DNA from: Salinadaptatus halalkaliphilus
Lineage (GTDB): Archaea; Halobacteriota; Halobacteria; Halobacteriales; Natrialbaceae
Length of the DNA: 64,000 nt
Direction: 5' to 3'
Assembly (NCBI RefSeq): GCF_006543045.1
Contig: NZ_RBZW01000058.1
Coordinates: 1-64,000 of the forward strand
Part shown: positions 1-64,000 of the stretch, piece by piece
How positions within the stretch are numbered: position 1 is the first letter of the stretch
Layout of the letters: each line of letters opens with the position of its first letter
Notes under the pieces: generated by a model
The model's database searches: none
Seen by the model: only the letters and a program-made list of their open reading frames with translations
Told to the model about the DNA's origin: nothing
Position numbers and translations under genes: made by a program

Positions 1-2
1 AC

Positions 3-86
3 GATGACTCTGCTATCGACTGGCAGTTCACGACAGACGATGCACGCATCAAACTCCGCCAGCTATATCCAGCAAATCACGATTGA
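3..86 (+). CDS. Possible 3' end of a transposase gene (partial)
   Basis: The frame is open from the window edge and stops with TGA at 84-86, giving 27 residues that contain IDWQFTTDDARIKL and LYP. I associate this tail, rich in W, FTT, DAR and LYP, with the C-terminus of haloarchaeal IS630-type transposases. That is memory of the family, not a search. The start lies outside the window, so I cannot say whether the gene is intact. The next gene converges on it from the minus strand 21 nt later. Confidence 0.4.
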   Translation, partial: DDSAIDWQFTTDDARIKLRQLYPANHD

Positions 87-107
87 AGCGGCACTAAGCG
101 GTCCCAG

Positions 108-248
108 CTACTCGCGTGCAACCGCGATGTTTCTCGTTCGCCCGCCACACTCCGGGCACGTAGCCAGTGAGTCGGTGGCTTCTCGGTAGCCACAGTCGTA
201 ACATTCGTAGCGCGCTCGAGACGGCGTGTACGGGTCTACAGAGACCAT
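108..248 (-). CDS. 46-aa rubrerythrin-like zinc-ribbon protein
   Basis: A 46-residue protein with two CxxC knuckles (YECYDCGYR near residues 16-19 and TCPECGG near 33-36), which form a minimal rubredoxin/rubrerythrin-like zinc ribbon. Such stand-alone miniproteins are common in haloarchaea and usually carry the name rubrerythrin-like domain protein; their role is unknown. The start is the ATG at 246-248 and the stop is TAG at 108-110. It has no partner in an operon. A second 46-aa protein of the same design lies at 58835-58975. The Cys spacing makes the call firm; function is not inferable. Confidence 0.8.
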   Translation of the reverse strand: MVSVDPYTPSRARYECYDCGYREATDSLATCPECGGRTRNIAVARE

Positions 249-439
249 AGTTGGGTGCGAGAACGACACACAAAAGGTGTTGTGTTGGGACTGTTTTGAT
301 CGATTCCGACAATCAGATCTGCCTATATTCGATCTAGGAGTGACCGTTTGTGGGGAATCGAAATCTGTAGTAGCAGACGGTCGGGAGCAATCCGAGGATT
401 CTCGTCCCCGGGGTCACGAACGGACGGACGAGAGTTTGA

Positions 440-1678
440 ATGTCGCGACCGATTGCGAGCGGATGGAGTTCGCAGTACGACGTGCTCGTGTTGACGGCTG
501 CAATCTGGTTTCTGGGGAAGGCACTTCGATACGCCTTTCCGCCGTTGTTCAGCCCGATCCAGGCAACGTACGGTGTTTCGAATACGATCCTTGGCTTCGC
601 TTTCACGGGATTTATGCTCATCTATGCGGGGATGCAGTTTCCGTCCGGTATCCTTGCCGACCGGTTGGGGTCGGTGACCGTCATCACGGGCGGTGTCGCG
701 GTCTCTACCGGTGCCGCGCTGGTACTGATCGTCGATTCGCCGTTTCTCGTCCTCGTCGCGGCGATGCTCGTGCTTGGTGCCGGTACCGGCGCACACAAGA
801 CTGTCGCCGTACAGTTGCTCGCCCGAACCTACCCTGACCGGACCGGACGTGCACTCGGAATGCTCGATACGTTCGGTGCGTTCGGTGGCGTGGTGGCGCC
901 CGCTGCCGTCGTCGCCGTCGCGAGCGTCCCGTTCGTTCTCGGTGCCAGTTGGCGGCTCTTCTTCCTGCTGGCCGGAGTGATCGGACTTGCGCTGACCATC
1001 GCTTTCTGGCGGCGGGTGCCCCAGCGGGTGCCGACCGAGTCGACCGAGAATACAGCGACGGATGCCGATACGAGTACCGGCATCCGGCAGTATGCCGTGC
1101 TCTTTCGAGACTGGCGGTTCTCGGTATTTGCGCTCGTGACGGTCCTGTTTTCGTTCATGTACAACGGACTCGTGGCGTTTGCCCCGTTGTATCTCACGAC
1201 GGAAGCCGGACTCACGGAAGCGGCTGCTGGCATCCTCTACAGTAGCCTCTTTGCTGCGAGTCTGGTACAATTGGTAACCGGCGATCTCAGCGATCGAATC
1301 GGTCGACTACCGATCATCGTCGGGACGCTCGGACTCGCGTCCGTTTCGGTGCTCGTCTTCGTCATCACGACGGCATCGGCGGGCCCACTCCTCCTCGGCG
1401 GAGCGCTCGTCGCTGCGGGGATCGGTTCACACGGATTTCGTCCCGTTAGAGGCGCTTATCTCATGTCTGCTATCCCCGACGATGTCGCCGGCGGTGGGTT
1501 AGGCGTCGTTCGGACGTTGTTGATGGCCGCCGGTGCCGCCTCGCCGGCGATCGTCGGCGTCGTCTCCGAAACTGCTGGCTTCCAGCCGGCATTCTTGCTG
1601 TTAGCCGCGTCGGTCACGACCGCGACGGGCCTCGCGTCGATCCTGTTGCTTACCGCCGACGGTCCGGTGACTACCTGA
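440..1678 (+). CDS. MFS transporter
   Basis: A 412-aa integral membrane protein with about 12 hydrophobic segments and the major facilitator layout. The loop after TM2 carries the motif SGILADRLGS, a variant of the MFS motif-A G-x-L-x-D-R-x-G, near residues 69-78. The equivalent loop in the second half (GDLSDRIGRLP) repeats the signature, and a hydrophilic central loop separates the halves. It acts in the cytoplasmic membrane as a secondary carrier. The substrate cannot be read from sequence. It is monocistronic, with 190 nt upstream after the divergent zinc-ribbon gene and 300 nt downstream before pckA. Confidence 0.85.
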   Translation: MSRPIASGWSSQYDVLVLTAAIWFLGKALRYAFPPLFSPIQATYGVSNTILGFAFTGFMLIYAGMQFPSGILADRLGSVTVITGGVAVSTGAALVLIVDSPFLVLVAAMLVLGAGTGAHKTVAVQLLARTYPDRTGRALGMLDTFGAFGGVVAPAAVVAVASVPFVLGASWRLFFLLAGVIGLALTIAFWRRVPQRVPTESTENTATDADTSTGIRQYAVLFRDWRFSVFALVTVLFSFMYNGLVAFAPLYLTTEAGLTEAAAGILYSSLFAASLVQLVTGDLSDRIGRLPIIVGTLGLASVSVLVFVITTASAGPLLLGGALVAAGIGSHGFRPVRGAYLMSAIPDDVAGGGLGVVRTLLMAAGAASPAIVGVVSETAGFQPAFLLLAASVTTATGLASILLLTADGPVTT

Positions 1679-1947
1679 GGACTCACACACCGCGTTTGAC
1701 TCGATTCCCTCGACCGCCTCCTCCCTGATATCCCGCTCGAATCTCGAGTACCAGATTCGTTTTTTCAAAAAAATCTCACCCACTCGAACGACGGCGCCAA
1801 GCCACGTGACGAGAAAAATTACTCAGCCTCTGAATAAGTATCCAGAAATTACTAAATCTGCGTATAACAGTTCCTACAGGTACGTACTGCCATACGGTAG
1901 ATTGTCGCGGGGTACGTCATGACACACAGCGAGTAAAATCCTCCACG
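1679..1947. other. Intergenic region, no gene seen
   Basis: This gap between the MFS gene and the pckA promoter is AT-richer than the surroundings, with T-rich runs near 1760-1770 that could end MFS transcription and an AT-rich stretch at 1815-1870. No convincing small ORF, RNA or repeat was seen. Confidence 0.5.
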
Positions 1948-1953
1948 TTTATG
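1948..1953 (+). promoter_or_regulatory. TATA-like box of pckA
   Basis: TTTATG lies 27-32 nt before the pckA ATG at 1980. That is the spacing expected if transcription starts at or next to the start codon, a leaderless transcript typical of haloarchaea. No Shine-Dalgarno sequence precedes the ATG. Confidence 0.5.
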
Positions 1954-1979
1954 CATCCGGATAGTGGGCTAGTACGTAT

Positions 1980-3491
1980 ATGTCCGAAACCGGGACGGAG
2001 GCCCGTCCGCTGGTCAGACAGCTACCCGATCCGACCACCGCGTCGAACGTCCGGTACAATCCATCGCTCGAGGAACTCCGGGAGTTGGCCGCTCACGAGG
2101 AGACGACGACCGAGTTCGGCTCCCCGTCGTACGTCAGCGAGTTCCGCTCGCGAAGTGCCGATCGAACGAAAAACACCGTCGACCACACGTTTTCGTCTCG
2201 CGATCACGATCTCGTCGACGACGCGCTCGAGCGCGCGGTCGACCGAGAGATGGTCTGTATCGACCGTCTGATGGGCCGTCACTCGGAGGCGACGTTTTGT
2301 TGCCGGCTGTTCGTTCCGACCGAACACGCCCGAATCGCGCTGGCGTGGGCGAACCTCTTCGAACCGTCGGACGGTCGAGAACCCGACCTCTATACGGTAC
2401 AGGACCCCGATTACGACGAGACCGAAATTCGCGTGCTTCCCGACGAAGGATTCACCGCGGTGCTTGGCAGCGACTACACCGGCGAGGCCAAGAAGTCGTT
2501 CCTCCGGCTGTTCATGTATCGACTCAAACAGCAGGGCGGTATCGGTCTCCACGCTGGCAGCAAACGTGTTCGCGTTCGTGACGACGACGGCGACCTTCGA
2601 ACCGTCGGCCAGGTGTTTATGGGACTGTCCGCGACCGGCAAGTCGACGCTCACGTCCCACGGCTGCTGGCTCGAGGACCCCGAAGACGCCTCGATGCTGC
2701 AAGACGACGTCTGTGGCCTTCTGCCCGACGGCTCGGTGCCGGGTAGCGAGGGCGAGGGACTGTTCATCAAGACCATCGGCCTCGACGCCGAGGAACAGCC
2801 CGAACTCCACGCCGCCGCGACCGACGAGTCGGCGATTCTAGAGAACGTCGCCGTCGACGACGACGGAACGGTCGACTTCGACGAGGACCGCTACACGTCG
2901 AACTCCCGGGCCATCATCCAGCGCGAGGAACTCGAGAGCGCCGACGAGGAGATCGACCTCGACCGGATGGATCAGGTCTTCTTCATCACGCGCAACCCGC
3001 TGATGCCGCCGGTCGCGAAACTCTCGCCCAAGCAGGCCACCGTCGCGTTCATGCTCGGCGAGTCGATCGAAACCAGCGCCGGTGATCCATCTCGCGCTGG
3101 CGAATCGATCCGCGTCGTCGGGACGAACCCCTTTATAATCGGGTCTGCGGGCGAAGAGGGTAACCTCTTCTACGACCTCATCTCGGAACTCGACATCGAC
3201 TGTTACGTCCTGAACACGGGTTATCTCGGCGAGAAATCCGCAGATATCGGCGTCACCGAGTCGGTCACTATCCTCACCGAGACCGCTCGCGGGGCAATCG
3301 AGTGGACCGACGACGATCGCACTGGTCTTACGATTCCGGCCGACGTCCCCGGGATCGAAATCGACGACTACTACGTCCCCGATCACCTCGAGGACTACGA
3401 GACTGCCCTCGAGGATCTGCGAGACGAGCGCCGGACGTATCTGGCACAGTTCGAGGATCTCCGCGAGGAAATTGCCGACGCAGTGTACTGA
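1980..3491 (+). CDS. pckA: Phosphoenolpyruvate carboxykinase (ATP)
   Basis: A 503-aa cytosolic enzyme that converts oxaloacetate and ATP to PEP, CO2 and ADP, the entry to gluconeogenesis. The kinase-1a P-loop GLSATGKST is at residues 215-223, followed by the metal-binding region around LQDDVCG. Downstream is RAIIQ...FFITRN..MPPV..L, typical of ATP-type PEPCK. The length fits the family, usually about 500-540 residues. The start is set by the upstream TATA box. The TGA stop at 3489-3491 is also the first three bases of an A-family palindromic element. PEP carboxylase (50540-53278) catalyses the opposing direction, so this genome can run both legs of the PEP/oxaloacetate node. Confidence 0.95.
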   Translation: MSETGTEARPLVRQLPDPTTASNVRYNPSLEELRELAAHEETTTEFGSPSYVSEFRSRSADRTKNTVDHTFSSRDHDLVDDALERAVDREMVCIDRLMGRHSEATFCCRLFVPTEHARIALAWANLFEPSDGREPDLYTVQDPDYDETEIRVLPDEGFTAVLGSDYTGEAKKSFLRLFMYRLKQQGGIGLHAGSKRVRVRDDDGDLRTVGQVFMGLSATGKSTLTSHGCWLEDPEDASMLQDDVCGLLPDGSVPGSEGEGLFIKTIGLDAEEQPELHAAATDESAILENVAVDDDGTVDFDEDRYTSNSRAIIQREELESADEEIDLDRMDQVFFITRNPLMPPVAKLSPKQATVAFMLGESIETSAGDPSRAGESIRVVGTNPFIIGSAGEEGNLFYDLISELDIDCYVLNTGYLGEKSADIGVTESVTILTETARGAIEWTDDDRTGLTIPADVPGIEIDDYYVPDHLEDYETALEDLRDERRTYLAQFEDLREEIADAVY

Positions 3492-3573
3492 TAGGGTTTG
3501 CTGTACCGATGTCCCGGCGTGACCGCAGGGTGGTTCGCCGTCGCGCCGGTACCGATTACGACAGGCCGTCTGA
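3489..3573 (+). repeat. Palindromic element, family A (copy A1)
   Basis: Begins with TGATAGGGTTTGCTGTA, whose TGA is the pckA stop codon, and ends with TACGACAGGCCGTCTGA. The core contains CCGATGTCCCGGCG and a GCGCCGG arm that can pair. It is a degenerate member of the family described at 7914-7997. The likely outcome in RNA is a 3' hairpin after pckA. Confidence 0.55.
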
Positions 3574-3819
3574 CTCCGTCCGCGGTAGTGGTCGCGTTTT
3601 TCGTTCGGGAAACCGTGACAACGCTCGAGTAATGAGTCATTGGAGGCAGTAAGCCGGTTACTGAGTCCCGTTGTCGGGAGATCGATCACTCTCCGAGACA
3701 CACTCGAAACCACCGTTTTCTCTGAGGTGAGTCGGCTATTTCGTGGCCGAATAGGCGATTTATCGCCGGAATCACAGCACCGGTTTACAAGCCGACCCGT
3801 TCGAGCCACACGGCGAGGC
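3574..3819. other. Intergenic region with likely promoter
   Basis: The stretch between repeat A1 and the acidic secreted protein contains TTTACA at 3784-3789, about 31-36 nt before the ATG at 3820, a plausible TATA box. The coding frame stays open upstream to about 3640, but that extension is Arg-rich and would bury the signal peptide, so I rejected it. Nothing else was recognised. Confidence 0.45.
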
Positions 3820-5250
3820 ATGAGCGTACACAACAAACTCGTCGTACTCGTGGTGCTGGTGATGCTGTGTTCGGGCGTTGCTACAGCGGTCAGTGCCACG
3901 GGAGTCCAGGACGAACCGGACGAACTAGATCCGACCGACGACGTCGAGGAGATGGTCGACGTCGCGATCGACCAGGCGACGATCGTCGTCGTTGCTGACG
4001 ATGTCGAGGACGCACCGGCCGAGGACCCAGCGGCGGACGATCCGCCTGCCGACGATGACGGCGACGCTGTCGCGGAAGATCAGATCGTCGAGGAAGAACC
4101 GTTCGAAGCAGACGAACCGGATGCCGCGGGCCCAGCCCAAAACGGCGAAACTGCGGCTGAACCGGTTGCGGAAGAAGAACCAGTCGACGAAGAACCGGTC
4201 GATGACGAACCAGTCGAGGAAGAGCCTGTTGAGGACGAACCAGTCGACGAGGCTGATATCTCCCTCGACCACGCAACCGCGTTCGTCGTCGCCGAAGGGG
4301 TAGACACGGCCGCCGACGACGCCCTCGACGACGAACCAGCCGATGCGGACCTCTTGGTCCACCAGGCAACGATATTCGTCCACGTCGACGATCTCGACGA
4401 CGAACTCGACGACCTCGAGGACGAACCCGTCGACGATGACGCAGTCGACGAGACAGACGCACTCGAGGCGTACGACGGCGAACCGGTTGCCGTCCACGAA
4501 GCCCAAGTCGAGGTCACGATCGAGAGCGCGAACGTCGTCGACCTCAGCCAGTTCGTCACCCAGCCCGGTGTCGACGAGGAACCGAGCGACACGCCTGACG
4601 AAGATGGTCTGGACGACGAAGACGACCTCGAGACCGACGATGAATACGACGACGCAGATGACGACTACGAAGACGATGCCATGGCGGACGACGAGCAACT
4701 CCACGTAACCATCGAGCAAGCGGATGTCTTCGTCGTCCACGACCTCGAGGAGATGCCGATGCACGACGGGACAGCCGCCGCCGCTGATGCGGGCGACGAC
4801 GATACGATGAACGACGATGCGGACGATGCGGTCGGTGACGACGACTACAACGACGAAACCGATGATGCACCTGACGACGTGCCGATTGACGCAGCGCCTG
4901 CTCCCGGACTACACATGACGATTGACCAGGCGACTATCTTCGTCATCGATACCGATGACGCCCCGGTCGAGGAACCGATCGAAGACGAGCCAGTTGAGGA
5001 GGAGCCAGTCGAGGAGGAACCAGTTGAGGAGGAGCCAGTCGAGGAGGAACCAGTTGAGGAACCGATCGAAGATGAGCCAGTTGAGGAGCCAGTTGAGGAG
5101 CCAGTGGAGGAGGAACCAGTTGAGGAGGAACCCGTCGACGAGGACGAGCCAACTGACGACGGCCCATTCGACAACGATGATCCGTTCGACGGCGAGGGAC
5201 CGTTCGATGACGGCGGTCCGTTCGACGACGGCGAGACCGCTACCTCGTAA
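3820..5250 (+). CDS. Secreted acidic repeat protein (uncharacterised)
   Basis: A 476-aa protein with a Sec-type signal peptide (residues 1-28: Lys near the N-terminus, then a Val/Leu core ending VSATG). The mature part is overwhelmingly Asp, Glu, Pro and Val. Six short hydrophobic motifs of the form (V/L)xxxIDQATIFV are spaced through it, at about nt 3955, 4252, 4345, 4510, 4702 and 4909. They are separated by acidic linkers rich in VEEEPVEDEPVD. It has no Cys after the signal, no C-terminal membrane anchor and no recognised domain. The repeated strand-like motifs in acidic linkers suggest a secreted or surface repeat protein; function is unknown. The start was chosen for the signal peptide and upstream TATA-like box. 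Confidence 0.75.
   Translation: MSVHNKLVVLVVLVMLCSGVATAVSATGVQDEPDELDPTDDVEEMVDVAIDQATIVVVADDVEDAPAEDPAADDPPADDDGDAVAEDQIVEEEPFEADEPDAAGPAQNGETAAEPVAEEEPVDEEPVDDEPVEEEPVEDEPVDEADISLDHATAFVVAEGVDTAADDALDDEPADADLLVHQATIFVHVDDLDDELDDLEDEPVDDDAVDETDALEAYDGEPVAVHEAQVEVTIESANVVDLSQFVTQPGVDEEPSDTPDEDGLDDEDDLETDDEYDDADDDYEDDAMADDEQLHVTIEQADVFVVHDLEEMPMHDGTAAAADAGDDDTMNDDADDAVGDDDYNDETDDAPDDVPIDAAPAPGLHMTIDQATIFVIDTDDAPVEEPIEDEPVEEEPVEEEPVEEEPVEEEPVEEPIEDEPVEEPVEEPVEEEPVEEEPVDEDEPTDDGPFDNDDPFDGEGPFDDGGPFDDGETATS
4966..5139 (+). repeat. In-frame tandem repeat encoding EEPVE units
   Basis: Imperfect tandem copies of a 15-bp unit (GAGGAGCCAGTCGAG and GAGGAACCAGTTGAG) encode alternating EEPVE and EEPIE blocks near the C-terminus of the acidic protein. 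The near-identity of adjacent copies makes copy-number change by slippage likely. It is coding low complexity, not a CRISPR: there are no unique spacers. Confidence 0.8.
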
Positions 5251-5311
5251 GTAGTCACCACTACCGACGCACTTTTCTGCGATTTGATGGGTCGAGTTAA
5301 CACAGATACTG

Positions 5312-5317
5312 TTATAT
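5312..5317 (+). promoter_or_regulatory. TATA-like box of the HEWD gene
   Basis: TTATAT sits 24-29 nt before the ATG at 5341, consistent with a leaderless mRNA for the HEWD protein. Confidence 0.55.
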
Positions 5318-5340
5318 GTGTCGGGTTCGCACAACCGGCA

Positions 5341-5532
5341 ATGAGTACACAGGTACGAGCACCGACCGCCCGCGTTTGCGAACGGTGTGAGCGCGCTGAA
5401 TACTGGGACGAGGAACTCGAGGCGTGGCAAATCGATCGCGACGGCGACACCAAACAGGTCGGCAGCCCACACTGCTTACACGAGTGGGATATCAACGGCA
5501 CGTTCAACCCGGTTCTCGAGTCCGACGACTGA
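5341..5532 (+). CDS. HEWD family protein
   Basis: A 63-aa soluble protein. The N-terminal half has CERCERAEYWDEELEAW, with a CxxC; the C-terminal half has the name-giving HEWDINGTFNPV preceded by a Cys (PHCLHEWD). This is a small, conserved haloarchaeal family of unknown function. The Cys/His pattern (CxxC then CxxH) suggests a single metal site, by inference. The ATG at 5341 is favoured over upstream in-frame starts because it sits at the correct distance from the TATA box. It is followed after 67 nt by cutA on the same strand. Confidence 0.85.
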   Translation: MSTQVRAPTARVCERCERAEYWDEELEAWQIDRDGDTKQVGSPHCLHEWDINGTFNPVLESDD

Positions 5533-5599
5533 TCGGCCGACGAACGGTTGCCGACGGTCGCCGAGTCTTTTTGGAGCGTCGCCGATATCGTTGCTGACG

Positions 5600-5902
5600 A
5601 TGCCAACGGTCTACATCACTGCCCCGCCAGCCGATGCCGACGTGATCGCCGAGACGCTCGTCGAGGAACGACTCGCCGCGTGTATCAATCAGCTCGAGAC
5701 GACCTCCACCTACCGCTGGGAGGGCGAGATCCACCACGACGATGAGATCATCTTGCTCGCGAAGACGACCGACGCAGCCTATCACGCACTCGAGCAGCGC
5801 GTCCTCGAGATCCACCCCTACGACGTTCCCTGTATCGAACGCTTCGACGAGAGTAACGTCCTCGAGTCGTTCGCCCGGTGGCGACGGGACTCGCTCGAGT
5901 GA
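5600..5902 (+). CDS. cutA: Divalent cation tolerance protein CutA
   Basis: A 100-aa protein of the trimeric CutA1 family, ferredoxin-like fold. It begins MPTVYITAPPADADVIAETL and has the family block RLAACINQL near residues 24-32. Further signatures are TYRWEGEI and the C-terminal HPYDVPCI, then a short FARW tail. Length matches the family almost exactly. CutA proteins are linked to divalent-metal (copper) tolerance, but their biochemical role is poorly defined. It lies between HEWD and L11, all on the plus strand; L11 has its own TATA box, so it is probably a separate transcript. Confidence 0.93.
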   Translation: MPTVYITAPPADADVIAETLVEERLAACINQLETTSTYRWEGEIHHDDEIILLAKTTDAAYHALEQRVLEIHPYDVPCIERFDESNVLESFARWRRDSLE

Positions 5903-5957
5903 CGGAACGATCAGTCTGCGAGAACGCCACCTACCGTGACTGCCCGAAAAAGCAACC

Positions 5958-5964
5958 CTTAAAA
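5958..5964 (+). promoter_or_regulatory. TATA-like box of rpl11
   Basis: CTTAAAA lies 24-30 nt before the ATG at 5988. This spacing decides in favour of ATG 5988 over the GTG at 5979. Confidence 0.55.
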
Positions 5965-5987
5965 CTCGCGCACGGGTTGTGACGGGT

Positions 5988-6461
5988 ATGGCTGGAACCA
6001 TCGAAGTGCTCGTTCCGGGTGGCCAGGCCAACCCTGGCCCACCACTCGGTCCCGAGCTCGGACCGACGCCCGTCGACGTCCAGGCGGTCGTACAGGATAT
6101 CAACGACCAGACGGAAGCTTTCGACGGCACGGAAGTGCCCGTCACCGTCGAGTACGACGAGGACGGTTCGTTCTCGATCGATGTCGGCGTCCCACCGACG
6201 GCGGCACTCGTCAAGGACGAAGCTGGCTTCGACACCGGGAGTGGCGAACCGCAGAAAGATTTCGTCGCCGACCTCTCGATCGATCAGGTCAAGACGATCG
6301 CCGAGCAGAAACACCCGGACCTGCTCGCCTACGACACGAAAAACGCCGCGAAGGAAGTCGTCGGCACCTGCGCCTCGATGGGTGTCACCATCGAAGGCGT
6401 CGACGCACGCGAGTTCAAGCAGAAAGTCGACGACGGCGAGTTCGACGACACGCTGGCGTAA
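5988..6461 (+). CDS. rpl11: 50S ribosomal protein L11
   Basis: A 157-aa protein starting MAGTIEVLVPGGQANPGPPL, the universal L11 N-terminal signature that includes the proline-rich GGxAxPxPPLG segment. The C-terminal rRNA-binding domain has DLLAYDTKNAAKEVVGTCASMG. L11 binds the GTPase-associated region of 23S rRNA and takes part in factor-dependent steps. Archaeal L11 is often near L1-L10-L12, but none of those genes is in this window, so it is solitary here. Recognition is unambiguous. Confidence 0.97.
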   Translation: MAGTIEVLVPGGQANPGPPLGPELGPTPVDVQAVVQDINDQTEAFDGTEVPVTVEYDEDGSFSIDVGVPPTAALVKDEAGFDTGSGEPQKDFVADLSIDQVKTIAEQKHPDLLAYDTKNAAKEVVGTCASMGVTIEGVDAREFKQKVDDGEFDDTLA

Positions 6462-6534
6462 TTACGCGCGATTTTTGACCGTTTCGAAGGTCGTGAAACG
6501 GGTCTATCCCCGTCGAGCGTCCCCCTGATCGTCG

Positions 6535-7629
6535 TTATTCCGTCTCGAGACGCGCTCTCAGGAACCGTCGACAGATAGTAACGGCGTCGGCCCAGGTTGG
6601 GTGTGCGTCGGCGGTCGCCAGCGCTCGACAGCCAAGCGCCGCGAGTCGATCGCGGTCACCCGCGAGCCGATCGACGATGGCGACGATACGCGCCAGATCG
6701 GTCGGATCTACGAGAAAGCCGTTGTGATCGTCGGCCACGAACTCGCCCGCACCGCCGACGGTGCTGGCAATCGGAACGGCGCCGTATTCCATCGCCTCGA
6801 GGTAGCACATCCCGAAGCTTTCGTACCGCGACGGGACCGCGAGGACGTGCGTCCGGTCGAGAATCGACTCGAGTGTCGCTGCATCGACGGCACCCGTATA
6901 CGAGACGCGGTCTCGGATGCCGAGTGAGTCAACGCGAGCGCGGACCTGGCGGGTAGTAGCCGGATCGGCGCATCGGTTGCCGACGACGGTGAGGTGCCAC
7001 TCCCGGTCGACGCGGGCGAGCGCGGACAGGAGCGTCGAGAGGTTCTTCCGCGGAATCAGGTTCCCGAGAAACGTCACCGCGAGCGGACTTGTTTGCGCCC
7101 GCTCGCGAACGGCCTCGCTCGAGACCGCTGGGCCGCTGTGGCGGCCGGCCGGGGGTGCGACGGTCGTCGGAACCGACGCGAGATCAGTCGTCCGCTTTCG
7201 AGTGAACTCGCTAGTGGCGATGGCGCCGTCGACCGACTCGAGGTAACGTCGTTCGCGGTCGCGGATTCGAGTGGGGACGGTCTGGCACCCATCGGCCGGA
7301 CGCGCCGAGTCGAGGAGATGAACGACGGTGACGATCCGCCGCGGGCGCTCGAGATCCCGGTTGTACGCGGCCAGTGTGGGTCGACAGAGTTCGTCCTGCA
7401 AGAGGATGTCGACGGGGCGGTCGAGTCGATCACGGATGTCACTGCACGGGTCCTCGGTGGCGCCGACGGCCGGGCGATCGTCCCCCGACTCGTCGACCCC
7501 AGTACGCGGGAGCGAGATCACCGACACGTCGTCACCGCGGTCCTCGAGACCCTCGACGAGCTTGCGGTCGTACCGATAGCCACCCGACCGCTGGTCGAGC
7601 GAGCCGTAGATGACCAGCCCGATTTTCAT
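6535..7629 (-). CDS. Glycosyltransferase family 4 protein
   Basis: A 364-aa GT-B fold enzyme. The N-terminus MKIGLVIYGSLD followed by GGYRYDRKLV is the usual acceptor-domain start of GT4 enzymes. The C-terminal donor domain has LGNLIPRKNLSTLL, then AVPSRYESFGMCYLEAMEYG with the ESFG/E-x7-E nucleotide-sugar signature, and GGAGEFV. It would transfer a sugar from a nucleotide donor in the cytosol. The acceptor is unknown. No other glycan genes flank it, so a pathway cannot be assigned. Two A-family palindromes lie between its start and the ThDP gene. Confidence 0.88.
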   Translation of the reverse strand: MKIGLVIYGSLDQRSGGYRYDRKLVEGLEDRGDDVSVISLPRTGVDESGDDRPAVGATEDPCSDIRDRLDRPVDILLQDELCRPTLAAYNRDLERPRRIVTVVHLLDSARPADGCQTVPTRIRDRERRYLESVDGAIATSEFTRKRTTDLASVPTTVAPPAGRHSGPAVSSEAVRERAQTSPLAVTFLGNLIPRKNLSTLLSALARVDREWHLTVVGNRCADPATTRQVRARVDSLGIRDRVSYTGAVDAATLESILDRTHVLAVPSRYESFGMCYLEAMEYGAVPIASTVGGAGEFVADDHNGFLVDPTDLARIVAIVDRLAGDRDRLAALGCRALATADAHPTWADAVTICRRFLRARLETE

Positions 7630-7829
7630 CGCTCGGTGGACGCGAGCGAGGGACTTGTTCGTTCCGCCGTTTCACAGCGCCTGTGAGCGACGGTTGTGAC
7701 GCTTTCACAGACCTCCGTCGCGGATGTAACGGCGAGATACAGACACTCTACTGCCGGATAATAACTTTCAACGGGCCGAGGCGACCGTCCAACGTTTGGA
7801 GAAAGGTAACTGACTACTAATCGACCGGT
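7630..7829. other. Intergenic region, no gene seen
   Basis: The gap upstream of the glycosyltransferase and before repeat A2 has an AT-richer section at 7740-7820 that could hold the glycosyltransferase promoter on the minus strand. I see no ORF or RNA gene. Confidence 0.4.
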
Positions 7830-7914
7830 TCAGACGGCCTGCTGTGCGTCAGTGCCGGCCAGCCCGCGACACGGCTGCGGTTGGACCGGGACATCGGTAC
7901 GGCAGTCCGTCTCA
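7830..7914 (-). repeat. Palindromic element, family A (copy A2)
   Basis: Ends are TCAGACGGCCTGCTGTG and GGTACGGCAGTCCGTCTCA, imperfect inverted repeats. On the minus strand it starts TGAGACGGACTGCCGTACCG then ATGTCCCGG, closely matching the plus-strand copy at 20985. It directly abuts copy A3, forming a tandem pair. Confidence 0.6.
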
Positions 7915-7997
7915 TACGGATTACTGTAACGATTTACCGGCGCACCCGCCGCCCGGGTCACGGGTGCGCCGGAAATGACTTACAGTAAACCGTATCA
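7914..7997 (-). repeat. Palindromic element, family A (copy A3), terminator-like
   Basis: The best-preserved short copy. Its outer arms are TACGGATTACTGTAACG and the near-inverse ending CTTACAGTAAACCGTA. The inner arms CCGGCGCACCCG and CGGGTGCGCCGG form a perfect stem around a short GC-rich loop. Read on the minus strand it starts TGATACGG, and that TGA is the stop codon of the ThDP enzyme. In RNA this is a strong hairpin right after the stop codon, so a role in 3'-end formation or mRNA stability is plausible but not shown. Confidence 0.7.
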
Positions 7998-9683
7998 GTC
8001 GTGAACCAGCACGTCGAGAACGTCGACGCCCTCGGTCGCGAGCGCTTCCTCGAGTGCACCCTCGATACCGTCGGGGGTTTCGATCTGGGTCGCGCGTGCA
8101 CCGTGGCTCTCGGCGTTTTGCACGAGGTCGACGGGAGGCTCGAAGTCCATGCCGACGAAGTCGTAGTCGTCTTCGTCGCCACCCATGATCGAGAGAGTGT
8201 TGTTCTTCAGGATGCGGTAGTTGCGGTTGTCGGAGATGACGACGGTGAGATCGACGTCGTGGCGGGCGGCGCTGTAGATCGTGTGTGGGTAGTACTGGTA
8301 GGAGCCGTCGCCGATGAAGCCGATCACGTCTCGAGGCTGGTCTGTCTGGTCTTCGGCGATTGCGGCACCGACGGAAGCGGGGAGGCCGTAGCCGAGGCCG
8401 CCACCTTTGTTCGAGGTGTACTGTTCGGGCTCGAGGTCCCAGCGGGTCAACATGGCGTACTTCGAGGTGATCCCCTCGTCGACGATGGCGGCGTCGCCGG
8501 CGACTCGTTCCATCGCGTCGACGAGTTCGGCCTTCGAGGCGCGTGGATCGTCCTCGCCATCGCCTTCGCCGATACCGGCCATCTTGGCTTCGACCATCTT
8601 TTTGAACGCCGCGACATCCTCTTGGCGCTGTGTGATCGTCTCGGCGTCAAGTTTCGGCTCGACGCGTTCGCGAAGCTCCTCCAAGACGAGACCGGGGTCG
8701 CCCAGAACCGCGGCGTCGGCGGGCTGGTTCTTGCCGACTTGCCAGGCGTCGTCGCCGATGTGGATGCAGGTGGTGTCGGAATCGACGAGAGCGTCCTCGT
8801 GACGGGTAAGCGTCGTGTTGGTCGAACAGCCGACGAACGCGATCGTATCGGTGTCCATCACCATCGACGCGAGTCCTTCGCTCGTCGGCACGTAGGACGC
8901 CCACTGCTCGTGGTCGGTCGGGAAGTTGACTTCACAGGAGAGAATTTCGCCGTGGACGCGCGCACCGGTCGCCTCCGCGAGGTCGACCGCAGCCTCGACG
9001 GCGTCGGTTCCCGACCGGGCGACGTGATCGCCGACGATCAACACCGGACTGTCCGCGTCGGCGAGCAATTCGGCTGCGTGCTCGATCCCGGCCGGATCGC
9101 CGCTGCCGCCGGTCGGTATCTCGCCGAATCGCTCGGGTTCGGCGTCCGTCTCGGCCATCATGACATCGAGTGGCAGTCCGAGGAAGACGGGACCGGTCGG
9201 CGGCGTCATCGCGACCCTGAACGCCCGCCGAAGCATCGTCGGCAGCGCCGCGACGTCTAACACTTCGTCGGACCACTTACAGAACTGGTCGGCCATCTCG
9301 ACGAGATCGCCGCTGAGGATGGGTTCTTCGTGTCGAAAGTCCGTACTGTGGTTGCCCGCCGTGACGACCAGCGGCGCGCCGGCCATCTTGGCGGCGTAGA
9401 GGTTCCCCAACCCGTGGGCCAGCCCCGGTGCGATGTGGAGGTTTGCAACACCGACCGGCAGCACCGAGTCGTCGTGATGGGACGCGTATCGTCGCCGCTG
9501 TGCGTATCCCGATGCCATTCCGACGGCGATGTCCTCGTGCAGCCCGAGAATGTACTCGAGGTCGCTCCCGCTGATCGCGTCCATGATCGGGAGTTCGGTC
9601 GTCCCGGGGTTCCCGAAAACGTAGTCGACGCCGTACTCCTCGAGAGCGTCGGTGAAGAGTTCAGCACCAGTGTACTCGGTCAT
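7995..9683 (-). CDS. Thiamine pyrophosphate-dependent enzyme (acetolactate synthase/benzoylformate decarboxylase-like)
   Basis: A 562-aa protein with the three-domain ThDP decarboxylase layout. The PYR domain contains VFGNPGTTELP and the cofactor-activating Glu in LHEDIAVGMASGYA. A central domain follows, and the C-terminal PP domain has the ThDP/Mg motif GDGSYQY...NRNYRILKNN. The related families act on 2-keto acids (benzoylformate decarboxylase, acetolactate synthase, oxalyl-CoA decarboxylase). Which substrate this one uses is not readable. No ilvN or aromatic gene is nearby, so I would not call it IlvB. The ATG at 9683 was chosen over an upstream in-frame ATG because PYR domains begin near TGAELF. 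Confidence 0.85.
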   Translation of the reverse strand: MTEYTGAELFTDALEEYGVDYVFGNPGTTELPIMDAISGSDLEYILGLHEDIAVGMASGYAQRRRYASHHDDSVLPVGVANLHIAPGLAHGLGNLYAAKMAGAPLVVTAGNHSTDFRHEEPILSGDLVEMADQFCKWSDEVLDVAALPTMLRRAFRVAMTPPTGPVFLGLPLDVMMAETDAEPERFGEIPTGGSGDPAGIEHAAELLADADSPVLIVGDHVARSGTDAVEAAVDLAEATGARVHGEILSCEVNFPTDHEQWASYVPTSEGLASMVMDTDTIAFVGCSTNTTLTRHEDALVDSDTTCIHIGDDAWQVGKNQPADAAVLGDPGLVLEELRERVEPKLDAETITQRQEDVAAFKKMVEAKMAGIGEGDGEDDPRASKAELVDAMERVAGDAAIVDEGITSKYAMLTRWDLEPEQYTSNKGGGLGYGLPASVGAAIAEDQTDQPRDVIGFIGDGSYQYYPHTIYSAARHDVDLTVVISDNRNYRILKNNTLSIMGGDEDDYDFVGMDFEPPVDLVQNAESHGARATQIETPDGIEGALEEALATEGVDVLDVLVHD

Positions 9684-9796
9684 GCTCGCTCGTGGTACGG
9701 GACGGCACATCAAACTGTGTGTTTCGGAACTCCAGTACAGCCGATGCAGGGGCCTCGAGGTCGGGTATTATGTTTCAGTTCGTTGTCGCTGTGGAC

Positions 9797-10657
9797 ATGA
9801 GTCTGGTGCGACACGGTCGCGGGACGAGAGCCGTCGGACGGGCGTACTGGTCGCAGGTCCACCCAGTGTTCATGCTCCCGCCGCTTGCTGCGTCGGCGTT
9901 CGGCGCGATACTCGCTGCAGATGTCGCGCCGACGATAGCGGTCGTCCACGTCCTCGCGATGTTCGCGGCCGTCTATACGGCCCACGTCAAGGACGGCTAC
10001 GTCGATTTTCACGTCCGTGGTGAAGACGACGACCATCCGTTGACCGAACGGGGCTGTCGCGTCGGACTGGCACTGTCGACGACCGTGTTCGCGTGTTGTT
10101 GTCTCGTCTTGTTCGTCGCCGTCGATTGGGTCGCGGTCGCGCTGACGGTGCCGACGTGGTTGATCGCCTTCTATCACGCGCCACAGCTCGACACGAACCC
10201 CTTGACGGCGACGACTGGCTACCCCACGGGCATCGCCCTCTCGCTGCTTGGGGGGTACTACGTCCAGGCCGGGACGGTCTCTCCCGTGGCGATCGGCTTC
10301 GCCCTCGTCTTTCTGGTCTTGCTCTCGGGGATCAAGGTGATCGACGACAGCCAGGACTACGATTACGACCGATCGATCGAAAAACGGACGGTGGCCGTCG
10401 TCGTCGGCCCCGCTCGAGCGACGACCGTTGCCTACGCACTCATGGCCACCGCGCTGGTACTCGTCGTCGCGTTCGCCGTCGTCCAGGTGTTTCCGCCGAC
10501 GGCTGTCCTCGCGGTGCTCGCGTTCGGCGTCGTCGCACTCGTCGCCTCCCGCGCAGGACCGGAACTGGCGACGATGTTGCTTGTGCGTGGCTCGTATGTC
10601 TTCCTCGCGGTGCTCGTCGGTGCGGTCTGGTTCGATCCGCTCGTCGGACTCGGCTGA
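9797..10657 (+). CDS. UbiA family prenyltransferase-like membrane protein
   Basis: A 286-aa polytopic membrane protein with about eight hydrophobic segments. Two Asp-rich loops fit the UbiA superfamily: KDGYVDFHVRGEDDDHPLTERG around residues 74-95 and KVIDDSQDYDYDRSIEKRT around 180-198. UbiA enzymes transfer prenyl chains to aromatic or glycerol-phosphate acceptors in the membrane. The first motif departs from the canonical NDxxD, so activity or substrate is uncertain. The ATG at 9797 puts the N-terminus right before the first helix; upstream in-frame starts would overlap the divergent ThDP gene. Possible roles are quinone, haem A or lipid synthesis. Confidence 0.75.
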   Translation: MSLVRHGRGTRAVGRAYWSQVHPVFMLPPLAASAFGAILAADVAPTIAVVHVLAMFAAVYTAHVKDGYVDFHVRGEDDDHPLTERGCRVGLALSTTVFACCCLVLFVAVDWVAVALTVPTWLIAFYHAPQLDTNPLTATTGYPTGIALSLLGGYYVQAGTVSPVAIGFALVFLVLLSGIKVIDDSQDYDYDRSIEKRTVAVVVGPARATTVAYALMATALVLVVAFAVVQVFPPTAVLAVLAFGVVALVASRAGPELATMLLVRGSYVFLAVLVGAVWFDPLVGLG

Positions 10658-10713
10658 ACTGACGGGTAGTCCGTCTAGTGCCAACCTCCCAGACCTCGAT
10701 TGACCCACACCCA

Positions 10714-11052
10714 CTACGGGCGGACGTACGCGTATCCGTCGGTCTGCAATCGGGTAATTTCGACCGCACCTTCGGGGACGACCTCGATCCCCTCGATCAG
10801 GTCTGATTCGCCGAACTCGACGGTCTCGAGCGTGTTTCGACACGCCTTGAACGAGACGTCGTCGTCTAACAGCGCCTGGATCTCGTCCTCGCTCTCGCCA
10901 CCGGCTTGGGCTACCGTGATGCCCCCGGCCTGCACGACGACCGCGACATCGTCGATACTGCCGGTTGCGTCGTCGACGAGGTTTCTGGCGATTGCGAGGG
11001 CCGTTTTCTGTTCGCTTTCGTCTCCGGAGAGGAGATGAACGGCGGTTTGCAT
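10714..11052 (-). CDS. DsrE family protein
   Basis: A 112-aa protein starting MQTAVHLLSGDESEQKTALA. The fold is DsrE/DsrF-like: an N-terminal beta strand, then a helix with ALAIARNLVDD, and a conserved Cys in VSFKACRNTLE near residue 77. In sulfur-trafficking members of the family that Cys carries persulfide. Here it is in the usual place, but the family is broad and many haloarchaeal members are of unknown role. It converges with the UbiA gene and lies 70 nt downstream of the ligase gene on the same strand. Confidence 0.85.
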   Translation of the reverse strand: MQTAVHLLSGDESEQKTALAIARNLVDDATGSIDDVAVVVQAGGITVAQAGGESEDEIQALLDDDVSFKACRNTLETVEFGESDLIEGIEVVPEGAVEITRLQTDGYAYVRP

Positions 11053-11122
11053 ACAAGCACTGGAGGCCGCTCCCGGGTGAAGGCTTGCTGCTTGCAACGC
11101 TAGGGCAAGTCGAGCGATGGGA

Positions 11123-12934
11123 CTATCGACGCCCGCCGTATCGCAAGCGCTGCACCCGCTCGAGCGTGTCGGCTTCCGCCGGATCCTTGTCGTGTCGCAC
11201 GCCGACGAACCGGGGGAACCGCAGGGCATAGCCCGAGGAGTACGTCGGCGAGGACTGTATCTCCTCGTAGCCGACTTCGAAGACGACCGCGGGCTCGAGG
11301 TCGACATCCTGGCCGTCCTCGGCGACGATGTGGGGCTCGAGTAACGCGGTCAACTCGGCGAGGGTCTCGTCGGTGATCCCCGTCGCGACCTTGCCGATCG
11401 TCTCGAGGTGCTGTGGCGCTCCCGTAGAGCGGGCGGAACCTCGCTTCTCGCTGGCGTCGCCATCCCGAACCGAGAGTTCGAAGGTGCCCAGGAAGGTCGC
11501 CCGTCGTCCTTCGCCCCACTCCGCACCCGTGACGACACAATCCAGCGTCTCGATGTCGGGCTTGCGCTTGCGCCAGTGTTTCCCACGACGGCCGGGCGAG
11601 TACGTCGAGTCGGGGTCCTTGAGCATGATCCCCTCGTGGCCAGCCTCGAGGGCCTCAGCGTCGATCGATTCGATCGCCTCGGGATCGTCACTGAACCAGA
11701 GCAGGGAGAGTCCGTCGACGGCCGCTGGATCCAAGTTCTCGTCGGCCGAGAGCAATTGCTCGAGTCGGTCGTGACGCCGTGTCAGCGGCTCCGAAAGCAG
11801 GTCCTCGCCAGCGGCGTGCAGACAGTCGAAAAAGACGGGCCGTACCGAAATCTCCTCGCGGGCCTTCGCGACGTCGTGTTTGCGCCGGAAACGCTTGAGC
11901 ACCTCCTGGAAGGGTAATGGCTCGCCCGCGTCGTCGACGGCGACGACCTCGCCGTCGAGGATGGCTGGCTGCTCGAGCGTTTCCTCGGCGAACTCGACGA
12001 CCTCGGGGAGAGCGTTGGTGACGTCTTCCATGTTTCTCGAGTAGATGCGGGTCGTCGCCGCGTCGTTCGCCCCTGCTGGCGCGCCGTTCGATCCCGGCGA
12101 CGACGGCGGCTCGTGGTGCAACTGGATTCGAGCCCCGTCGTATTTCCACTCCACGCCGGCCTCGTCCCAGTCCTTGAGTGCACCCATCACCGTTCCGGCC
12201 TGGGCGAGCATCGCCTGCACCGGCCGGCCGATCTCGAGGTCCATCGCGTCCAGCCCCTCGAGCCCAGCGTCGCGGGCGACCCGGGCGACTCGACCGTAGT
12301 CGTTCGAGACCTGCAGCGCGCGTTCGACGCGGTCGTCGGGAACGTCGAACGCTGCAGCGATCGCGTCGCGGACGGTCCCTTCGCCGACGCCGATGCGCAT
12401 CTCCGAGAGGACGAGTCTCGAGAGGTATCTGGCCTCGACGCTCGAGCAGCGATTGAACAGGCCAAACAGCAGATCGACCTTGCGGTCCTGGCTGCCAGCC
12501 CCGTCGGCGGCCGCAAGGTCGGACAGCGTCTCGGCGACCTCGCGGGTGGTGAGCTCGCCCCCATTGCTACCGGTATTTCCATCGCCTCCAGCGTCGCCCC
12601 TGCCAGTGAACGCACCGAGGCCTTGTTGCCCGCCGAAGTCGTAACTCGCCGCCACGTCGCCGATCTCGCCGCGATCGGCCAGTCGCTCTTCGACATCGTC
12701 GGCGTCGACGTTCGTTCCCGCCGCCCGCGCGATTGCCTCGTAGCACGTCCGCGGGCCGATATCGAGCGTCGTCGAGTCCCAGGCGGGAAACACGCGCCCC
12801 TGGACGAATCGGGCGACGATCTCGAGGTCCTCGCCCGCCGCCTCGAGCAGCGCGCGTACGTGATCGACGATCTCGAGATCGGCTGGCTCGGCGTCGATCG
12901 TCGCGGCTCGCGTTGCGAACGTGGCGAACTCCAT
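11123..12934 (-). CDS. lig: ATP-dependent DNA ligase
   Basis: A 603-aa replicative-type archaeal DNA ligase. The N-terminal DNA-binding domain starts MEFATFATRAATIDAEP. The adenylation motif I is EWKYDGARIQLH, with the catalytic Lys in KYDGAR; further nucleotidyltransferase motifs follow (ILDGEVVA, EGIMLK). The C-terminal OB domain ends ALRFPRFVGVRHDKDPAEAD, conserved in archaeal Lig. It seals nicks in replication and repair. Low-complexity Gly/Asn inserts (GGDGNTGSNGGE and SSPGSNGAPAG) are halophile-type loops absent from many homologs. Confidence 0.95.
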   Translation of the reverse strand: MEFATFATRAATIDAEPADLEIVDHVRALLEAAGEDLEIVARFVQGRVFPAWDSTTLDIGPRTCYEAIARAAGTNVDADDVEERLADRGEIGDVAASYDFGGQQGLGAFTGRGDAGGDGNTGSNGGELTTREVAETLSDLAAADGAGSQDRKVDLLFGLFNRCSSVEARYLSRLVLSEMRIGVGEGTVRDAIAAAFDVPDDRVERALQVSNDYGRVARVARDAGLEGLDAMDLEIGRPVQAMLAQAGTVMGALKDWDEAGVEWKYDGARIQLHHEPPSSPGSNGAPAGANDAATTRIYSRNMEDVTNALPEVVEFAEETLEQPAILDGEVVAVDDAGEPLPFQEVLKRFRRKHDVAKAREEISVRPVFFDCLHAAGEDLLSEPLTRRHDRLEQLLSADENLDPAAVDGLSLLWFSDDPEAIESIDAEALEAGHEGIMLKDPDSTYSPGRRGKHWRKRKPDIETLDCVVTGAEWGEGRRATFLGTFELSVRDGDASEKRGSARSTGAPQHLETIGKVATGITDETLAELTALLEPHIVAEDGQDVDLEPAVVFEVGYEEIQSSPTYSSGYALRFPRFVGVRHDKDPAEADTLERVQRLRYGGRR

Positions 12935-13024
12935 CGGCGGGGGCTACTCGCGTCGGGAGTAAAACGGTTCTGAGACGTGATCGGGTGCCAGGGCGACGCG
13001 TCGTCTCTCGATCGACAATCATTC

Positions 13025-13100
13025 GTACGGACTGGTGTACCGACGCGACCGTGGCCCGTCGTGCGGTCGCGCCGGAACTGACGTACAACAGACCGTCTCA
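13025..13100 (-). repeat. Palindromic element, family A (copy A4)
   Basis: Plus-strand ends are GTACGGACTGGTGTACCGA and ACGTACAACAGACCGTCTCA, with the conserved CGCCGGAACTGACGTAC arm. On the minus strand it begins TGAGACGG, and its TGA is the stop codon of the lipoprotein gene (13098-13100). It occupies most of the gap between ligase and lipoprotein genes. Confidence 0.6.
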
Positions 13101-14063
13101 AACGACCCAGTTCGAGATCGAAATGCGGTGCCACTCGCCCTCGTACTCGACGTACTCGATCCGATCGGGGGTGTCGGGATCGTCCTCGAGATCCTGTAGG
13201 GTCGTCCGGAGCTCCTCGATAGCGTCGCGGCGGACGGCCTCGCGCTGCGCTTCCGCCTCGGTGTTATCGTCGACGTCGTGATCGCAGACGTTGATCGAGC
13301 CGCCGTCCTCGCGGGCATCTTCGAGCAGTGCCTGTACGTCCTCGGTCGGTTCGGGGAGTTCGGCGCCGCGACGCTCGAGGACGTGGCCGGCGAAGCCGTC
13401 GACGTTCTCGGCGACTCGCTGGGCCGTGTGTCGGATGCGGTGGGCCGATGTCGAGTCCTCGTCGTGTCGCTCGAGGCCGATGAGGTGCCCGTCGACCGCG
13501 AGATATGGCTCGTCGACGCCTGCGGCGAGGACTGAATCCGCCTGGTCGTCGTCTGCGAGGTAGCCGGCGACGGTCGACGCCGTAAAGGACATGTGTTCGA
13601 CTTCTTCGATGGTGAATCCGGCAGCGTCGTTGATTCGCCACTGATCGTGAACTGGCAGTTCGTCGAACGATATCGCGTCTGCACTCGCGTGGTCGTCGTC
13701 CGTGTCGCGGTCTCGCTCGAGTTCGTACGCCGGACCGGTGACGGTGCCGCTCTCGAGAGTCTCCTCGTGGATCTCGTAGAACTGGCCGTCCCGTTCGACG
13801 TAGGTGAGCCAACTGATCGGCGATCGCGTGACGACCTCGACGGTCGGGGACTCGCCCTCGAGCGTTCGGGTGGCGAGGTCGGCCATCATCGCCGGCGCCG
13901 CCGCTATGTCGTCGGCCGTCTCGCGTGAGGCGATCTCGGCGGGGTCGACCGGCTCGAACGCGAGGTCGGTGCCACTGCTACAGCCACCGCCGACACCGAC
14001 ACAACCGGCCAGCGTGCCGGCTGTCGCTGCCGCGAGCGACGTGAGAACCGCTCGTCGACGCAT
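13098..14063 (-). CDS. Putative Tat-exported lipoprotein, unknown function
   Basis: A 321-aa protein with an N-terminal MRRRAVLTSLAAATAGTLAGC. That is a twin-Arg start, a hydrophobic core and a lipobox LAGC with Cys at about residue 21, as in haloarchaeal Tat lipoproteins anchored on the outer face of the membrane. The mature part is acidic and soluble, with two further Cys (GGGCSSG and NVCDHD). No catalytic motif is recognised. The C-terminus contains EYEGEWHRISISNW. The stop codon is donated by repeat A4. It is followed on the same strand, after an upstream gap of 9 nt, by a membrane protein gene, so the two may be one transcript. Confidence 0.7.
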   Translation of the reverse strand: MRRRAVLTSLAAATAGTLAGCVGVGGGCSSGTDLAFEPVDPAEIASRETADDIAAAPAMMADLATRTLEGESPTVEVVTRSPISWLTYVERDGQFYEIHEETLESGTVTGPAYELERDRDTDDDHASADAISFDELPVHDQWRINDAAGFTIEEVEHMSFTASTVAGYLADDDQADSVLAAGVDEPYLAVDGHLIGLERHDEDSTSAHRIRHTAQRVAENVDGFAGHVLERRGAELPEPTEDVQALLEDAREDGGSINVCDHDVDDNTEAEAQREAVRRDAIEELRTTLQDLEDDPDTPDRIEYVEYEGEWHRISISNWVV

Positions 14064-14072
14064 AGCTGTCAG

Positions 14073-14651
14073 TTACTTATTATTTTTATAAATGCTTTGT
14101 GTGGGTGCCGGCCCCGAGGGAATCTGCCGGGCACGTTCGTACACCGCCCCACAGACACAGCCGAGCGGGAGCGTCAGCCACGCTGTCAGGATCGCGGCGA
14201 AAAAGCCGATGATGACGGTGAATCCGGCGGCTTCCACGAGGAGATCGGTCCTGCCGTCGGCGATAGCGAATCCGAGCAAGATCGCGAAGACGATGGCAAG
14301 CGACAACAGGTACGTCAGGACGGTCGCGAGCAAGCCGGCGACGGCACCGGTGTAGGGCACCCGCTCGGGAAGCCACCGCCAGACGGCGGCGCTGGCACAG
14401 AACGCTGCGGGGACGACGATCGGCACGGCGACCAGGGCACTCATCGCCCAGAAGACGTGGCCGACGCCAGCGGGTGAACCGAGGAGGTGGAAGACGGCCA
14501 TCCCGACCGCGAACGCGAGGGCGATAGCCACCGCCGCCGAGGCTCCCGCGTAGCCAGCACCGATCGCGCGTCGGTCGGCCTTCGGTAGTCGGCCGGGACC
14601 GTACCGCTTGCAGGTCGTCGCGAGCCCCTCGAGTGACGAGTGTGTGACCAT
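14073..14651 (-). CDS. Polytopic membrane protein, unknown
   Basis: A 192-aa protein with four to five hydrophobic helices: AIGAGYAGASAAVAIALAF, VFWAMSALVAVPIVVPAAF, YTGAVAGLLATVLTYLLSL, and a C-terminal pair ending TLPLGCVCGAVYERARQIP. The first about 35 residues are hydrophilic and probably cytosolic. I do not recognise the family. The ATG at 14651 was chosen because upstream starts overlap the promoter of the divergent GCS2 gene. It reads directly into the lipoprotein gene 9 nt downstream, which suggests joint expression. Confidence 0.65.
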   Translation of the reverse strand: MVTHSSLEGLATTCKRYGPGRLPKADRRAIGAGYAGASAAVAIALAFAVGMAVFHLLGSPAGVGHVFWAMSALVAVPIVVPAAFCASAAVWRWLPERVPYTGAVAGLLATVLTYLLSLAIVFAILLGFAIADGRTDLLVEAAGFTVIIGFFAAILTAWLTLPLGCVCGAVYERARQIPSGPAPTQSIYKNNK

Positions 14652-14768
14652 ACTCGACTGTTCAGTGGTATGAAACAAGTGTCTTTGGGAGGGTGTGTGG
14701 CGGGACGTGGCGCAACCGGCAATCGCCAAGGGGTGGATTTAACAGTAGTCGGCCACGCAGACGGACGT

Positions 14769-16322
14769 ATGCCAGAAGAGGAGGAGCTCGCAGCCCGGGT
14801 GAACGATGTGCTCTCGGTCGATTCCTCGGACTACCGCGAGCAAACGGGCGCGGACGGCGAGGTGATCAAAGACGCCATCGTCGACGGCGTCTTCGACAAC
14901 CCGCAAGCGATCGTCGGCCTCGAGTACGAGTTCTACGCGATCAAAGACGACGGCTGCGAGTTGCGACGCGTCCCGCGTCGCCTCCTCGAGCTCATCGGCT
15001 TCGAGAAGGAACTGGGATTGCACAACGCCGAGATGACGACGAGCCCACAGCCGTTGAACGCCCACGGGTTGCGAGCACAGGAGTCGGAGGTCAAGGCACG
15101 GCTCCAGACCGCACTCGATGTGACCCAGTCCGAACGGATGCGCCTGGTCAGCGACGGGCTCTGGACCATCCCGCCGGAAGGTGAGGACGCGGAAACGTAT
15201 CTCACCGACAGCGTCGAGCGGACAGCGGTGACCGAGGACGGCTCGGAGCGATCGGTCCGAATCGCGACCAACATGAGCGACTCCGCGCGATACCACGCGA
15301 TGGCCAACACGGACCGCGCCGAGGCGGCCGGCATGCTGCTCGATGCACCCAACGTTTCGTTGCAGGCCGATACCGTCATGCCCGAGAGTCTTATCACGTC
15401 GATCCAGCCGCACTATCAGGTGGCTCACGCGTCCGATCTCCCGCTGTACTTCAACTACGCGCTGCGGATCGCCGGCCCGCTGCTCGCACTCGGGGTCAAC
15501 TCGCCGTTTTTCCCCGCCGACCTCTACGACGATGTCCCGGCCGAAACGGTCCTTGAGGACGCCTGGATGGAACACCGAATCAACGTCTTCGAGACCGTGC
15601 TCAACGATCCCTCGACTGGTGAAGGGAAGGTACGGTTCCCCCGGGACTTAGACACCGTCGAGGAAGCAGTCGATCGAATCGTCGACGACGACACGATCGT
15701 CCCGATGCCGGTCGAGGCCGGCGAACGATTCGACGATCAGTTCCCACACTTCCGTCGCAAACACGGAACCTACTGGCGGTGGGTTCGCCCCGTCTTCGGT
15801 GGCCCGACTCGCTCGGCCGCGAACGCGCGTATCGAATTCCGGCCGATTCCGGCCCAGCCAACCGTCCGCGACAGCACTGCCTTCCTCGCCGCCTTCGCCG
15901 GCGCCCTCGAGAGTCTCACTCGGCTCGAACATCCGGTCGTCGAACTCGACTGGGAACGCGCTCACGAGAACTTTTACGCGGCGATGCGAGACGGACTCGA
16001 TGCCGAATTGACGTGGATCACGAACGACGGCAAGGAGACGACCGACAGGCTCGCCCTCTACGAAGATCTGCTCGCACACGCCGAAGACGGGCTCGTCAAC
16101 CGGGGACTGACGGACGAAGAGGCCGCGAAGTATCTCTATCCGCTTCGGCGCCGGGTTCGGCAGGCGACGACGCCGGCCCGGTGGAAACACGAACAGGTCG
16201 GCGCCGAACTCGAGGGCGGCGCGGCGCTCGCGGACGCGATCGAAACGATGCAACGACGCTACGTGAGTCGCCAGCGCGAGACACTGCTCGAGGGAAGCTT
16301 CGCCGACTGGATCGGCGACTAA
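14769..16322 (+). CDS. GCS2-type glutamate-cysteine ligase family protein
   Basis: A 517-aa protein. AIVGLEYEFYAIKDD near residues 47-61 matches the GCS2 catalytic entry (G-x-E-x-E-F), and FEKELGLHNAEMTTSPQPLNAHGL follows as expected for the Glu/ATP site. Further on, RIEFRPIPAQPTV resembles the conserved R-x-E-x-R region. The family forms gamma-glutamyl-cysteine or related amides; haloarchaea use gamma-glutamylcysteine as their main thiol. At 517 aa it is longer than the roughly 360-aa GshA type, so it may be a paralog with another substrate. The ATG at 14769 precedes the acidic N-terminal helix. Its TAA stop lies in the terminus of repeat A5. Confidence 0.7.
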   Translation: MPEEEELAARVNDVLSVDSSDYREQTGADGEVIKDAIVDGVFDNPQAIVGLEYEFYAIKDDGCELRRVPRRLLELIGFEKELGLHNAEMTTSPQPLNAHGLRAQESEVKARLQTALDVTQSERMRLVSDGLWTIPPEGEDAETYLTDSVERTAVTEDGSERSVRIATNMSDSARYHAMANTDRAEAAGMLLDAPNVSLQADTVMPESLITSIQPHYQVAHASDLPLYFNYALRIAGPLLALGVNSPFFPADLYDDVPAETVLEDAWMEHRINVFETVLNDPSTGEGKVRFPRDLDTVEEAVDRIVDDDTIVPMPVEAGERFDDQFPHFRRKHGTYWRWVRPVFGGPTRSAANARIEFRPIPAQPTVRDSTAFLAAFAGALESLTRLEHPVVELDWERAHENFYAAMRDGLDAELTWITNDGKETTDRLALYEDLLAHAEDGLVNRGLTDEEAAKYLYPLRRRVRQATTPARWKHEQVGAELEGGAALADAIETMQRRYVSRQRETLLEGSFADWIGD

Positions 16323-16514
16323 CTCGGATTGCTGTACCGGATGTCCCGGCGGTGAGTCGAACTGTGTGAGACGAGCCTCGGTCGAGGAGCGAAGCGAGTC
16401 AACCGGTGCAACCGCGACCGGGATGGTGGTTGCGCTGGAACTGACTTATACTGTCTGTACATCGTTGCAGTCGTTACTATAATTCTGTCCGACAGTATAC
16501 AGTAACCCGTATCA
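16320..16514 (+). repeat. Palindromic element, family A, long form (copy A5), interrupted
   Basis: Starts at the stop of the GCS2 gene with CTCGGATTGCTGTACCG and ends CAGTAACCCGTATCA. The core of about 120 bp is almost the same as that of copy A6 at 20985-21126, including GTGAGTCGAACTGTGTGAGA and AGCGAAGCGAGTCAACCGG. The right arm is split by a 51-bp family B element at 16448-16498; removing it rejoins CTTA with CAGTAACCCGTATCA, the normal end. Confidence 0.7.
16448..16498 (+). mobile_element. MITE-like element, family B, 51-bp deletion form
   Basis: Inverted ends ATACTGTC and GACAGTAT flank a 35-bp interior. The right 16 bases TTCTGTCCGACAGTAT are the same as one end of the 109-bp elements at 55282 and 62457. 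It sits inside repeat A5, so it arrived after that element. The TATA context at both junctions leaves the 2-bp target duplication (TA or AT) ambiguous. Confidence 0.65.
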
Positions 16515-16587
16515 CGCGGTCTGACCGGACGACGCTCCGGCAACGAGAGCGACAGTGATTAAGTACCCCGATGCGAGAGTATAGCGT

Positions 16588-17580
16588 ATGGTAACCTTCC
16601 TCTCCGGGGGCACCGGAACGCCGAAGCTCTTAGACGGGGCTGGGGCCGCGTTTTCGCCGGAGGAAACGACGATCGTCGCCAATACTGGCGACGACATCGA
16701 ACTCGGTGGGCTGTTCGTCTCACCGGATGTCGATACCTTGCTCTTTCAGGGCGGTGGTGTGCTCGATCGAGAAACGTGGTGGGGGCTCGAGGGCGACACC
16801 CACCGGACGAATACGGCGTTAGAAGACATCGCGTCGGCGGCCGGACTTCCCCAGGGTCCGCAGTATCTTTCCGAGGAGCGCCAGACCGACGGCCGTGATC
16901 TCGCTGCCTGGCGACGGTTCTCCGGCATCGCCGAGTTCATGACCATCGGCGACCGCGACCGGGCCGTCCACATCACGCGAACGAGTCTCCTCGACCGCGG
17001 ACTGACCCTGAGCCAGGCGACCGATCGGCTGGCCGACGCGTTCGGCCTTTCGGTCGATCTCGTCCCGATGAGCGACGATCCGGTCGCCAGCCTCGTCCAC
17101 ACCGAGGAGGGAATGATGCACTTTCAGGAGTACTGGGTCGGTCACGGCGGCGAACCGGCGGTCGACAACGTTGAATTTCGGGGGTCCTCGAGCGCGACAC
17201 CGGCACCGGGTGTCCTCGAGGCCCTCGAGGAGACGGTCGTCATCGGTCCCTCGAACCCAGTGACCAGCATCGGGCCGTTGCTTGCTCTCCCCGGTATCGC
17301 TGAAGCGCTGTCGGAGACGATCGTCGTCGCCGTCTCGCCGTTTCTCGGCGACGAGGCCTTTTCTGGCCCAGCCGGCGCGTTGATGCAAGCAGTTGACGCG
17401 GTGCCGAACACGAAGGGGTTGGCCAGTGCGTACCCATTCGCGGACGCGTTCATCATCGACGAAAACGACGACACCGAGTTCGATCGACCGACGATACGAA
17501 CGGATATCGCGATCGATTCGCCCGCCGATGCCAAGCGGGTCGTTCGGGCGGTCGAAGACGCCATCGAGCGCACAAAGTGA
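16588..17580 (+). CDS. cofD: 2-phospho-L-lactate transferase (coenzyme F420 synthesis)
   Basis: A 330-aa enzyme with the CofD N-terminus [15 protein letters not shown], nucleotide-like glycine loop, followed by [18 protein letters not shown] and [11 protein letters not shown]. It also has the [19 protein letters not shown] motif and a C-terminal [18 protein letters not shown]. CofD joins lactyl-2-phosphate (or PEP-derived analog) to the deazaflavin Fo to make F420-0. Length is typical. The next gene starts 2 nt after the stop, so they are co-transcribed. No other F420 genes are in the window. Confidence 0.95.
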
Positions 17581-17581
17581 G

Positions 17582-25254: not shown

Positions 25255-26028
25255 TCAACGACGGGCCGAATCCGTCCCGCCGCCGAGACCGCTGTCGGTA
25301 ATCGCAAACTGGGCCGACTCGCCGACCGCCTTCGATCGATGCTTCTCGAGCGTCGCTCGTCGCTTGCCGCCCCGAAACCGCTCGAGTCGTAGGACGACGC
25401 CGGTCCAGTGCTCGAGCGTGTTTCCGCCGAGTGCGCGGGTGCGATCGGCGTCGGGATCGGCAAAGACCTGGTTGGTCAGGACGACCGCGAGATCGTGTTT
25501 GCGGGCCAGCGAGAGGAGGTGCGTTACCTGCCGCGTCACGCTTCGTAAGGCTTCGCCCTCGTCGCCGTCGGCGGTTCGCTCGAGACGATAGAAGCCGGTC
25601 GCGCTGTCGAGAACGATCAGGTCAGCCCGCTGTGCGAACTCCTCGGCGTCGCGAACGGCTGCGGCCTGTTCCTCGAAATCCAGCGCGTCCTCGATAACGA
25701 TTCGCGAGGCGACGCTCTCGACATCGAGGTCGCCGGTTTCGTCACGGGTGGCCGGCTCGGCGTCGTGGCAGCCGCCTCGAGCGGCTCGCTTGGCGTCCTC
25801 GACGTGAGCCGACAGCAGTTGCTCGAAGCGATCGACGGAGACGCCTTCGGTGTCGATGTAGACGACCGTCCCGCCGTCGACTGCTGCCTCGACCGCCGCC
25901 GAGAGGGCGACGTTCGTCTTGCCGGCGGCCGGCGGCCCGTACAGCTGTGTGACGGTCCCGCGTTCGAACCCCCCGCCGAGTAACTCGTCGACCGGGCCAC
26001 AGCCGGTCGAAATCGGCTCGTCGTTCAC
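25255..26028 (-). CDS. radB: DNA repair and recombination protein RadB
   Basis: A 257-aa RecA-superfamily protein without the N-terminal HhH domain of RadA, which identifies RadB. Walker A GPPAAGKT is at residues 31-38. Walker B is ADLIVLDSATGFYRLER, followed by RQVTHLLSLARKHDLAVVLTNQVFADPD and a C-terminal core with GGNTLEHWTGVVLRLERF. RadB is a weak ATPase that assists RadA in strand exchange. The start GTG at 26028 (MNDEPISTGCGPVDELLGGG) is the usual RadB opening; in-frame ATG codons lie far upstream, in the divergent gene. A CGGGHDAEPATRDET-like acidic insert around residue 80 is probably a halophile loop. Confidence 0.92.
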   Translation of the reverse strand: MNDEPISTGCGPVDELLGGGFERGTVTQLYGPPAAGKTNVALSAAVEAAVDGGTVVYIDTEGVSVDRFEQLLSAHVEDAKRAARGGCHDAEPATRDETGDLDVESVASRIVIEDALDFEEQAAAVRDAEEFAQRADLIVLDSATGFYRLERTADGDEGEALRSVTRQVTHLLSLARKHDLAVVLTNQVFADPDADRTRALGGNTLEHWTGVVLRLERFRGGKRRATLEKHRSKAVGESAQFAITDSGLGGGTDSARR

Positions 26029-26110
26029 GGTCAAAATTCGAATCGTTCGCGCAAAAACCCCCCGGAAGCCGCTCGAGGCCAGTCCCGTCCCGACACCGCG
26101 AGCGGATACG

Positions 26111-26116
26111 TTTATT
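26111..26116 (+). promoter_or_regulatory. TATA-like box upstream of GTG 26141
   Basis: TTTATT lies 25-30 nt before GTG 26141 and decides that start, giving a leaderless transcript. The divergent radB begins at 26028. Confidence 0.5.
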
Positions 26117-26140
26117 CTGGCCGGTGCCGAAACCCGTGGT

Positions 26141-26899
26141 GTGATCGTCGTCGCCACGTCGGACTTCGAGCTGTACCACGGGGTCGTCAACGAGCTACGC
26201 GACCGCAGCGCGACGTTTACCACGGTCGAACCCGACGAGGCGCTGCCCGACGCAACGACGGTCGTGATCACTGGTCCGGATCACGACGAGGACGTTTCGG
26301 CCACGAGCGTGACGACGATCGTCGCATCGCCGGACGAACCGCGTCGAGCGGTCGATCAGGCCCTGACCGCGGTTCGGGGCGAGGGCGGGCGAACGATCGT
26401 CGGGGTCGATCCCGGGAAGAAACCGGGTATCGCCGTTCTCGCGGGCGAGACCGTCGTCGCCGCCTTCCAGGTTCCGCTCGGTGACGCTGTCGACGTGATC
26501 GAGCGCGAAGTCGACGACGCGGCCGATCCAATCGTCAGAATCGGTGACGGTGCCCGACTCCAGAGTACGAAACTCGTCAACGACCTCGAGGATGTCCGCG
26601 TCGAACTCGTCGACGAGACCGCGACGACGCCCTACCTCGGTACCGGCGCACGCGGCATGGAAGACGTCCTGGCCGCGGTGAATATCGCTCGCCTCGAGGG
26701 CGAGGTCGTCGACGGTCGCGAGATCGAGCCCACAGCTGGTGAGTTACAAGTCATCAAGGATCGCTCACGCGAGCACAGCGAGACGAATCGAGCGATCGAC
26801 GAGATGCTGGCCCGACGGGTCGCAGCCGGCGAGTTGACGATCGAAGAGGCGCTGTCGGAACATCGATCGCGCGGTGACGACGCGGACGAGCTGTCCTAA
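26141..26899 (+). CDS. RNase H-fold (RuvC-like) protein, uncharacterised
   Basis: A 252-aa protein (GTG start, MIVVATSDFELYHG). The central part RTIVGVDPGKKPGIAVLAGETVVAAFQVP resembles the first strand-turn-strand of RuvC/YqgF-like RNase H folds, where the Asp in GVDPG is catalytic. Later acidic candidates are DPIVRIGDGARLQST, VELVDE and the C-terminal RGMEDVLAAVNIARLEG, which contains possible acidic ligands. Nuclease activity and substrate are unknown; it could act in RNA processing or resolve junctions. Divergence from radB suggests a link to recombination. It is followed by udk after 67 nt. Confidence 0.65.
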   Translation: MIVVATSDFELYHGVVNELRDRSATFTTVEPDEALPDATTVVITGPDHDEDVSATSVTTIVASPDEPRRAVDQALTAVRGEGGRTIVGVDPGKKPGIAVLAGETVVAAFQVPLGDAVDVIEREVDDAADPIVRIGDGARLQSTKLVNDLEDVRVELVDETATTPYLGTGARGMEDVLAAVNIARLEGEVVDGREIEPTAGELQVIKDRSREHSETNRAIDEMLARRVAAGELTIEEALSEHRSRGDDADELS

Positions 26900-26966
26900 C
26901 GTGACCGCATCGTCGACACCGCTCGAGATCATCGGATTCAAGACTGGCGACCGCAAGCTACTGACG

Positions 26967-27638
26967 ATGAGTATCCCGTCGTTTGCAATCGGCATCGCCG
27001 GCGGAACGGGGGCTGGGAAGACGACGGTCGCACGCAACGTCGCCGACACCGTCGGGGAGCCGGTCACGCGGATTCCACTCGACAACTACTACGAAGAACT
27101 CTCTCACCTCGAGTACGAGCAACGGGCCGACGTGAACTACGACCATCCCGATGCCTTCGAGTGGGAACTGCTTCGCGAGCACCTCGAGTCGCTGTTACTC
27201 GGCCAGTCCGTCGAGATGCCACAGTACGATTTCGAGATCCACAACCGGACGGACGAACGCATCACGGTCGAGCCGTCGGACGTGATCGTTCTCGAGGGAA
27301 TCTTCGCGCTGTTCGACAAGACGATCCGCGAGATGCTCGACCTTCGGGTCTACGTGATGACCGATGCCGACGTGCGCATCCTCCGGCGAATCGAACGCGA
27401 TGTCGTCGAACGCGGTCGCGACCTCGAGGGCGTTATCGAACAGTATTTAGAGACGGTCAAGCCGATGCACGAACAGTTCGTTGCCCCGACGCGCAAGCAA
27501 GCCGACGTCATCATCCCCGAAGGCGCAAACCGGATGGCCGTCGACCTCCTGATCGACAAGATCGACGCCGAACGCGAGGACGAGGGCCGATCGAGCGCCG
27601 GTCGGGAGCGGTCCGTCGACTCGCCGACGCTCGAGTAG
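26967..27638 (+). CDS. udk: Uridine kinase
   Basis: A 223-aa P-loop kinase. GGTGAGKT is at residues 12-19; PLDNYYEELSHLEYEQRADVNYDHPDAFEWELL is the hallmark of uridine/cytidine kinase; VIVLEGIFALFD and RILRRIERDVVERGRDLEGVI follow. It phosphorylates uridine and cytidine to UMP/CMP in pyrimidine salvage, matching pyrB, pyrI and dcd elsewhere in the window. The ATG at 26967 is right before the Walker strand; in-frame upstream codons would be inside the preceding gene's end. The acidic C-terminal tail (EDEGRSSAGRERSVDS) is probably disordered. Confidence 0.92.
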   Translation: MSIPSFAIGIAGGTGAGKTTVARNVADTVGEPVTRIPLDNYYEELSHLEYEQRADVNYDHPDAFEWELLREHLESLLLGQSVEMPQYDFEIHNRTDERITVEPSDVIVLEGIFALFDKTIREMLDLRVYVMTDADVRILRRIERDVVERGRDLEGVIEQYLETVKPMHEQFVAPTRKQADVIIPEGANRMAVDLLIDKIDAEREDEGRSSAGRERSVDSPTLE

Positions 27639-27692
27639 ATACCGGCGCCATCCACCTGATACCGAACCGATCCACGCCGCGTCCACGCCACC

Positions 27693-28031
27693 TCAAAACA
27701 GCGGGAGATCGCCGGTGATCCGATCGACGCGGTCGTCGGCCGCCGGGCCGACGGCAAGTGCCGTGACGGTCCCGGGCTCGAGTTGGGTGTGGCCGGCGTC
27801 GCGGATCAGCGCGTTCGCAACGCCGTCGCTGTCGGCGATTTCGGAGAGTTCGTGCAGTTGCCGTTCGCTCTCGCCCTCGAGAACGATCTTCTTCTGTCCG
27901 CCCTGCTTCCACTGGTTGCGAAGCTGGCTGTCCGCCGTTTCGTACGCCGACAGCGACGCGTGGGCGACCTGTGCGGCGAGTTTGCCCTGACCCATCCCGA
28001 TATCGGTGCGAGCGACGATGGCCTGTTTCAT
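27693..28031 (-). CDS. pth2: Peptidyl-tRNA hydrolase (archaeal type)
   Basis: A 112-aa protein with the Pth2 signature: [27 protein letters not shown], then [11 protein letters not shown], and [31 protein letters not shown] at the end. Pth2 releases tRNA from prematurely dropped peptidyl-tRNAs in the cytosol. Length and ends match the family closely. It converges with udk (54 nt) and is divergent from the DsbA-like gene (94 nt), so it is monocistronic. Confidence 0.96.
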
Positions 28032-28125
28032 AGCTCTCCCCTCACGATCGACGGATAAATCGCCACCGGTCGAGCCGTTGCCCGGATGCGATACGTATTT
28101 GCGCGCGGAATCACTAGCGGCCGTC

Positions 28126-28731
28126 ATGAACCTGACACGGCGTGGGCTTCTCGGAACCGCGGCGGCCGCCGGTACCGGAATCGCCGCCGGCTGTCTCGGC
28201 AGCGAAGACGCACCCGACCCGCCCGTCGCAGGCGATCCGGACGCCGACGTAACAGTCGCGGTCTACGAGGACTTCTCCTGTCCGTACTGTCGAGACTTCA
28301 AACTCGAGGTCTTTCCGCAACTCGAGGAGGCGTATCTCGATTCGGGCGCGATTCGCTACGAGCACCGCGACTTCCCGATTCCGGTCGACGACACCTGGTC
28401 GTGGGCCGTCGCCAGCGGCGCTCGAGAGGTCTTCGAAAGCGACGGCGACGACGCTTTCTTCTCCTTTGCCGGCGAGATCTACGAACACCAGAACGGCTAC
28501 GGCTACGATACGATCGAGAGCGTCGCCGACGACCTCGACCTCGACGGGCCGAGCGTTCGCGAGGCCGCCGAAGACGAAACCCACCGCGACACCCTTGAGG
28601 CCGACCGCTCGAACGGCGAATCCAACGGCGTCGGCGGCACCCCGACCGTCTTCGTCGACGGCGATATCGTCGACCTCGAGGCCATCGCGTTCGACCCCGT
28701 CGCCGCGGCGATCGACGACGCCCGGGAGTAA
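28126..28731 (+). CDS. DsbA family thioredoxin-like lipoprotein
   Basis: A 201-aa exported protein. [23 protein letters not shown] is a Tat signal with a lipobox ending at Cys about 23. The mature protein has [21 protein letters not shown], with the CPYC active site of DsbA/thioredoxin near residues 53-56. [10 protein letters not shown] is the cis-Pro loop, also conserved. It is likely to act on protein disulfides or redox sites on the outer surface. A single domain, no DsbB nearby. The short promoter region is shared with pth2 on the other strand. Confidence 0.88.
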
Positions 28732-28812
28732 CGCTCGACGATCAGCGGTCGATCCGACCGCGGTCGACATCGAATCGGGCAATTTACCACAGCGCCGTTC
28801 GACTCGTCGGGT

Positions 28813-29415
28813 ATGATCCTCTCCGATGCGGACATTCTGCGGCGGCTCGAGGACGGCGACCTCGTCGTCGATCCGCTCGACAATCCCGAGTTGCAGATCC
28901 AACCCGCAAGCGTCGACCTGCGACTCGGCCGGGAGTTTCTCGAGTTCCAGCGAACGAACATCCCCTGTATCCATCCCAACTCCGAACGCGAGGTCGACGA
29001 GTACGTCACCGAGACGGTCGTCGACGACGACGACGACTTTATCCTGCATCCCGGCGACTTCGTCCTCGGGACGACCTACGAGCGCGTCGAGATTCCTGCG
29101 GATCTGATCGCCCACGTCGAGGGGCGGTCTTCCCTGGGGAGGCTTGCCGTGGTAGTTCATGCCACAGCAGGCCTCTGCGATCCGGGATATCGCGGCCAGA
29201 TCACCCTCGAGCTGTCGAATCTCGGGAGTGCACCCGTTGCCCTGACACCAGGGATGCGCATCTCGCAGTTGACGTTTACCGAACTCAAGACCGAAGCCGA
29301 TCGACCCTACGGCAGCGATCGGGGCTCGAAGTACCAGGATCAGGACGGTCCCCAGGCTTCCCGCATCCAGAGCGATGACGAGTTCGGCGGCGACCAACTC
29401 GAGCGCGAGGAGTGA
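28813..29415 (+). CDS. dcd: dCTP deaminase
   Basis: A 200-aa enzyme starting [22 protein letters not shown], with [15 protein letters not shown] and the catalytic region [34 protein letters not shown]. Dcd converts dCTP to dUTP (or dUMP), feeding dTMP synthesis. The C-terminal lid includes [21 protein letters not shown]. The substitutions and length fit archaeal Dcd. It lies 81 nt after the DsbA-like gene; each is likely separate, as an ATTTACC element at about 28784 could act as its promoter. Confidence 0.95.
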
Positions 29416-29532
29416 CCCAGTACGAGTCGCCGGCGTGACCCGGTGGCGTCGGTTACCACCCAGGGTGTACGAACGCGTCGCGCCACCGTGTGTGGGTAAC
29501 GAATAACCCACAGAAGCACGTATCCCGAGACG

Positions 29533-30198
29533 ATGACAGTCGAATACGACGGCCTCGAGTTCGAACGGCTCGGCCACGCAAGCGTTCGCATCGAGACGGA
29601 CGACGGGACGGTCCTGTACGTCGATCCCTGGAGTGACCTCCTCGCGGACGAACCCGGCGACGCCGACGTCGTCCTCGTAACTCACGAGGACTTCGATCAC
29701 TACGATCCCGACGGCATCGAGGCCGTCGCCGCGAGCGAGACGACAGTCGCCGCCTTCGAGGGTGTCGACACCAGCGCCCTCGAGACCGATGTCCTCGAGC
29801 TCCCCCACGAGGGCGAAGCGACCGTCGACGGCATCGATGTCGAGACGATGCCCGCCTACAACGAACCCGACGGCGCTCACGTCGACGACGACGGGAACCC
29901 GTTCCACGCCGAGGGCGACGGGATCGGCCTGCTGGTATCGCTCGAGGGGACCACCGTCTTTCTCCCCTCCGATTCCGACTTCCTCGTGCATCACGAATCC
30001 GTCACGGCGAACGTCTTCGTCCCGCCGATCGGCGGCCACTTCACGATGGATCGCCACGAGGCCGCCGACTTCGCTCGATCTGTCGACCCGGATCTCGTCT
30101 TGCCGATCCACTACGACACGTTCGATCCGATCGAAACCGACGCCGAGGCGTTCGCTGACGACCTCGAGGAAGACGGGGTACAGGTCGAACTGTTCTGA
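29533..30198 (+). CDS. Metallo-beta-lactamase fold hydrolase (UlaG-like)
   Basis: A 221-aa protein with the metal motif THEDFDHYDPDG near residues 54-65, in which HxDxDH becomes HEDFDHYD. The opening LGHASVRIETDDGTVLYVDPW is that of the UlaG-like/L-ascorbate-6-phosphate lactonase-related group. LPSDSDFL and PPIGGHFTMDRHEAADFARS carry further ligands, and the last ligand is in PIHYDTF. The substrate is unknown. It is a single gene with promoter elements upstream in the 118-nt gap. Confidence 0.82.
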   Translation: MTVEYDGLEFERLGHASVRIETDDGTVLYVDPWSDLLADEPGDADVVLVTHEDFDHYDPDGIEAVAASETTVAAFEGVDTSALETDVLELPHEGEATVDGIDVETMPAYNEPDGAHVDDDGNPFHAEGDGIGLLVSLEGTTVFLPSDSDFLVHHESVTANVFVPPIGGHFTMDRHEAADFARSVDPDLVLPIHYDTFDPIETDAEAFADDLEEDGVQVELF

Positions 30199-30233
30199 AC
30201 GTGTGACGGAGTATGACACGTAGCGACCGGAAC

Positions 30234-30262
30234 CCCATCCTTCAGGGGTGGGAGGATGTCAA
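30234..30262 (+). mobile_element. Possible IS200/IS605 right-end hairpin scar
   Basis: CCCATCCTTCAGGGGTGGG folds into a seven-pair stem with a short loop and is followed by AGGATGTCAAG. Haloarchaeal IS200/IS605 (TnpB-only) elements end in this kind of CCCCACC...GGTGGGGAGG..GTCA sequence, as I recall them. No tnpA or tnpB frame is present, so it would be a scar or a solo end. A chance or terminator hairpin is possible. Confidence 0.35.
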
Positions 30263-30390
30263 GCGCTGGCGTCACCGGCGATACGCTACCCGATCGACGC
30301 TGTGGTCGGACACAAGAAACAAGACCCGCTCGCTGTCGACCGGCACACCTGCTCTGTGGGTGACGCTGCGAAAAATGATCTGCTAGTTAT

Positions 30391-30408
30391 CGTCGCCGTG
30401 AGGCGACG
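30391..30408 (-). terminator. Hairpin downstream of the cold-shock gene
   Basis: CGTCGCC and GGCGACG pair perfectly around GTGA, 11 nt after the stop codon of the cold-shock gene on the minus strand. This is a candidate transcript 3' end. Confidence 0.5.
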
Positions 30409-30419
30409 GATAGACGATA

Positions 30420-30614
30420 TTAGTTGCGGACGACGTTCGTCGCGCGTGGACCCTTGGGGGCCTGTTCGATATCGAATTCGATCTCTGTGCCTTCTTCGAG
30501 GTCCGGACCGCCAACGTCTTCCATGTGGAAGAAAACGTCATCGTCCGCATCGTCCGTCGAAATGAAACCGTAGCCGCCTGTGTCGTTGAAGAAATCAACG
30601 TTACCGTTTGCCAT
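30420..30614 (-). CDS. Cold-shock protein (CspA family)
   Basis: A 64-aa OB-fold protein: MANGNVDFFNDTGGYGFIST, with RNP1 (GYGFI) and RNP2-like (DVFFHMED) RNA-binding motifs, then EGTEIEFDIEQAPKGPRATNVV. It binds single-stranded nucleic acids. Haloarchaea keep several such proteins, highly expressed. The start is the ATG at 30614, the only one matching the universal first strand. A TATA-like GGTTATGCC lies roughly 30 nt upstream on the minus strand (about 30640). A hairpin follows the stop. Confidence 0.95.
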   Translation of the reverse strand: MANGNVDFFNDTGGYGFISTDDADDDVFFHMEDVGGPDLEEGTEIEFDIEQAPKGPRATNVVRN

Positions 30615-30807
30615 TACAACCAACTGTAGGATCGGACCCGGCATAACCTTTGCGAGGGTCGTGGTACCACGACGGTCGATGTCCACTCGTCCACTCCGGG
30701 AGTGGCCTGCTGCAAGGATACGTCCGGACTGATGTCCGTCAGTGCTGTCTTCCCAGGCCTTGGGAAGAGCCGCCGGGTGAAATACCGTCTGTGCTGTAGC
30801 GTCGACT

Positions 30808-31305
30808 ATGACAACCGAGCGACCCCAGACCGACGACGAGATCAGGCGAGCGGTCGTCGACCGCGTTCGGGAGGTCCAGATCGTCGACGGCGATCTGATC
30901 AGCGAGGAACTCCTCGAGGCGTCGGTCTCGAACGGCGAGATCACGCGGTTGGGTCCCTCGATGAACTACGGTGAGGCGACCGATCTCGACGGGAATCAGG
31001 CGACACAGCGCTGGGACCCGCGGGTCTGTAACAAGGGTCTCGCGATGATCGAGCGCTTCTACAGCGAGCGTCGCGTGAAGGCCCCGATGGTCCGCGAGGG
31101 GTTCATGGAGTGGGTCGAGGACGGCTTCCCGCGTGATTCCGACGGATCGATGCCCGTCGAATACGCCAACCGTGGCGAGGACGACTTCATCGAGGTCGTC
31201 GGCCGAGGTGAGGACGACCGCGCGGCGCTTCTCGAAACGATTCGAGCGCTCGAGCCGCTGCGATTTGGCTCCGCCACTGGCGCTGTGAGTGATGACGACC
31301 GGTAG
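30808..31305 (+). CDS. Conserved haloarchaeal hypothetical protein
   Basis: A 165-aa soluble acidic protein: MTTERPQTDDEIRRAVVDRVREVQIVDGDLISEELLEASV... with MNYGEATDLDGNQATQRWDPRVCNKGLAMIERFYSE and KAPMVREGFMEWVEDGFP. No domain is recognised. One Cys (RVCNKG) is in the centre. It lies opposite the cold-shock gene and may share its intergenic promoter region (194 nt). Single gene; the following HTH gene is 270 nt away. Confidence 0.65.
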   Translation: MTTERPQTDDEIRRAVVDRVREVQIVDGDLISEELLEASVSNGEITRLGPSMNYGEATDLDGNQATQRWDPRVCNKGLAMIERFYSERRVKAPMVREGFMEWVEDGFPRDSDGSMPVEYANRGEDDFIEVVGRGEDDRAALLETIRALEPLRFGSATGAVSDDDR

Positions 31306-31370
31306 CTCGGCAGTCCCCCGGCAACCAGACAGTCGCCGACGACCGGGTAGTTGCATACGACCCGGTGTCG

Positions 31371-31432
31371 TTCTTTACCGGAGATCACCCGGACGGGTCG
31401 CTGATCACCGAAAAAAACGCTCCGACGGCCGT
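31371..31432. repeat. Degenerate palindromic element related to family A
   Basis: TTCTTTACCGGAGATCACC at 31371 and CTGATCACCGAAAAAAACGC further on resemble the two arms of the palindrome at 20935-20976, with CCGTAT following. The arms are diverged and the centre differs. It lies in the 270-nt gap before the HTH gene. Confidence 0.4.
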
Positions 31433-31576
31433 ATTAGTCGGTCTGACCGACAGTCCATTGGCTCCAACAGACGGGCAGAAAGAACGGTTCAGATGTCTCG
31501 AAAGTCGCTATAAGAGTTTCTAATCTCTTTGGAAGTGAGATTATACGGGTCCCCGTTGTAGCAGGGGGTGAGACAT

Positions 31577-32245
31577 ATGACATCGATCGCTGACATCGAG
31601 ATTCCGGCCGAGGGAACCGGACTTGGCGAACTCTTCGAAACGGTACCGTCGCTGAACTGCGAGATGGAGCGAGTCATCGCCTCGAGCGGGCACGGGCTGT
31701 GGCTCTCGGGGCCGCCACAGGACGATGTCGAGATGGCTTTAGAAGAGGCCGACGCGATCGGGGAATACTCGCTGATCAGCGACGACGACGATCGCTGGCT
31801 CTACGACCTCGAGTTCGATCCCGACACCGTCGACGTCTTCGCAGTCGTCCTCGAAGAGGGCGGGACGGTGTTGAGCGCGTCAGCCTCGAGTGGCACCTGG
31901 CTGTTGAGCATCCGCGTGGTCGATCGCGAGTGCGTGAGTTCGCTCTACGACCGACTCGTCGAGAACGACATCTCGCCGACGATCGTCCGGCTGTTCGATC
32001 TGGCCGAGGAGAGCCACTCCCAGTGTGGCCTGACGCCGCGGCAGTACGAGACGCTGGTCGCGGCCATCGACCACGGCTACTTCGAGATTCCGCGCGAGGT
32101 ATCGATGCAGGAGCTGTCCGAGGAACTGGACATCTCACACCAGGCGCTCTCCGAACGCCTCCGCCGTGCCTACCGCGCGCTCGTCACCGCCGAACTGAAC
32201 GTCGCCGAAGACGAAACGACAGCGCCGCCGATCCCGCTCGATTGA
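31577..32245 (+). CDS. Bat/HTH_10-type transcriptional regulator
   Basis: A 222-aa regulator. The C-terminal HTH CGLTPRQYETLVAAIDHGYFEIPREVSMQELSEELDISHQALSERLRRAYRALV is a clear bacterio-opsin activator type. The N-terminal domain (MTSIADIEIPAEGTGLGELFETVPSL) is a beta-rich input domain of unknown ligand. The start ATG 31577 follows a strong GGGGGTGAG element 6-14 nt upstream. A GTG at 31568 is possible, since TTATAC lies 27 nt before it. Targets are unknown. Confidence 0.9.
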   Translation: MTSIADIEIPAEGTGLGELFETVPSLNCEMERVIASSGHGLWLSGPPQDDVEMALEEADAIGEYSLISDDDDRWLYDLEFDPDTVDVFAVVLEEGGTVLSASASSGTWLLSIRVVDRECVSSLYDRLVENDISPTIVRLFDLAEESHSQCGLTPRQYETLVAAIDHGYFEIPREVSMQELSEELDISHQALSERLRRAYRALVTAELNVAEDETTAPPIPLD

Positions 32246-32465
32246 TCCGCGGCGACTCGAGCGTCGTCCACGGGCTGTCGACGGTGTCGAGAACGAACCC
32301 TCCGGCCGAACACGGCGGTCCACGAGTGTCCGTTTCCAACCGCGTTTTTGACAGCCGCCTACTGATGGTGTCGCCACAGTTCGGCAAAACGACGGACTCG
32401 AGCCCGATCGGTCGGTACTTGCAAGCCACACCGTTGTGTGGGTCGGTGTCGTGTTATCGACTGCA

Positions 32466-33113
32466 ATGAGTCCAGAGTTTACTGACGACGATATCGGCAA
32501 GACGGTTATCAACGCGCGAGACGAGGAAGTCGGCATCGTGGCGGATGTCGAACACGGGACGGCTCACGTCGAGCCCGACCCCGGGATCACGGACACCATC
32601 AAAGCGAAACTCGGCTGGGGTGGCACCGACGACGACACCTATCCCCTCCAGGAACAGGCCGTGACCCGCGTGACCGACGACGCGGTCCACCTCGAGAGCG
32701 ACCTCTCGGACAGCGAGTCCGAGATGGGTACCACCGACGAAGGCATGGGGACGAGTGCCGCTGGCGGCGAAGCCGGAATGGGTACGGAGACCACCGGCAG
32801 TGCCGGCGCCGGAACGACGGCTGATCGAGATACCGACACGGATGACGGTCTGCTCGGTGACGATGACGACGATCTCGTGGACGATGACGATGGGCTGATG
32901 GGCGACGACGGCGACCGTGGCCGGAGCGACGACGACCTGATCGGTGACGACGATGACGGGTTAACGGACGACGATGAAGGATTGATGGACGACGATGACG
33001 ACGGGTTGATGGGCGATGACGATGACGACGATTTGATCGGCGATGACGATGAAGGATTGATGGACGACGATGACGACGATCTCCTGAGCGATGATGACGG
33101 CGAGATCCGATAG
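32466..33113 (+). CDS. PRC-barrel-like protein with acidic repeat tail
   Basis: A 215-aa protein. Residues 1-75, MSPEFTDDDIGKTVINARDEEVGIVADVEHGTAHVEPDPGITDTIKAKLGWGG..., look like a PRC-barrel-type beta domain seen widely in haloarchaea (GxxVxxxDGxxVGxVxDV). Residues 76-120 are a low-complexity linker. Residues 121-215 are nearly all Asp with repeated DDDDGLMGDD/DDDEGLMD blocks, highly acidic. There is no signal peptide or membrane helix. The N-terminal module suggests an RNA- or ribosome-related or regulatory role, by analogy with other PRC proteins. The Asp tail could bind cations. It converges with the Q/R-rich gene. Confidence 0.7.
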   Translation: MSPEFTDDDIGKTVINARDEEVGIVADVEHGTAHVEPDPGITDTIKAKLGWGGTDDDTYPLQEQAVTRVTDDAVHLESDLSDSESEMGTTDEGMGTSAAGGEAGMGTETTGSAGAGTTADRDTDTDDGLLGDDDDDLVDDDDGLMGDDGDRGRSDDDLIGDDDDGLTDDDEGLMDDDDDGLMGDDDDDDLIGDDDEGLMDDDDDDLLSDDDGEIR

Positions 33114-33165
33114 GAACAGCGCATTTTCGAGGAACGGCCGACCGACGGATAGCTGACGCGTCGAC

Positions 33166-34224
33166 TTACTCTTCGTCGGCGTCTTGCTCGTCCTGACTGT
33201 CGTCGGACGCCGCCTCGCTATCGCCAGTTGATGAGTGCTCGTCGGTCAGCCCTCGTTCCGAATCGATTCGCTGGGAGTACTGGTCCTGTGGCCGATCCCG
33301 TTCGTCGCGACCGCGCTGTTGGGGGTCCTGCTGTCGATACCGTGGCGATTGCCGTTGCCCTCGAGTAGGCTGAGCACGCTCGCGCGGCTGTTCCTGCCCG
33401 CGCTGGGACTGGTCCGCTCGAGTCGGCTCCCCGAGTTGGGACTGTGGTTCGGGTGGAGCCTCTCGTGGTGGTCGATCCCCCTGTTCTCGCGGTGGTCGGT
33501 CACCCTGCGGTTGTTCGCGTCCGCCACTGGTTGCCGGCGGCGGAGTTTGCTGTCGCGACTGACCGCCGGGTTCGCCGCTGTGCATCTCTTCTCGAGGAAC
33601 CCATTCGCCGGTCTCCGGTCGTTGTGGGTCCGAGCGTTGTCCCCGATCACCCGTCCGCTGGGAACGCCCTCGAGGGCCCTGCTGGTGTCGCTCCCGGGGC
33701 TGTTGTCCGCCGGCGCTGTCGGTGTGTGTCGTCCGTCGAGGCTGCCGTTCTCCGCGGTGAGTCTCGCCCTCCAGCTGTCGATCACGACTGCCCTCCAGCT
33801 GTCGGCCGCGATTGCCTTCCGTCCGTTGACTCCTTTCCAGTGGCTGGCTGCGCTCGCCCATCGATGACCGCTGTTCGGCCATCTGGCTGCTCGTCTGTTC
33901 GGTTAGTTCCCGCGTCGGGCGGGCGGATACCTCCATCCCCGACTCGAGGGCACGCTCGAGTTCCGGCATGGCCGCTTGCATTCCCTGCAGGTAGCTCTCG
34001 AGCATCGATCGCGTAAACTGCTGGGCCGGACCGCTCCCCATCATCGAGTGGGTCATCTCCATGCCCTGTTTCTGGGCCGTCTGTTGCCACTCCAGCGCAC
34101 TCAGAGTCATCCGCGCCATGTTTTGCTGAAGATCCAACAGCTGTTCGATAGCAGTCTGGCTCTGATTCATCGTCTCGTCGTACGCTCCGCCAGTCGGGTC
34201 CGTGTTCGATTGATCGTCTCTCAT
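33166..34224 (-). CDS. Phasin-like protein with long Q/R/P-rich disordered tail
   Basis: A 352-aa protein. The first about 110 residues are helical: QSQTAIEQLLDLQQNMARMTLSALEWQQTAQKQGMEMTHSMM, LESYLQGMQAAMPELERALESG. They resemble the coiled, amphipathic organisation of phasin/granule-associated proteins. The rest is extremely Gln, Arg, Glu, Pro and Gly rich, with no Cys and no hydrophobic core, ending in acidic DDSQDEQDADEE. A low-complexity tail of this kind suggests assembly or surface coating. Gas-vesicle GvpC is excluded by the lack of its repeat. Family identity is inference. The ATG 34224 is preferred because the upstream in-frame starts are in basic sequence. Confidence 0.6.
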   Translation of the reverse strand: MRDDQSNTDPTGGAYDETMNQSQTAIEQLLDLQQNMARMTLSALEWQQTAQKQGMEMTHSMMGSGPAQQFTRSMLESYLQGMQAAMPELERALESGMEVSARPTRELTEQTSSQMAEQRSSMGERSQPLERSQRTEGNRGRQLEGSRDRQLEGETHRGERQPRRTTHTDSAGGQQPRERHQQGPRGRSQRTGDRGQRSDPQRPETGEWVPREEMHSGEPGGQSRQQTPPPATSGGREQPQGDRPPREQGDRPPREAPPEPQSQLGEPTRADQSQRGQEQPRERAQPTRGQRQSPRYRQQDPQQRGRDERDRPQDQYSQRIDSERGLTDEHSSTGDSEAASDDSQDEQDADEE

Positions 34225-34431
34225 GTGAATCACGTCGGGAATTTCGACTGCATGGCCGCCGGCGAGTGTCGCACCAGCGGTCCCGGACAGTCGATCCCCG
34301 GTCGGTACGGTCGGCAACTGAGAGCGAAATAAAGGCCGGCGTCGGTTCCAGATGATTGCCCAGCGGTAACGCACAGCTACTACGACGACCCGCTGTAAGC
34401 GACGGTTACCCGCGATCGGTCGTCGGCCGGC

Positions 34432-35271
34432 TCAGGACTCGGGTCCGGGATCGCCGTGTGTGACGCCGTCGCGTCCCTCCGCCTGCATCCGCCGAAGCGT
34501 CGCCCGAGCGTTGCTCGCCTCGTAGCCGAAGAAGACATCCTTCCCGTAGGCAGCTGCGACCTCGGTCGCGTGAATCAGGTTGTCGACATCGACGTTTACC
34601 GCGTACAATTCGATATTAAACGGCGTCTCGAGCGCGCTCTCGAAGCCGCGAGCGATCGTCTCGAGCCAGTAGGTCGTTTCGTAGGCCATGTCGTACAGCG
34701 GGACGACGAACTCGTCGACGTGTTCTTCGAGCGCCTCGAGGTCGAGCCCTGCACGTTCGTAGAGATGACCAGGATAGGGGTCGGGATAGAGCGTCATGTA
34801 GACGGTACCGGGGATGCGATCGACCGCTTCCTCGACGAACTCGGTGATGACGCTTGCGCGCCACGCGAAGCGGTCGTCGAACTCGCTTTGCTCGAAGCGC
34901 TGCTCGCAGACGCCACACCGGCAGTATTCGGCCCGCGGAAAACCCACGTCGTCGAGTCGAACGTCGCCGTTGGCCGCGACGCAGTCGTCGATGATCTCGA
35001 ACAAGCCGTCGCGGTAGTCCTCCCGACACGGACAGATGTAGGCCCAGTCGAAGTACGACCGATCCCGAGTGGCTGGACGGCCCATGTCGTCGACGGGAAC
35101 CAGCGACGGGTCGGCGTCTGCGGCCGCGTTGTCGCCGAAACACGACACCATGTTCACCCCGTCCTCGATCGGATCGGCAGACCGGCCGGTCACGTCTTTG
35201 ACCTCGTAGAAGCCGCGATCGAACTCCGGCCACTGGACCTCGTCTGCATTTCGCGTGACGACGCCGTACAT
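34432..35271 (-). CDS. Uncharacterised protein, possible TIM-barrel hydrolase
   Basis: A 279-aa soluble protein conserved in haloarchaea. It has WAYICPCREDYRDGLFEIIDDC, RLDDVGFPRAEYCRCGVCEQRF and VYMTLYPDPYPGHLYERAGLDL. The alternation of strands and helices with acidic residues at strand ends resembles a glycoside-hydrolase-like barrel, but I cannot assign catalytic residues. Cys pairs CPC and CRCGVC could bind metal. The ATG at 35271 opens with MYGVVTRNADEVQWPEFDRG. A 50-nt gap separates it from the small membrane gene upstream on the same strand. Confidence 0.6.
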   Translation of the reverse strand: MYGVVTRNADEVQWPEFDRGFYEVKDVTGRSADPIEDGVNMVSCFGDNAAADADPSLVPVDDMGRPATRDRSYFDWAYICPCREDYRDGLFEIIDDCVAANGDVRLDDVGFPRAEYCRCGVCEQRFEQSEFDDRFAWRASVITEFVEEAVDRIPGTVYMTLYPDPYPGHLYERAGLDLEALEEHVDEFVVPLYDMAYETTYWLETIARGFESALETPFNIELYAVNVDVDNLIHATEVAAAYGKDVFFGYEASNARATLRRMQAEGRDGVTHGDPGPES

Positions 35272-35322
35272 ACCTGGGGGTACGTCGCCGTCACCGTAAG
35301 CCGTTCGGAACTGTTCGATGCG

Positions 35323-35433
35323 TTATTCGATCGGATCGTACTCGATCTCGGCCTCCGAGGAGCCGCCGATGACGACTTTCAAGAGGACTGCGATGACGAC
35401 CAGGGCGATCAGGATTTTGATTGTCCGTGACAT
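35323..35433 (-). CDS. 36-aa single-span membrane peptide
   Basis: A very short ORF: MSRTIKILIALVVIAVLLKV, one hydrophobic helix, then acidic GGSSEAEIEYDPIE. Haloarchaea encode many such single-span miniproteins, and the charged ends bracket a clean transmembrane segment, but there is no homology evidence. It lies between pyrI and the 279-aa protein on the same strand. Confidence 0.5.
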   Translation of the reverse strand: MSRTIKILIALVVIAVLLKVVIGGSSEAEIEYDPIE

Positions 35434-35531
35434 ATACGAGTGAGTAATTGAGCGGCTCCCACTTAGATATTCTGGATGGAGTCCATACAAGAAAGGACAA
35501 TCACCAACGGTGACCGTTCGAGCACGACGGG

Positions 35532-36020
35532 TTATGTTTCGATCAGGGACGCGATTTCGTCGCGGACGATCGTTCCGCAGTACGAACACCGAACGCCCTC
35601 CTCGAGCACTTCGAATCGGGACGTGACGGGTTCGTCGCCGGTGGAGATACATGCCGGGTTCGGACACGTAAGAACGCCATCGACCGCCGGTGGGCGCTCG
35701 ACGCGGTGTTTTTCGATGACCTCGTACTCGCGGACGATGTTGATCGTCGCGTCGGGCGCGATCAACGAGAGGACATCGACCTCGTCCTGGCTCAACTCCC
35801 GGCCCTCGACCTTGACGATATCTTTGCGCGCGAACCGGTCGGATGGGACGTTCATCCCGATCGAAACCTCCTCACCCTCGTTGCCGTCGATACCGAGAAT
35901 TGCGAGGACGTTCAACGCTTGCCCACCGCGAACGTGGTCGATGACGGTGCCGTCACGAATCTTGCTAACCCGAAGTTCGTGGTCGTCTTTGCCGTCGTGG
36001 TGGTCGTGGTCGTCACTCAT
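35532..36020 (-). CDS. pyrI: Aspartate carbamoyltransferase regulatory subunit
   Basis: A 162-aa protein: [32 protein letters not shown] is the allosteric domain, and [10 protein letters not shown]...RCSYCGT is the zinc domain (C-x4-C and C-x2-C). The His-rich N-terminus [12 protein letters not shown] is typical of some archaeal PyrI. It associates with PyrB to give the ATP/CTP-regulated holoenzyme. Its ATG at 36020 overlaps the 3' end of pyrB by 8 nt, which couples the two translations; ATG 36023 is an alternative start. Confidence 0.95.
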
Positions 36021-36948
36021 CATCCTCACCTCGAGCGTCGGAGAGGAGTAAATCCAGTAACGCCATCCGCACCGGGACGCCGTTGTGTGCTTGTTCGAAA
36101 TATGCGGCGTAGTCCGTGTCGTCGATCGCCGGATCGATCTCGTCGACGCGGGGGAGCGGATGCATCACGGTCAGGTCGTCGGCGGCATCCTCGAGCGTTT
36201 CCGGGTCGATCTGGTACTCGCCGGCGACCTGCTGGTACTCGTTTTCGTCGGGAAAGCGCTCGCGCTGAATGCGCGTGACATAGAGGACGTCGAGCGACGG
36301 CAGGATCTCCTCGAGGGAGTCGTGTTCGCGGATCTGCGTGCCGTCCTGGGCCTGGTGGAGGTCGTAGACGACCTCGCGTGGCAGTTGCAGGCTCTCCGGG
36401 CTGATGAAGTGCTGGCGGGTATCGAAGTTCGAGAGCGCGTAGGACAGCGAGTGGACGGTTCGACCGTACTTCAGGTCGCCCATGATCCCGATCGTCAGGT
36501 CGTCGAGGCCGGCGTTCTCCCGGATCGTATAGAGATCGAGCAGCGTCTGGGTCGGATGATGACCCGCACCGTCGCCAGCGTTCAAAAGCGGCACGTCGAC
36601 GAACTCACTGGCCATCGTCGCCGCCCCTTGCTTTGGATGGCGCAAGACGAGCGCGTCGGCGTAGCCCTCGATGACCCGAACCGTATCCGCGAGCGTTTCG
36701 CCTTTCGTCACGCTCGAGGATTCGACAGCCCCCATGTCGACGATATCGCCCCCCAGACGCTTCATCGCGGTTTCGAAACTCATCTTCGTCCGCGTACTCG
36801 GCTCGTAAAAGAGCAGTCCGAGCAGCGTTCCGGCGTGGCGATCGGCGACGGCGGCCCGATCGGCGTCGATCTCGGCTGCACGGTCGAGGACGGTTTCGAT
36901 GTCCGTCCGCGAGAGTTGTTTGCTCGTGATGAGGTGATCGTGGCGCAT
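36013..36948 (-). CDS. pyrB: Aspartate carbamoyltransferase catalytic subunit
   Basis: A 311-aa enzyme of de novo pyrimidine synthesis (carbamoyl phosphate + Asp to carbamoyl-Asp). The carbamoyl-phosphate loop [22 protein letters not shown] is near residues 46-67, [13 protein letters not shown] follows, and [16 protein letters not shown] is the Asp-binding loop. It is the first gene of the pyrBI unit, which overlaps by 8 nt. Length is standard. A TATA signal upstream on the minus strand was not clear. Confidence 0.97.
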
Positions 36949-37095
36949 TCATGTTCCAACGCTCTTGCACGGACCTTCAAACCTCCCGTTCATCGTCGAC
37001 GGCGTGAGCGAGTCGCACGCGATGAGTTAGTTCCCTGTCGTTTCGGGCTGAAGCCAAAGAGTTATGCAGACAGTATCGTAACGAGAAGGTACTGT

Positions 37096-37722
37096 ATGGA
37101 CGGTCGGCTGAACACCGGAATCGACGTACTGGATCGGAAGCTCGACGGTGGGCTCCCACCTGGCTGTGTCGTCGCGTTTACCGCCCAGCCCGCCAGCCAA
37201 TCCGAACTCCTGTTGTACGAACTCACGGCTGCTCGGGGCACGCTCTATCTGACGACCGAACGATCCGAACCGGCCGTACGCCACGCCGTCGAGCACTCGC
37301 CATCCGACGTCGGCAATCCGACCATCCGACACGTCACCGGCGAGGAGCCACTCCAGCAGGCAAGTCGGTTCGTCGACGCCATTCCCGACGGTGCGAACCT
37401 CATCATCGACACGATGGATCTCTTAGAACAGTCCGATACCGACGACTACGTCGCTTTTCTCAACGATCTCAAAGACCGGATGCTCGAGACCGACAGTATC
37501 GCGCTGTTGCACTGCTTGAAAGGCTCGTTCGAACCCGACAACCGCCCCCGTACTCATCACGCGGCAGACGCCGTCTTCGACCTGCGAACCGGCGTCGCCG
37601 GCACCGACCTCGAGAACCTGCTCGCGATTCCGAAGTTCCGCGAGGGCGGCCAGCCTACCGAGACGATCAAACTGGAACTCACCGAAGAGGTCGCGATCGA
37701 CACGAGCCGCGACATCGCGTAG
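37096..37722 (+). CDS. RAD55/KaiC-like ATPase homolog lacking the Walker A lysine
   Basis: A 208-aa RecA-fold protein: MDGRLNTGIDVLDRKLDGGLPPGCVVAFTAQPASQSELLLYEL. In RadA/KaiC relatives the segment after VVAF is GxxGxGKT. Here residues 30-38 are AQPASQSEL, with no GKT/S. Walker B-like LIIDTMDLLEQ is retained, as is the C-terminal strand FDLRTGVAGTDLENLLAIPKFREG. It is thus probably a non-hydrolytic paralog or regulator. TTATGC at 37068-37073 is about 25 nt before the ATG. It converges with the permease, whose stop is adjacent. Confidence 0.75.
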   Translation: MDGRLNTGIDVLDRKLDGGLPPGCVVAFTAQPASQSELLLYELTAARGTLYLTTERSEPAVRHAVEHSPSDVGNPTIRHVTGEEPLQQASRFVDAIPDGANLIIDTMDLLEQSDTDDYVAFLNDLKDRMLETDSIALLHCLKGSFEPDNRPRTHHAADAVFDLRTGVAGTDLENLLAIPKFREGGQPTETIKLELTEEVAIDTSRDIA

Positions 37723-39339
37723 CTACCCGTTCCGTTCCGAGTCGCCGGTCTCGTCGGCGTCGTCGGTGCCGATCCACCGGTCCACGAACGAGTCGAACTC
37801 CGCGTCGTCCTCGGCGATTCGGTTCCACTCCGCGAGGCCGCGTTCCTCGCGCGTCCCCGGGATCGTGTTGTCGAGGACGAGCGCCGCGAGACCACCGACG
37901 GCCATCCCGGTCGAACCGATGATAAAGACCGTATCGACGACGGCGATCGCGCCGGCCTCGATCCAGCCCGCGGCGCCGTCGGCGAGGAGCCCGATCTCGA
38001 GCAGCGGCGCGATCGTCGCCTCGACGGCGACGGCGTCACGGAACGCAAGCGTCGTTTCGAAGTTGGCCATGTACTCGGGCACCGCGAGGCCAACGAACAG
38101 TGCAAAGCCGATGACGAAGCCATTTCGCGAGGACTCGAGATCGACGTATCGCAGATTCGCGACGCCGACGGCGACGATCTGGGCGAACATGGCGATGAAG
38201 AGGCCGCCGACGATCGGATCGGGAATCGTCGCGATCAGTTGGCCGACGTAGCCGATGAAACCGACGACGAGCATGACGGCGGCACCGATCTGGACGACGT
38301 ACCGGGAGGCGACGCCGGTCAGCCCGATCGCGCCGATGTTTTCGGAATAGGATGTCGAACCGCCGGTCCCCATCACGCCGGAGAATACGTTCATCAGCCC
38401 TTCCATCCCGATTCCGTGGTTGATCCGTCGTTCGCTGGGTGCGGCCGATCCCGTGAGGTTCGCGACGGCGTAGTAGTCGCCGATGCTCTCGACGATCGAG
38501 GCGAGAACGCCCGCGAACATCCCGATGACGAACGCCGTCGTCACCTCGGGTATCCCCCACTGGAACGGATGTATCGGCATGAGTAGCGTCGCGTCGGCCA
38601 CCTGCTCGAGCGGGACGTATCCCGGATGGTCGCTGCCGATGGTCCCCGCATACGACACCGCCGCGGCGATGGCCCAGGCGATCCCGATCGCGAGGACGAC
38701 CGGGTACAGACGGAACGCCGCGTGTTTGACGTCGAGATACTGCGAGAAAAGGAGGATGAGCCCCAGTGTGAGTCCAAGCAGCAGCCAGCTTTGGTCGGTG
38801 GTCGTGATCTGTGGGGCGTCGAACAGCGCGAGGCCGATCAGTGCGATCGTCGGCGCGATGACGACCGGCGACAGCAGGTGCCGAAGCTTCCCGACCAGCC
38901 CGAGATAGCCCATCGCCACCTGCACCGCCGCGGCGACGATGATGGCTCCCTGCAACTGGAGGAGTGCGGCCTGCCAATCGGGTTGGCCCGCGACGCCGCC
39001 GGCCGTCACGACGGCGACGATCGCCAGCGCGGGTGCGAGCATCGAGAACGGGGCGCCCTGGACGATCGGATACCGGTTGCCGAACGTCGTCTGGGCCAGC
39101 GTCGCGATCCCCGAGACGACGAAGAACGTGCCGACGAACTGGGCCGTGATTCCCGGTGGCATCCCCATCGCCTCGGCCAGAATCAGCGGGACGGCGATGT
39201 TCGCACCGACCATCGTCAGATAGTGCTGGACGCCAAGCATCGTTGACCGTCCCAGCGGTGGCCGATCCTCGATGCCGTACTCGATATCGTCGTCGACGCC
39301 ACCGCTGCCGTCGGTGGCGGTCGCGTCGTCGTTCGACAT
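37723..39339 (-). CDS. NCS2 family nucleobase permease
   Basis: A 538-aa membrane protein with about 14 hydrophobic segments. RSTMLGVQHYLTMVGANIAVPLIL is the hallmark N-terminal motif of xanthine/uracil permeases. GTGGSTSYSENIGAIGLTGVASRYV carries the conserved E-N-x-G signature of NCS2. It probably imports uracil or xanthine by proton or sodium symport. It is next to a RAD55-like gene and two genes from pyrB, so uracil/pyrimidine use is plausible, though the substrate is unproven. The acidic N-terminus (about 35 residues) is cytosolic. Confidence 0.88.
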   Translation of the reverse strand: MSNDDATATDGSGGVDDDIEYGIEDRPPLGRSTMLGVQHYLTMVGANIAVPLILAEAMGMPPGITAQFVGTFFVVSGIATLAQTTFGNRYPIVQGAPFSMLAPALAIVAVVTAGGVAGQPDWQAALLQLQGAIIVAAAVQVAMGYLGLVGKLRHLLSPVVIAPTIALIGLALFDAPQITTTDQSWLLLGLTLGLILLFSQYLDVKHAAFRLYPVVLAIGIAWAIAAAVSYAGTIGSDHPGYVPLEQVADATLLMPIHPFQWGIPEVTTAFVIGMFAGVLASIVESIGDYYAVANLTGSAAPSERRINHGIGMEGLMNVFSGVMGTGGSTSYSENIGAIGLTGVASRYVVQIGAAVMLVVGFIGYVGQLIATIPDPIVGGLFIAMFAQIVAVGVANLRYVDLESSRNGFVIGFALFVGLAVPEYMANFETTLAFRDAVAVEATIAPLLEIGLLADGAAGWIEAGAIAVVDTVFIIGSTGMAVGGLAALVLDNTIPGTREERGLAEWNRIAEDDAEFDSFVDRWIGTDDADETGDSERNG

Positions 39340-39455
39340 GACTCGTCGGAGAACGAGCGAGCGGCGTCAAAGACGTGTTGATCCGGCTCGACCGAAACAG
39401 CTCTCGATCGTGGGCTGAAGTCGAGCGGAACTACGGCCCATCACCCAGACGACAG

Positions 39456-41690
39456 TCACGACGACTCTTCTGCGGCCCGATCGGCTGCCCGTCGAACTGC
39501 CTCGACCGACAGCAACTCGAGTGCCACCAGGTCGCCGTTCGTTTCGCTCGCGACGAGGTTCGAAAGTCCCGCTCGAGCGTTGTCCCCAGCGTCGACGACG
39601 ACCACGGTCGCGCCGGTACTCGCGAGCCGGCGGGCCGCGCGACGCGTCGCCTCGGTCGGACTGCCGTCGGCGACGTTGGCCCGGCCGTCGGTGACGAGCA
39701 CGACGACTGCGGCGTCGGTGTCGGCGCGCTCGAGGACTGCCCGTGACGTCTCGAGGCCGGCCGGCAGCGGCGTCCGATCGCCGGAGGGGAGTTCCTTGAG
39801 GTGGCGGGCGGCCAGCGAGACGCTGTCGGTCGGCGGGAGGAGAACGTCTGCGTCCTCACCCGCAAAGGCGACGAACGCGACCTGGTCGCGCTGCTGGTAG
39901 CTCTCCCGCAGGAGCTCGAGAACGACGCCCTTGGCGGCCTCCATCGCGGGTCGCATCGACGCGCTGGCGTCGACGGCGAAGACGATCGTCACCGCCGTTT
40001 CGCCGGTCCGCACCGATCGTTGGAGGTCCTGTTTCTCGACGCTCGATTCACCCCGCGAAGCGGCCGAACGAACGGATGCGGCCGCGTCGATCGACCCGTC
40101 GCCCGACGCGGATTCCGTGCGGACGCGGGCGCCTCGATTGGTCACGTTCGGGGTTGTGCTCGTGCGCGAACCGCTCGCACCTGCTCCGTTCGTACGCTCC
40201 GCAGTCGGCGTGTCGATGTCCGGCGCGCTAGCCTGGCCGACCCCGGCGACCTCGCCGCGGGCCTGCCCGGGAATTACGGGATTGGCGTCCTCCTCACCGT
40301 CCGCGTCGTCCAGTCCACCGTTATCGTCGTCTCCCTCGCCGTCCGAATCGGTGTCGCTCGAGCCGGCTTCATCGGTGTCGCCGGCGGCTCCCGATCCCGC
40401 TTCGGTCGGCGTCGGCGATTCACTCGCGGACCGATCGCCGCCTCCCTCGTCGGCGCCGTCGTCGTTCGGGTCGTCCGACTCCCCACTGGCGTCGTCATCG
40501 GGCCCCGCCGTCTCGTCCCCGTCGCCATCGGACGCTTCCGTCCCGGATTCGTCGTCGGATTCGGATCGCGTCTCGGTCCCCTCGGTATCGTCGCCAGCTT
40601 CGTCCTCGTCGCCGGACTCCCGTTCGTCCCCATCTCCGTCCGCATCCGCTGGCGACTCCTCGTCGAACCGATCCTCGAGCACGTCCTCGAGATCGGGTTC
40701 GTCCTCGAAGGGCGTGCTCCGCAAGCGGTGGGGAAGCGCGTAGCGGGCGGCCTCGTGGACATCGGACTCGATGACCGTCTCTCGGCCCTCGAGTGCGGAC
40801 AGGGTCATCGCGGTTCGGGCGATTGCCACGTCGCCGCGGTGACCGTCGACGCCGGCCTCGAGACAGAGTTCGGCGATCTCAGTCTTGAAATCGGTCGGGA
40901 GGTCGACGCCCGGGAGACGCTCGCGGGCCTCGAGAAGTCTCGTCCGGAGCCGTTCGATGTCGTTTGCGTACTCGACGGCTGGATCGGCGTTGGCGCCGCC
41001 GTGCTCGAGGGCACGATCGATGATTTCGACGCGGTCGTCGATGTCGCGGCTGCCTTCGACGGTCGCCTGGAGGGCGAACCGATCGCGCAGTTGCGGGCGG
41101 AGGTCCCCCTCTTCGGGATTCATCGTCCCGACGAGCGTGAACTCGGCCGGATGTGAGACGCTGACACCGTCTCGCTCGACAGTGTTGACCCCGCTTGCGG
41201 CGGCGTCGAGGACGACATCGACGAGGTGGTCGTCGAGCAGGTTCACCTCGTCGACGTAGAGGATGCCACGATGGGCGCGTGCGAGCAGGCCGGGATCGAA
41301 GTCGGCCTCGCCGGCCAGGGCGTCCTCGACCGAGAGCGTCCCGACGACGCGATCGCGGGTCGCACCGAGTGGCAAGGTGACCAGCGGGACGGGTCGTGTC
41401 TCGACGGGAAGCTCTTCCGGCGCTCGTTCGCGGCAGGATTTACACTGCAACGCCGGATCCGCGGGCGCACAGCCGTACGGACAGTCCGCGACGGCTCGCT
41501 GCTCGGGGAGGAGATCGACCAACCCGCGAACGGCGGTCGACTTGGCGGTCCCCTTTTCGCCGACGGCCAGCGCCCCGTCGAGGTCGTCGTTGACCGCGAT
41601 CGCGAGCAGTACTCGCTTCAACTCGTCTTGCCCGACGATCGCTGGAAACGGCAGTGACGACAGCTTTTTGTCCCCAGCGTCTGCAACCAT
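39456..41690 (-). CDS. AAA-VWA chelatase subunit (ChlI/ChlD fusion-type)
   Basis: A 744-aa protein with an AAA+ chelatase domain: Walker A GEKGTAKST at residues 44-52, Walker B GILYVDEVNLLDD. It has the ChlI-type zinc-like CPYGCAPADPALQCKSC insert near residue 75-90. A long Asp/Glu/Ser/Gly acidic linker (about residues 350-500) follows. The C-terminal von Willebrand domain has the MIDAS FAVDASASM. This is the BchI-BchD fusion of haloarchaea, thought to serve as the motor for CobN cobaltochelatase. It is divergent from cobN, with starts 34 nt apart, strong context for a joint role in cobalamin. Confidence 0.9.
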   Translation of the reverse strand: MVADAGDKKLSSLPFPAIVGQDELKRVLLAIAVNDDLDGALAVGEKGTAKSTAVRGLVDLLPEQRAVADCPYGCAPADPALQCKSCRERAPEELPVETRPVPLVTLPLGATRDRVVGTLSVEDALAGEADFDPGLLARAHRGILYVDEVNLLDDHLVDVVLDAAASGVNTVERDGVSVSHPAEFTLVGTMNPEEGDLRPQLRDRFALQATVEGSRDIDDRVEIIDRALEHGGANADPAVEYANDIERLRTRLLEARERLPGVDLPTDFKTEIAELCLEAGVDGHRGDVAIARTAMTLSALEGRETVIESDVHEAARYALPHRLRSTPFEDEPDLEDVLEDRFDEESPADADGDGDERESGDEDEAGDDTEGTETRSESDDESGTEASDGDGDETAGPDDDASGESDDPNDDGADEGGGDRSASESPTPTEAGSGAAGDTDEAGSSDTDSDGEGDDDNGGLDDADGEEDANPVIPGQARGEVAGVGQASAPDIDTPTAERTNGAGASGSRTSTTPNVTNRGARVRTESASGDGSIDAAASVRSAASRGESSVEKQDLQRSVRTGETAVTIVFAVDASASMRPAMEAAKGVVLELLRESYQQRDQVAFVAFAGEDADVLLPPTDSVSLAARHLKELPSGDRTPLPAGLETSRAVLERADTDAAVVVLVTDGRANVADGSPTEATRRAARRLASTGATVVVVDAGDNARAGLSNLVASETNGDLVALELLSVEAVRRAADRAAEESS

Positions 41691-41712
41691 ACTTTGGCTA
41701 ATACAACAGAGG

Positions 41713-41718
41713 TTTAAA
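41713..41718 (-). promoter_or_regulatory. TATA-like box of the AAA-VWA chelatase gene
   Basis: TTTAAA is palindromic and lies 23-28 nt upstream of the chelatase ATG (41690), the right distance on the minus strand. It is only 6-12 nt before the cobN ATG (41725), so it is unlikely to serve that gene. cobN must use another element inside the chelatase's first codons. Confidence 0.5.
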
Positions 41719-41724
41719 AACGCG

Positions 41725-44700
41725 ATGACACGGATCGGGATCTACACGGCGACGGAGAACGAACTCGGCTCGATCGGCCAGGCCGCCCACCGACTCGAGG
41801 GCCTCGAGCTGGTCGTCCGATCGGAGAGCGACTTCGACGACGAGGCCGACGTCGAGGAGTTCGTCGAGGAATTGGACGACGCCGCGGCAGCGATTTTCTG
41901 GCTGCACGGCGCCGAAGACAGCATGCCGGGGTACGACTACGCGACGGGTGCACTCGAGGACGCGGGCGTCCCCGTGATCGTCAAGGCGACCGGCGACGCG
42001 TTCGCGTTCGAAGATACGACGGTTGCAGCGAGCCATCGCGACCTCGTTTACGACTACCTCGAGAAAGGCGGGACAGTCAACGTCGCGAACCTGTGTCGGT
42101 TCCTCGCTGCGGAGTACGACGGCGACGATCTCGCGTACGACGAGCCGACAGCACTGCCGACCGAGGGCGTTTACCACCCGGACTATCCGGGCGTCGGCTA
42201 CGAGGAACTGCTCGAGACCCACGACCCCGAGCAGCCGACGGTCGCGATCTGGTTCTACGAATCCCACTGGACCCACGAGAACACCCGCTACGTCGACGCC
42301 CAGGTTCGGGCGCTCGAGCAACAGGGCGCCAACGCCCTGCCGATCTTCTGTAACCCGGCGACCGATACGGACGAGCAAGAAGACGCCGAGTGGGTCACGG
42401 ACAACTGGCTTATCGACGACGCTGGTGATTCCGTCGTGGATGCCGTGCTCTCATCGTTCATGTTCTCTCTCTCCATGGACGAACGCGGGCGCAGCGCCGA
42501 CGACGAGGGCTCGAGTGCCGAAGACGTCTTCCTCGACCGGCTCGGCGTTCCCGTTCTCCAGACGGTGACGACGATGCGTTCGCGGTCGCGCTACGAATCC
42601 AGCGACACGGGCGTGATGGGCTTCGAACTCGCCCTCTCGGTCGCGCTGCCGGAGTTCGACGGCAACGTCATCAGCCATCCAATTTCGGGGAAAGAACGCA
42701 CCGACGACGAGGCCGGGATCGGTTCCGCGCCGAAACACCACTTCCCCATCGAAGATCGGATCGACCACGCGACCCGACTGGCGGTCAACTGGGCCGAACT
42801 TCGTCACACGCCGAACGAGGACAAACAGATCGCGGTCGTCCTGCACAACTATCCGCCCAGCGACGACGGGATCGGGACCGCGTTCGGGCTCGATAGTCCC
42901 GAGTCGACCGTCAATTTGATCGCGGAACTCGAGGCCCGAAACTACGATCTCGGCGGCGAACTGCCAGCGGACGGCCAGACACTCGTCGAGAAACTGACCG
43001 CCCAACTCACGCTCGAGGACCGGTGGGTCGCCCCGGAGGACGTTCGGGATCTCTCGGTCGACGTCGTCCCCTCGGACACGTACGCCGACTGGTTCGACGA
43101 CGCGGACGAACGATTTCAGGAAACCGTCGTCGAGGAGTGGGGCGAGGTGCCGGAGCGTCCGTTCGCGATTCCGGGCGTCGAGTTCGGCAACGTGCTCGTC
43201 ACGGTCCAGCCGCCACGCGGGTTCGGCATGGATCCCTCGAAGGTCTATCACGACTCCGATCTCCAGCCGCCACACGACTACTACGCGTTCTACGGCTGGC
43301 TGCGCAACGAGTTCGAGGCTGACGCCGTCGTCCACCTGGGAACGCACGGGAGCCTCGAGTGGCTCCCCGGCAAGACGGTCGGCCTGAACGGCGAGAGCGC
43401 ACCCGACCAACTGATCGACGATATTCCGAACGTCTACCCCTACATCGTCAACAACCCCGGCGAAGGGACCCAGGCCAAGCGCCGGTCCTACGCCGCCATC
43501 GTCGACTATCTCACGCCCGTCATGCGAAACGCGGGGACCTACGACGAACTGTCGGAACTCGAGGAACTCGCGAATCAGTATCGCGAAGCCGGCATGGAAG
43601 ACGCCCGCGCGGACGACGGTGAACACCTCGAGACGCTCATCCGCGAGAAAGTCGACGACCTCGATCTGGCCGTCGAACTGGGGATCACCGGCGAGATCAC
43701 CGAGAAGGCCGACGTTCGCGGCCCCGACGAGGCCGGTTCGACGCTCGCAGACGGTGCTGTAGAGGGCGACGACCTCGCTATCGACGACCTCGTCGAGCGC
43801 ATCCACGAGTACCTCACCGACGTCAAGACCACCCAGATCCGACTCGGCCTCCACACCATGTCCGAGCCGCCGGCCGACGAGCGCCTCGTCGAGTATCTCG
43901 TCGCGCTGACGCGCCTCGAGAACCCCGGCGCGCCGAGCTTACGCGAGAGCGTGGCCGAGGCGCTGGGCGTCGACTACGAGACGATGCTGAACGCACCCGG
44001 CGAGTACGACGCGGACCTCGGCATGACCTACGCCGAGGCCGCCGATATCGTCTACGAGACGAGCGTCGACCTGATCGAAACCCTCGCCGAACACAACTTC
44101 GACGTTCCGGAGTCGGAACTCGAGGGTGGCCCCGAGGACGAGGTGAACATGAACCTGCTCGTGGTCGACCTCGAGACGATCGGCGACGCGCGAGCGAAAT
44201 CGGGTGCCCACGACGATCTGCGGAAGGTACTGGCGTACATCTGCGAGGAAGCCCAACCGCGCGTCCAGGGGGCCGAAGACGAGGTTCCCCGAACCGCCGA
44301 CGCGCTCTCCGGCGAGTACGTCCCGCCGGGCGGCTCCGGCGCGCCGACCCGCGGCGGCGTCGACCTGCTGCCGACCGCGCGGAACTTCTACACGCTCGAC
44401 CCGCGAAAGGTGCCTGCCAAGGCCGCCTGGCAGGTGGGCCGGGAGGTCGCAGCGGGCGTCCTCGAGCGCCACCACGCCGAAAACGACGAGTATCCCGAGG
44501 AGATCGGCGTCGTCGCCTGGGGAACCCCGACCGTGCGTACGCGCGGCGAGACGATCGCCCAGGTGCTCGCGATGATGGGCGTCGAACCCGTCTGGACCGA
44601 CGCCGGCCGGATCGACGACGTCGAGCCGATTCCACTCGAGGACCTCGACCGACCCCGAATCGACGTGACGACGCGGGTCTCCGGGCTATTCCGGGACGCC

Positions 44701-45618
44701 TTCCCCGCCGCGGCGGGCGTCATCCACGACGCCGTCAATGCCGTGGTCGATCTCGACGAACCGCTCGAGATGAACTACGTGAAGAAACACGTCGAGGAGG
44801 AAGCCGAGCAACTCCAGGAGGAGGGGCTCGACGAGTCGGACGCCCGAAAGGCAGCCCTGCATCGGGTCTTCACCACCAAACCCGGCGGTTACGGCGCCGG
44901 GACGAACAAGGCCGTCGACGAGGGCAACTGGGACGACCGCGCCGACCTCGCCTCCGTCTACGTCCAGTGGGGGGGCTACGCGATGGGGTCGCGCGGACGC
45001 GTTTCCGACGCCCACGCATCCTTCGAGCGTCGACTCTCGAGCGTCGACGCCACCGTGAAGATCGAGGACACGATGGAGCAAGACGAGTTCGACTCCTCGG
45101 ACTGGTACGCCTTCCACGGCGGCTTTATCTCCGCCGTCAGCGAGATTTCCGGCGAGGAACCGGCCTCCTACGTCGGGGATTCTTCCGATCCCGACAACGT
45201 GGACGTCTACACGAACGAGGAGAAGGTCCGCAAGGCCATGCGCTCCCGGGTCCTCAACCCTGACTGGCTCGAGTCGATGGAAGAACACGGCTACAAGGGT
45301 GCGGGCGACCTCTCGACGACCGTCGACGTGACGCTTGGCTGGGACGCGACGACTGGCGTCGTCTCGGATACACTCTGGGGAGACGTCGCCGACAAGTTCG
45401 CATTCGACGAGGACCGACAGGAGTGGCTGCGCGAGGTCAATCCGTGGGCACTCGAGTCCATCACCGATACCCTGCTCGAGGCAATCGAGCGCGACCTCTG
45501 GGACGCCGACGACGAGACGGTCGACCGCCTGCGCGATCTGAACCTCGAGGTCGAGGGCGATCTCGAGGCACGAACGACCAACGAGGTCGTCGGCGCGGAG
45601 GTGTCGGACGATGATTGA
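41725..45618 (+). CDS. cobN: Cobaltochelatase large subunit CobN
   Basis: A 1297-aa protein of the CobN/BchH magnesium-chelatase H family. It has EWLPGKTVGLNGESAPDQLIDDIPNVYPYIVNNPGEGTQAKRR in the middle, which is the CobN hallmark. The C-terminal portion includes TTKPGGYGAGTNKAVDEGNWDDRADLASVYVQWGGYAMG. It inserts cobalt into the corrin ring (hydrogenobyrinic acid a,c-diamide or similar) with the AAA-VWA partner. Start ATG 41725 (MTRIGIYTATENELGSIGQAAHRL). The stop overlaps the first codons of a 23-aa ORF that couples to cbiC. Confidence 0.95.
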   Translation: MTRIGIYTATENELGSIGQAAHRLEGLELVVRSESDFDDEADVEEFVEELDDAAAAIFWLHGAEDSMPGYDYATGALEDAGVPVIVKATGDAFAFEDTTVAASHRDLVYDYLEKGGTVNVANLCRFLAAEYDGDDLAYDEPTALPTEGVYHPDYPGVGYEELLETHDPEQPTVAIWFYESHWTHENTRYVDAQVRALEQQGANALPIFCNPATDTDEQEDAEWVTDNWLIDDAGDSVVDAVLSSFMFSLSMDERGRSADDEGSSAEDVFLDRLGVPVLQTVTTMRSRSRYESSDTGVMGFELALSVALPEFDGNVISHPISGKERTDDEAGIGSAPKHHFPIEDRIDHATRLAVNWAELRHTPNEDKQIAVVLHNYPPSDDGIGTAFGLDSPESTVNLIAELEARNYDLGGELPADGQTLVEKLTAQLTLEDRWVAPEDVRDLSVDVVPSDTYADWFDDADERFQETVVEEWGEVPERPFAIPGVEFGNVLVTVQPPRGFGMDPSKVYHDSDLQPPHDYYAFYGWLRNEFEADAVVHLGTHGSLEWLPGKTVGLNGESAPDQLIDDIPNVYPYIVNNPGEGTQAKRRSYAAIVDYLTPVMRNAGTYDELSELEELANQYREAGMEDARADDGEHLETLIREKVDDLDLAVELGITGEITEKADVRGPDEAGSTLADGAVEGDDLAIDDLVERIHEYLTDVKTTQIRLGLHTMSEPPADERLVEYLVALTRLENPGAPSLRESVAEALGVDYETMLNAPGEYDADLGMTYAEAADIVYETSVDLIETLAEHNFDVPESELEGGPEDEVNMNLLVVDLETIGDARAKSGAHDDLRKVLAYICEEAQPRVQGAEDEVPRTADALSGEYVPPGGSGAPTRGGVDLLPTARNFYTLDPRKVPAKAAWQVGREVAAGVLERHHAENDEYPEEIGVVAWGTPTVRTRGETIAQVLAMMGVEPVWTDAGRIDDVEPIPLEDLDRPRIDVTTRVSGLFRDAFPAAAGVIHDAVNAVVDLDEPLEMNYVKKHVEEEAEQLQEEGLDESDARKAALHRVFTTKPGGYGAGTNKAVDEGNWDDRADLASVYVQWGGYAMGSRGRVSDAHASFERRLSSVDATVKIEDTMEQDEFDSSDWYAFHGGFISAVSEISGEEPASYVGDSSDPDNVDVYTNEEKVRKAMRSRVLNPDWLESMEEHGYKGAGDLSTTVDVTLGWDATTGVVSDTLWGDVADKFAFDEDRQEWLREVNPWALESITDTLLEAIERDLWDADDETVDRLRDLNLEVEGDLEARTTNEVVGAEVSDDD

Positions 45619-45682
45619 CGAGCCAGCCGAACGTGTGCGGCCGACGAACGATACGGCAGCCACCGAGTGTGATACCCGATGA
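45611..45682 (+). CDS. 23-aa ORF overlapping cobN and cbiC
   Basis: ATG at 45611 overlaps the cobN stop by 8 nt, and its TGA (45680-45682) overlaps the cbiC ATG (45679) in ATGA. The peptide MIDEPAERVRPTNDTAATE... has no domain. Its arrangement at both ends looks like translational coupling that lets ribosomes from cobN reach cbiC. Whether the peptide itself matters is not known. Confidence 0.45.
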   Translation: MIDEPAERVRPTNDTAATECDTR

Positions 45683-46446
45683 GCGACAGTCAGGAGTTCG
45701 AGGAGGAGTACGCCGATCTGGGCGCGACGACCCAGAACGCGATGGACATCGCCGAGACAAGCATGGATATCGTCCGACAGTTCGTCCCCGACGAGACGCT
45801 CGCCGACCGCGTCCGCCAGAAGTCGGTCCACTCGATGGGCGACATCGAGTTCCAGCACCTGATCGAATGTACGGGGCGTGACGAGTTGGGCGACGACGAG
45901 GACGCTCCGGTTCGGGCCGGCGCACGCGCCGTCCTCGCGGAGGCCACCATCGTGACCGATATCACGATGTCCAAGGCCGGGATCACCGGCCGCGGACACG
46001 ACTGCGAGAAACGCAAGGCGATCGGCAACGGCGCCGAGTTGGCGAAGAAAACGGGGATGACTCGAACCGCTGCTTCGGTGCTCGAACTGGACAAGCAGGG
46101 CGTCTACGACGGGGCGATCGCGACGATCGGCAACGCGCCGACGGCAGCGTTCGCGCTCGCGGACTGCATCGAGGACGGGACCCGCCCGGCGGCTATCGTT
46201 GCGACGCCGGTGGGCTTCGTCAAAGCCGAAGAGAGTCGCCAGCGCATCCGCGAGGTCAGCGAGGCGTACGACGTGCCCGCGATCACGAACGTCGGTCGCC
46301 GCGGCGGCAGCGGCCTCGCCGCCGCGCTGACGAACGAACTGATCCACGTCGCCAAGGACGTCCGGACCGGCAAACTCGAGTTGGAGCTGACGCCCGACGA
46401 ACGGGCCGTCCAGAACGCTGGCGACGAGGACGGCGAGAACGCATGA
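45679..46446 (+). CDS. cbiC: Precorrin-8X methylmutase
   Basis: A 255-aa enzyme: SDSQEFEEEYADLGATTQNAMDIAETSMDIVRQFVPDETLADRVRQKSVHSMGDIEF is the family start. DITMSKAGITGRG contains the conserved catalytic-region sequence, and IGNAPTAAFALADCIEDGTRPAAIVATPVGFVKAEESRQRI is typical of CbiC. It moves the C11 methyl group to C12 in the cobalamin pathway. Overlaps with the 23-aa ORF upstream (ATGA) and with cbiE downstream by 4 nt mark a single operon. The N-terminus is longer than in bacteria by about 30 acidic residues. Confidence 0.94.
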   Translation: MSDSQEFEEEYADLGATTQNAMDIAETSMDIVRQFVPDETLADRVRQKSVHSMGDIEFQHLIECTGRDELGDDEDAPVRAGARAVLAEATIVTDITMSKAGITGRGHDCEKRKAIGNGAELAKKTGMTRTAASVLELDKQGVYDGAIATIGNAPTAAFALADCIEDGTRPAAIVATPVGFVKAEESRQRIREVSEAYDVPAITNVGRRGGSGLAAALTNELIHVAKDVRTGKLELELTPDERAVQNAGDEDGENA

Positions 46447-47246
46447 GCGGCGAGTACGATCTCGAGGCGGGTCCGGATCCGTCGACGTTCGCCGCGGCAG
46501 CGGCGGAACCGGATATCGACGAAGCGACGGCCGATCCCGTCTACGCCGTCGGCGTCGGCCCGGGCAATCAGGCGTACCTGCCCCCCCGCGGCCGTCGTGC
46601 GATCGAAGACGCCGACGTCGTCGTCGGCTTTACGACCGTCGTCGAGTTCGTCGACGATCTGACTGACGCCGATCTGTTGACCTGTGGCTACAAGGACGAA
46701 GCCGACGCACTCGAGGCATTCGGCGAACGCGTCGCCGCTGGCGAATCCGGGACGGCGGTCGCGATGGGCGACCCGAACCACTCGGGCTATCAGTTCGTCG
46801 GGAAGGTACAGGATGCGGTACAGAGCAAGGACTCCGAGCGGCCCGTTCGCGTCGTTCCTGGAATCTCCTCGCTCCAGATGGCCGCGAGTCGCGCCCGAAC
46901 GCCGATGGAAGACACCGAGTTCGTCACGCTCCACAAAAGCGGTGACCTCGAGGCTGACATGGATCGGCTCGCACGGGCAGCGGTGGCGGACCAACGGCAT
47001 CTGCTCGTCCTGCCTCGGCCCTACGATCGCATGCCCGGTGACATCGCCCAGTTCCTGCTCGAGAACGGGGCCGACCCCGATCTCGAGGCGCTGGTTCTCG
47101 AGAAATTGACTCACGACGATGAGACCATCCACCGGTTTCGGCTGTCGGAGCTGTCCGACCACGCCGGCGGCGACGGAAAAGACGAGACGATGTTTTCCGA
47201 TCTCGTGGTTCTGGCCGTTCGGCAGCCGGTGTCGAGGCAGCCGTAA
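46443..47246 (+). CDS. cbiE: Cobalt-precorrin-7 C5-methyltransferase
   Basis: A 267-aa SAM-dependent methyltransferase of the corrin/uroporphyrinogen family. YAVGVGPGNQAYLPPRGRRAIEDADVVVGF near residues 35-65 is the cofactor-binding start. VAMGDPNHSGYQFV and RVVPGISSLQMAASRA are family blocks. It is consistent with CbiE, which methylates precorrin-7 at C5. Its ATG overlaps the end of cbiC by 4 nt. No CbiT (decarboxylase/C15 methyltransferase) is present, so it must be elsewhere. The N-terminal 30 residues, poor in domain features, are acidic. Confidence 0.88.
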   Translation: MSGEYDLEAGPDPSTFAAAAAEPDIDEATADPVYAVGVGPGNQAYLPPRGRRAIEDADVVVGFTTVVEFVDDLTDADLLTCGYKDEADALEAFGERVAAGESGTAVAMGDPNHSGYQFVGKVQDAVQSKDSERPVRVVPGISSLQMAASRARTPMEDTEFVTLHKSGDLEADMDRLARAAVADQRHLLVLPRPYDRMPGDIAQFLLENGADPDLEALVLEKLTHDDETIHRFRLSELSDHAGGDGKDETMFSDLVVLAVRQPVSRQP

Positions 47247-47335
47247 CTCTCTCGGCGTGACATCGTCTCTTTGCCGAGCGGTCGACGAGCGATGCTTGTG
47301 CGTCGATCGTCCGGTAGACACGACAACGGGCGCTA

Positions 47336-47405
47336 CCAAGCATCCTTTTGGCAGGGACGAGTACGGTCGGCCAAGCATCCTTTTGGCAGGGACGAGTACG
47401 GTCGG
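47336..47405 (+). repeat. Perfect 35-bp tandem duplication
   Basis: Two adjacent identical 35-bp units (47336-47370 and 47371-47405), each starting CCAAGCATCCTTTTGG and ending GAGTACGGTCGG. Within the unit CCAA and TTGG are inverted. It lies in the 248-nt gap between cbiE and trkA, upstream of the trkA TATA box, so a role as an operator or duplicated binding site is possible. Confidence 0.75.
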
Positions 47406-47434
47406 AATCGAACGATGCCGCTCGAGACTAGACA

Positions 47435-47440
47435 TTTATA
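47435..47440 (+). promoter_or_regulatory. TATA-like box of trkA
   Basis: TTTATA at this site is 55-60 nt before the trkA ATG, predicting a leader of about 30 nt. The leader holds a nine-codon frame (47475-47504, ATG to TAG) that overlaps the trkA start, and a GAGGGG sequence ahead of the trkA ATG that may act as a Shine-Dalgarno. Confidence 0.45.
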
Positions 47441-47494
47441 CCGATACCGGTCACACCAAACAGTAACGACTGCTATGACCTGCGAGAGGGGACC

Positions 47495-48829
47495 ATGCGC
47501 GTAGCCATCGTCGGTGCCGGCGAGGTCGGGAAGGCCATCGCCGCGAATCTGGCTGAATCACACGACGTCGTCGTGATCGATCCCAACGAAGCGGTGATCG
47601 AGGAACTCACGTACTCGCTGGATGTCCTCACGATCAGGGGCGACGGGACCGAACTCGGCTCGCTCCGGGACGCGGAGGTCGACCGTGCCGATCTCGTCAT
47701 CGCCTGTACCGACAGCGATGAGACGAACGTCGTCGTCTGTGGCGCCACGAAGACCATCAGCGATGCGTTCACGATCGCTCGCGTGCGTCGTCGGACCCTG
47801 CTCGAGACCTGGGAGGGCTCGCAGGGCGCGTTCGGCGTCGATTTCATGGTCTGTACGGACCTGCTGACTGCGCAAACGATTTTTCGAATCTGCGGGCTCC
47901 CCGCGGCCCAGGACGTGGATATGTTCGCGGGTGGGCTCGTTCGGATGGCGGAGTTCGTCGTCGATCCGGACAGTCCAATCGCCGATGAGACGATCTACGA
48001 GGCCGACCGATACGATTCGCTGACGTTCGCAGCACTTTTTCGCGACGACGAAATGATCGTCGCGACGGGCGATACCGTTATCCGCCCCGGCGACCGGGTC
48101 GTCGTCATCGGCAGTCCCGATTCGGTCACCGACTTCGCTAACGACCTCACGATGGCCGACGCCGAGCAGTTAGAGGAAGTCGTCGTCGTCGGCGCCAGCG
48201 AGATCGGTTATCAGGCCGCTCGCGAGTTCGAAGCCCACGGCTACGAGCCGCGGCTGATCGAGCAAGACCACGACCGCGCTCGAGAGGTCGCCGAATCGCT
48301 TCCCAACACGCTGGTGCTCGAAAGCGACGCGACCGACGCCGAGTTTTTGGCGCGCGAACACGTCGACGAGGCAGATATCGTCGTCGCCGCGCTGGATGGC
48401 GACGAGAAGAACCTGCTCGTCTCGCTGCTTGCCCGTCGGCTCGGCGTCGATCGAACCGTCGCCGTCATCGAGAATCTCCAGTACGCGGAGCTCTTCGAAA
48501 CCGTCGGCATCGACGTCGCGGTCAACCCCCGCGAGGAGACTGCCGAGGAGATCGTCCGCTTTACGCGGGCAGAACACACCGAGAAGATCGCCATGCTCGA
48601 GCACGATCGGGCGGAGGTCATCGAGTTCGAAGTGGACGAGGATAGCCACCTCGTCGGCGGCCCGATCGTCGATGTCACGAGCGATCTTCCGAACGGCGTC
48701 GTCATCGGCGCTATCTCCCGGGGCGGCGAGCGCATCACGCCCCGCGGGACGACGGTCATCGAACCTGGCGATCACGTCGTCGTCTTCGTCGATGCCGCGG
48801 TTCTCGACGACATTCTCGAGGAGATCTAA
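47495..48829 (+). CDS. trkA: Trk potassium uptake protein TrkA
   Basis: A 444-aa cytosolic regulator with two RCK units. First Rossmann motif VGAGEVGKAIAANLA near residues 6-20; second VVVGASEIGYQAAREFEAHG around residue 230-250. Each is followed by an RCK_C-like beta region ending VVVIGSPDSV and VVVFVDAAVL. TrkA binds NAD(H)/ATP and gates a TrkH-type channel; potassium accumulation is essential for halophiles. No TrkH is in the window. The start follows a GAGAGGGG sequence that could be a Shine-Dalgarno. Confidence 0.94.
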   Translation: MRVAIVGAGEVGKAIAANLAESHDVVVIDPNEAVIEELTYSLDVLTIRGDGTELGSLRDAEVDRADLVIACTDSDETNVVVCGATKTISDAFTIARVRRRTLLETWEGSQGAFGVDFMVCTDLLTAQTIFRICGLPAAQDVDMFAGGLVRMAEFVVDPDSPIADETIYEADRYDSLTFAALFRDDEMIVATGDTVIRPGDRVVVIGSPDSVTDFANDLTMADAEQLEEVVVVGASEIGYQAAREFEAHGYEPRLIEQDHDRAREVAESLPNTLVLESDATDAEFLAREHVDEADIVVAALDGDEKNLLVSLLARRLGVDRTVAVIENLQYAELFETVGIDVAVNPREETAEEIVRFTRAEHTEKIAMLEHDRAEVIEFEVDEDSHLVGGPIVDVTSDLPNGVVIGAISRGGERITPRGTTVIEPGDHVVVFVDAAVLDDILEEI

Positions 48830-48874
48830 ACGAAAAGCAGCGCAGTTCGCTACCGACGTGCAGTACGCTATCGG

Positions 48875-49795
48875 TTACGTGGCGTCCTCGAGCAGTTCCT
48901 CGAGCAACGCGGCCGCGTCGGCTCCCGTCGATCCGAAGACGTAGGTCGCCGGTTCGATGCCGAACGCGCCGCGGTGGTAGGCCAGCCGTGGGACCTCGCC
49001 GCGATCGTCGAATCGGTTCAGGAGGTGTGCACCCCGATCCTCGTAGTCCGCGTCGAACTCGAGGGGGTCGATACCGCGGGCCCGGCCAGCCTCGAGCAAC
49101 GCGTCGTCGGTGGCGACGTTGATCGCACCGCGGCGATCCGGATCGATCGCGGTTGCTGCGAGGATTGCTGTCGCGACGTGTTGTGATGCGCCGAACTCGG
49201 GATTAGCGGGGATTTCGATGCGGCCGCTCATCGCATAGATACGCCCGGGGATCGCAGCGACATCGGTGCCGTCCGAAGCATCGGGCAGGGCCATCCCGAC
49301 GTTCGTGCCGACGTTGGGGACGAAGGCGGCCATTCCCGGCGTCGATGCGATCGTCCGTGCGGCCGTCCGGACGTTCGCCAGCACGTCGCGTTCGGCTCTG
49401 ACGTCGGGATCGAGTCCCCGAACGCACAGATCACAGCCCAGTCCTCGCAGCGCAGGCATCTCCTCTTCGTGAAGTTCGCAGATCGGCCCTCGATCCTCGA
49501 GGCTGCGAACGAGCGAGAGGAGTTCCGCCAGGGCGTCGTAGCCGTCCATCTCACCGCTCGAGAGTCCGTCGGCGATGCGATCGACGGTCGCGGTCGTCTC
49601 GGGGTCGTCGCGAAACCGATCGTCGCCGCCGCCATCACCGCTGACGTACTTGCTGACGGCCGCCTGCGTGACGCCGAGATTGGCGGCGATCTCCTCCTGG
49701 GTCATCCCGCGCTGGGCGAGTCGTTCCGCGAGCATCGTCCGCACCGTCGGCAAAAACCGATCGACGACGAGTTCGCTCGGCAGGACGAGAGACAT
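48875..49795 (-). CDS. thiR: Transcriptional regulator ThiR (HTH + ThiN)
   Basis: A 306-aa protein. An N-terminal XRE-like HTH (LAQRGMTQEEIAANLGVTQAAVSKYVSG near residues 25-55) is fused to a C-terminal ThiN domain (ADYEDRGAHLLNRFDDRGEVPRLAYHRGAFGIEPATYVFG). The fusion is the archaeal thiamine regulator ThiR, which senses thiamine phosphates and controls thi genes. A central part with CELHEEEMPALRGLGCDLCVRG has Cys residues that could bind metal. No thi biosynthesis genes are in the window, so targets are elsewhere. The ATG 49795 gives MSLVLPSELVVDRFLPTVR. Confidence 0.9.
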   Translation of the reverse strand: MSLVLPSELVVDRFLPTVRTMLAERLAQRGMTQEEIAANLGVTQAAVSKYVSGDGGGDDRFRDDPETTATVDRIADGLSSGEMDGYDALAELLSLVRSLEDRGPICELHEEEMPALRGLGCDLCVRGLDPDVRAERDVLANVRTAARTIASTPGMAAFVPNVGTNVGMALPDASDGTDVAAIPGRIYAMSGRIEIPANPEFGASQHVATAILAATAIDPDRRGAINVATDDALLEAGRARGIDPLEFDADYEDRGAHLLNRFDDRGEVPRLAYHRGAFGIEPATYVFGSTGADAAALLEELLEDAT

Positions 49796-49937
49796 AGCTC
49801 GAGGTTTCGTCGACACCGGCTTAAATCCGATCACTCGGACGGAACGCAGTCTGACGTACGGCCTCCTCACAGCCGTCGAGATAACCACGAGCGGCCATGT
49901 GACCGCGGTGACCGGCAACGACGTACGGTCGCCCGCA

Positions 49938-50387
49938 TCACCCGTCGGGATTTCGTCGCTCGAGCATCCCGAGGCTGATCCAGGAGACGACGACCTCGTC
50001 GTCCTGGTTGTACCCCTCGAGTCGGCTGTCGACGTAGCCGCGTCGTGGGTCGCTCTCGGAGACGCGTTTGTCGATCACTTCCGTGCGAACGCGCAGGGTA
50101 TCGCCGGGTGTGACGGGTCGTTTCCACCGGAGTTCGTCGACCCCTCGCGCACCCATGGCCGCGCGCTCCTCGAGGTAGTCGTCGACGAGCATGCGCATGC
50201 ACATCGACGCGGTGTGCCAACCCGAGGCGACCAGTTCGCCGAACGCCGATTCCTCAGCGGCGCCGGCGTCGGTGTGAAACGGCTGTGGATCGTACTGCTC
50301 GGCGAAGTCGACGATTTCGTCTTCCGTGACGCGGTACTCCCCGAACTCCTCGGTTTCTCCGATTTCGATGTCCTCGAAGTAACGCAT
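49938..50387 (-). CDS. MaoC family dehydratase
   Basis: A 149-aa hotdog-fold protein. MRYFEDIEIGETEEFGEYRVTEDEIVDFAEQYDPQPFHTD carries the R-hydratase motif, with catalytic Asp and His in AEQYDPQPFH near residues 32-42. SGWHTASMCMRMLVDDYLEER follows. It likely hydrates enoyl-CoAs, in fatty acid or PHA metabolism. The phasin-like protein of 33166-34224 hints that PHA may be relevant, but this is distant. It is a single gene, divergent from ppc; ATG 50387 is the usual start. Confidence 0.9.
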   Translation of the reverse strand: MRYFEDIEIGETEEFGEYRVTEDEIVDFAEQYDPQPFHTDAGAAEESAFGELVASGWHTASMCMRMLVDDYLEERAAMGARGVDELRWKRPVTPGDTLRVRTEVIDKRVSESDPRRGYVDSRLEGYNQDDEVVVSWISLGMLERRNPDG

Positions 50388-50539
50388 ACGTATCTCCTGG
50401 GAAACCCGTCTGCAAGAAACTGTGGATGGCGGCACTGGCGACCCCACCACGGTATCGTCGGTCTGCAACTCACAGCCGGGACCGAGATTCCAATACGGAT
50501 CACATGGGTTTTTTGACAGTCACGGTTCTCCGGTACGAT

Positions 50540-53278
50540 ATGGAATTACACAACAGGGGTGTTCGACAGGATGTCCGCGAGCTCGGCGAACTACTCGGGA
50601 CGGTCATCGAAGCCCAGGCCTCCCGCGACGCCTTCGACACCGTCGAGTCGTGTCGACGGACGGCGATCGACTACCGATCGGGTGACCTCGACTCGCGCGA
50701 GCCGCTGGTACGTGAACTTGAGGACATTTCGCCCCACACCCAGCGGGTCGTCGCCCGTGCGTTTACGACCTATTTCGAGCTGATCAATCTCGCCGAAGAG
50801 CGCGAACGCGTTCGATCGATCCGGACCGCCTCCCAGGAGGGAACGCTCGCGGATAGCCTCGAGGCCGCCGCCGCCGACCTCGGCGAGTCCGACACCGAGA
50901 CCGTCCAACAGATTCTCGACGACGTGCTCATCGAGCCGACCTTTACCGCCCATCCGACGGAAGCCAGGCGAAAGACCGTCAAGTCGAAACTCCGGACGAT
51001 TTCGACCGACCTCGAGACGCTCGACGAGCGGCTGTTGACCGACGACGAAGCCAAAGCGGTCTGGAACAGCGTCGACGCCGAGGTGACGAGCCTCTGGCAG
51101 ACGCCACAGGTTCGCAACCGCCAGCCCGAACCCGACGACGAGGCCAGAAACGTTCAGTGGTACCTCGAGAACACCCTCTTCGACGTCGTCGGCGACGTTT
51201 ACCAGGAACTCGACGAGGCGATCGACGAGCCCGTCGACGGGAGTGTCGACGTCCCCAAACTCCTCGAGTTTCGCTCCTGGGCCGGCAGTGACCGCGACGG
51301 CAACCCACACGTCACTCCCGAGGTCACTGCGAACACGCTCGAGCGCCAGCGCAGCGTCGTCCTCGAGCGCTATCGGGACGAACTCAAACGGCTCTCGGGC
51401 GTTCTCAGCCAGGACGGCAGTCGGATCGATGTCGGTTCGGCGTTCCAGGTCGGCCTCGAGGACGACCGCACGGAGCTTCCGGGAAGCGCCAGCATGGCCG
51501 AACAGCGGTATCCGGACGAGCCCTACCGCCAGAAGCTCAAACTCATGCGCGAACGCCTCGATCGCATCGGCGACGTACGACCCGGCGGCTACGACGATGC
51601 TGAGGAACTCCTCACGGATCTCGAGGACATCGCCTCGAGTCTGCGCGCCAACGGGGCGGGGAGTGTCGTCGACGCCCACCTCGGTCCCATCTATCGACAG
51701 GTCGCGACCTTCGGCTTCTCGCTTGCGAGTCTGGATCTGCGCGATCATCGTCAGAAACACACCGACGCTATCACAGCGGCCCTGGAGCGAGCGGGCATCG
51801 AGTACGACACGCTCACGGAAGACGAGCGAGTCGAGTTGCTCACGGACGCCATCTTACAGGACGAGCCGGTGATCGACCTCGGGGCGACCGACAGTCTGTC
51901 GGCGGCCGACGCGCGGGTGCTGACGCTGTTCGACCGCCTCGGCGAGTGGCAAACCGAGTACGGTACCGAAGCGATCGACACCTACTGTATCTCGATGACC
52001 GAGGAGCCAAGTCACGTCCTCGAGGTGCTCTTTTTGGCCGATCAGGCCGGGGTCGTCTCGTTACCCGAACACAGCGGTCTCGATGTCGTCCCCCTGCTCG
52101 AGACCGAGTCGGCTCTCTCGGGTGCGCGTCGAATCATGGGAACCCTGTTCGAGAACGAGGCCTACGCACAGGCGCTTGCCGCCCGTGGCGGGACCCAGGA
52201 GATCATGCTGGGCTACTCGGACTCGAACAAGGAAAACGGCTTTCTCGCTGCGAACTGGTCGCTGTACAAGAACCAGCGCCGGCTGGGAGAGATCTGCGAC
52301 GAACACGACGTCACGATGCGGCTGTTTCACGGTCGGGGCGGTTCGATCTCCCGCGGCGGCGGACCGATGAACGAGGCGTTGCTCGCGTTGCCCAACGATA
52401 CGGTGACAGGCCAGGTCAAGTTCACCGAGCAGGGCGAAGCCATCGCCGAGAAGTACGCCAATCCCAGGATCGCCCAGCGCAACATCGAGCAGATGTTGAA
52501 CGCCCAACTTCGCGCTCGACAGGACGCCATCGAGCACCCAACCGAGGACGTGCCCGAGGCGTGGCTCGATGCGATGGAGACCATGGCCGACGCTGCCCGC
52601 CGGGAGTACCGCGACCTCCTCGAGAGCGACGGCTTCGTCCGGTACTTCGAGGAAGCAACGCCGATTACGGTGATCGAGGACCTAAACCTCGGCTCCCGGC
52701 CGGCCTCGCGCAGCGGCGAGCGGACCGTCGAGGACCTCCGGGCGATTCCGTGGGTGTTCTCCTGGATCCAGTCGCGGTGTATCCTGCCCGGCTGGTACGC
52801 CATCGGGACGGGTATCGACGCCTACCTCACGGGCGATGGATCGTCGAATGCGGCGGCCGACGACGGTGAGGGCGGCGACGCCGACGACCGCATGGCGGTC
52901 CTCCAGGAGATGTACGCCGAGTGGCCGTTCTTCCGGACCACGCTCGACAACGCCGCGCTCTCGTTGTCCCGAACCGACCTCGAGATCGCTGCCCAGTACG
53001 CCGACCTCGCCGACGGCGACCGTCGCGAGCAGTTCTTCCCGCGGCTGACCGACGAGTACGAGCATGCTGCCGACCTGATTACGACGATCGGCCAACGCGA
53101 CCAGTTGCAGACGCGGGATTGGCTCGGCGAGAACCTCGAGCGGCGCAACCCCTACGTCGATCCGCTGAACGTCCTCCAGACGTACCTACTTGGACGCACG
53201 CATCTGACCGATGTCGAAGAGCGGACCCTGCGACTAACGGTCAAGGGGATCGCGGCTGGGATGAAAAACACCGGGTGA
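50540..53278 (+). CDS. ppc: Phosphoenolpyruvate carboxylase
   Basis: A 912-aa PEPC of the bacterial/plant type that adds bicarbonate to PEP to form oxaloacetate, replenishing the TCA cycle. The catalytic His is in EPTFTAHPTEARRKTVKS near residue 145. FRSWAGSDRDGNPHVTPEVT and MLGYSDSNKENGFLAANW follow. The glycine loop FHGRGGSISRGGGP lies near residue 595. The C-terminus ends GMKNTG. Its ATG (MELHNRGVRQDVRELGELLG) was chosen over the upstream frame that would include a His/Arg-rich tail. Paired with pckA at 1980, the two enzymes oppose each other. Confidence 0.97.
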   Translation: MELHNRGVRQDVRELGELLGTVIEAQASRDAFDTVESCRRTAIDYRSGDLDSREPLVRELEDISPHTQRVVARAFTTYFELINLAEERERVRSIRTASQEGTLADSLEAAAADLGESDTETVQQILDDVLIEPTFTAHPTEARRKTVKSKLRTISTDLETLDERLLTDDEAKAVWNSVDAEVTSLWQTPQVRNRQPEPDDEARNVQWYLENTLFDVVGDVYQELDEAIDEPVDGSVDVPKLLEFRSWAGSDRDGNPHVTPEVTANTLERQRSVVLERYRDELKRLSGVLSQDGSRIDVGSAFQVGLEDDRTELPGSASMAEQRYPDEPYRQKLKLMRERLDRIGDVRPGGYDDAEELLTDLEDIASSLRANGAGSVVDAHLGPIYRQVATFGFSLASLDLRDHRQKHTDAITAALERAGIEYDTLTEDERVELLTDAILQDEPVIDLGATDSLSAADARVLTLFDRLGEWQTEYGTEAIDTYCISMTEEPSHVLEVLFLADQAGVVSLPEHSGLDVVPLLETESALSGARRIMGTLFENEAYAQALAARGGTQEIMLGYSDSNKENGFLAANWSLYKNQRRLGEICDEHDVTMRLFHGRGGSISRGGGPMNEALLALPNDTVTGQVKFTEQGEAIAEKYANPRIAQRNIEQMLNAQLRARQDAIEHPTEDVPEAWLDAMETMADAARREYRDLLESDGFVRYFEEATPITVIEDLNLGSRPASRSGERTVEDLRAIPWVFSWIQSRCILPGWYAIGTGIDAYLTGDGSSNAAADDGEGGDADDRMAVLQEMYAEWPFFRTTLDNAALSLSRTDLEIAAQYADLADGDRREQFFPRLTDEYEHAADLITTIGQRDQLQTRDWLGENLERRNPYVDPLNVLQTYLLGRTHLTDVEERTLRLTVKGIAAGMKNTG

Positions 53279-53342
53279 ATCGCTCACAGGCGGGGAGAAA
53301 AATCGAAACGGGTAAAAACGTCTCCCCGGTAGTAGGTGATGA

Positions 53343-53427
53343 GCCGAGATAGCCTAGCCCGGCCAAGGCGGTAGATTCGAAATCTACTGTCCTCACGGAC
53401 TCGGGAGTTCAAATCTCCCTCTCGGCG
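53343..53427 (+). tRNA. tRNA-Ser (CGA)
   Basis: GCCGAGA (53343-53349) pairs with TCTCGGC (53420-53426), followed by discriminator G. D-arm GCC...GGC, anticodon stem GTAGA/TCTAC with loop TTCGAAA, so anticodon CGA (UCG serine codons). A long variable arm, GTCC-TCAC-GGAC, is characteristic of serine tRNA. T-arm GGGAG-TTCAAAT-CTCCC. CCA is not encoded. No intron was seen. Confidence 0.95.
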
Positions 53428-53539
53428 CTTTTCAGCAGCACAAATCGACGAGCGAAGCGAGCCATATCCATACCGTGCCCGTCATTCGCAGGCCCGTCTG
53501 TTACCCCCACGGGAATGGTCATCACCTGTGTCAGTGAGC

Positions 53540-53590
53540 ATGGTTTCACGCGAACGATATCGACGGTATCGAGATGAGGTGCCTCGATGA
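53540..53590 (+). CDS. 16-aa leader ORF overlapping the Fe-S protein start
   Basis: ATG 53540 to TGA 53588-53590 (MVSRERYRRYRDEVPR); the TGA overlaps the next ATG in ATGA at 53587. It suggests translational coupling or a shortened upstream partner. No domain is present, so it could be an accident of sequence. Confidence 0.35.
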   Translation: MVSRERYRRYRDEVPR

Positions 53591-54978
53591 GTAGCGACGA
53601 GTCTAGCGGTGACGACGCCTTCCATCCGCTGGGTGAGGACGCCCAGGAGAACTACAGAGCGTTGCTCGAGGAGGGCGACTACGACGCGGACCTCGGCATG
53701 GAGATGGCCAAGGACGCGATGCGACTTACCAAGGGTGAGATATCGGAGGCCGAGTTCTACGATCGCTACCACGAGGACGTGCTCGAGGAGTTCGGCGAGG
53801 ACGAGCGACCGATGGCCGAAGCGATCGAGACCGCTCGCGAAGAGGGACGCCTCGAGCAGGCGCTGTCCCGGTTCGGCGTCGGCGAGGAGACGCGTCGCGA
53901 CACGATGAAGAAGATGGGCATGGGTGCCGGTGCGATCGGGCTCAGTGCGTGGGGCGCCTCGAGCAACGGCGCGGACGAACCGGAGCCGAACGTCGCCGCC
54001 CAGGACGACGATGCGAGCGAGGACGGGACACAGTGGGGAATGGCGCTCGATCTCGAGGTCTGTGACGGCTGTCTCTCCTGTGTGGTCGCCTGCAACGCCG
54101 AGCACAACTGGAACGAGGGGGCGAACTGGATGTACATCATCGCCTACGAGGACGGGATCGTCGAGTCGCCCGAACCAGACGACGAAGACGCCGGCACGCG
54201 AGATTTCCAGTACCTGATCCGGCCCTGTCAGCACTGTACCGACGCGCCTTGCGAGAAGGTGTGTCCGACGACGGCCCGTCACACCAGAGACGAGGGCGGT
54301 CTCGTCCTGACCGATTACGATGTCTGCATTGGCTGTCGGTACTGCCAGGTCGCCTGCCCCTACGGTGTCAACTACTTCCAGTGGGACGACCCTCCCGAGG
54401 AGGCAATCGAGATGGACGAAGAGATGCAGTTCGACCAGCGCGACCGGTGGGTCAGCGGGGCCGGCCCTCGCGGCGTCATGGAGAAGTGTATCTTCGATCC
54501 GGCTCGTCAGGACGGCCAGATGGGCGAGGAGATGGTCGGGACGACCGCCTGCGAGGACGCCTGTCCACCCGGTGCGATCCAGTTCGGTGATATGAACGAT
54601 CCCGAGAGCGACCCCCAGCAGTACCTCGAGAACGTGCCGCTCGCCCGCGCGCTCGAGCACGATCCGGACGACGACGAGATCCAGGACGCGATCGCGATTC
54701 TCGAGGACGAGGAAGACCCCGCCGACGACGAGGACGACGACGGACTCACCGAGGAGGAGGCCGAACGCGTTCTCAGAGGCGAGTACGGCGACAACTCCTC
54801 GCGGTTCAGGCTGCTCGAGGAGTACAACACGAACCCGAACGTCGAGTACATCGGCAACGAACCGGGCCCCCACGCCGAGCAGGTCGAGGGGCCGGTCGCC
54901 TACGACGACGTGGGGATGGTCGACAACCGCAAGGATGTCCTCGACGAGAAGACCGTCGACGGCGGACTCGAACTGTAG
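53587..54978 (+). CDS. Four-cluster ferredoxin-type oxidoreductase subunit (DmsB/NrfC-like)
   Basis: A 463-aa protein. After about 90 acidic residues (helical, with a TorD-like flavour), RRDTMKKMGMGAGAIGLSAWG around residues 100-120 resembles an internal Tat or anchor segment. Then four Cys groups: CDGCLSCVVACNAEHN, CQHCTDAPCEKVCP, CIGCRYCQVACPYG and the C-E-D-ACPPGA group. This matches the 4x[4Fe-4S] electron-transfer subunit of DMSO-reductase-type enzymes. The C-terminus is acidic and ends LDEKTVDGGLEL. No molybdopterin catalytic or NrfD/membrane anchor gene is adjacent, so it is orphaned; a genome rearrangement begins 300 nt downstream. Confidence 0.85.
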   Translation: MSSDESSGDDAFHPLGEDAQENYRALLEEGDYDADLGMEMAKDAMRLTKGEISEAEFYDRYHEDVLEEFGEDERPMAEAIETAREEGRLEQALSRFGVGEETRRDTMKKMGMGAGAIGLSAWGASSNGADEPEPNVAAQDDDASEDGTQWGMALDLEVCDGCLSCVVACNAEHNWNEGANWMYIIAYEDGIVESPEPDDEDAGTRDFQYLIRPCQHCTDAPCEKVCPTTARHTRDEGGLVLTDYDVCIGCRYCQVACPYGVNYFQWDDPPEEAIEMDEEMQFDQRDRWVSGAGPRGVMEKCIFDPARQDGQMGEEMVGTTACEDACPPGAIQFGDMNDPESDPQQYLENVPLARALEHDPDDDEIQDAIAILEDEEDPADDEDDDGLTEEEAERVLRGEYGDNSSRFRLLEEYNTNPNVEYIGNEPGPHAEQVEGPVAYDDVGMVDNRKDVLDEKTVDGGLEL

Positions 54979-55025
54979 CCGACGAAACTCGAGACGCTCT
55001 TGTCGGTGGCGCCGAAAGGCGGCGT

Positions 55026-55223
55026 ATGGATCGTCGTCAACGAGTCGTTGTGGGACTGCTCTGGGTCGGGGTCGCCGCCTTAATGTCGGTGACGCTCGAT
55101 CTACGTGCCCTGCCGTCGCTGAGTGCACTCGCCAGCCTGTTCGTCGTTCTGGTCGCGCTGTTTCTGGCCGTCGTCTACCTGTTCGATCCGTGGGGCGTGC
55201 TCGAGCGCCAGCCGTTTCACTGA
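55026..55223 (+). CDS. Small membrane protein
   Basis: A 65-aa protein, MDRRQRVVVGLLWVGVAALMSV..., with two hydrophobic helices (VVVGLLWVGVAALMSVTLDL and ASLFVVLVALFLAVVYLF). The basic N-terminus and the tail DPWGVLERQPFH point to a two-span protein. Family unknown. It lies 47 nt after the Fe-S protein and could be a minimal anchor, though it does not resemble NrfD. It ends 58 nt before the family B element at the rearrangement boundary. Confidence 0.6.
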   Translation: MDRRQRVVVGLLWVGVAALMSVTLDLRALPSLSALASLFVVLVALFLAVVYLFDPWGVLERQPFH

Positions 55224-55281
55224 CCGGGCGCGGTGGGGGATCGAGGAGTTGCGAACGGATCGACAGCAACGGCGGGAGTTT

Positions 55282-55390
55282 ATACTGTCGGACAGAAGTC
55301 AGTGAAACGTCGGTCGCGAATTCGCGGCCGTCCTTACGGTGACGGCCGCAGTACTGCGACCGATCGTTGAATAGTTCTGTCCAACAGTAT
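55282..55390 (+). mobile_element. MITE-like element, family B, 109 bp (left copy)
   Basis: Terminal inverted repeats ATACTGTCGGACAGAA and TTCTGTCCAACAGTAT bound a GC-rich interior with a large hairpin (GCGGCCGTC...GACGGCCGC). It is 109/109 identical to the inverse of 62457-62565. There is no ORF inside, so it needs a transposase in trans. Inner edge joins the C-terminal half of yihY; outer edge joins the 65-aa gene's 3' region. Confidence 0.85.
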
Positions 55391-55736
55391 CAGTGCTGCC
55401 GTGCTCGCCGTGTTGCTGATCGGCGTCTTCGCTCCGATGTACTACCTCTTTCCCGAACCCACTGTCTCGGTCGGCGAGATCCTCCCGGGGACGGTCTTCG
55501 CCGCGCTGTCCTGGACCGTTCTCGCCGTCGGCTTCCGGATCTACGTCGCGACCTCCGACAGCGTCGCGCTCTTTGGCATCGCCGGCGCCGTCCTCATCAT
55601 CTTGACCTGGGTCTATCTCGGCGGGTTCTGTCTGTTGCTCGGTGCGGTGCTAAACGCCGTCCTCGCCGACCGCGTCGATCCCGAAACGGAGTGGATACCG
55701 ATGGATCAGGTGTGGTCGACATCCGATCGCCAGTAA
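55391..55736 (+). pseudogene. C-terminal half of YihY/BrkB family protein
   Basis: Reads from the family B element as SISAAVLAVLLIGVFAPMYY..., then FPEPTVSVGEILPGTVFAALSWTVLAVGFRIYVA and AGAVLIILTWVYLGGFCLLLGAVLNAVLADR, the last three membrane helices and the conserved end of YihY/BrkB. It lacks the N-terminal half. That half is at 62566-63075 on the other strand, next to the second element copy. A GTG at 55401 could start a 111-aa fragment, but the protein would be incomplete. If an AT dinucleotide at the element edges is counted as target duplication, joining the halves restores the frame V-L-I-S-A-A-V. Confidence 0.85.
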
Positions 55737-55815
55737 CGACCTCCCGTCGATTCACCAGTGAGATTACTGCAAGCGACCGGTGGATTCTATCGTCACGACC
55801 CCGTAGGTCCGACGA

Positions 55816-58707
55816 ATGGCTATCGGACGGACCGACACGGAGACGACAGTGCTGGTCGTCGAGCGCGAGGAACAGACGGCGATCGCGGCGGCAACAGCCC
55901 GTGCTCGAGATGCCGCCAGTATAGACACCGTACAGTCGGTCTCGAACGTCGAGACGGCACTCGAGACGCTCGACGAGCGGCCCGTCGACTGTCTCTGTAC
56001 GGCGGCGACGCTCGCCGACGGGAGTGGATTCGATCTCCTCGAAGCGGTGACCGGTCCGGACCGACACTGTCCTGTCGTCTTCGTTCCCGAAGACGGGACC
56101 GAATCACTCGCCAGCGAGGCGGTCGCCGCGGGCGCCAGTGAGTACGTCTCCCGCGACCGGCCGGCGGGAGATCTGGCCGATGCGATCGAGCGAGCGATCG
56201 CCACCGGGCGACGACGGCGCGACCGAACCGAGCGCGCACGGCAGTTCGGCGCCGTGTTCGACGACGCCGAGAGCTACGCCTGGGTACTCGAGCCCGACGG
56301 GAGCGTGCGTCGAGCGAACGACGTTGCGCTGACGGCGATCGACGCGACGGCGGGAGATGTCCGCGGCCGACCGTTCGTCGATCTCCCGTGGTGGGACGGT
56401 ATCGAGGCCGATGGACCGCTTCGCACAGCCCTCGAGAGGGCAGCCGGTGGGAACGTGGCCCGCAGCGAGGTCACCGCAGACTGCGATCACCGGTCGGATA
56501 CTCCTCGGACGCTCGAGGTGACAGTTCGCCCGGTTCGCGACGACGCCGGGACGATCGTCTCGCTACTCGCGCGGGCGACCGACATCACGGATCGCGCCGA
56601 ACTCGAGGCGGAGTTGCGCGCCTCCGAGGAACTCCATCGGGTGACGCTGAACAACATGACCGATACGGTTCTCATTACGGACGACGAGGGGGCATTCACT
56701 TACGTCTGTCCGAACGTCCACTTCATCTTCGGGTACGACGACGAGGAAATCTACGAGATGGGATCGATCGACGACCTGCTCGGTCCCGACCTCTTCGACC
56801 GCGAGGAACTCGCGGCGGACGGCGTCCTGACGAACATCGAGTGTACGGCGACCGACAAGGCGGGTCGCGAGCACACGTTGCTCGTCAACGTCCGCGAGGT
56901 GTCGATTCAGGACGGGACGATCCTCTACAGCTGTCGTGACGTGACGATGCGAAAGCGCCGGGACGACGCGCTGACGGCGTTGCACCGAACGGCTCGCGAA
57001 CTGCTGTACGCGGAGACCGACCGCGAGATCGCAACCGTCGTGACCGACGATGCGGCCGACATTCTCGACTGCGACGCAAGCGGCGTCTACCTCTTCGATA
57101 CCGACGAAAACGTTCTGCGGCCGGCCGCACAGTCCGCCGGAATGAACGAGCTTCACGGCCCGCTGTCATCCCACCGGGCCGCCGACGCGACGCTTCCCGG
57201 CGATGTCTACCTCGAGGGCGAAAACCGATTTGTCACTGATCTTCGATCCACCGACGCGTTTTCGAACCCGACTAGCGATCTCCGAAGCGCCGCGTTCGTC
57301 CCGCTTGGCGATCACGGCGTCTTTCTCGCGGGATCGGACACCGTCGACGCGTTCGACGATGTCACCAAAGAAGTCACCGATCTGCTTGCGGCGACCGCCG
57401 AGGCGGCCCTCGACCGCGTCGAGCGCGAACGACGACTTCGCGAACGGGATCGAGAGCTCAAACGACAGAACAAGCGACTCACACGCCTCGATCAGGTCAA
57501 CGAGATCATCCGCGAGATCGACCAGGCGCTGGTGCGAGCGGAAACCCGCGAGGAGATCGAGGCGGCGATCTGTGATCGGCTGACTGCCGACGATCGCTTT
57601 GATTTCGCGTGGATCGGCGCGGCCGATACCGGTTCTGACCTCCTCGAGTTGCGCGCCGTCAGCGGCACCGACGAGGGCCGAGAGTACTTAGACGCCGTCT
57701 CACTCGAGGGCGACGCAGCCGAACCCGCCGTCGAGACGGCACGAACGGGCGAAGTGACCGTGGTCGGGAACGTCGCCGACGGCCTGCACGACCAGCCCTG
57801 GCGGTCGGCAGCGCTCACGCGGGAGTACCAATCGGTCGTCAGCGTCCCACTGTCCTACGACGAATTCACCTACGGCGTACTCACCGTCTACGCCGACCGA
57901 CCGGGTGCCTTCGACGAGGTGAGCCAGACTGTGCTGGCCGAGCTCGGAGAGACGGTCGCCTCGGCTATCGCGGCCGTCGAACGCAAGCGAGCGCTCCTCT
58001 CGAGCGTGAGCACGCGCCTCGAGTTTACGGTCGCGGACGAGCAGTTCGTCTTCACACGGCTGGCGCGACGTGCGGACTGCACCGTCTCGTTCGACGGCGG
58101 CGTCCGCCAGCACGAGGACGGCGCGACGGTGTTCGTTACCGTCGAGGGCGCACCGCCCGAGTCGATCGTGCACGCGGCGGCCGACCTCCTCGCCGTCGAG
58201 GACGCACGCGTCATCGACGACGGTAGGAGTGGCGATGGGGGTGATGGGGGGGCCGATGGCGGGACCGTCCGTCTGCGCTTTGCACCGCCGTTTCTCGCGC
58301 TTCAACTCGCCGATCACGGGGTCCTGTTGCGCCGGGTCGAAGCAACACCGTCGGGGGCCGATGTCGTCGTCGACGTTCCGAGCGCCGTCGACGCCAGAGA
58401 GAGTGCCGACATCGTCTCGAACACGTTCGCAGACGTCGAGCTCCGGTCGAAACGCCGCGTCGAACGAACGACGGCCCGGGACCTGCGGTCGGCACTGCTC
58501 GACCGGCTCACCGATCGCCAACTCGAGGTCATCCAGTTAGCGTACTACAGCGGCTACTTCGAGACGCCGCGGGAGCGTTCTGGCGAGGAGATTGCGACGA
58601 TGCTCGACATTTCCCCGGCTGCGTTCTACCGCCACAACCGAACCGTCCAGCGGAAGCTCTTTGCGATCCTGTTCGACGAGCTCGGACTTCCGGCAAGTGC
58701 TGCCTGA
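55816..58707 (+). CDS. Bat-type multi-sensor transcriptional regulator (REC-like/PAS/GAF/HTH)
   Basis: A 963-aa protein. Residues 1-135 form a receiver-like fold (TTVLVVEREEQTA...). Then a first PAS (from AVFDDAESYAWVLEPDGSV), a second PAS (LHRVTLNNMTDTVLITDDEGAFTYVCPNVHFIFGYDDEEI) and a GAF domain (ARELLYAETDREIATVVTDDA). A coiled linker (LKRQNKRLTRLDQVNEIIREI) precedes a second GAF (CDRLTADDRFDFAWIGAAD). The bacterio-opsin activator region follows, and the C-terminal HTH is LTDRQLEVIQLAYYSGYFETPRERSGEEIATMLDISPAAFYRH. No His kinase domain is seen, so it probably senses ligand or redox directly. The receiver-like part lacks an obvious phospho-Asp. It lies at the left of the inverted segment. 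Confidence 0.9.
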   Translation: MAIGRTDTETTVLVVEREEQTAIAAATARARDAASIDTVQSVSNVETALETLDERPVDCLCTAATLADGSGFDLLEAVTGPDRHCPVVFVPEDGTESLASEAVAAGASEYVSRDRPAGDLADAIERAIATGRRRRDRTERARQFGAVFDDAESYAWVLEPDGSVRRANDVALTAIDATAGDVRGRPFVDLPWWDGIEADGPLRTALERAAGGNVARSEVTADCDHRSDTPRTLEVTVRPVRDDAGTIVSLLARATDITDRAELEAELRASEELHRVTLNNMTDTVLITDDEGAFTYVCPNVHFIFGYDDEEIYEMGSIDDLLGPDLFDREELAADGVLTNIECTATDKAGREHTLLVNVREVSIQDGTILYSCRDVTMRKRRDDALTALHRTARELLYAETDREIATVVTDDAADILDCDASGVYLFDTDENVLRPAAQSAGMNELHGPLSSHRAADATLPGDVYLEGENRFVTDLRSTDAFSNPTSDLRSAAFVPLGDHGVFLAGSDTVDAFDDVTKEVTDLLAATAEAALDRVERERRLRERDRELKRQNKRLTRLDQVNEIIREIDQALVRAETREEIEAAICDRLTADDRFDFAWIGAADTGSDLLELRAVSGTDEGREYLDAVSLEGDAAEPAVETARTGEVTVVGNVADGLHDQPWRSAALTREYQSVVSVPLSYDEFTYGVLTVYADRPGAFDEVSQTVLAELGETVASAIAAVERKRALLSSVSTRLEFTVADEQFVFTRLARRADCTVSFDGGVRQHEDGATVFVTVEGAPPESIVHAAADLLAVEDARVIDDGRSGDGGDGGADGGTVRLRFAPPFLALQLADHGVLLRRVEATPSGADVVVDVPSAVDARESADIVSNTFADVELRSKRRVERTTARDLRSALLDRLTDRQLEVIQLAYYSGYFETPRERSGEEIATMLDISPAAFYRHNRTVQRKLFAILFDELGLPASAA

Positions 58708-58834
58708 CCCGTTCAATAGTGAACCTCCAGCTCATTTCGAGGCTAGTTATCTGACGAACACCTATATCCTAATATCCCTATTATATCTGGATACGACGAC
58801 CGCCGCGACGGGACTCGTCGTACCTACTCATACC

Positions 58835-58975
58835 ATGAAAGACATCAAACTGGACCCCGAGGAAGAATCGCTGTACGAGTGCTTCAGTTGTGGCACTGTC
58901 GTTCGCGCACCGACATCAGGGACGTGCCCGGATTGTGGCGCAGACATGCGGAATCGTCAGATGCCCATCGAATAG
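58835..58975 (+). CDS. 46-aa rubrerythrin-like zinc-ribbon protein
   Basis: A second 46-aa zinc-ribbon miniprotein: [20 protein letters not shown], with CxxC at about residues 16-19 and a second pair in [13 protein letters not shown]. Family name usually rubrerythrin-like domain protein. It has the same size and Cys spacing as 108-248. The ATG 58835 is preceded by an AT-rich promoter region (TTATAT at about 58780). It ends 2 nt before gdh; the pair may be one transcript, which would be informative about its role. Confidence 0.8.
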
Positions 58976-58977
58976 CG

Positions 58978-60285
58978 ATGGCCTCCAACGAGCGTTCTTC
59001 GGTCGCCGCCACCGAAGAGCCATCCGACTCCGAACCGGAAACCGCCCTCGAGACGGCCCGGAGACAACTGGCCCGCGCGGCCTCAAGTCTCGAGATCGAC
59101 GACGCCGTTCGGGAGCGGCTGGAGCATCCGACTGCAGTCCACGAGGTGACGATCCCGCTCGAGCGCGACGACGGCAGCGTCGACGTGTTTACGGGCTATC
59201 GCGCCCACCACGATAGCGTTCGCGGCCCCCACAAGGGCGGGCTCCGATATCACCCCGGTGTGACACGGGACGAATGCGTCGGACTCGCGATGTGGATGAC
59301 CTGGAAGTGTGCCGTCATGGATCTGCCCTTCGGCGGCGCGAAAGGGGGTATCGTCGTCGATCCGAAGTCATTGAGCCGCGACGAAAAGGAACGTCTCACC
59401 CGCCGATTCACCCAGGAGGTCCGCGCCGTCATCGGCCCGACGAAAGACATTCCCGCACCCGATATGGGCACCGATCCGGCGACGATGGGCTGGATTATGG
59501 ACGCCTACAGCATGCAAGAGGGTGAAACGGTCCCGGGCGTCGTCACCGGAAAGCCACCCATCGTCGGCGGTTCGAAAGGCCGCGAGGAGGCCCCGGGTCG
59601 CAGCGTCGCTATCGTCACCCGCGAAACCTGTAAGTACTACGACTACCCACTCGAGGAGACGACCGTCGCCGTCCAGGGCTTCGGTAGCGTCGGTGCCAGC
59701 GCCGCCCGCCTACTGGATGCATGGGGTGGGACAGTCGTAGCCGTCAGCGACGTCAACGGCGGGATCTACGATCCCGATGGAATCGACGTGGCTGCGATTC
59801 CGTCTCACGACGAAGAACCCGAAGCGGTCACGAGCTACGCCGAGAAAACCGACGTTACCCGTCTGTCGAACGAGGAACTGCTCACACTCGACGTCGATGT
59901 CCTCGCACCCTCGGCGGTCGGCAACGTCCTCACCACGGACAACGCCGACGACATCCAGGCCGACATCGTCGTCGAGGGTGCAAACGGACCGACGACCTTC
60001 GCCGCTGACGCAATTTTGGAGGAGCGCGGCATCCACGTGATCCCGGATATCCTCGCCAACGCCGGCGGCGTCACCGTCAGCTACTTCGAGTGGCTCCAGG
60101 ACATCAACCGACGCGCCTGGCCACTCGAGCGAGTCAACACCGAACTCGAAGAGGAGATGATCGCCGCCTGGGACGCCCTCCGCGAGGAGGTCGAAGCCCG
60201 CGACGTGACCTGGCGAAATGCAGCCTACGTCGTCGCCCTCTCTCGAATCGCCGAGGCACACGAGGTCCGCGGACTCTGGCCCTGA
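58978..60285 (+). CDS. gdhA: Glutamate dehydrogenase
   Basis: A 435-aa enzyme (Glu + NAD(P)+ to 2-oxoglutarate + NH4+). [44 protein letters not shown], with the catalytic Lys in GGAKGG, is near residues 85-128. [17 protein letters not shown] is the Rossmann loop near residues 222-238. The N-terminal 40 residues ([18 protein letters not shown]) are acidic and disordered. Coenzyme preference is not readable. Start at 58978, 2 nt after the zinc-ribbon stop. Its TGA stop is at the head of a solitary family A end (TGATACGGACTGCTGTA at 60283). Confidence 0.96.
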
Positions 60286-60339
60286 TACGGACTGCTGTAT
60301 GTGAGAATCTTTTTGCGCGCCCCCGACCGACTCGAGTGC

Positions 60340-60750
60340 GTGCGACTCCTGCAGTATCCGGGCGACGCCACCGGATCCGATGGGTCGGCCGACGAGGGTT
60401 CGGAACGGACCGCCAGCGACGGGACCGTGCTGGCGACGGACGTCGACGTCGCGGACTCGTTCGTCAGTCAGACCCGCGGCCTCATGGGAAAACGGAGGCT
60501 GCCCGACTCCTACGCGCTCGTGTTCCGGTTCGATACGACGAAAACCCGCGACGTACACATGCTGTTCGTCTTCGTCTCGCTCGACGTTCTCTGGATTGCA
60601 GACGGGGTTGTCACGCGCGTCGAGCGACTCCGGCCCTGGCGCGGATTCGCCCGCGAGGAGGCAGATTGCATCGTCGAACTCCCCGCAGGCACCGCCGACG
60701 GCGTCGAACCTGGCGATCGAATCGTCCTCGAGGACGAGACAACGGCCTAA
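60340..60750 (+). CDS. DUF192 family protein
   Basis: A 136-aa protein with the DUF192 core: TDVDVADSFVSQTRGLMGKRRLPDSYALVFRFDTTKTRDVHMLFVFVSLDVLWIADGVVTRVERLRPWRG then FAREEADCIVELPAGTADGVEPGDRI. The family is a beta-barrel of unknown role, in bacteria often secreted. GTG 60340 (MRLLQYPGD) is chosen because a TTTTTG element lies about 30 nt before it; GTG 60301 is an alternative. It follows gdh by 54 nt. Confidence 0.85.
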   Translation: MRLLQYPGDATGSDGSADEGSERTASDGTVLATDVDVADSFVSQTRGLMGKRRLPDSYALVFRFDTTKTRDVHMLFVFVSLDVLWIADGVVTRVERLRPWRGFAREEADCIVELPAGTADGVEPGDRIVLEDETTA

Positions 60751-60821
60751 CGTTGCTATGGAGTCCGCATCGTGCCGGACCGGCGGATTTAAGTCAGGGT
60801 GGTACAATAGCTTGAGATACA

Positions 60822-60908
60822 ATGGCACGAGATTCCGTCTCGACGCCGGACGAGGATAGAGGAAGTCGGGGCAACCCGGCTGGATGCGAAATTCAGCGAC
60901 GAACGTAG
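60822..60908 (+). promoter_or_regulatory. Leader region of the LeuA/CimA-like gene, with a short ORF and hairpin
   Basis: TTTAAG at 60788-60793 predicts transcription from about 60817. The first ATG in the message (60822) opens a 28-codon ORF, MARDSVSTPDEDRGSRG..., that ends in TAG before the enzyme frame. A seven-pair stem AGTCGGG-GCAA-CCCGGCT, with a GNRA loop, lies at 60864-60881. The LeuA-like frame starts 16 nt after this ORF, at TTG 60925. The set-up resembles a leader-peptide or structured leader that could control translation or transcription. Confidence 0.45.
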
Positions 60909-60924
60909 TCGCAGTTCATTACTC

Positions 60925-62457
60925 TTGCCTGTACACAACTCCGCCGCACAGACGATTCCATCGGATCGTACCGTCCGCCTTCTCGACACCACGCTTCGCG
61001 ACGGCGAACAAGCCCCCGGAGTCTCGCTTTCCCCCGACGAAAAGGTCGAGATCGCCCGCGGACTCGAGCGCGCCGGCGTCGCCGTCATCGAGGCCGGCAG
61101 TGCCTGTACCGGTGCGGGCGAACGCCAGGCCATCTCGCGAGTCACCGACCTCGACCTCGACGCCCGCGTCACGAGTTTCTGCCGAGGTATGAAAGGCGAT
61201 GTTGACCTCGCACTCGAGTGTGGCGTCGACGGCGTCCACATCGTCGTTCCATCGAGCGACCGTCACGTCGAGGAGAAAGTCGGCACCTCGCGAGGGGATA
61301 ACCTCGAGACGACCGCCGACCTCGTCGAGTACGCCACCGATCACGACCTCTGGGTCGAGGTTATCGGCGAGGACGGCTCCCGAGCCGACCTCGACTATCT
61401 CGAGCGACTGGCCGCAACGTCGCTCGAGGCGGGCGCCGACCGGTTCTGTTTCGCCGACACCGTCGGTCACACGGGCCCGGAACATACTCGCGAGGCCGTC
61501 TCCCGACTCGCCGAACTCGGTCCCGTCAGCGCTCACACGCACGACGACCTCGGGCTCGGCGTTACGAACGCACTCGCGGCCGTCGCCGCCGGCGCAGACA
61601 TGGTCCACTGCACCGTCAACGGCCTCGGCGAGCGCGCCGGCAACGTCGCTCTCGAGGAGGTCGCAATCTCGCTGTCGCACGTCTACGACGTCGAGACGCT
61701 CGAACTCGAGGAGTTGTACGATCTCGCCCAGATCGTCTCGCGGGCGACGGGTGTCCAACTCGCGCCGAACAAGGCCGTCATCGGCGAGAATGCCTTCACC
61801 CACGAGAGCGGAATCCACACCGACGGCACGCTCAAAGACGACAAGATGTACGAACCCTACGCGCCCGAAACCGTCGGGCGCGAACGCCGGCTCGCACTTG
61901 GTAAACACACCGGTCGCGCGGGCGTCGCCGCGACGCTCGAGGAACACGGCGTCGAGGCCAGCGAGGACGAGGTTGCCGAAATCGCCACCCGCGTCACGGA
62001 ACTGGGCGATCGCGGTCGGCGCGTGACCGACGCCGATCTGCTCGCGATCGCCGAGGACGTCGCCGGCGACGACCGCGAACGGGTCGTCGAACTGCGCGAT
62101 CTCAACGCGACCAGCGGCGGCGCCGTCCCCACCGCGAGCGTCCGCCTCAAGGTCGACGGCGAGGAACGCGTCGCCAGCGGCACCGGCTCCGGCCCGGTCG
62201 ACGCCGCCGTCTCCGCCGTGCGCCAGGCGCTCGGCTCGATGGCCGACGCCGAACTCGAGTCCTACCACGTCGACGCCGTCACCGGCGGTACCGACGCCGT
62301 CGTGACGGTCGAGGTGACGATGGTCCGGGACGACCGGTCGGTGACCGTCGCCAGAAGCGAGGCCGATATCACCCACGCGAGCGTCGAGGCGATGGTCGAC
62401 GCACTCGATCGCTTGCTCGCGACCGAATCCGAACCGCTCGCGCCGGCCGACGACTAA
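60925..62457 (+). CDS. 2-isopropylmalate/(R)-citramalate synthase family enzyme
   Basis: A 510-aa acyl-CoA Claisen condensing enzyme. LLDTTLRDGEQAPGVSLSPDEKVEIARGLERAGVAVIEAGSA is the catalytic start, HTHDDLGLGVTNALAAVAAGADMVHCTVNGLGERAGN holds the metal HxH. A C-terminal regulatory domain follows (ASVRLKVDGEERVASGTGSGPVDAAVSAV), as in LeuA and CimA. The choice between isopropylmalate, citramalate and homocitrate is not decided by sequence. It starts at TTG 60925 or at RTVRLLD, since the ATG-started frame of the leader is different. Its TAA stop abuts the family B element at 62457. Confidence 0.85.
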   Translation: MPVHNSAAQTIPSDRTVRLLDTTLRDGEQAPGVSLSPDEKVEIARGLERAGVAVIEAGSACTGAGERQAISRVTDLDLDARVTSFCRGMKGDVDLALECGVDGVHIVVPSSDRHVEEKVGTSRGDNLETTADLVEYATDHDLWVEVIGEDGSRADLDYLERLAATSLEAGADRFCFADTVGHTGPEHTREAVSRLAELGPVSAHTHDDLGLGVTNALAAVAAGADMVHCTVNGLGERAGNVALEEVAISLSHVYDVETLELEELYDLAQIVSRATGVQLAPNKAVIGENAFTHESGIHTDGTLKDDKMYEPYAPETVGRERRLALGKHTGRAGVAATLEEHGVEASEDEVAEIATRVTELGDRGRRVTDADLLAIAEDVAGDDRERVVELRDLNATSGGAVPTASVRLKVDGEERVASGTGSGPVDAAVSAVRQALGSMADAELESYHVDAVTGGTDAVVTVEVTMVRDDRSVTVARSEADITHASVEAMVDALDRLLATESEPLAPADD

Positions 62458-62565
62458 TACTGTTGGACAGAACTATTCAACGATCGGTCGCAGTACTGCG
62501 GCCGTCACCGTAAGGACGGCCGCGAATTCGCGACCGACGTTTCACTGACTTCTGTCCGACAGTAT
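62457..62565 (-). mobile_element. MITE-like element, family B, 109 bp (right copy)
   Basis: The exact inverse complement of 55282-55390 over all 109 bases. The inner edge touches the stop codon of the LeuA/CimA-like gene; the outer edge runs into the yihY N-terminal half on the minus strand. Perfect identity over 109 bp with inverted orientation makes these two copies a ready substrate for homologous inversion. Confidence 0.85.
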
Positions 62566-63075
62566 GAGCACCGTCGCGACGACGCCGCCGACGATGACCG
62601 AGATGCTCACGCCGATGACCCCCACAAGCACGACGCCGACGACAACCGTCGCGGTCACGAGAAGACCCTCGAGAAGCGTCACCACCGTCACCGTCGTCGC
62701 CGTATCGACGTACGACTGCTGTTTTCGACCACCGTAGACGTCGGTGAAAGCGCTGTTGACCGCCTGAAACAGCCGCACGGCACTCCAGGCGAAGATCACG
62801 ACGGCGAGTATCGCTGCCCCCGTGCGGTCGACGCCGGTTGCACCCTCGAGTCCGCCGTCGGTCAGCGTTCCCTCGAGCCCGGCCGCACTCTCGATCGCCG
62901 ACAGGAGCGGCTCGAGTGCGTCGGCGAGTGTGACGGCGACCAACGCGAGGATTGCTAGCGGAACGAGCGTGTTGAACCCGTGGTAGGCCAGCCCCGCGGA
63001 TTTGACGCTGATCTGTCGCTCACGGGCGACGGCGGCGACATCGCGAACGAACGCGAGCAGCCTCGAATCGATCAT
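62566..63075 (-). pseudogene. N-terminal half of YihY/BrkB family protein
   Basis: Reads MIDSRLLAFVRDVAAVARERQISVKSAGLAYHGFNTLVPLAIL, the amphipathic start and A-x-x-Y-H-x-F-N-x-L-x-P motif of the YihY/BrkB family. It then has AILAVVIFAWSAVRLFQAVNSAFTDVYGG and two further helices ending GVVATVL. The frame continues into the element (ILSDRSQ) and stops at TGA (62542-62544). The missing C-terminal helices are at 55391-55736. Family role is uncertain (membrane protein, formerly mis-called ribonuclease BN). Confidence 0.85.
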
Positions 63076-63145
63076 GCCGGGGTGACGACAGACTGTCGGA
63101 TAGCGCTTGGGCCGGCAACTGGCCGTTTCGACTCGTCGAGACGGC

Positions 63146-63352
63146 CTACTCGTCGTGGACGATGCGTTGGACGTGTCCGACGACGCCGTTTTTCAGCACT
63201 ACTTCGGGGCCGTCGGGACTGTCCTCGTAGATCGTCCCGACCTCGCCGACGATCGGTTCGCGCTCGGTCGATTGGACGTCCTGATCGCCCTGGACGACCT
63301 CGACGGTGATCCCCTGTCGGAGTTCCTCGGCAGTCGGCCGTTCGTTCGACAT
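63146..63352 (-). CDS. DUF2196 (YwbE-like) family protein
   Basis: A 68-aa protein: MSNERPTAEELRQGITVEVVQGDQDVQSTEREPIVGEVGTIYEDSPDGPEVVLKNGVVGHVQRIVHDE. It resembles YwbE-type proteins (GxxVxIVxKxDQxTGxxTxGxVxxILTxSxxHPxGIxVxLxxGxVGRVQxI), a small beta-rich fold of unknown role. ATG 63352 is a standard start. It is 70 nt upstream of the yihY fragment on the same strand, so they may have been an operon. Confidence 0.78.
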   Translation of the reverse strand: MSNERPTAEELRQGITVEVVQGDQDVQSTEREPIVGEVGTIYEDSPDGPEVVLKNGVVGHVQRIVHDE

Positions 63353-63528
63353 ACCTCGCAGTGAAACAGACGGCGAAAAACGTCGTGCCTGCATTCGAGG
63401 GCAGCGCTGGCCGTTGGACGGTGGCTCGACCGCGCGACTCGAGACCACGACAAGCAGTCACGAACGTGGTGATTCCAGGTCTTGTCGACGATCGAAATAC
63501 CCATAGTTACGGAACAGTGGGTATCGGT

Positions 63529-64000
63529 ATGAACCGCGCGGAGAAAGCCGCCCTCCAGTTACGTGCCGTCGACGTGTTGCAGATGTTGAAAGAAACCCGA
63601 ACGTACGACGAACTCGCCGACGAGACCGGCCTCCCCGCTGGCGATCTCAACCGCTACGTCAACGGACACGTCCTGCCGGGAACCGATCGCGCACGCGAGG
63701 TCGTCGAAGATCTCGGGAAGACCGCCCTCGCGGCCGAACTCGAGGCGCGGCTTCGCGTCGACGACGAGGGATACGTCGACAACACCGACACCGTCTTCGA
63801 CCAGCCGTTGCTCGATCTTGCCGCACCCGTGGTCGCAAACAGCTTCGCATTCGATCGTCCGGATGTCGTCCTCACCGCGGCGACCGACGGTATCACGCTC
63901 GCAGCGGCACTGGCGAGTTACTACGGCATTCCCTGTGCCTACGCGAAAAAACGCAAGGAAACCGCCGTCGAGGAGTTCATCGAGGCGCGCGAACGCCTCG
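63529..64000 (+). CDS. gfcR: Transcriptional regulator GfcR (partial)
   Basis: The first 157 residues are present; the window ends inside the gene. MNRAEKAALQLRAVDVLQMLKETRTYDELADETGLPAGDLNRYVNGHVLPG is an HTH domain. The rest (FDQPLLDLAAPVVANSFAFDRPDVVLTAATDGITLAAALASYYGIPCAYAKKRKET) is the start of a phosphoribosyltransferase domain. This is the orotate-phosphoribosyltransferase-like GfcR family, known in haloarchaea to activate genes of the semi-phosphorylative Entner-Doudoroff pathway. The PRPP-binding region lies beyond the edge. Confidence 0.9.
   Translation, partial: MNRAEKAALQLRAVDVLQMLKETRTYDELADETGLPAGDLNRYVNGHVLPGTDRAREVVEDLGKTALAAELEARLRVDDEGYVDNTDTVFDQPLLDLAAPVVANSFAFDRPDVVLTAATDGITLAAALASYYGIPCAYAKKRKETAVEEFIEARERL

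Follow-up and report, generated by a model that had tools for sequence, protein, structure and literature searches.

Exchanged target duplications point to a 7-kb inversion between two copies of a short MITE-like element in Salinadaptatus halalkaliphilus

Inversions of haloarchaeal DNA have been associated with mobile elements. An inversion by recombination between two IS elements is mentioned for Haloferax volcanii in an excerpt of PMC6063281 (citing Hawkins 2013), and ISH-associated inversions are mentioned for Halobacterium in an excerpt of PMC10264941 (citing Ng 1991). Short elements are also known from this group. As excerpted from PMC3119063, the MITEs of Haloquadratum walsbyi are short, multi-copy sequences with terminal inverted repeats and target duplications, and their parent transposase is sometimes not intact in the genome. 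The same excerpt describes SMR-A of Haloquadratum, an element of ~110 bp with prominent inverted repeats and many copies (up to 54), which makes no target duplication and inserts into other mobile elements. In the relevant portion of a review, MITEs are regarded as hotspots of homologous recombination (PMC10969869).

The locus considered here lies in a window of 64,000 nucleotides, the whole stretch of Salinadaptatus halalkaliphilus DNA that was analysed (contig NZ_RBZW01000058.1). It resembles the IS-mediated inversions, as these are excerpted from PMC6063281 and PMC10264941, in that DNA appears to have been inverted at inverted copies of a mobile element. The elements in those cases are IS elements; here the element is 107 bp long, and swapped 3-bp duplications make the event readable. 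The favored reading, which can be given a probability of roughly 0.8, is that a MITE inserted into yihY and exactly into the stop codon of leuA, and that homologous recombination between the two copies then inverted the DNA between them. The segment and its borders carry the following features.

55026..55223, plus strand: orf65, a small protein outside the left copy, ancestral convergent neighbor of leuA (gene order in relatives)
55283..55389, plus strand: left MITE copy, 107 bp between target duplications, 109 bp counting the flanking A and T
55392..55736, plus strand: yihY C-terminal part, 114 codons, open, with its own stop, inside the inverted segment (similarity to relatives)
55816..58707, plus strand: Bat-type regulator (response regulator, PAS, GAF, BAT, HTH_10), ancestral neighbor of yihY (Pfam)
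58835..58975, plus strand: DUF7129 miniprotein, 46 aa (Pfam)
58978..60285, plus strand: glutamate dehydrogenase, gdh (Pfam)
60301..60750, plus strand: DUF192 protein, ancestral neighbor of leuA (Pfam)
60845..60897, plus strand: leuA-Halobacteria leader RNA, intact (RF03001, 68.2 bits)
60925..62457, plus strand: LeuA-type enzyme, open frame, with the MITE at its stop codon (Pfam)
62458..62564, minus strand: right MITE copy, same sequence as the left copy
62566..63075, minus strand: yihY N-terminal part, 170 codons, YihY/BrkB membrane protein, open and running into the MITE (Pfam PF03631, E 7e-12)

The initial annotation had described two identical inverse elements of 109 bp, and direct comparison bears this out: the repeats at 55282-55390 (plus) and 62457-62565 (minus) agree at 109 of 109 positions in inverse orientation, with not one base of identity past either end. 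Its list of genes in the segment (Bat-type regulator, miniprotein, gdh, DUF192 and a LeuA-type enzyme) likewise agrees with Pfam. An inverted-repeat scan of the window with a threshold of ≥45 nt yielded six pairs, of which the MITE pair is the longest (120-nt arms, 97%) and the next-longest is 55 nt. The ends of the element, TACTGTYGGACAG, match as terminal inverted repeats at 14 of the first 15 positions, and a single strand is predicted to form one long hairpin (-35 kcal/mol vs a shuffle mean of -15.7 kcal/mol, z -7.3). The element is without a transposase gene and is too short for one. Its own genome (4.52 Mb, 77 contigs) contains 39 matches, including 24 full-length copies at 97-100%, four of which are identical in sequence, namely the focal pair and two copies elsewhere. 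Matches are also present in 63 of 124 other Natrialbaceae genomes (64 of 125 counting its own), where copy numbers are lower bounds since few candidates per genome were scored, and the best match outside the genome reaches 88-89%. Seven haloarchaeal plasmid records contain matches, and the phage records searched contain none.

Short length, terminal inverted repeats, multiple near-identical copies and a target duplication of fixed length are all found here, and the element is MITE-like. It can be likened to the MITEs of Haloquadratum walsbyi by description rather than by sequence, the duplication here being TNA (PMC3119063, in excerpt). It also resembles SMR-A, as excerpted from the same source, in its length, prominent inverted repeats and many copies, but the 107-bp MITE duplicates TNA whereas SMR-A produces no duplication.

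A trace of the event lies in the bases that flank the copies. When the flanks of the 24 full-length copies were lined up in element orientation, 21 showed T-n-A on both sides with the same n (TGA in 10, TCA in 7, TAA in 3 and TTA in 1), and therefore the unit is 107 bp and the target duplication is 3 bp (TNA). This comparison rules out a duplicated AT pair at each element edge, as had been supposed before. Matching duplications are absent only from the focal pair and from a copy at C12:8617. In a common orientation the flanks of the left focal copy are TTA..TCA and those of the right copy TCA..TTA, which is the scar expected from recombination between two such copies. Judged from their sequence, the focal flanks are two insertion duplications, TTA and TCA, that have each traded one half with the other. 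The four halves are assigned by copy-flank comparison as follows.

55280..55282, plus strand: TTA, one half of the leuA stop-codon duplication
55390..55392, plus strand: TCA, half of the duplication at the yihY site, today adjoining the left copy
62455..62457, plus strand: TAA, the leuA stop codon and other half of the leuA-site duplication
62565..62567, plus strand: TGA, which reads TCA on the strand of yihY, the remaining half of the duplication at that site

Mismatched duplications also occur without a known partner, at C12:8617, L025 and L092, and this counts against over-reading the focal scar. The full-length copy at C12:8617-8725 (L014) has flanks TGA..TCA, and no reciprocal partner for it was found among the 24 full-length copies. 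When its flanking genes were followed, a gene of a relative was seen to end near the place of this element. Its mismatch represents either another recombinant or a point mutation; a single substitution would suffice. Four further copies have both ends but other lengths, and their duplications are matched in L026 and L027 and mismatched in L025 and L092. Separately, the copies in L025 and L026 (C22:136446-136637 and C28:100581-100771) are interrupted by nested hairpin elements of ~82 bp of a TACGG type.

The two halves of yihY lie beside the two copies as first annotated. The N-terminal half carries PF03631. A Pfam scan of the C-terminal half alone gave no match, but in all 16 relatives compared the corresponding part of yihY is 68-84% identical to it. 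Given a 3-bp duplication, the halves join in frame as V-L-S-A-A-V. An extra isoleucine at the join (V-L-I-S-A-A-V), which had followed from the presumed AT duplication, is ruled out by alignment, because no residue is present at the break in any of 29 distinct relatives. That alignment covered 36 loci, of which one (L202) is without yihY and 35 have both halves on one strand and in frame, six of them duplicates and one (L195) with an in-frame stop. Both halves are still open, and thus the break is probably recent. With a cut-off of E 1e-30, yihY of this type was found in 57 of the 125 family genomes, including this one, and not in the other 68, so the comparison draws on those genomes that have it.

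Gene order in relatives suggests how both borders were arranged before. In all 16 named relatives, which were found by the N-terminal half, the yihY halves are contiguous and are followed on the same strand by bat and the miniprotein gene; gdh also follows within the stretch covered in eight of them. Nineteen further loci, several from genomes that are also among the 16, have contiguous halves throughout (19/19), followed by the miniprotein gene in 19, bat in 18 and gdh in 14. In reading these loci and the orf65 regions, tblastn matches below 45% identity for leuA, 60% for gdh and 45% for bat were left out. Relatives thus carry a whole yihY that adjoins the same bat and miniprotein genes, and they do not bear out the refuting case named with the initial annotation, a whole yihY in a different place with no break here.

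For the other border, orf65 and DUF192 are convergent and ≤10 kb apart in 84 of 97 genomes that have both; in 10 exceptions they are not within 10 kb, and in three (G018, G019 and G020) they are close and not convergent. All 21 regions read have leuA in the space between the two, although these were chosen for closeness and the unbiased count is therefore 84/97. Another stretch of DNA, 1.7-3 kb long, separates orf65 from leuA in L167, L170 and L178. When positions 55390-62457 are flipped back, the order becomes orf65> MITE <leuA <DUF192 <gdh <miniprotein <bat <yihY-C MITE <yihY-N. To judge from these gene orders, this arrangement restores two ancestral neighborhoods together: one is yihY-bat-miniprotein, to which gdh is often added, and the other is orf65> <leuA <DUF192. 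Because a single genome of the genus was examined, the earlier state is reconstructed from other genera.

The second insertion lies at the end of leuA. The stop codon of this gene, TAA at 62455-62457, is the duplicated target itself, so that the duplication rebuilt the stop and leuA is open in both orientations. Sixty bp of 3' flank from 21 leuA genes of relatives contain no MITE end, and this indicates an insertion particular to this lineage, as far as sampled.

Taken in sequence, the favored course of events would begin with two insertions of a TNA-duplicating 107-bp MITE in this lineage. One would have broken yihY by entering at a TCA on the gene strand. The other would have entered leuA exactly at its stop codon, TAA as read in the gene and TTA on the opposite strand, and its duplication would have regenerated the stop. 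The two copies would then have been ~7 kb apart in inverse orientation, and homologous recombination between them could have flipped the 7,068 bases between the 107-bp units. Such a flip would have swapped the duplications, carried the yihY C-terminal part across to the opposite end, and reversed five whole genes (bat, the miniprotein gene, gdh, DUF192 and leuA with its leader) along with one gene fragment. An insertion into yihY followed by inversion had been proposed initially, and it is now supported by the gene order of relatives at both breakpoints and by the swapped duplications; we infer both the homologous step and the two separate insertions before it.

The scar alone is alike for homologous recombination and for replicative transposition of the MITE within the chromosome. 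In the latter case a single step would invert the DNA between the old and the new copy and split their duplications, and so would predict the same exchanged TTA and TCA and account for the 109/109 identity. A length of 109 bp is short for homologous recombination, which counts against that mechanism. The identity of the focal pair is not special, however, since two of the four copies that share the sequence lie elsewhere, and frequent replicative moves should have left more split pairs than are seen. Because 21 of the 22 other full-length copies have matching duplications and look like simple insertions, replicative transposition is disfavored and seems improbable. Similarly improbable is an inversion that exists only in the assembly, with a real MITE in yihY and reads misjoined across both 109-bp copies. 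The assembly is a draft in 77 contigs, it contains 24 near-identical full-length copies, and a double misjoin across an inverted repeat would look exactly like an inversion. Yet two reciprocal errors would be needed, the matching flanks of 21 of 22 other copies indicate that joins across the MITE are nearly always right, and every full-length copy is more than 500 bp away from a contig end (the smallest distance is 529 bp); these counts disfavor an assembly error.

Homologous recombination between two earlier insertions thus stands as the preferred explanation, and it would be compatible with a segment that flips frequently, both orientations coexisting as phase variation. The copies are still perfect and inverted, so recombination back is possible in principle. 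Against such a switch, no recombinase family was detected among ten proteins scanned around and inside the segment (three of which had no Pfam match of any kind), a flip would not mend yihY, in which the MITE persists in both orientations, and no on/off state is visible because the five whole genes keep their upstream DNA. Only one orientation is represented among the 24 full-length copies, and none of the 22 copies outside the focal pair has the un-inverted flanks. A frequent switch is accordingly very improbable, and the reversibility of the inversion is unproven.

The source of mobility for the MITE was sought in several ways. A 3-bp TNA duplication is a trait of the IS1031 group of the IS5 family, and the MITE shares it. 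No autonomous partner was found by searching its own genome for paired MITE ends; one pair 2.3 kb apart on contig C39 has unlike flanks. No IS with the MITE ends was found among 25 PF01609 loci of three genomes or among 21 PF13586/PF13358 loci of five genomes, where lone end-like matches alone occurred (L208/L221 and L220), and PF13586 itself was above the cut-off in none of five genomes. Another member of the Natrialbaceae, G099, has 257 MITE-end matches (≤1 mismatch) vs 78 in this genome and is a candidate host of an active transposase. Of 15 papers matched by four 12-base stretches of the MITE ends, none of the 10 listed was archaeal by title, and among titles on haloarchaeal MITEs and inversions none was recognized as describing the 107-bp MITE.

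A second family of TNA-targeting elements touches this segment at the joint between gdh and DUF192, which lie in blocks 16 bp apart in the window.

60286..60299, plus strand: TACGGACTGCTGTA, an exact match to the end of the second (TACGG-type) family; it follows the gdh stop TGA immediately, where the DUF192-leuA block is joined on

Of 56 genomes of relatives, 29 have yihY (the neighbor of gdh) and DUF192 on the same contig, one of these (G043) with a distance of at most 30 kb, and neither DUF192 nor leuA is nearby at 22 relative loci with the gdh end in view (duplicates included). The joint is therefore probably derived too, and an older rearrangement may have used a TACGG-type element there (60283-60301). 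The second-family end has 331 matches (≤1 mismatch) in this genome vs one for a reversed control. Similar ends, read by eye from the flanks, occur at the leuA stop codon in L177 and L184. The gdh flanks of relatives gave no such end in 22 tested; in L040, TACGG follows the gdh stop without a full second-family end. Elsewhere in the window, at 16449-16511, an isolated TACTGTCGGACAG end and a TACGG element end stand directly next to each other and seem to be remnants of both element families. The second inverted repeat of the window (7886-7940 and 20959-21013; 55 nt, 91%, 13 kb apart) consists of the starts of TACGG elements plus 29 bp outside them that are common to both places.

The position of these ends relative to genes was examined for 80 of the 331 matches (loci L227-L306, contigs up to C42), seven of the 100 listed having been dropped manually (in part near contig ends, in part with no reason recorded) together with the last 13. 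Of these ends, 77 follow TNA. Ends fall exactly on a stop codon in 15 of 80 cases vs 35 of 1,311 non-coding TNA sites in the same flanks (Fisher p 8e-9), although the 80 include neighbors and pairs of ends from the same element and are not fully independent. For sites ≤150 bp downstream of a gene end, the counts are 15/28 vs 23/123 (p 3e-4). Gene calls in all these comparisons came from a simple script, adjusted to the composition of haloarchaeal genes, that missed two small genes of this region. Ends of the first family, the MITE, are on stop codons in 3 of 48 cases, the focal leuA copy among the three, and outside genes the counts are 3/43 vs 11/894 (p 0.02). Ends of TACGG elements are thus enriched exactly at gene stop codons, and insertion preference and selection are indistinguishable as causes. 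In literature searches no title listed concerned such targeting of stop codons; as evidence that it has not been described, this is weak. One speculative and rather doubtful extension is that haloarchaeal TNA mini-elements settle at stop codons because their duplication rebuilds TAA or TGA, and thereby seed near-identical recombination sites at gene ends, so that breaks would fall between genes; the leuA breakpoint and the gdh-DUF192 joint would then be two products.

The inversion is clean and easy to read, but as genome rearrangements go it is of an ordinary kind. It would indicate that a non-coding element of 107 bp, besides full IS elements, can reshape an archaeal chromosome, with the insertion sites and the exchange step legible in scars of 3 bp. 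Testing for exchanged duplications is simple and could be extended to other MITE families to count rearrangements. If the enrichment at stop codons is general, it would help to explain how hundreds of such elements persist at low cost.
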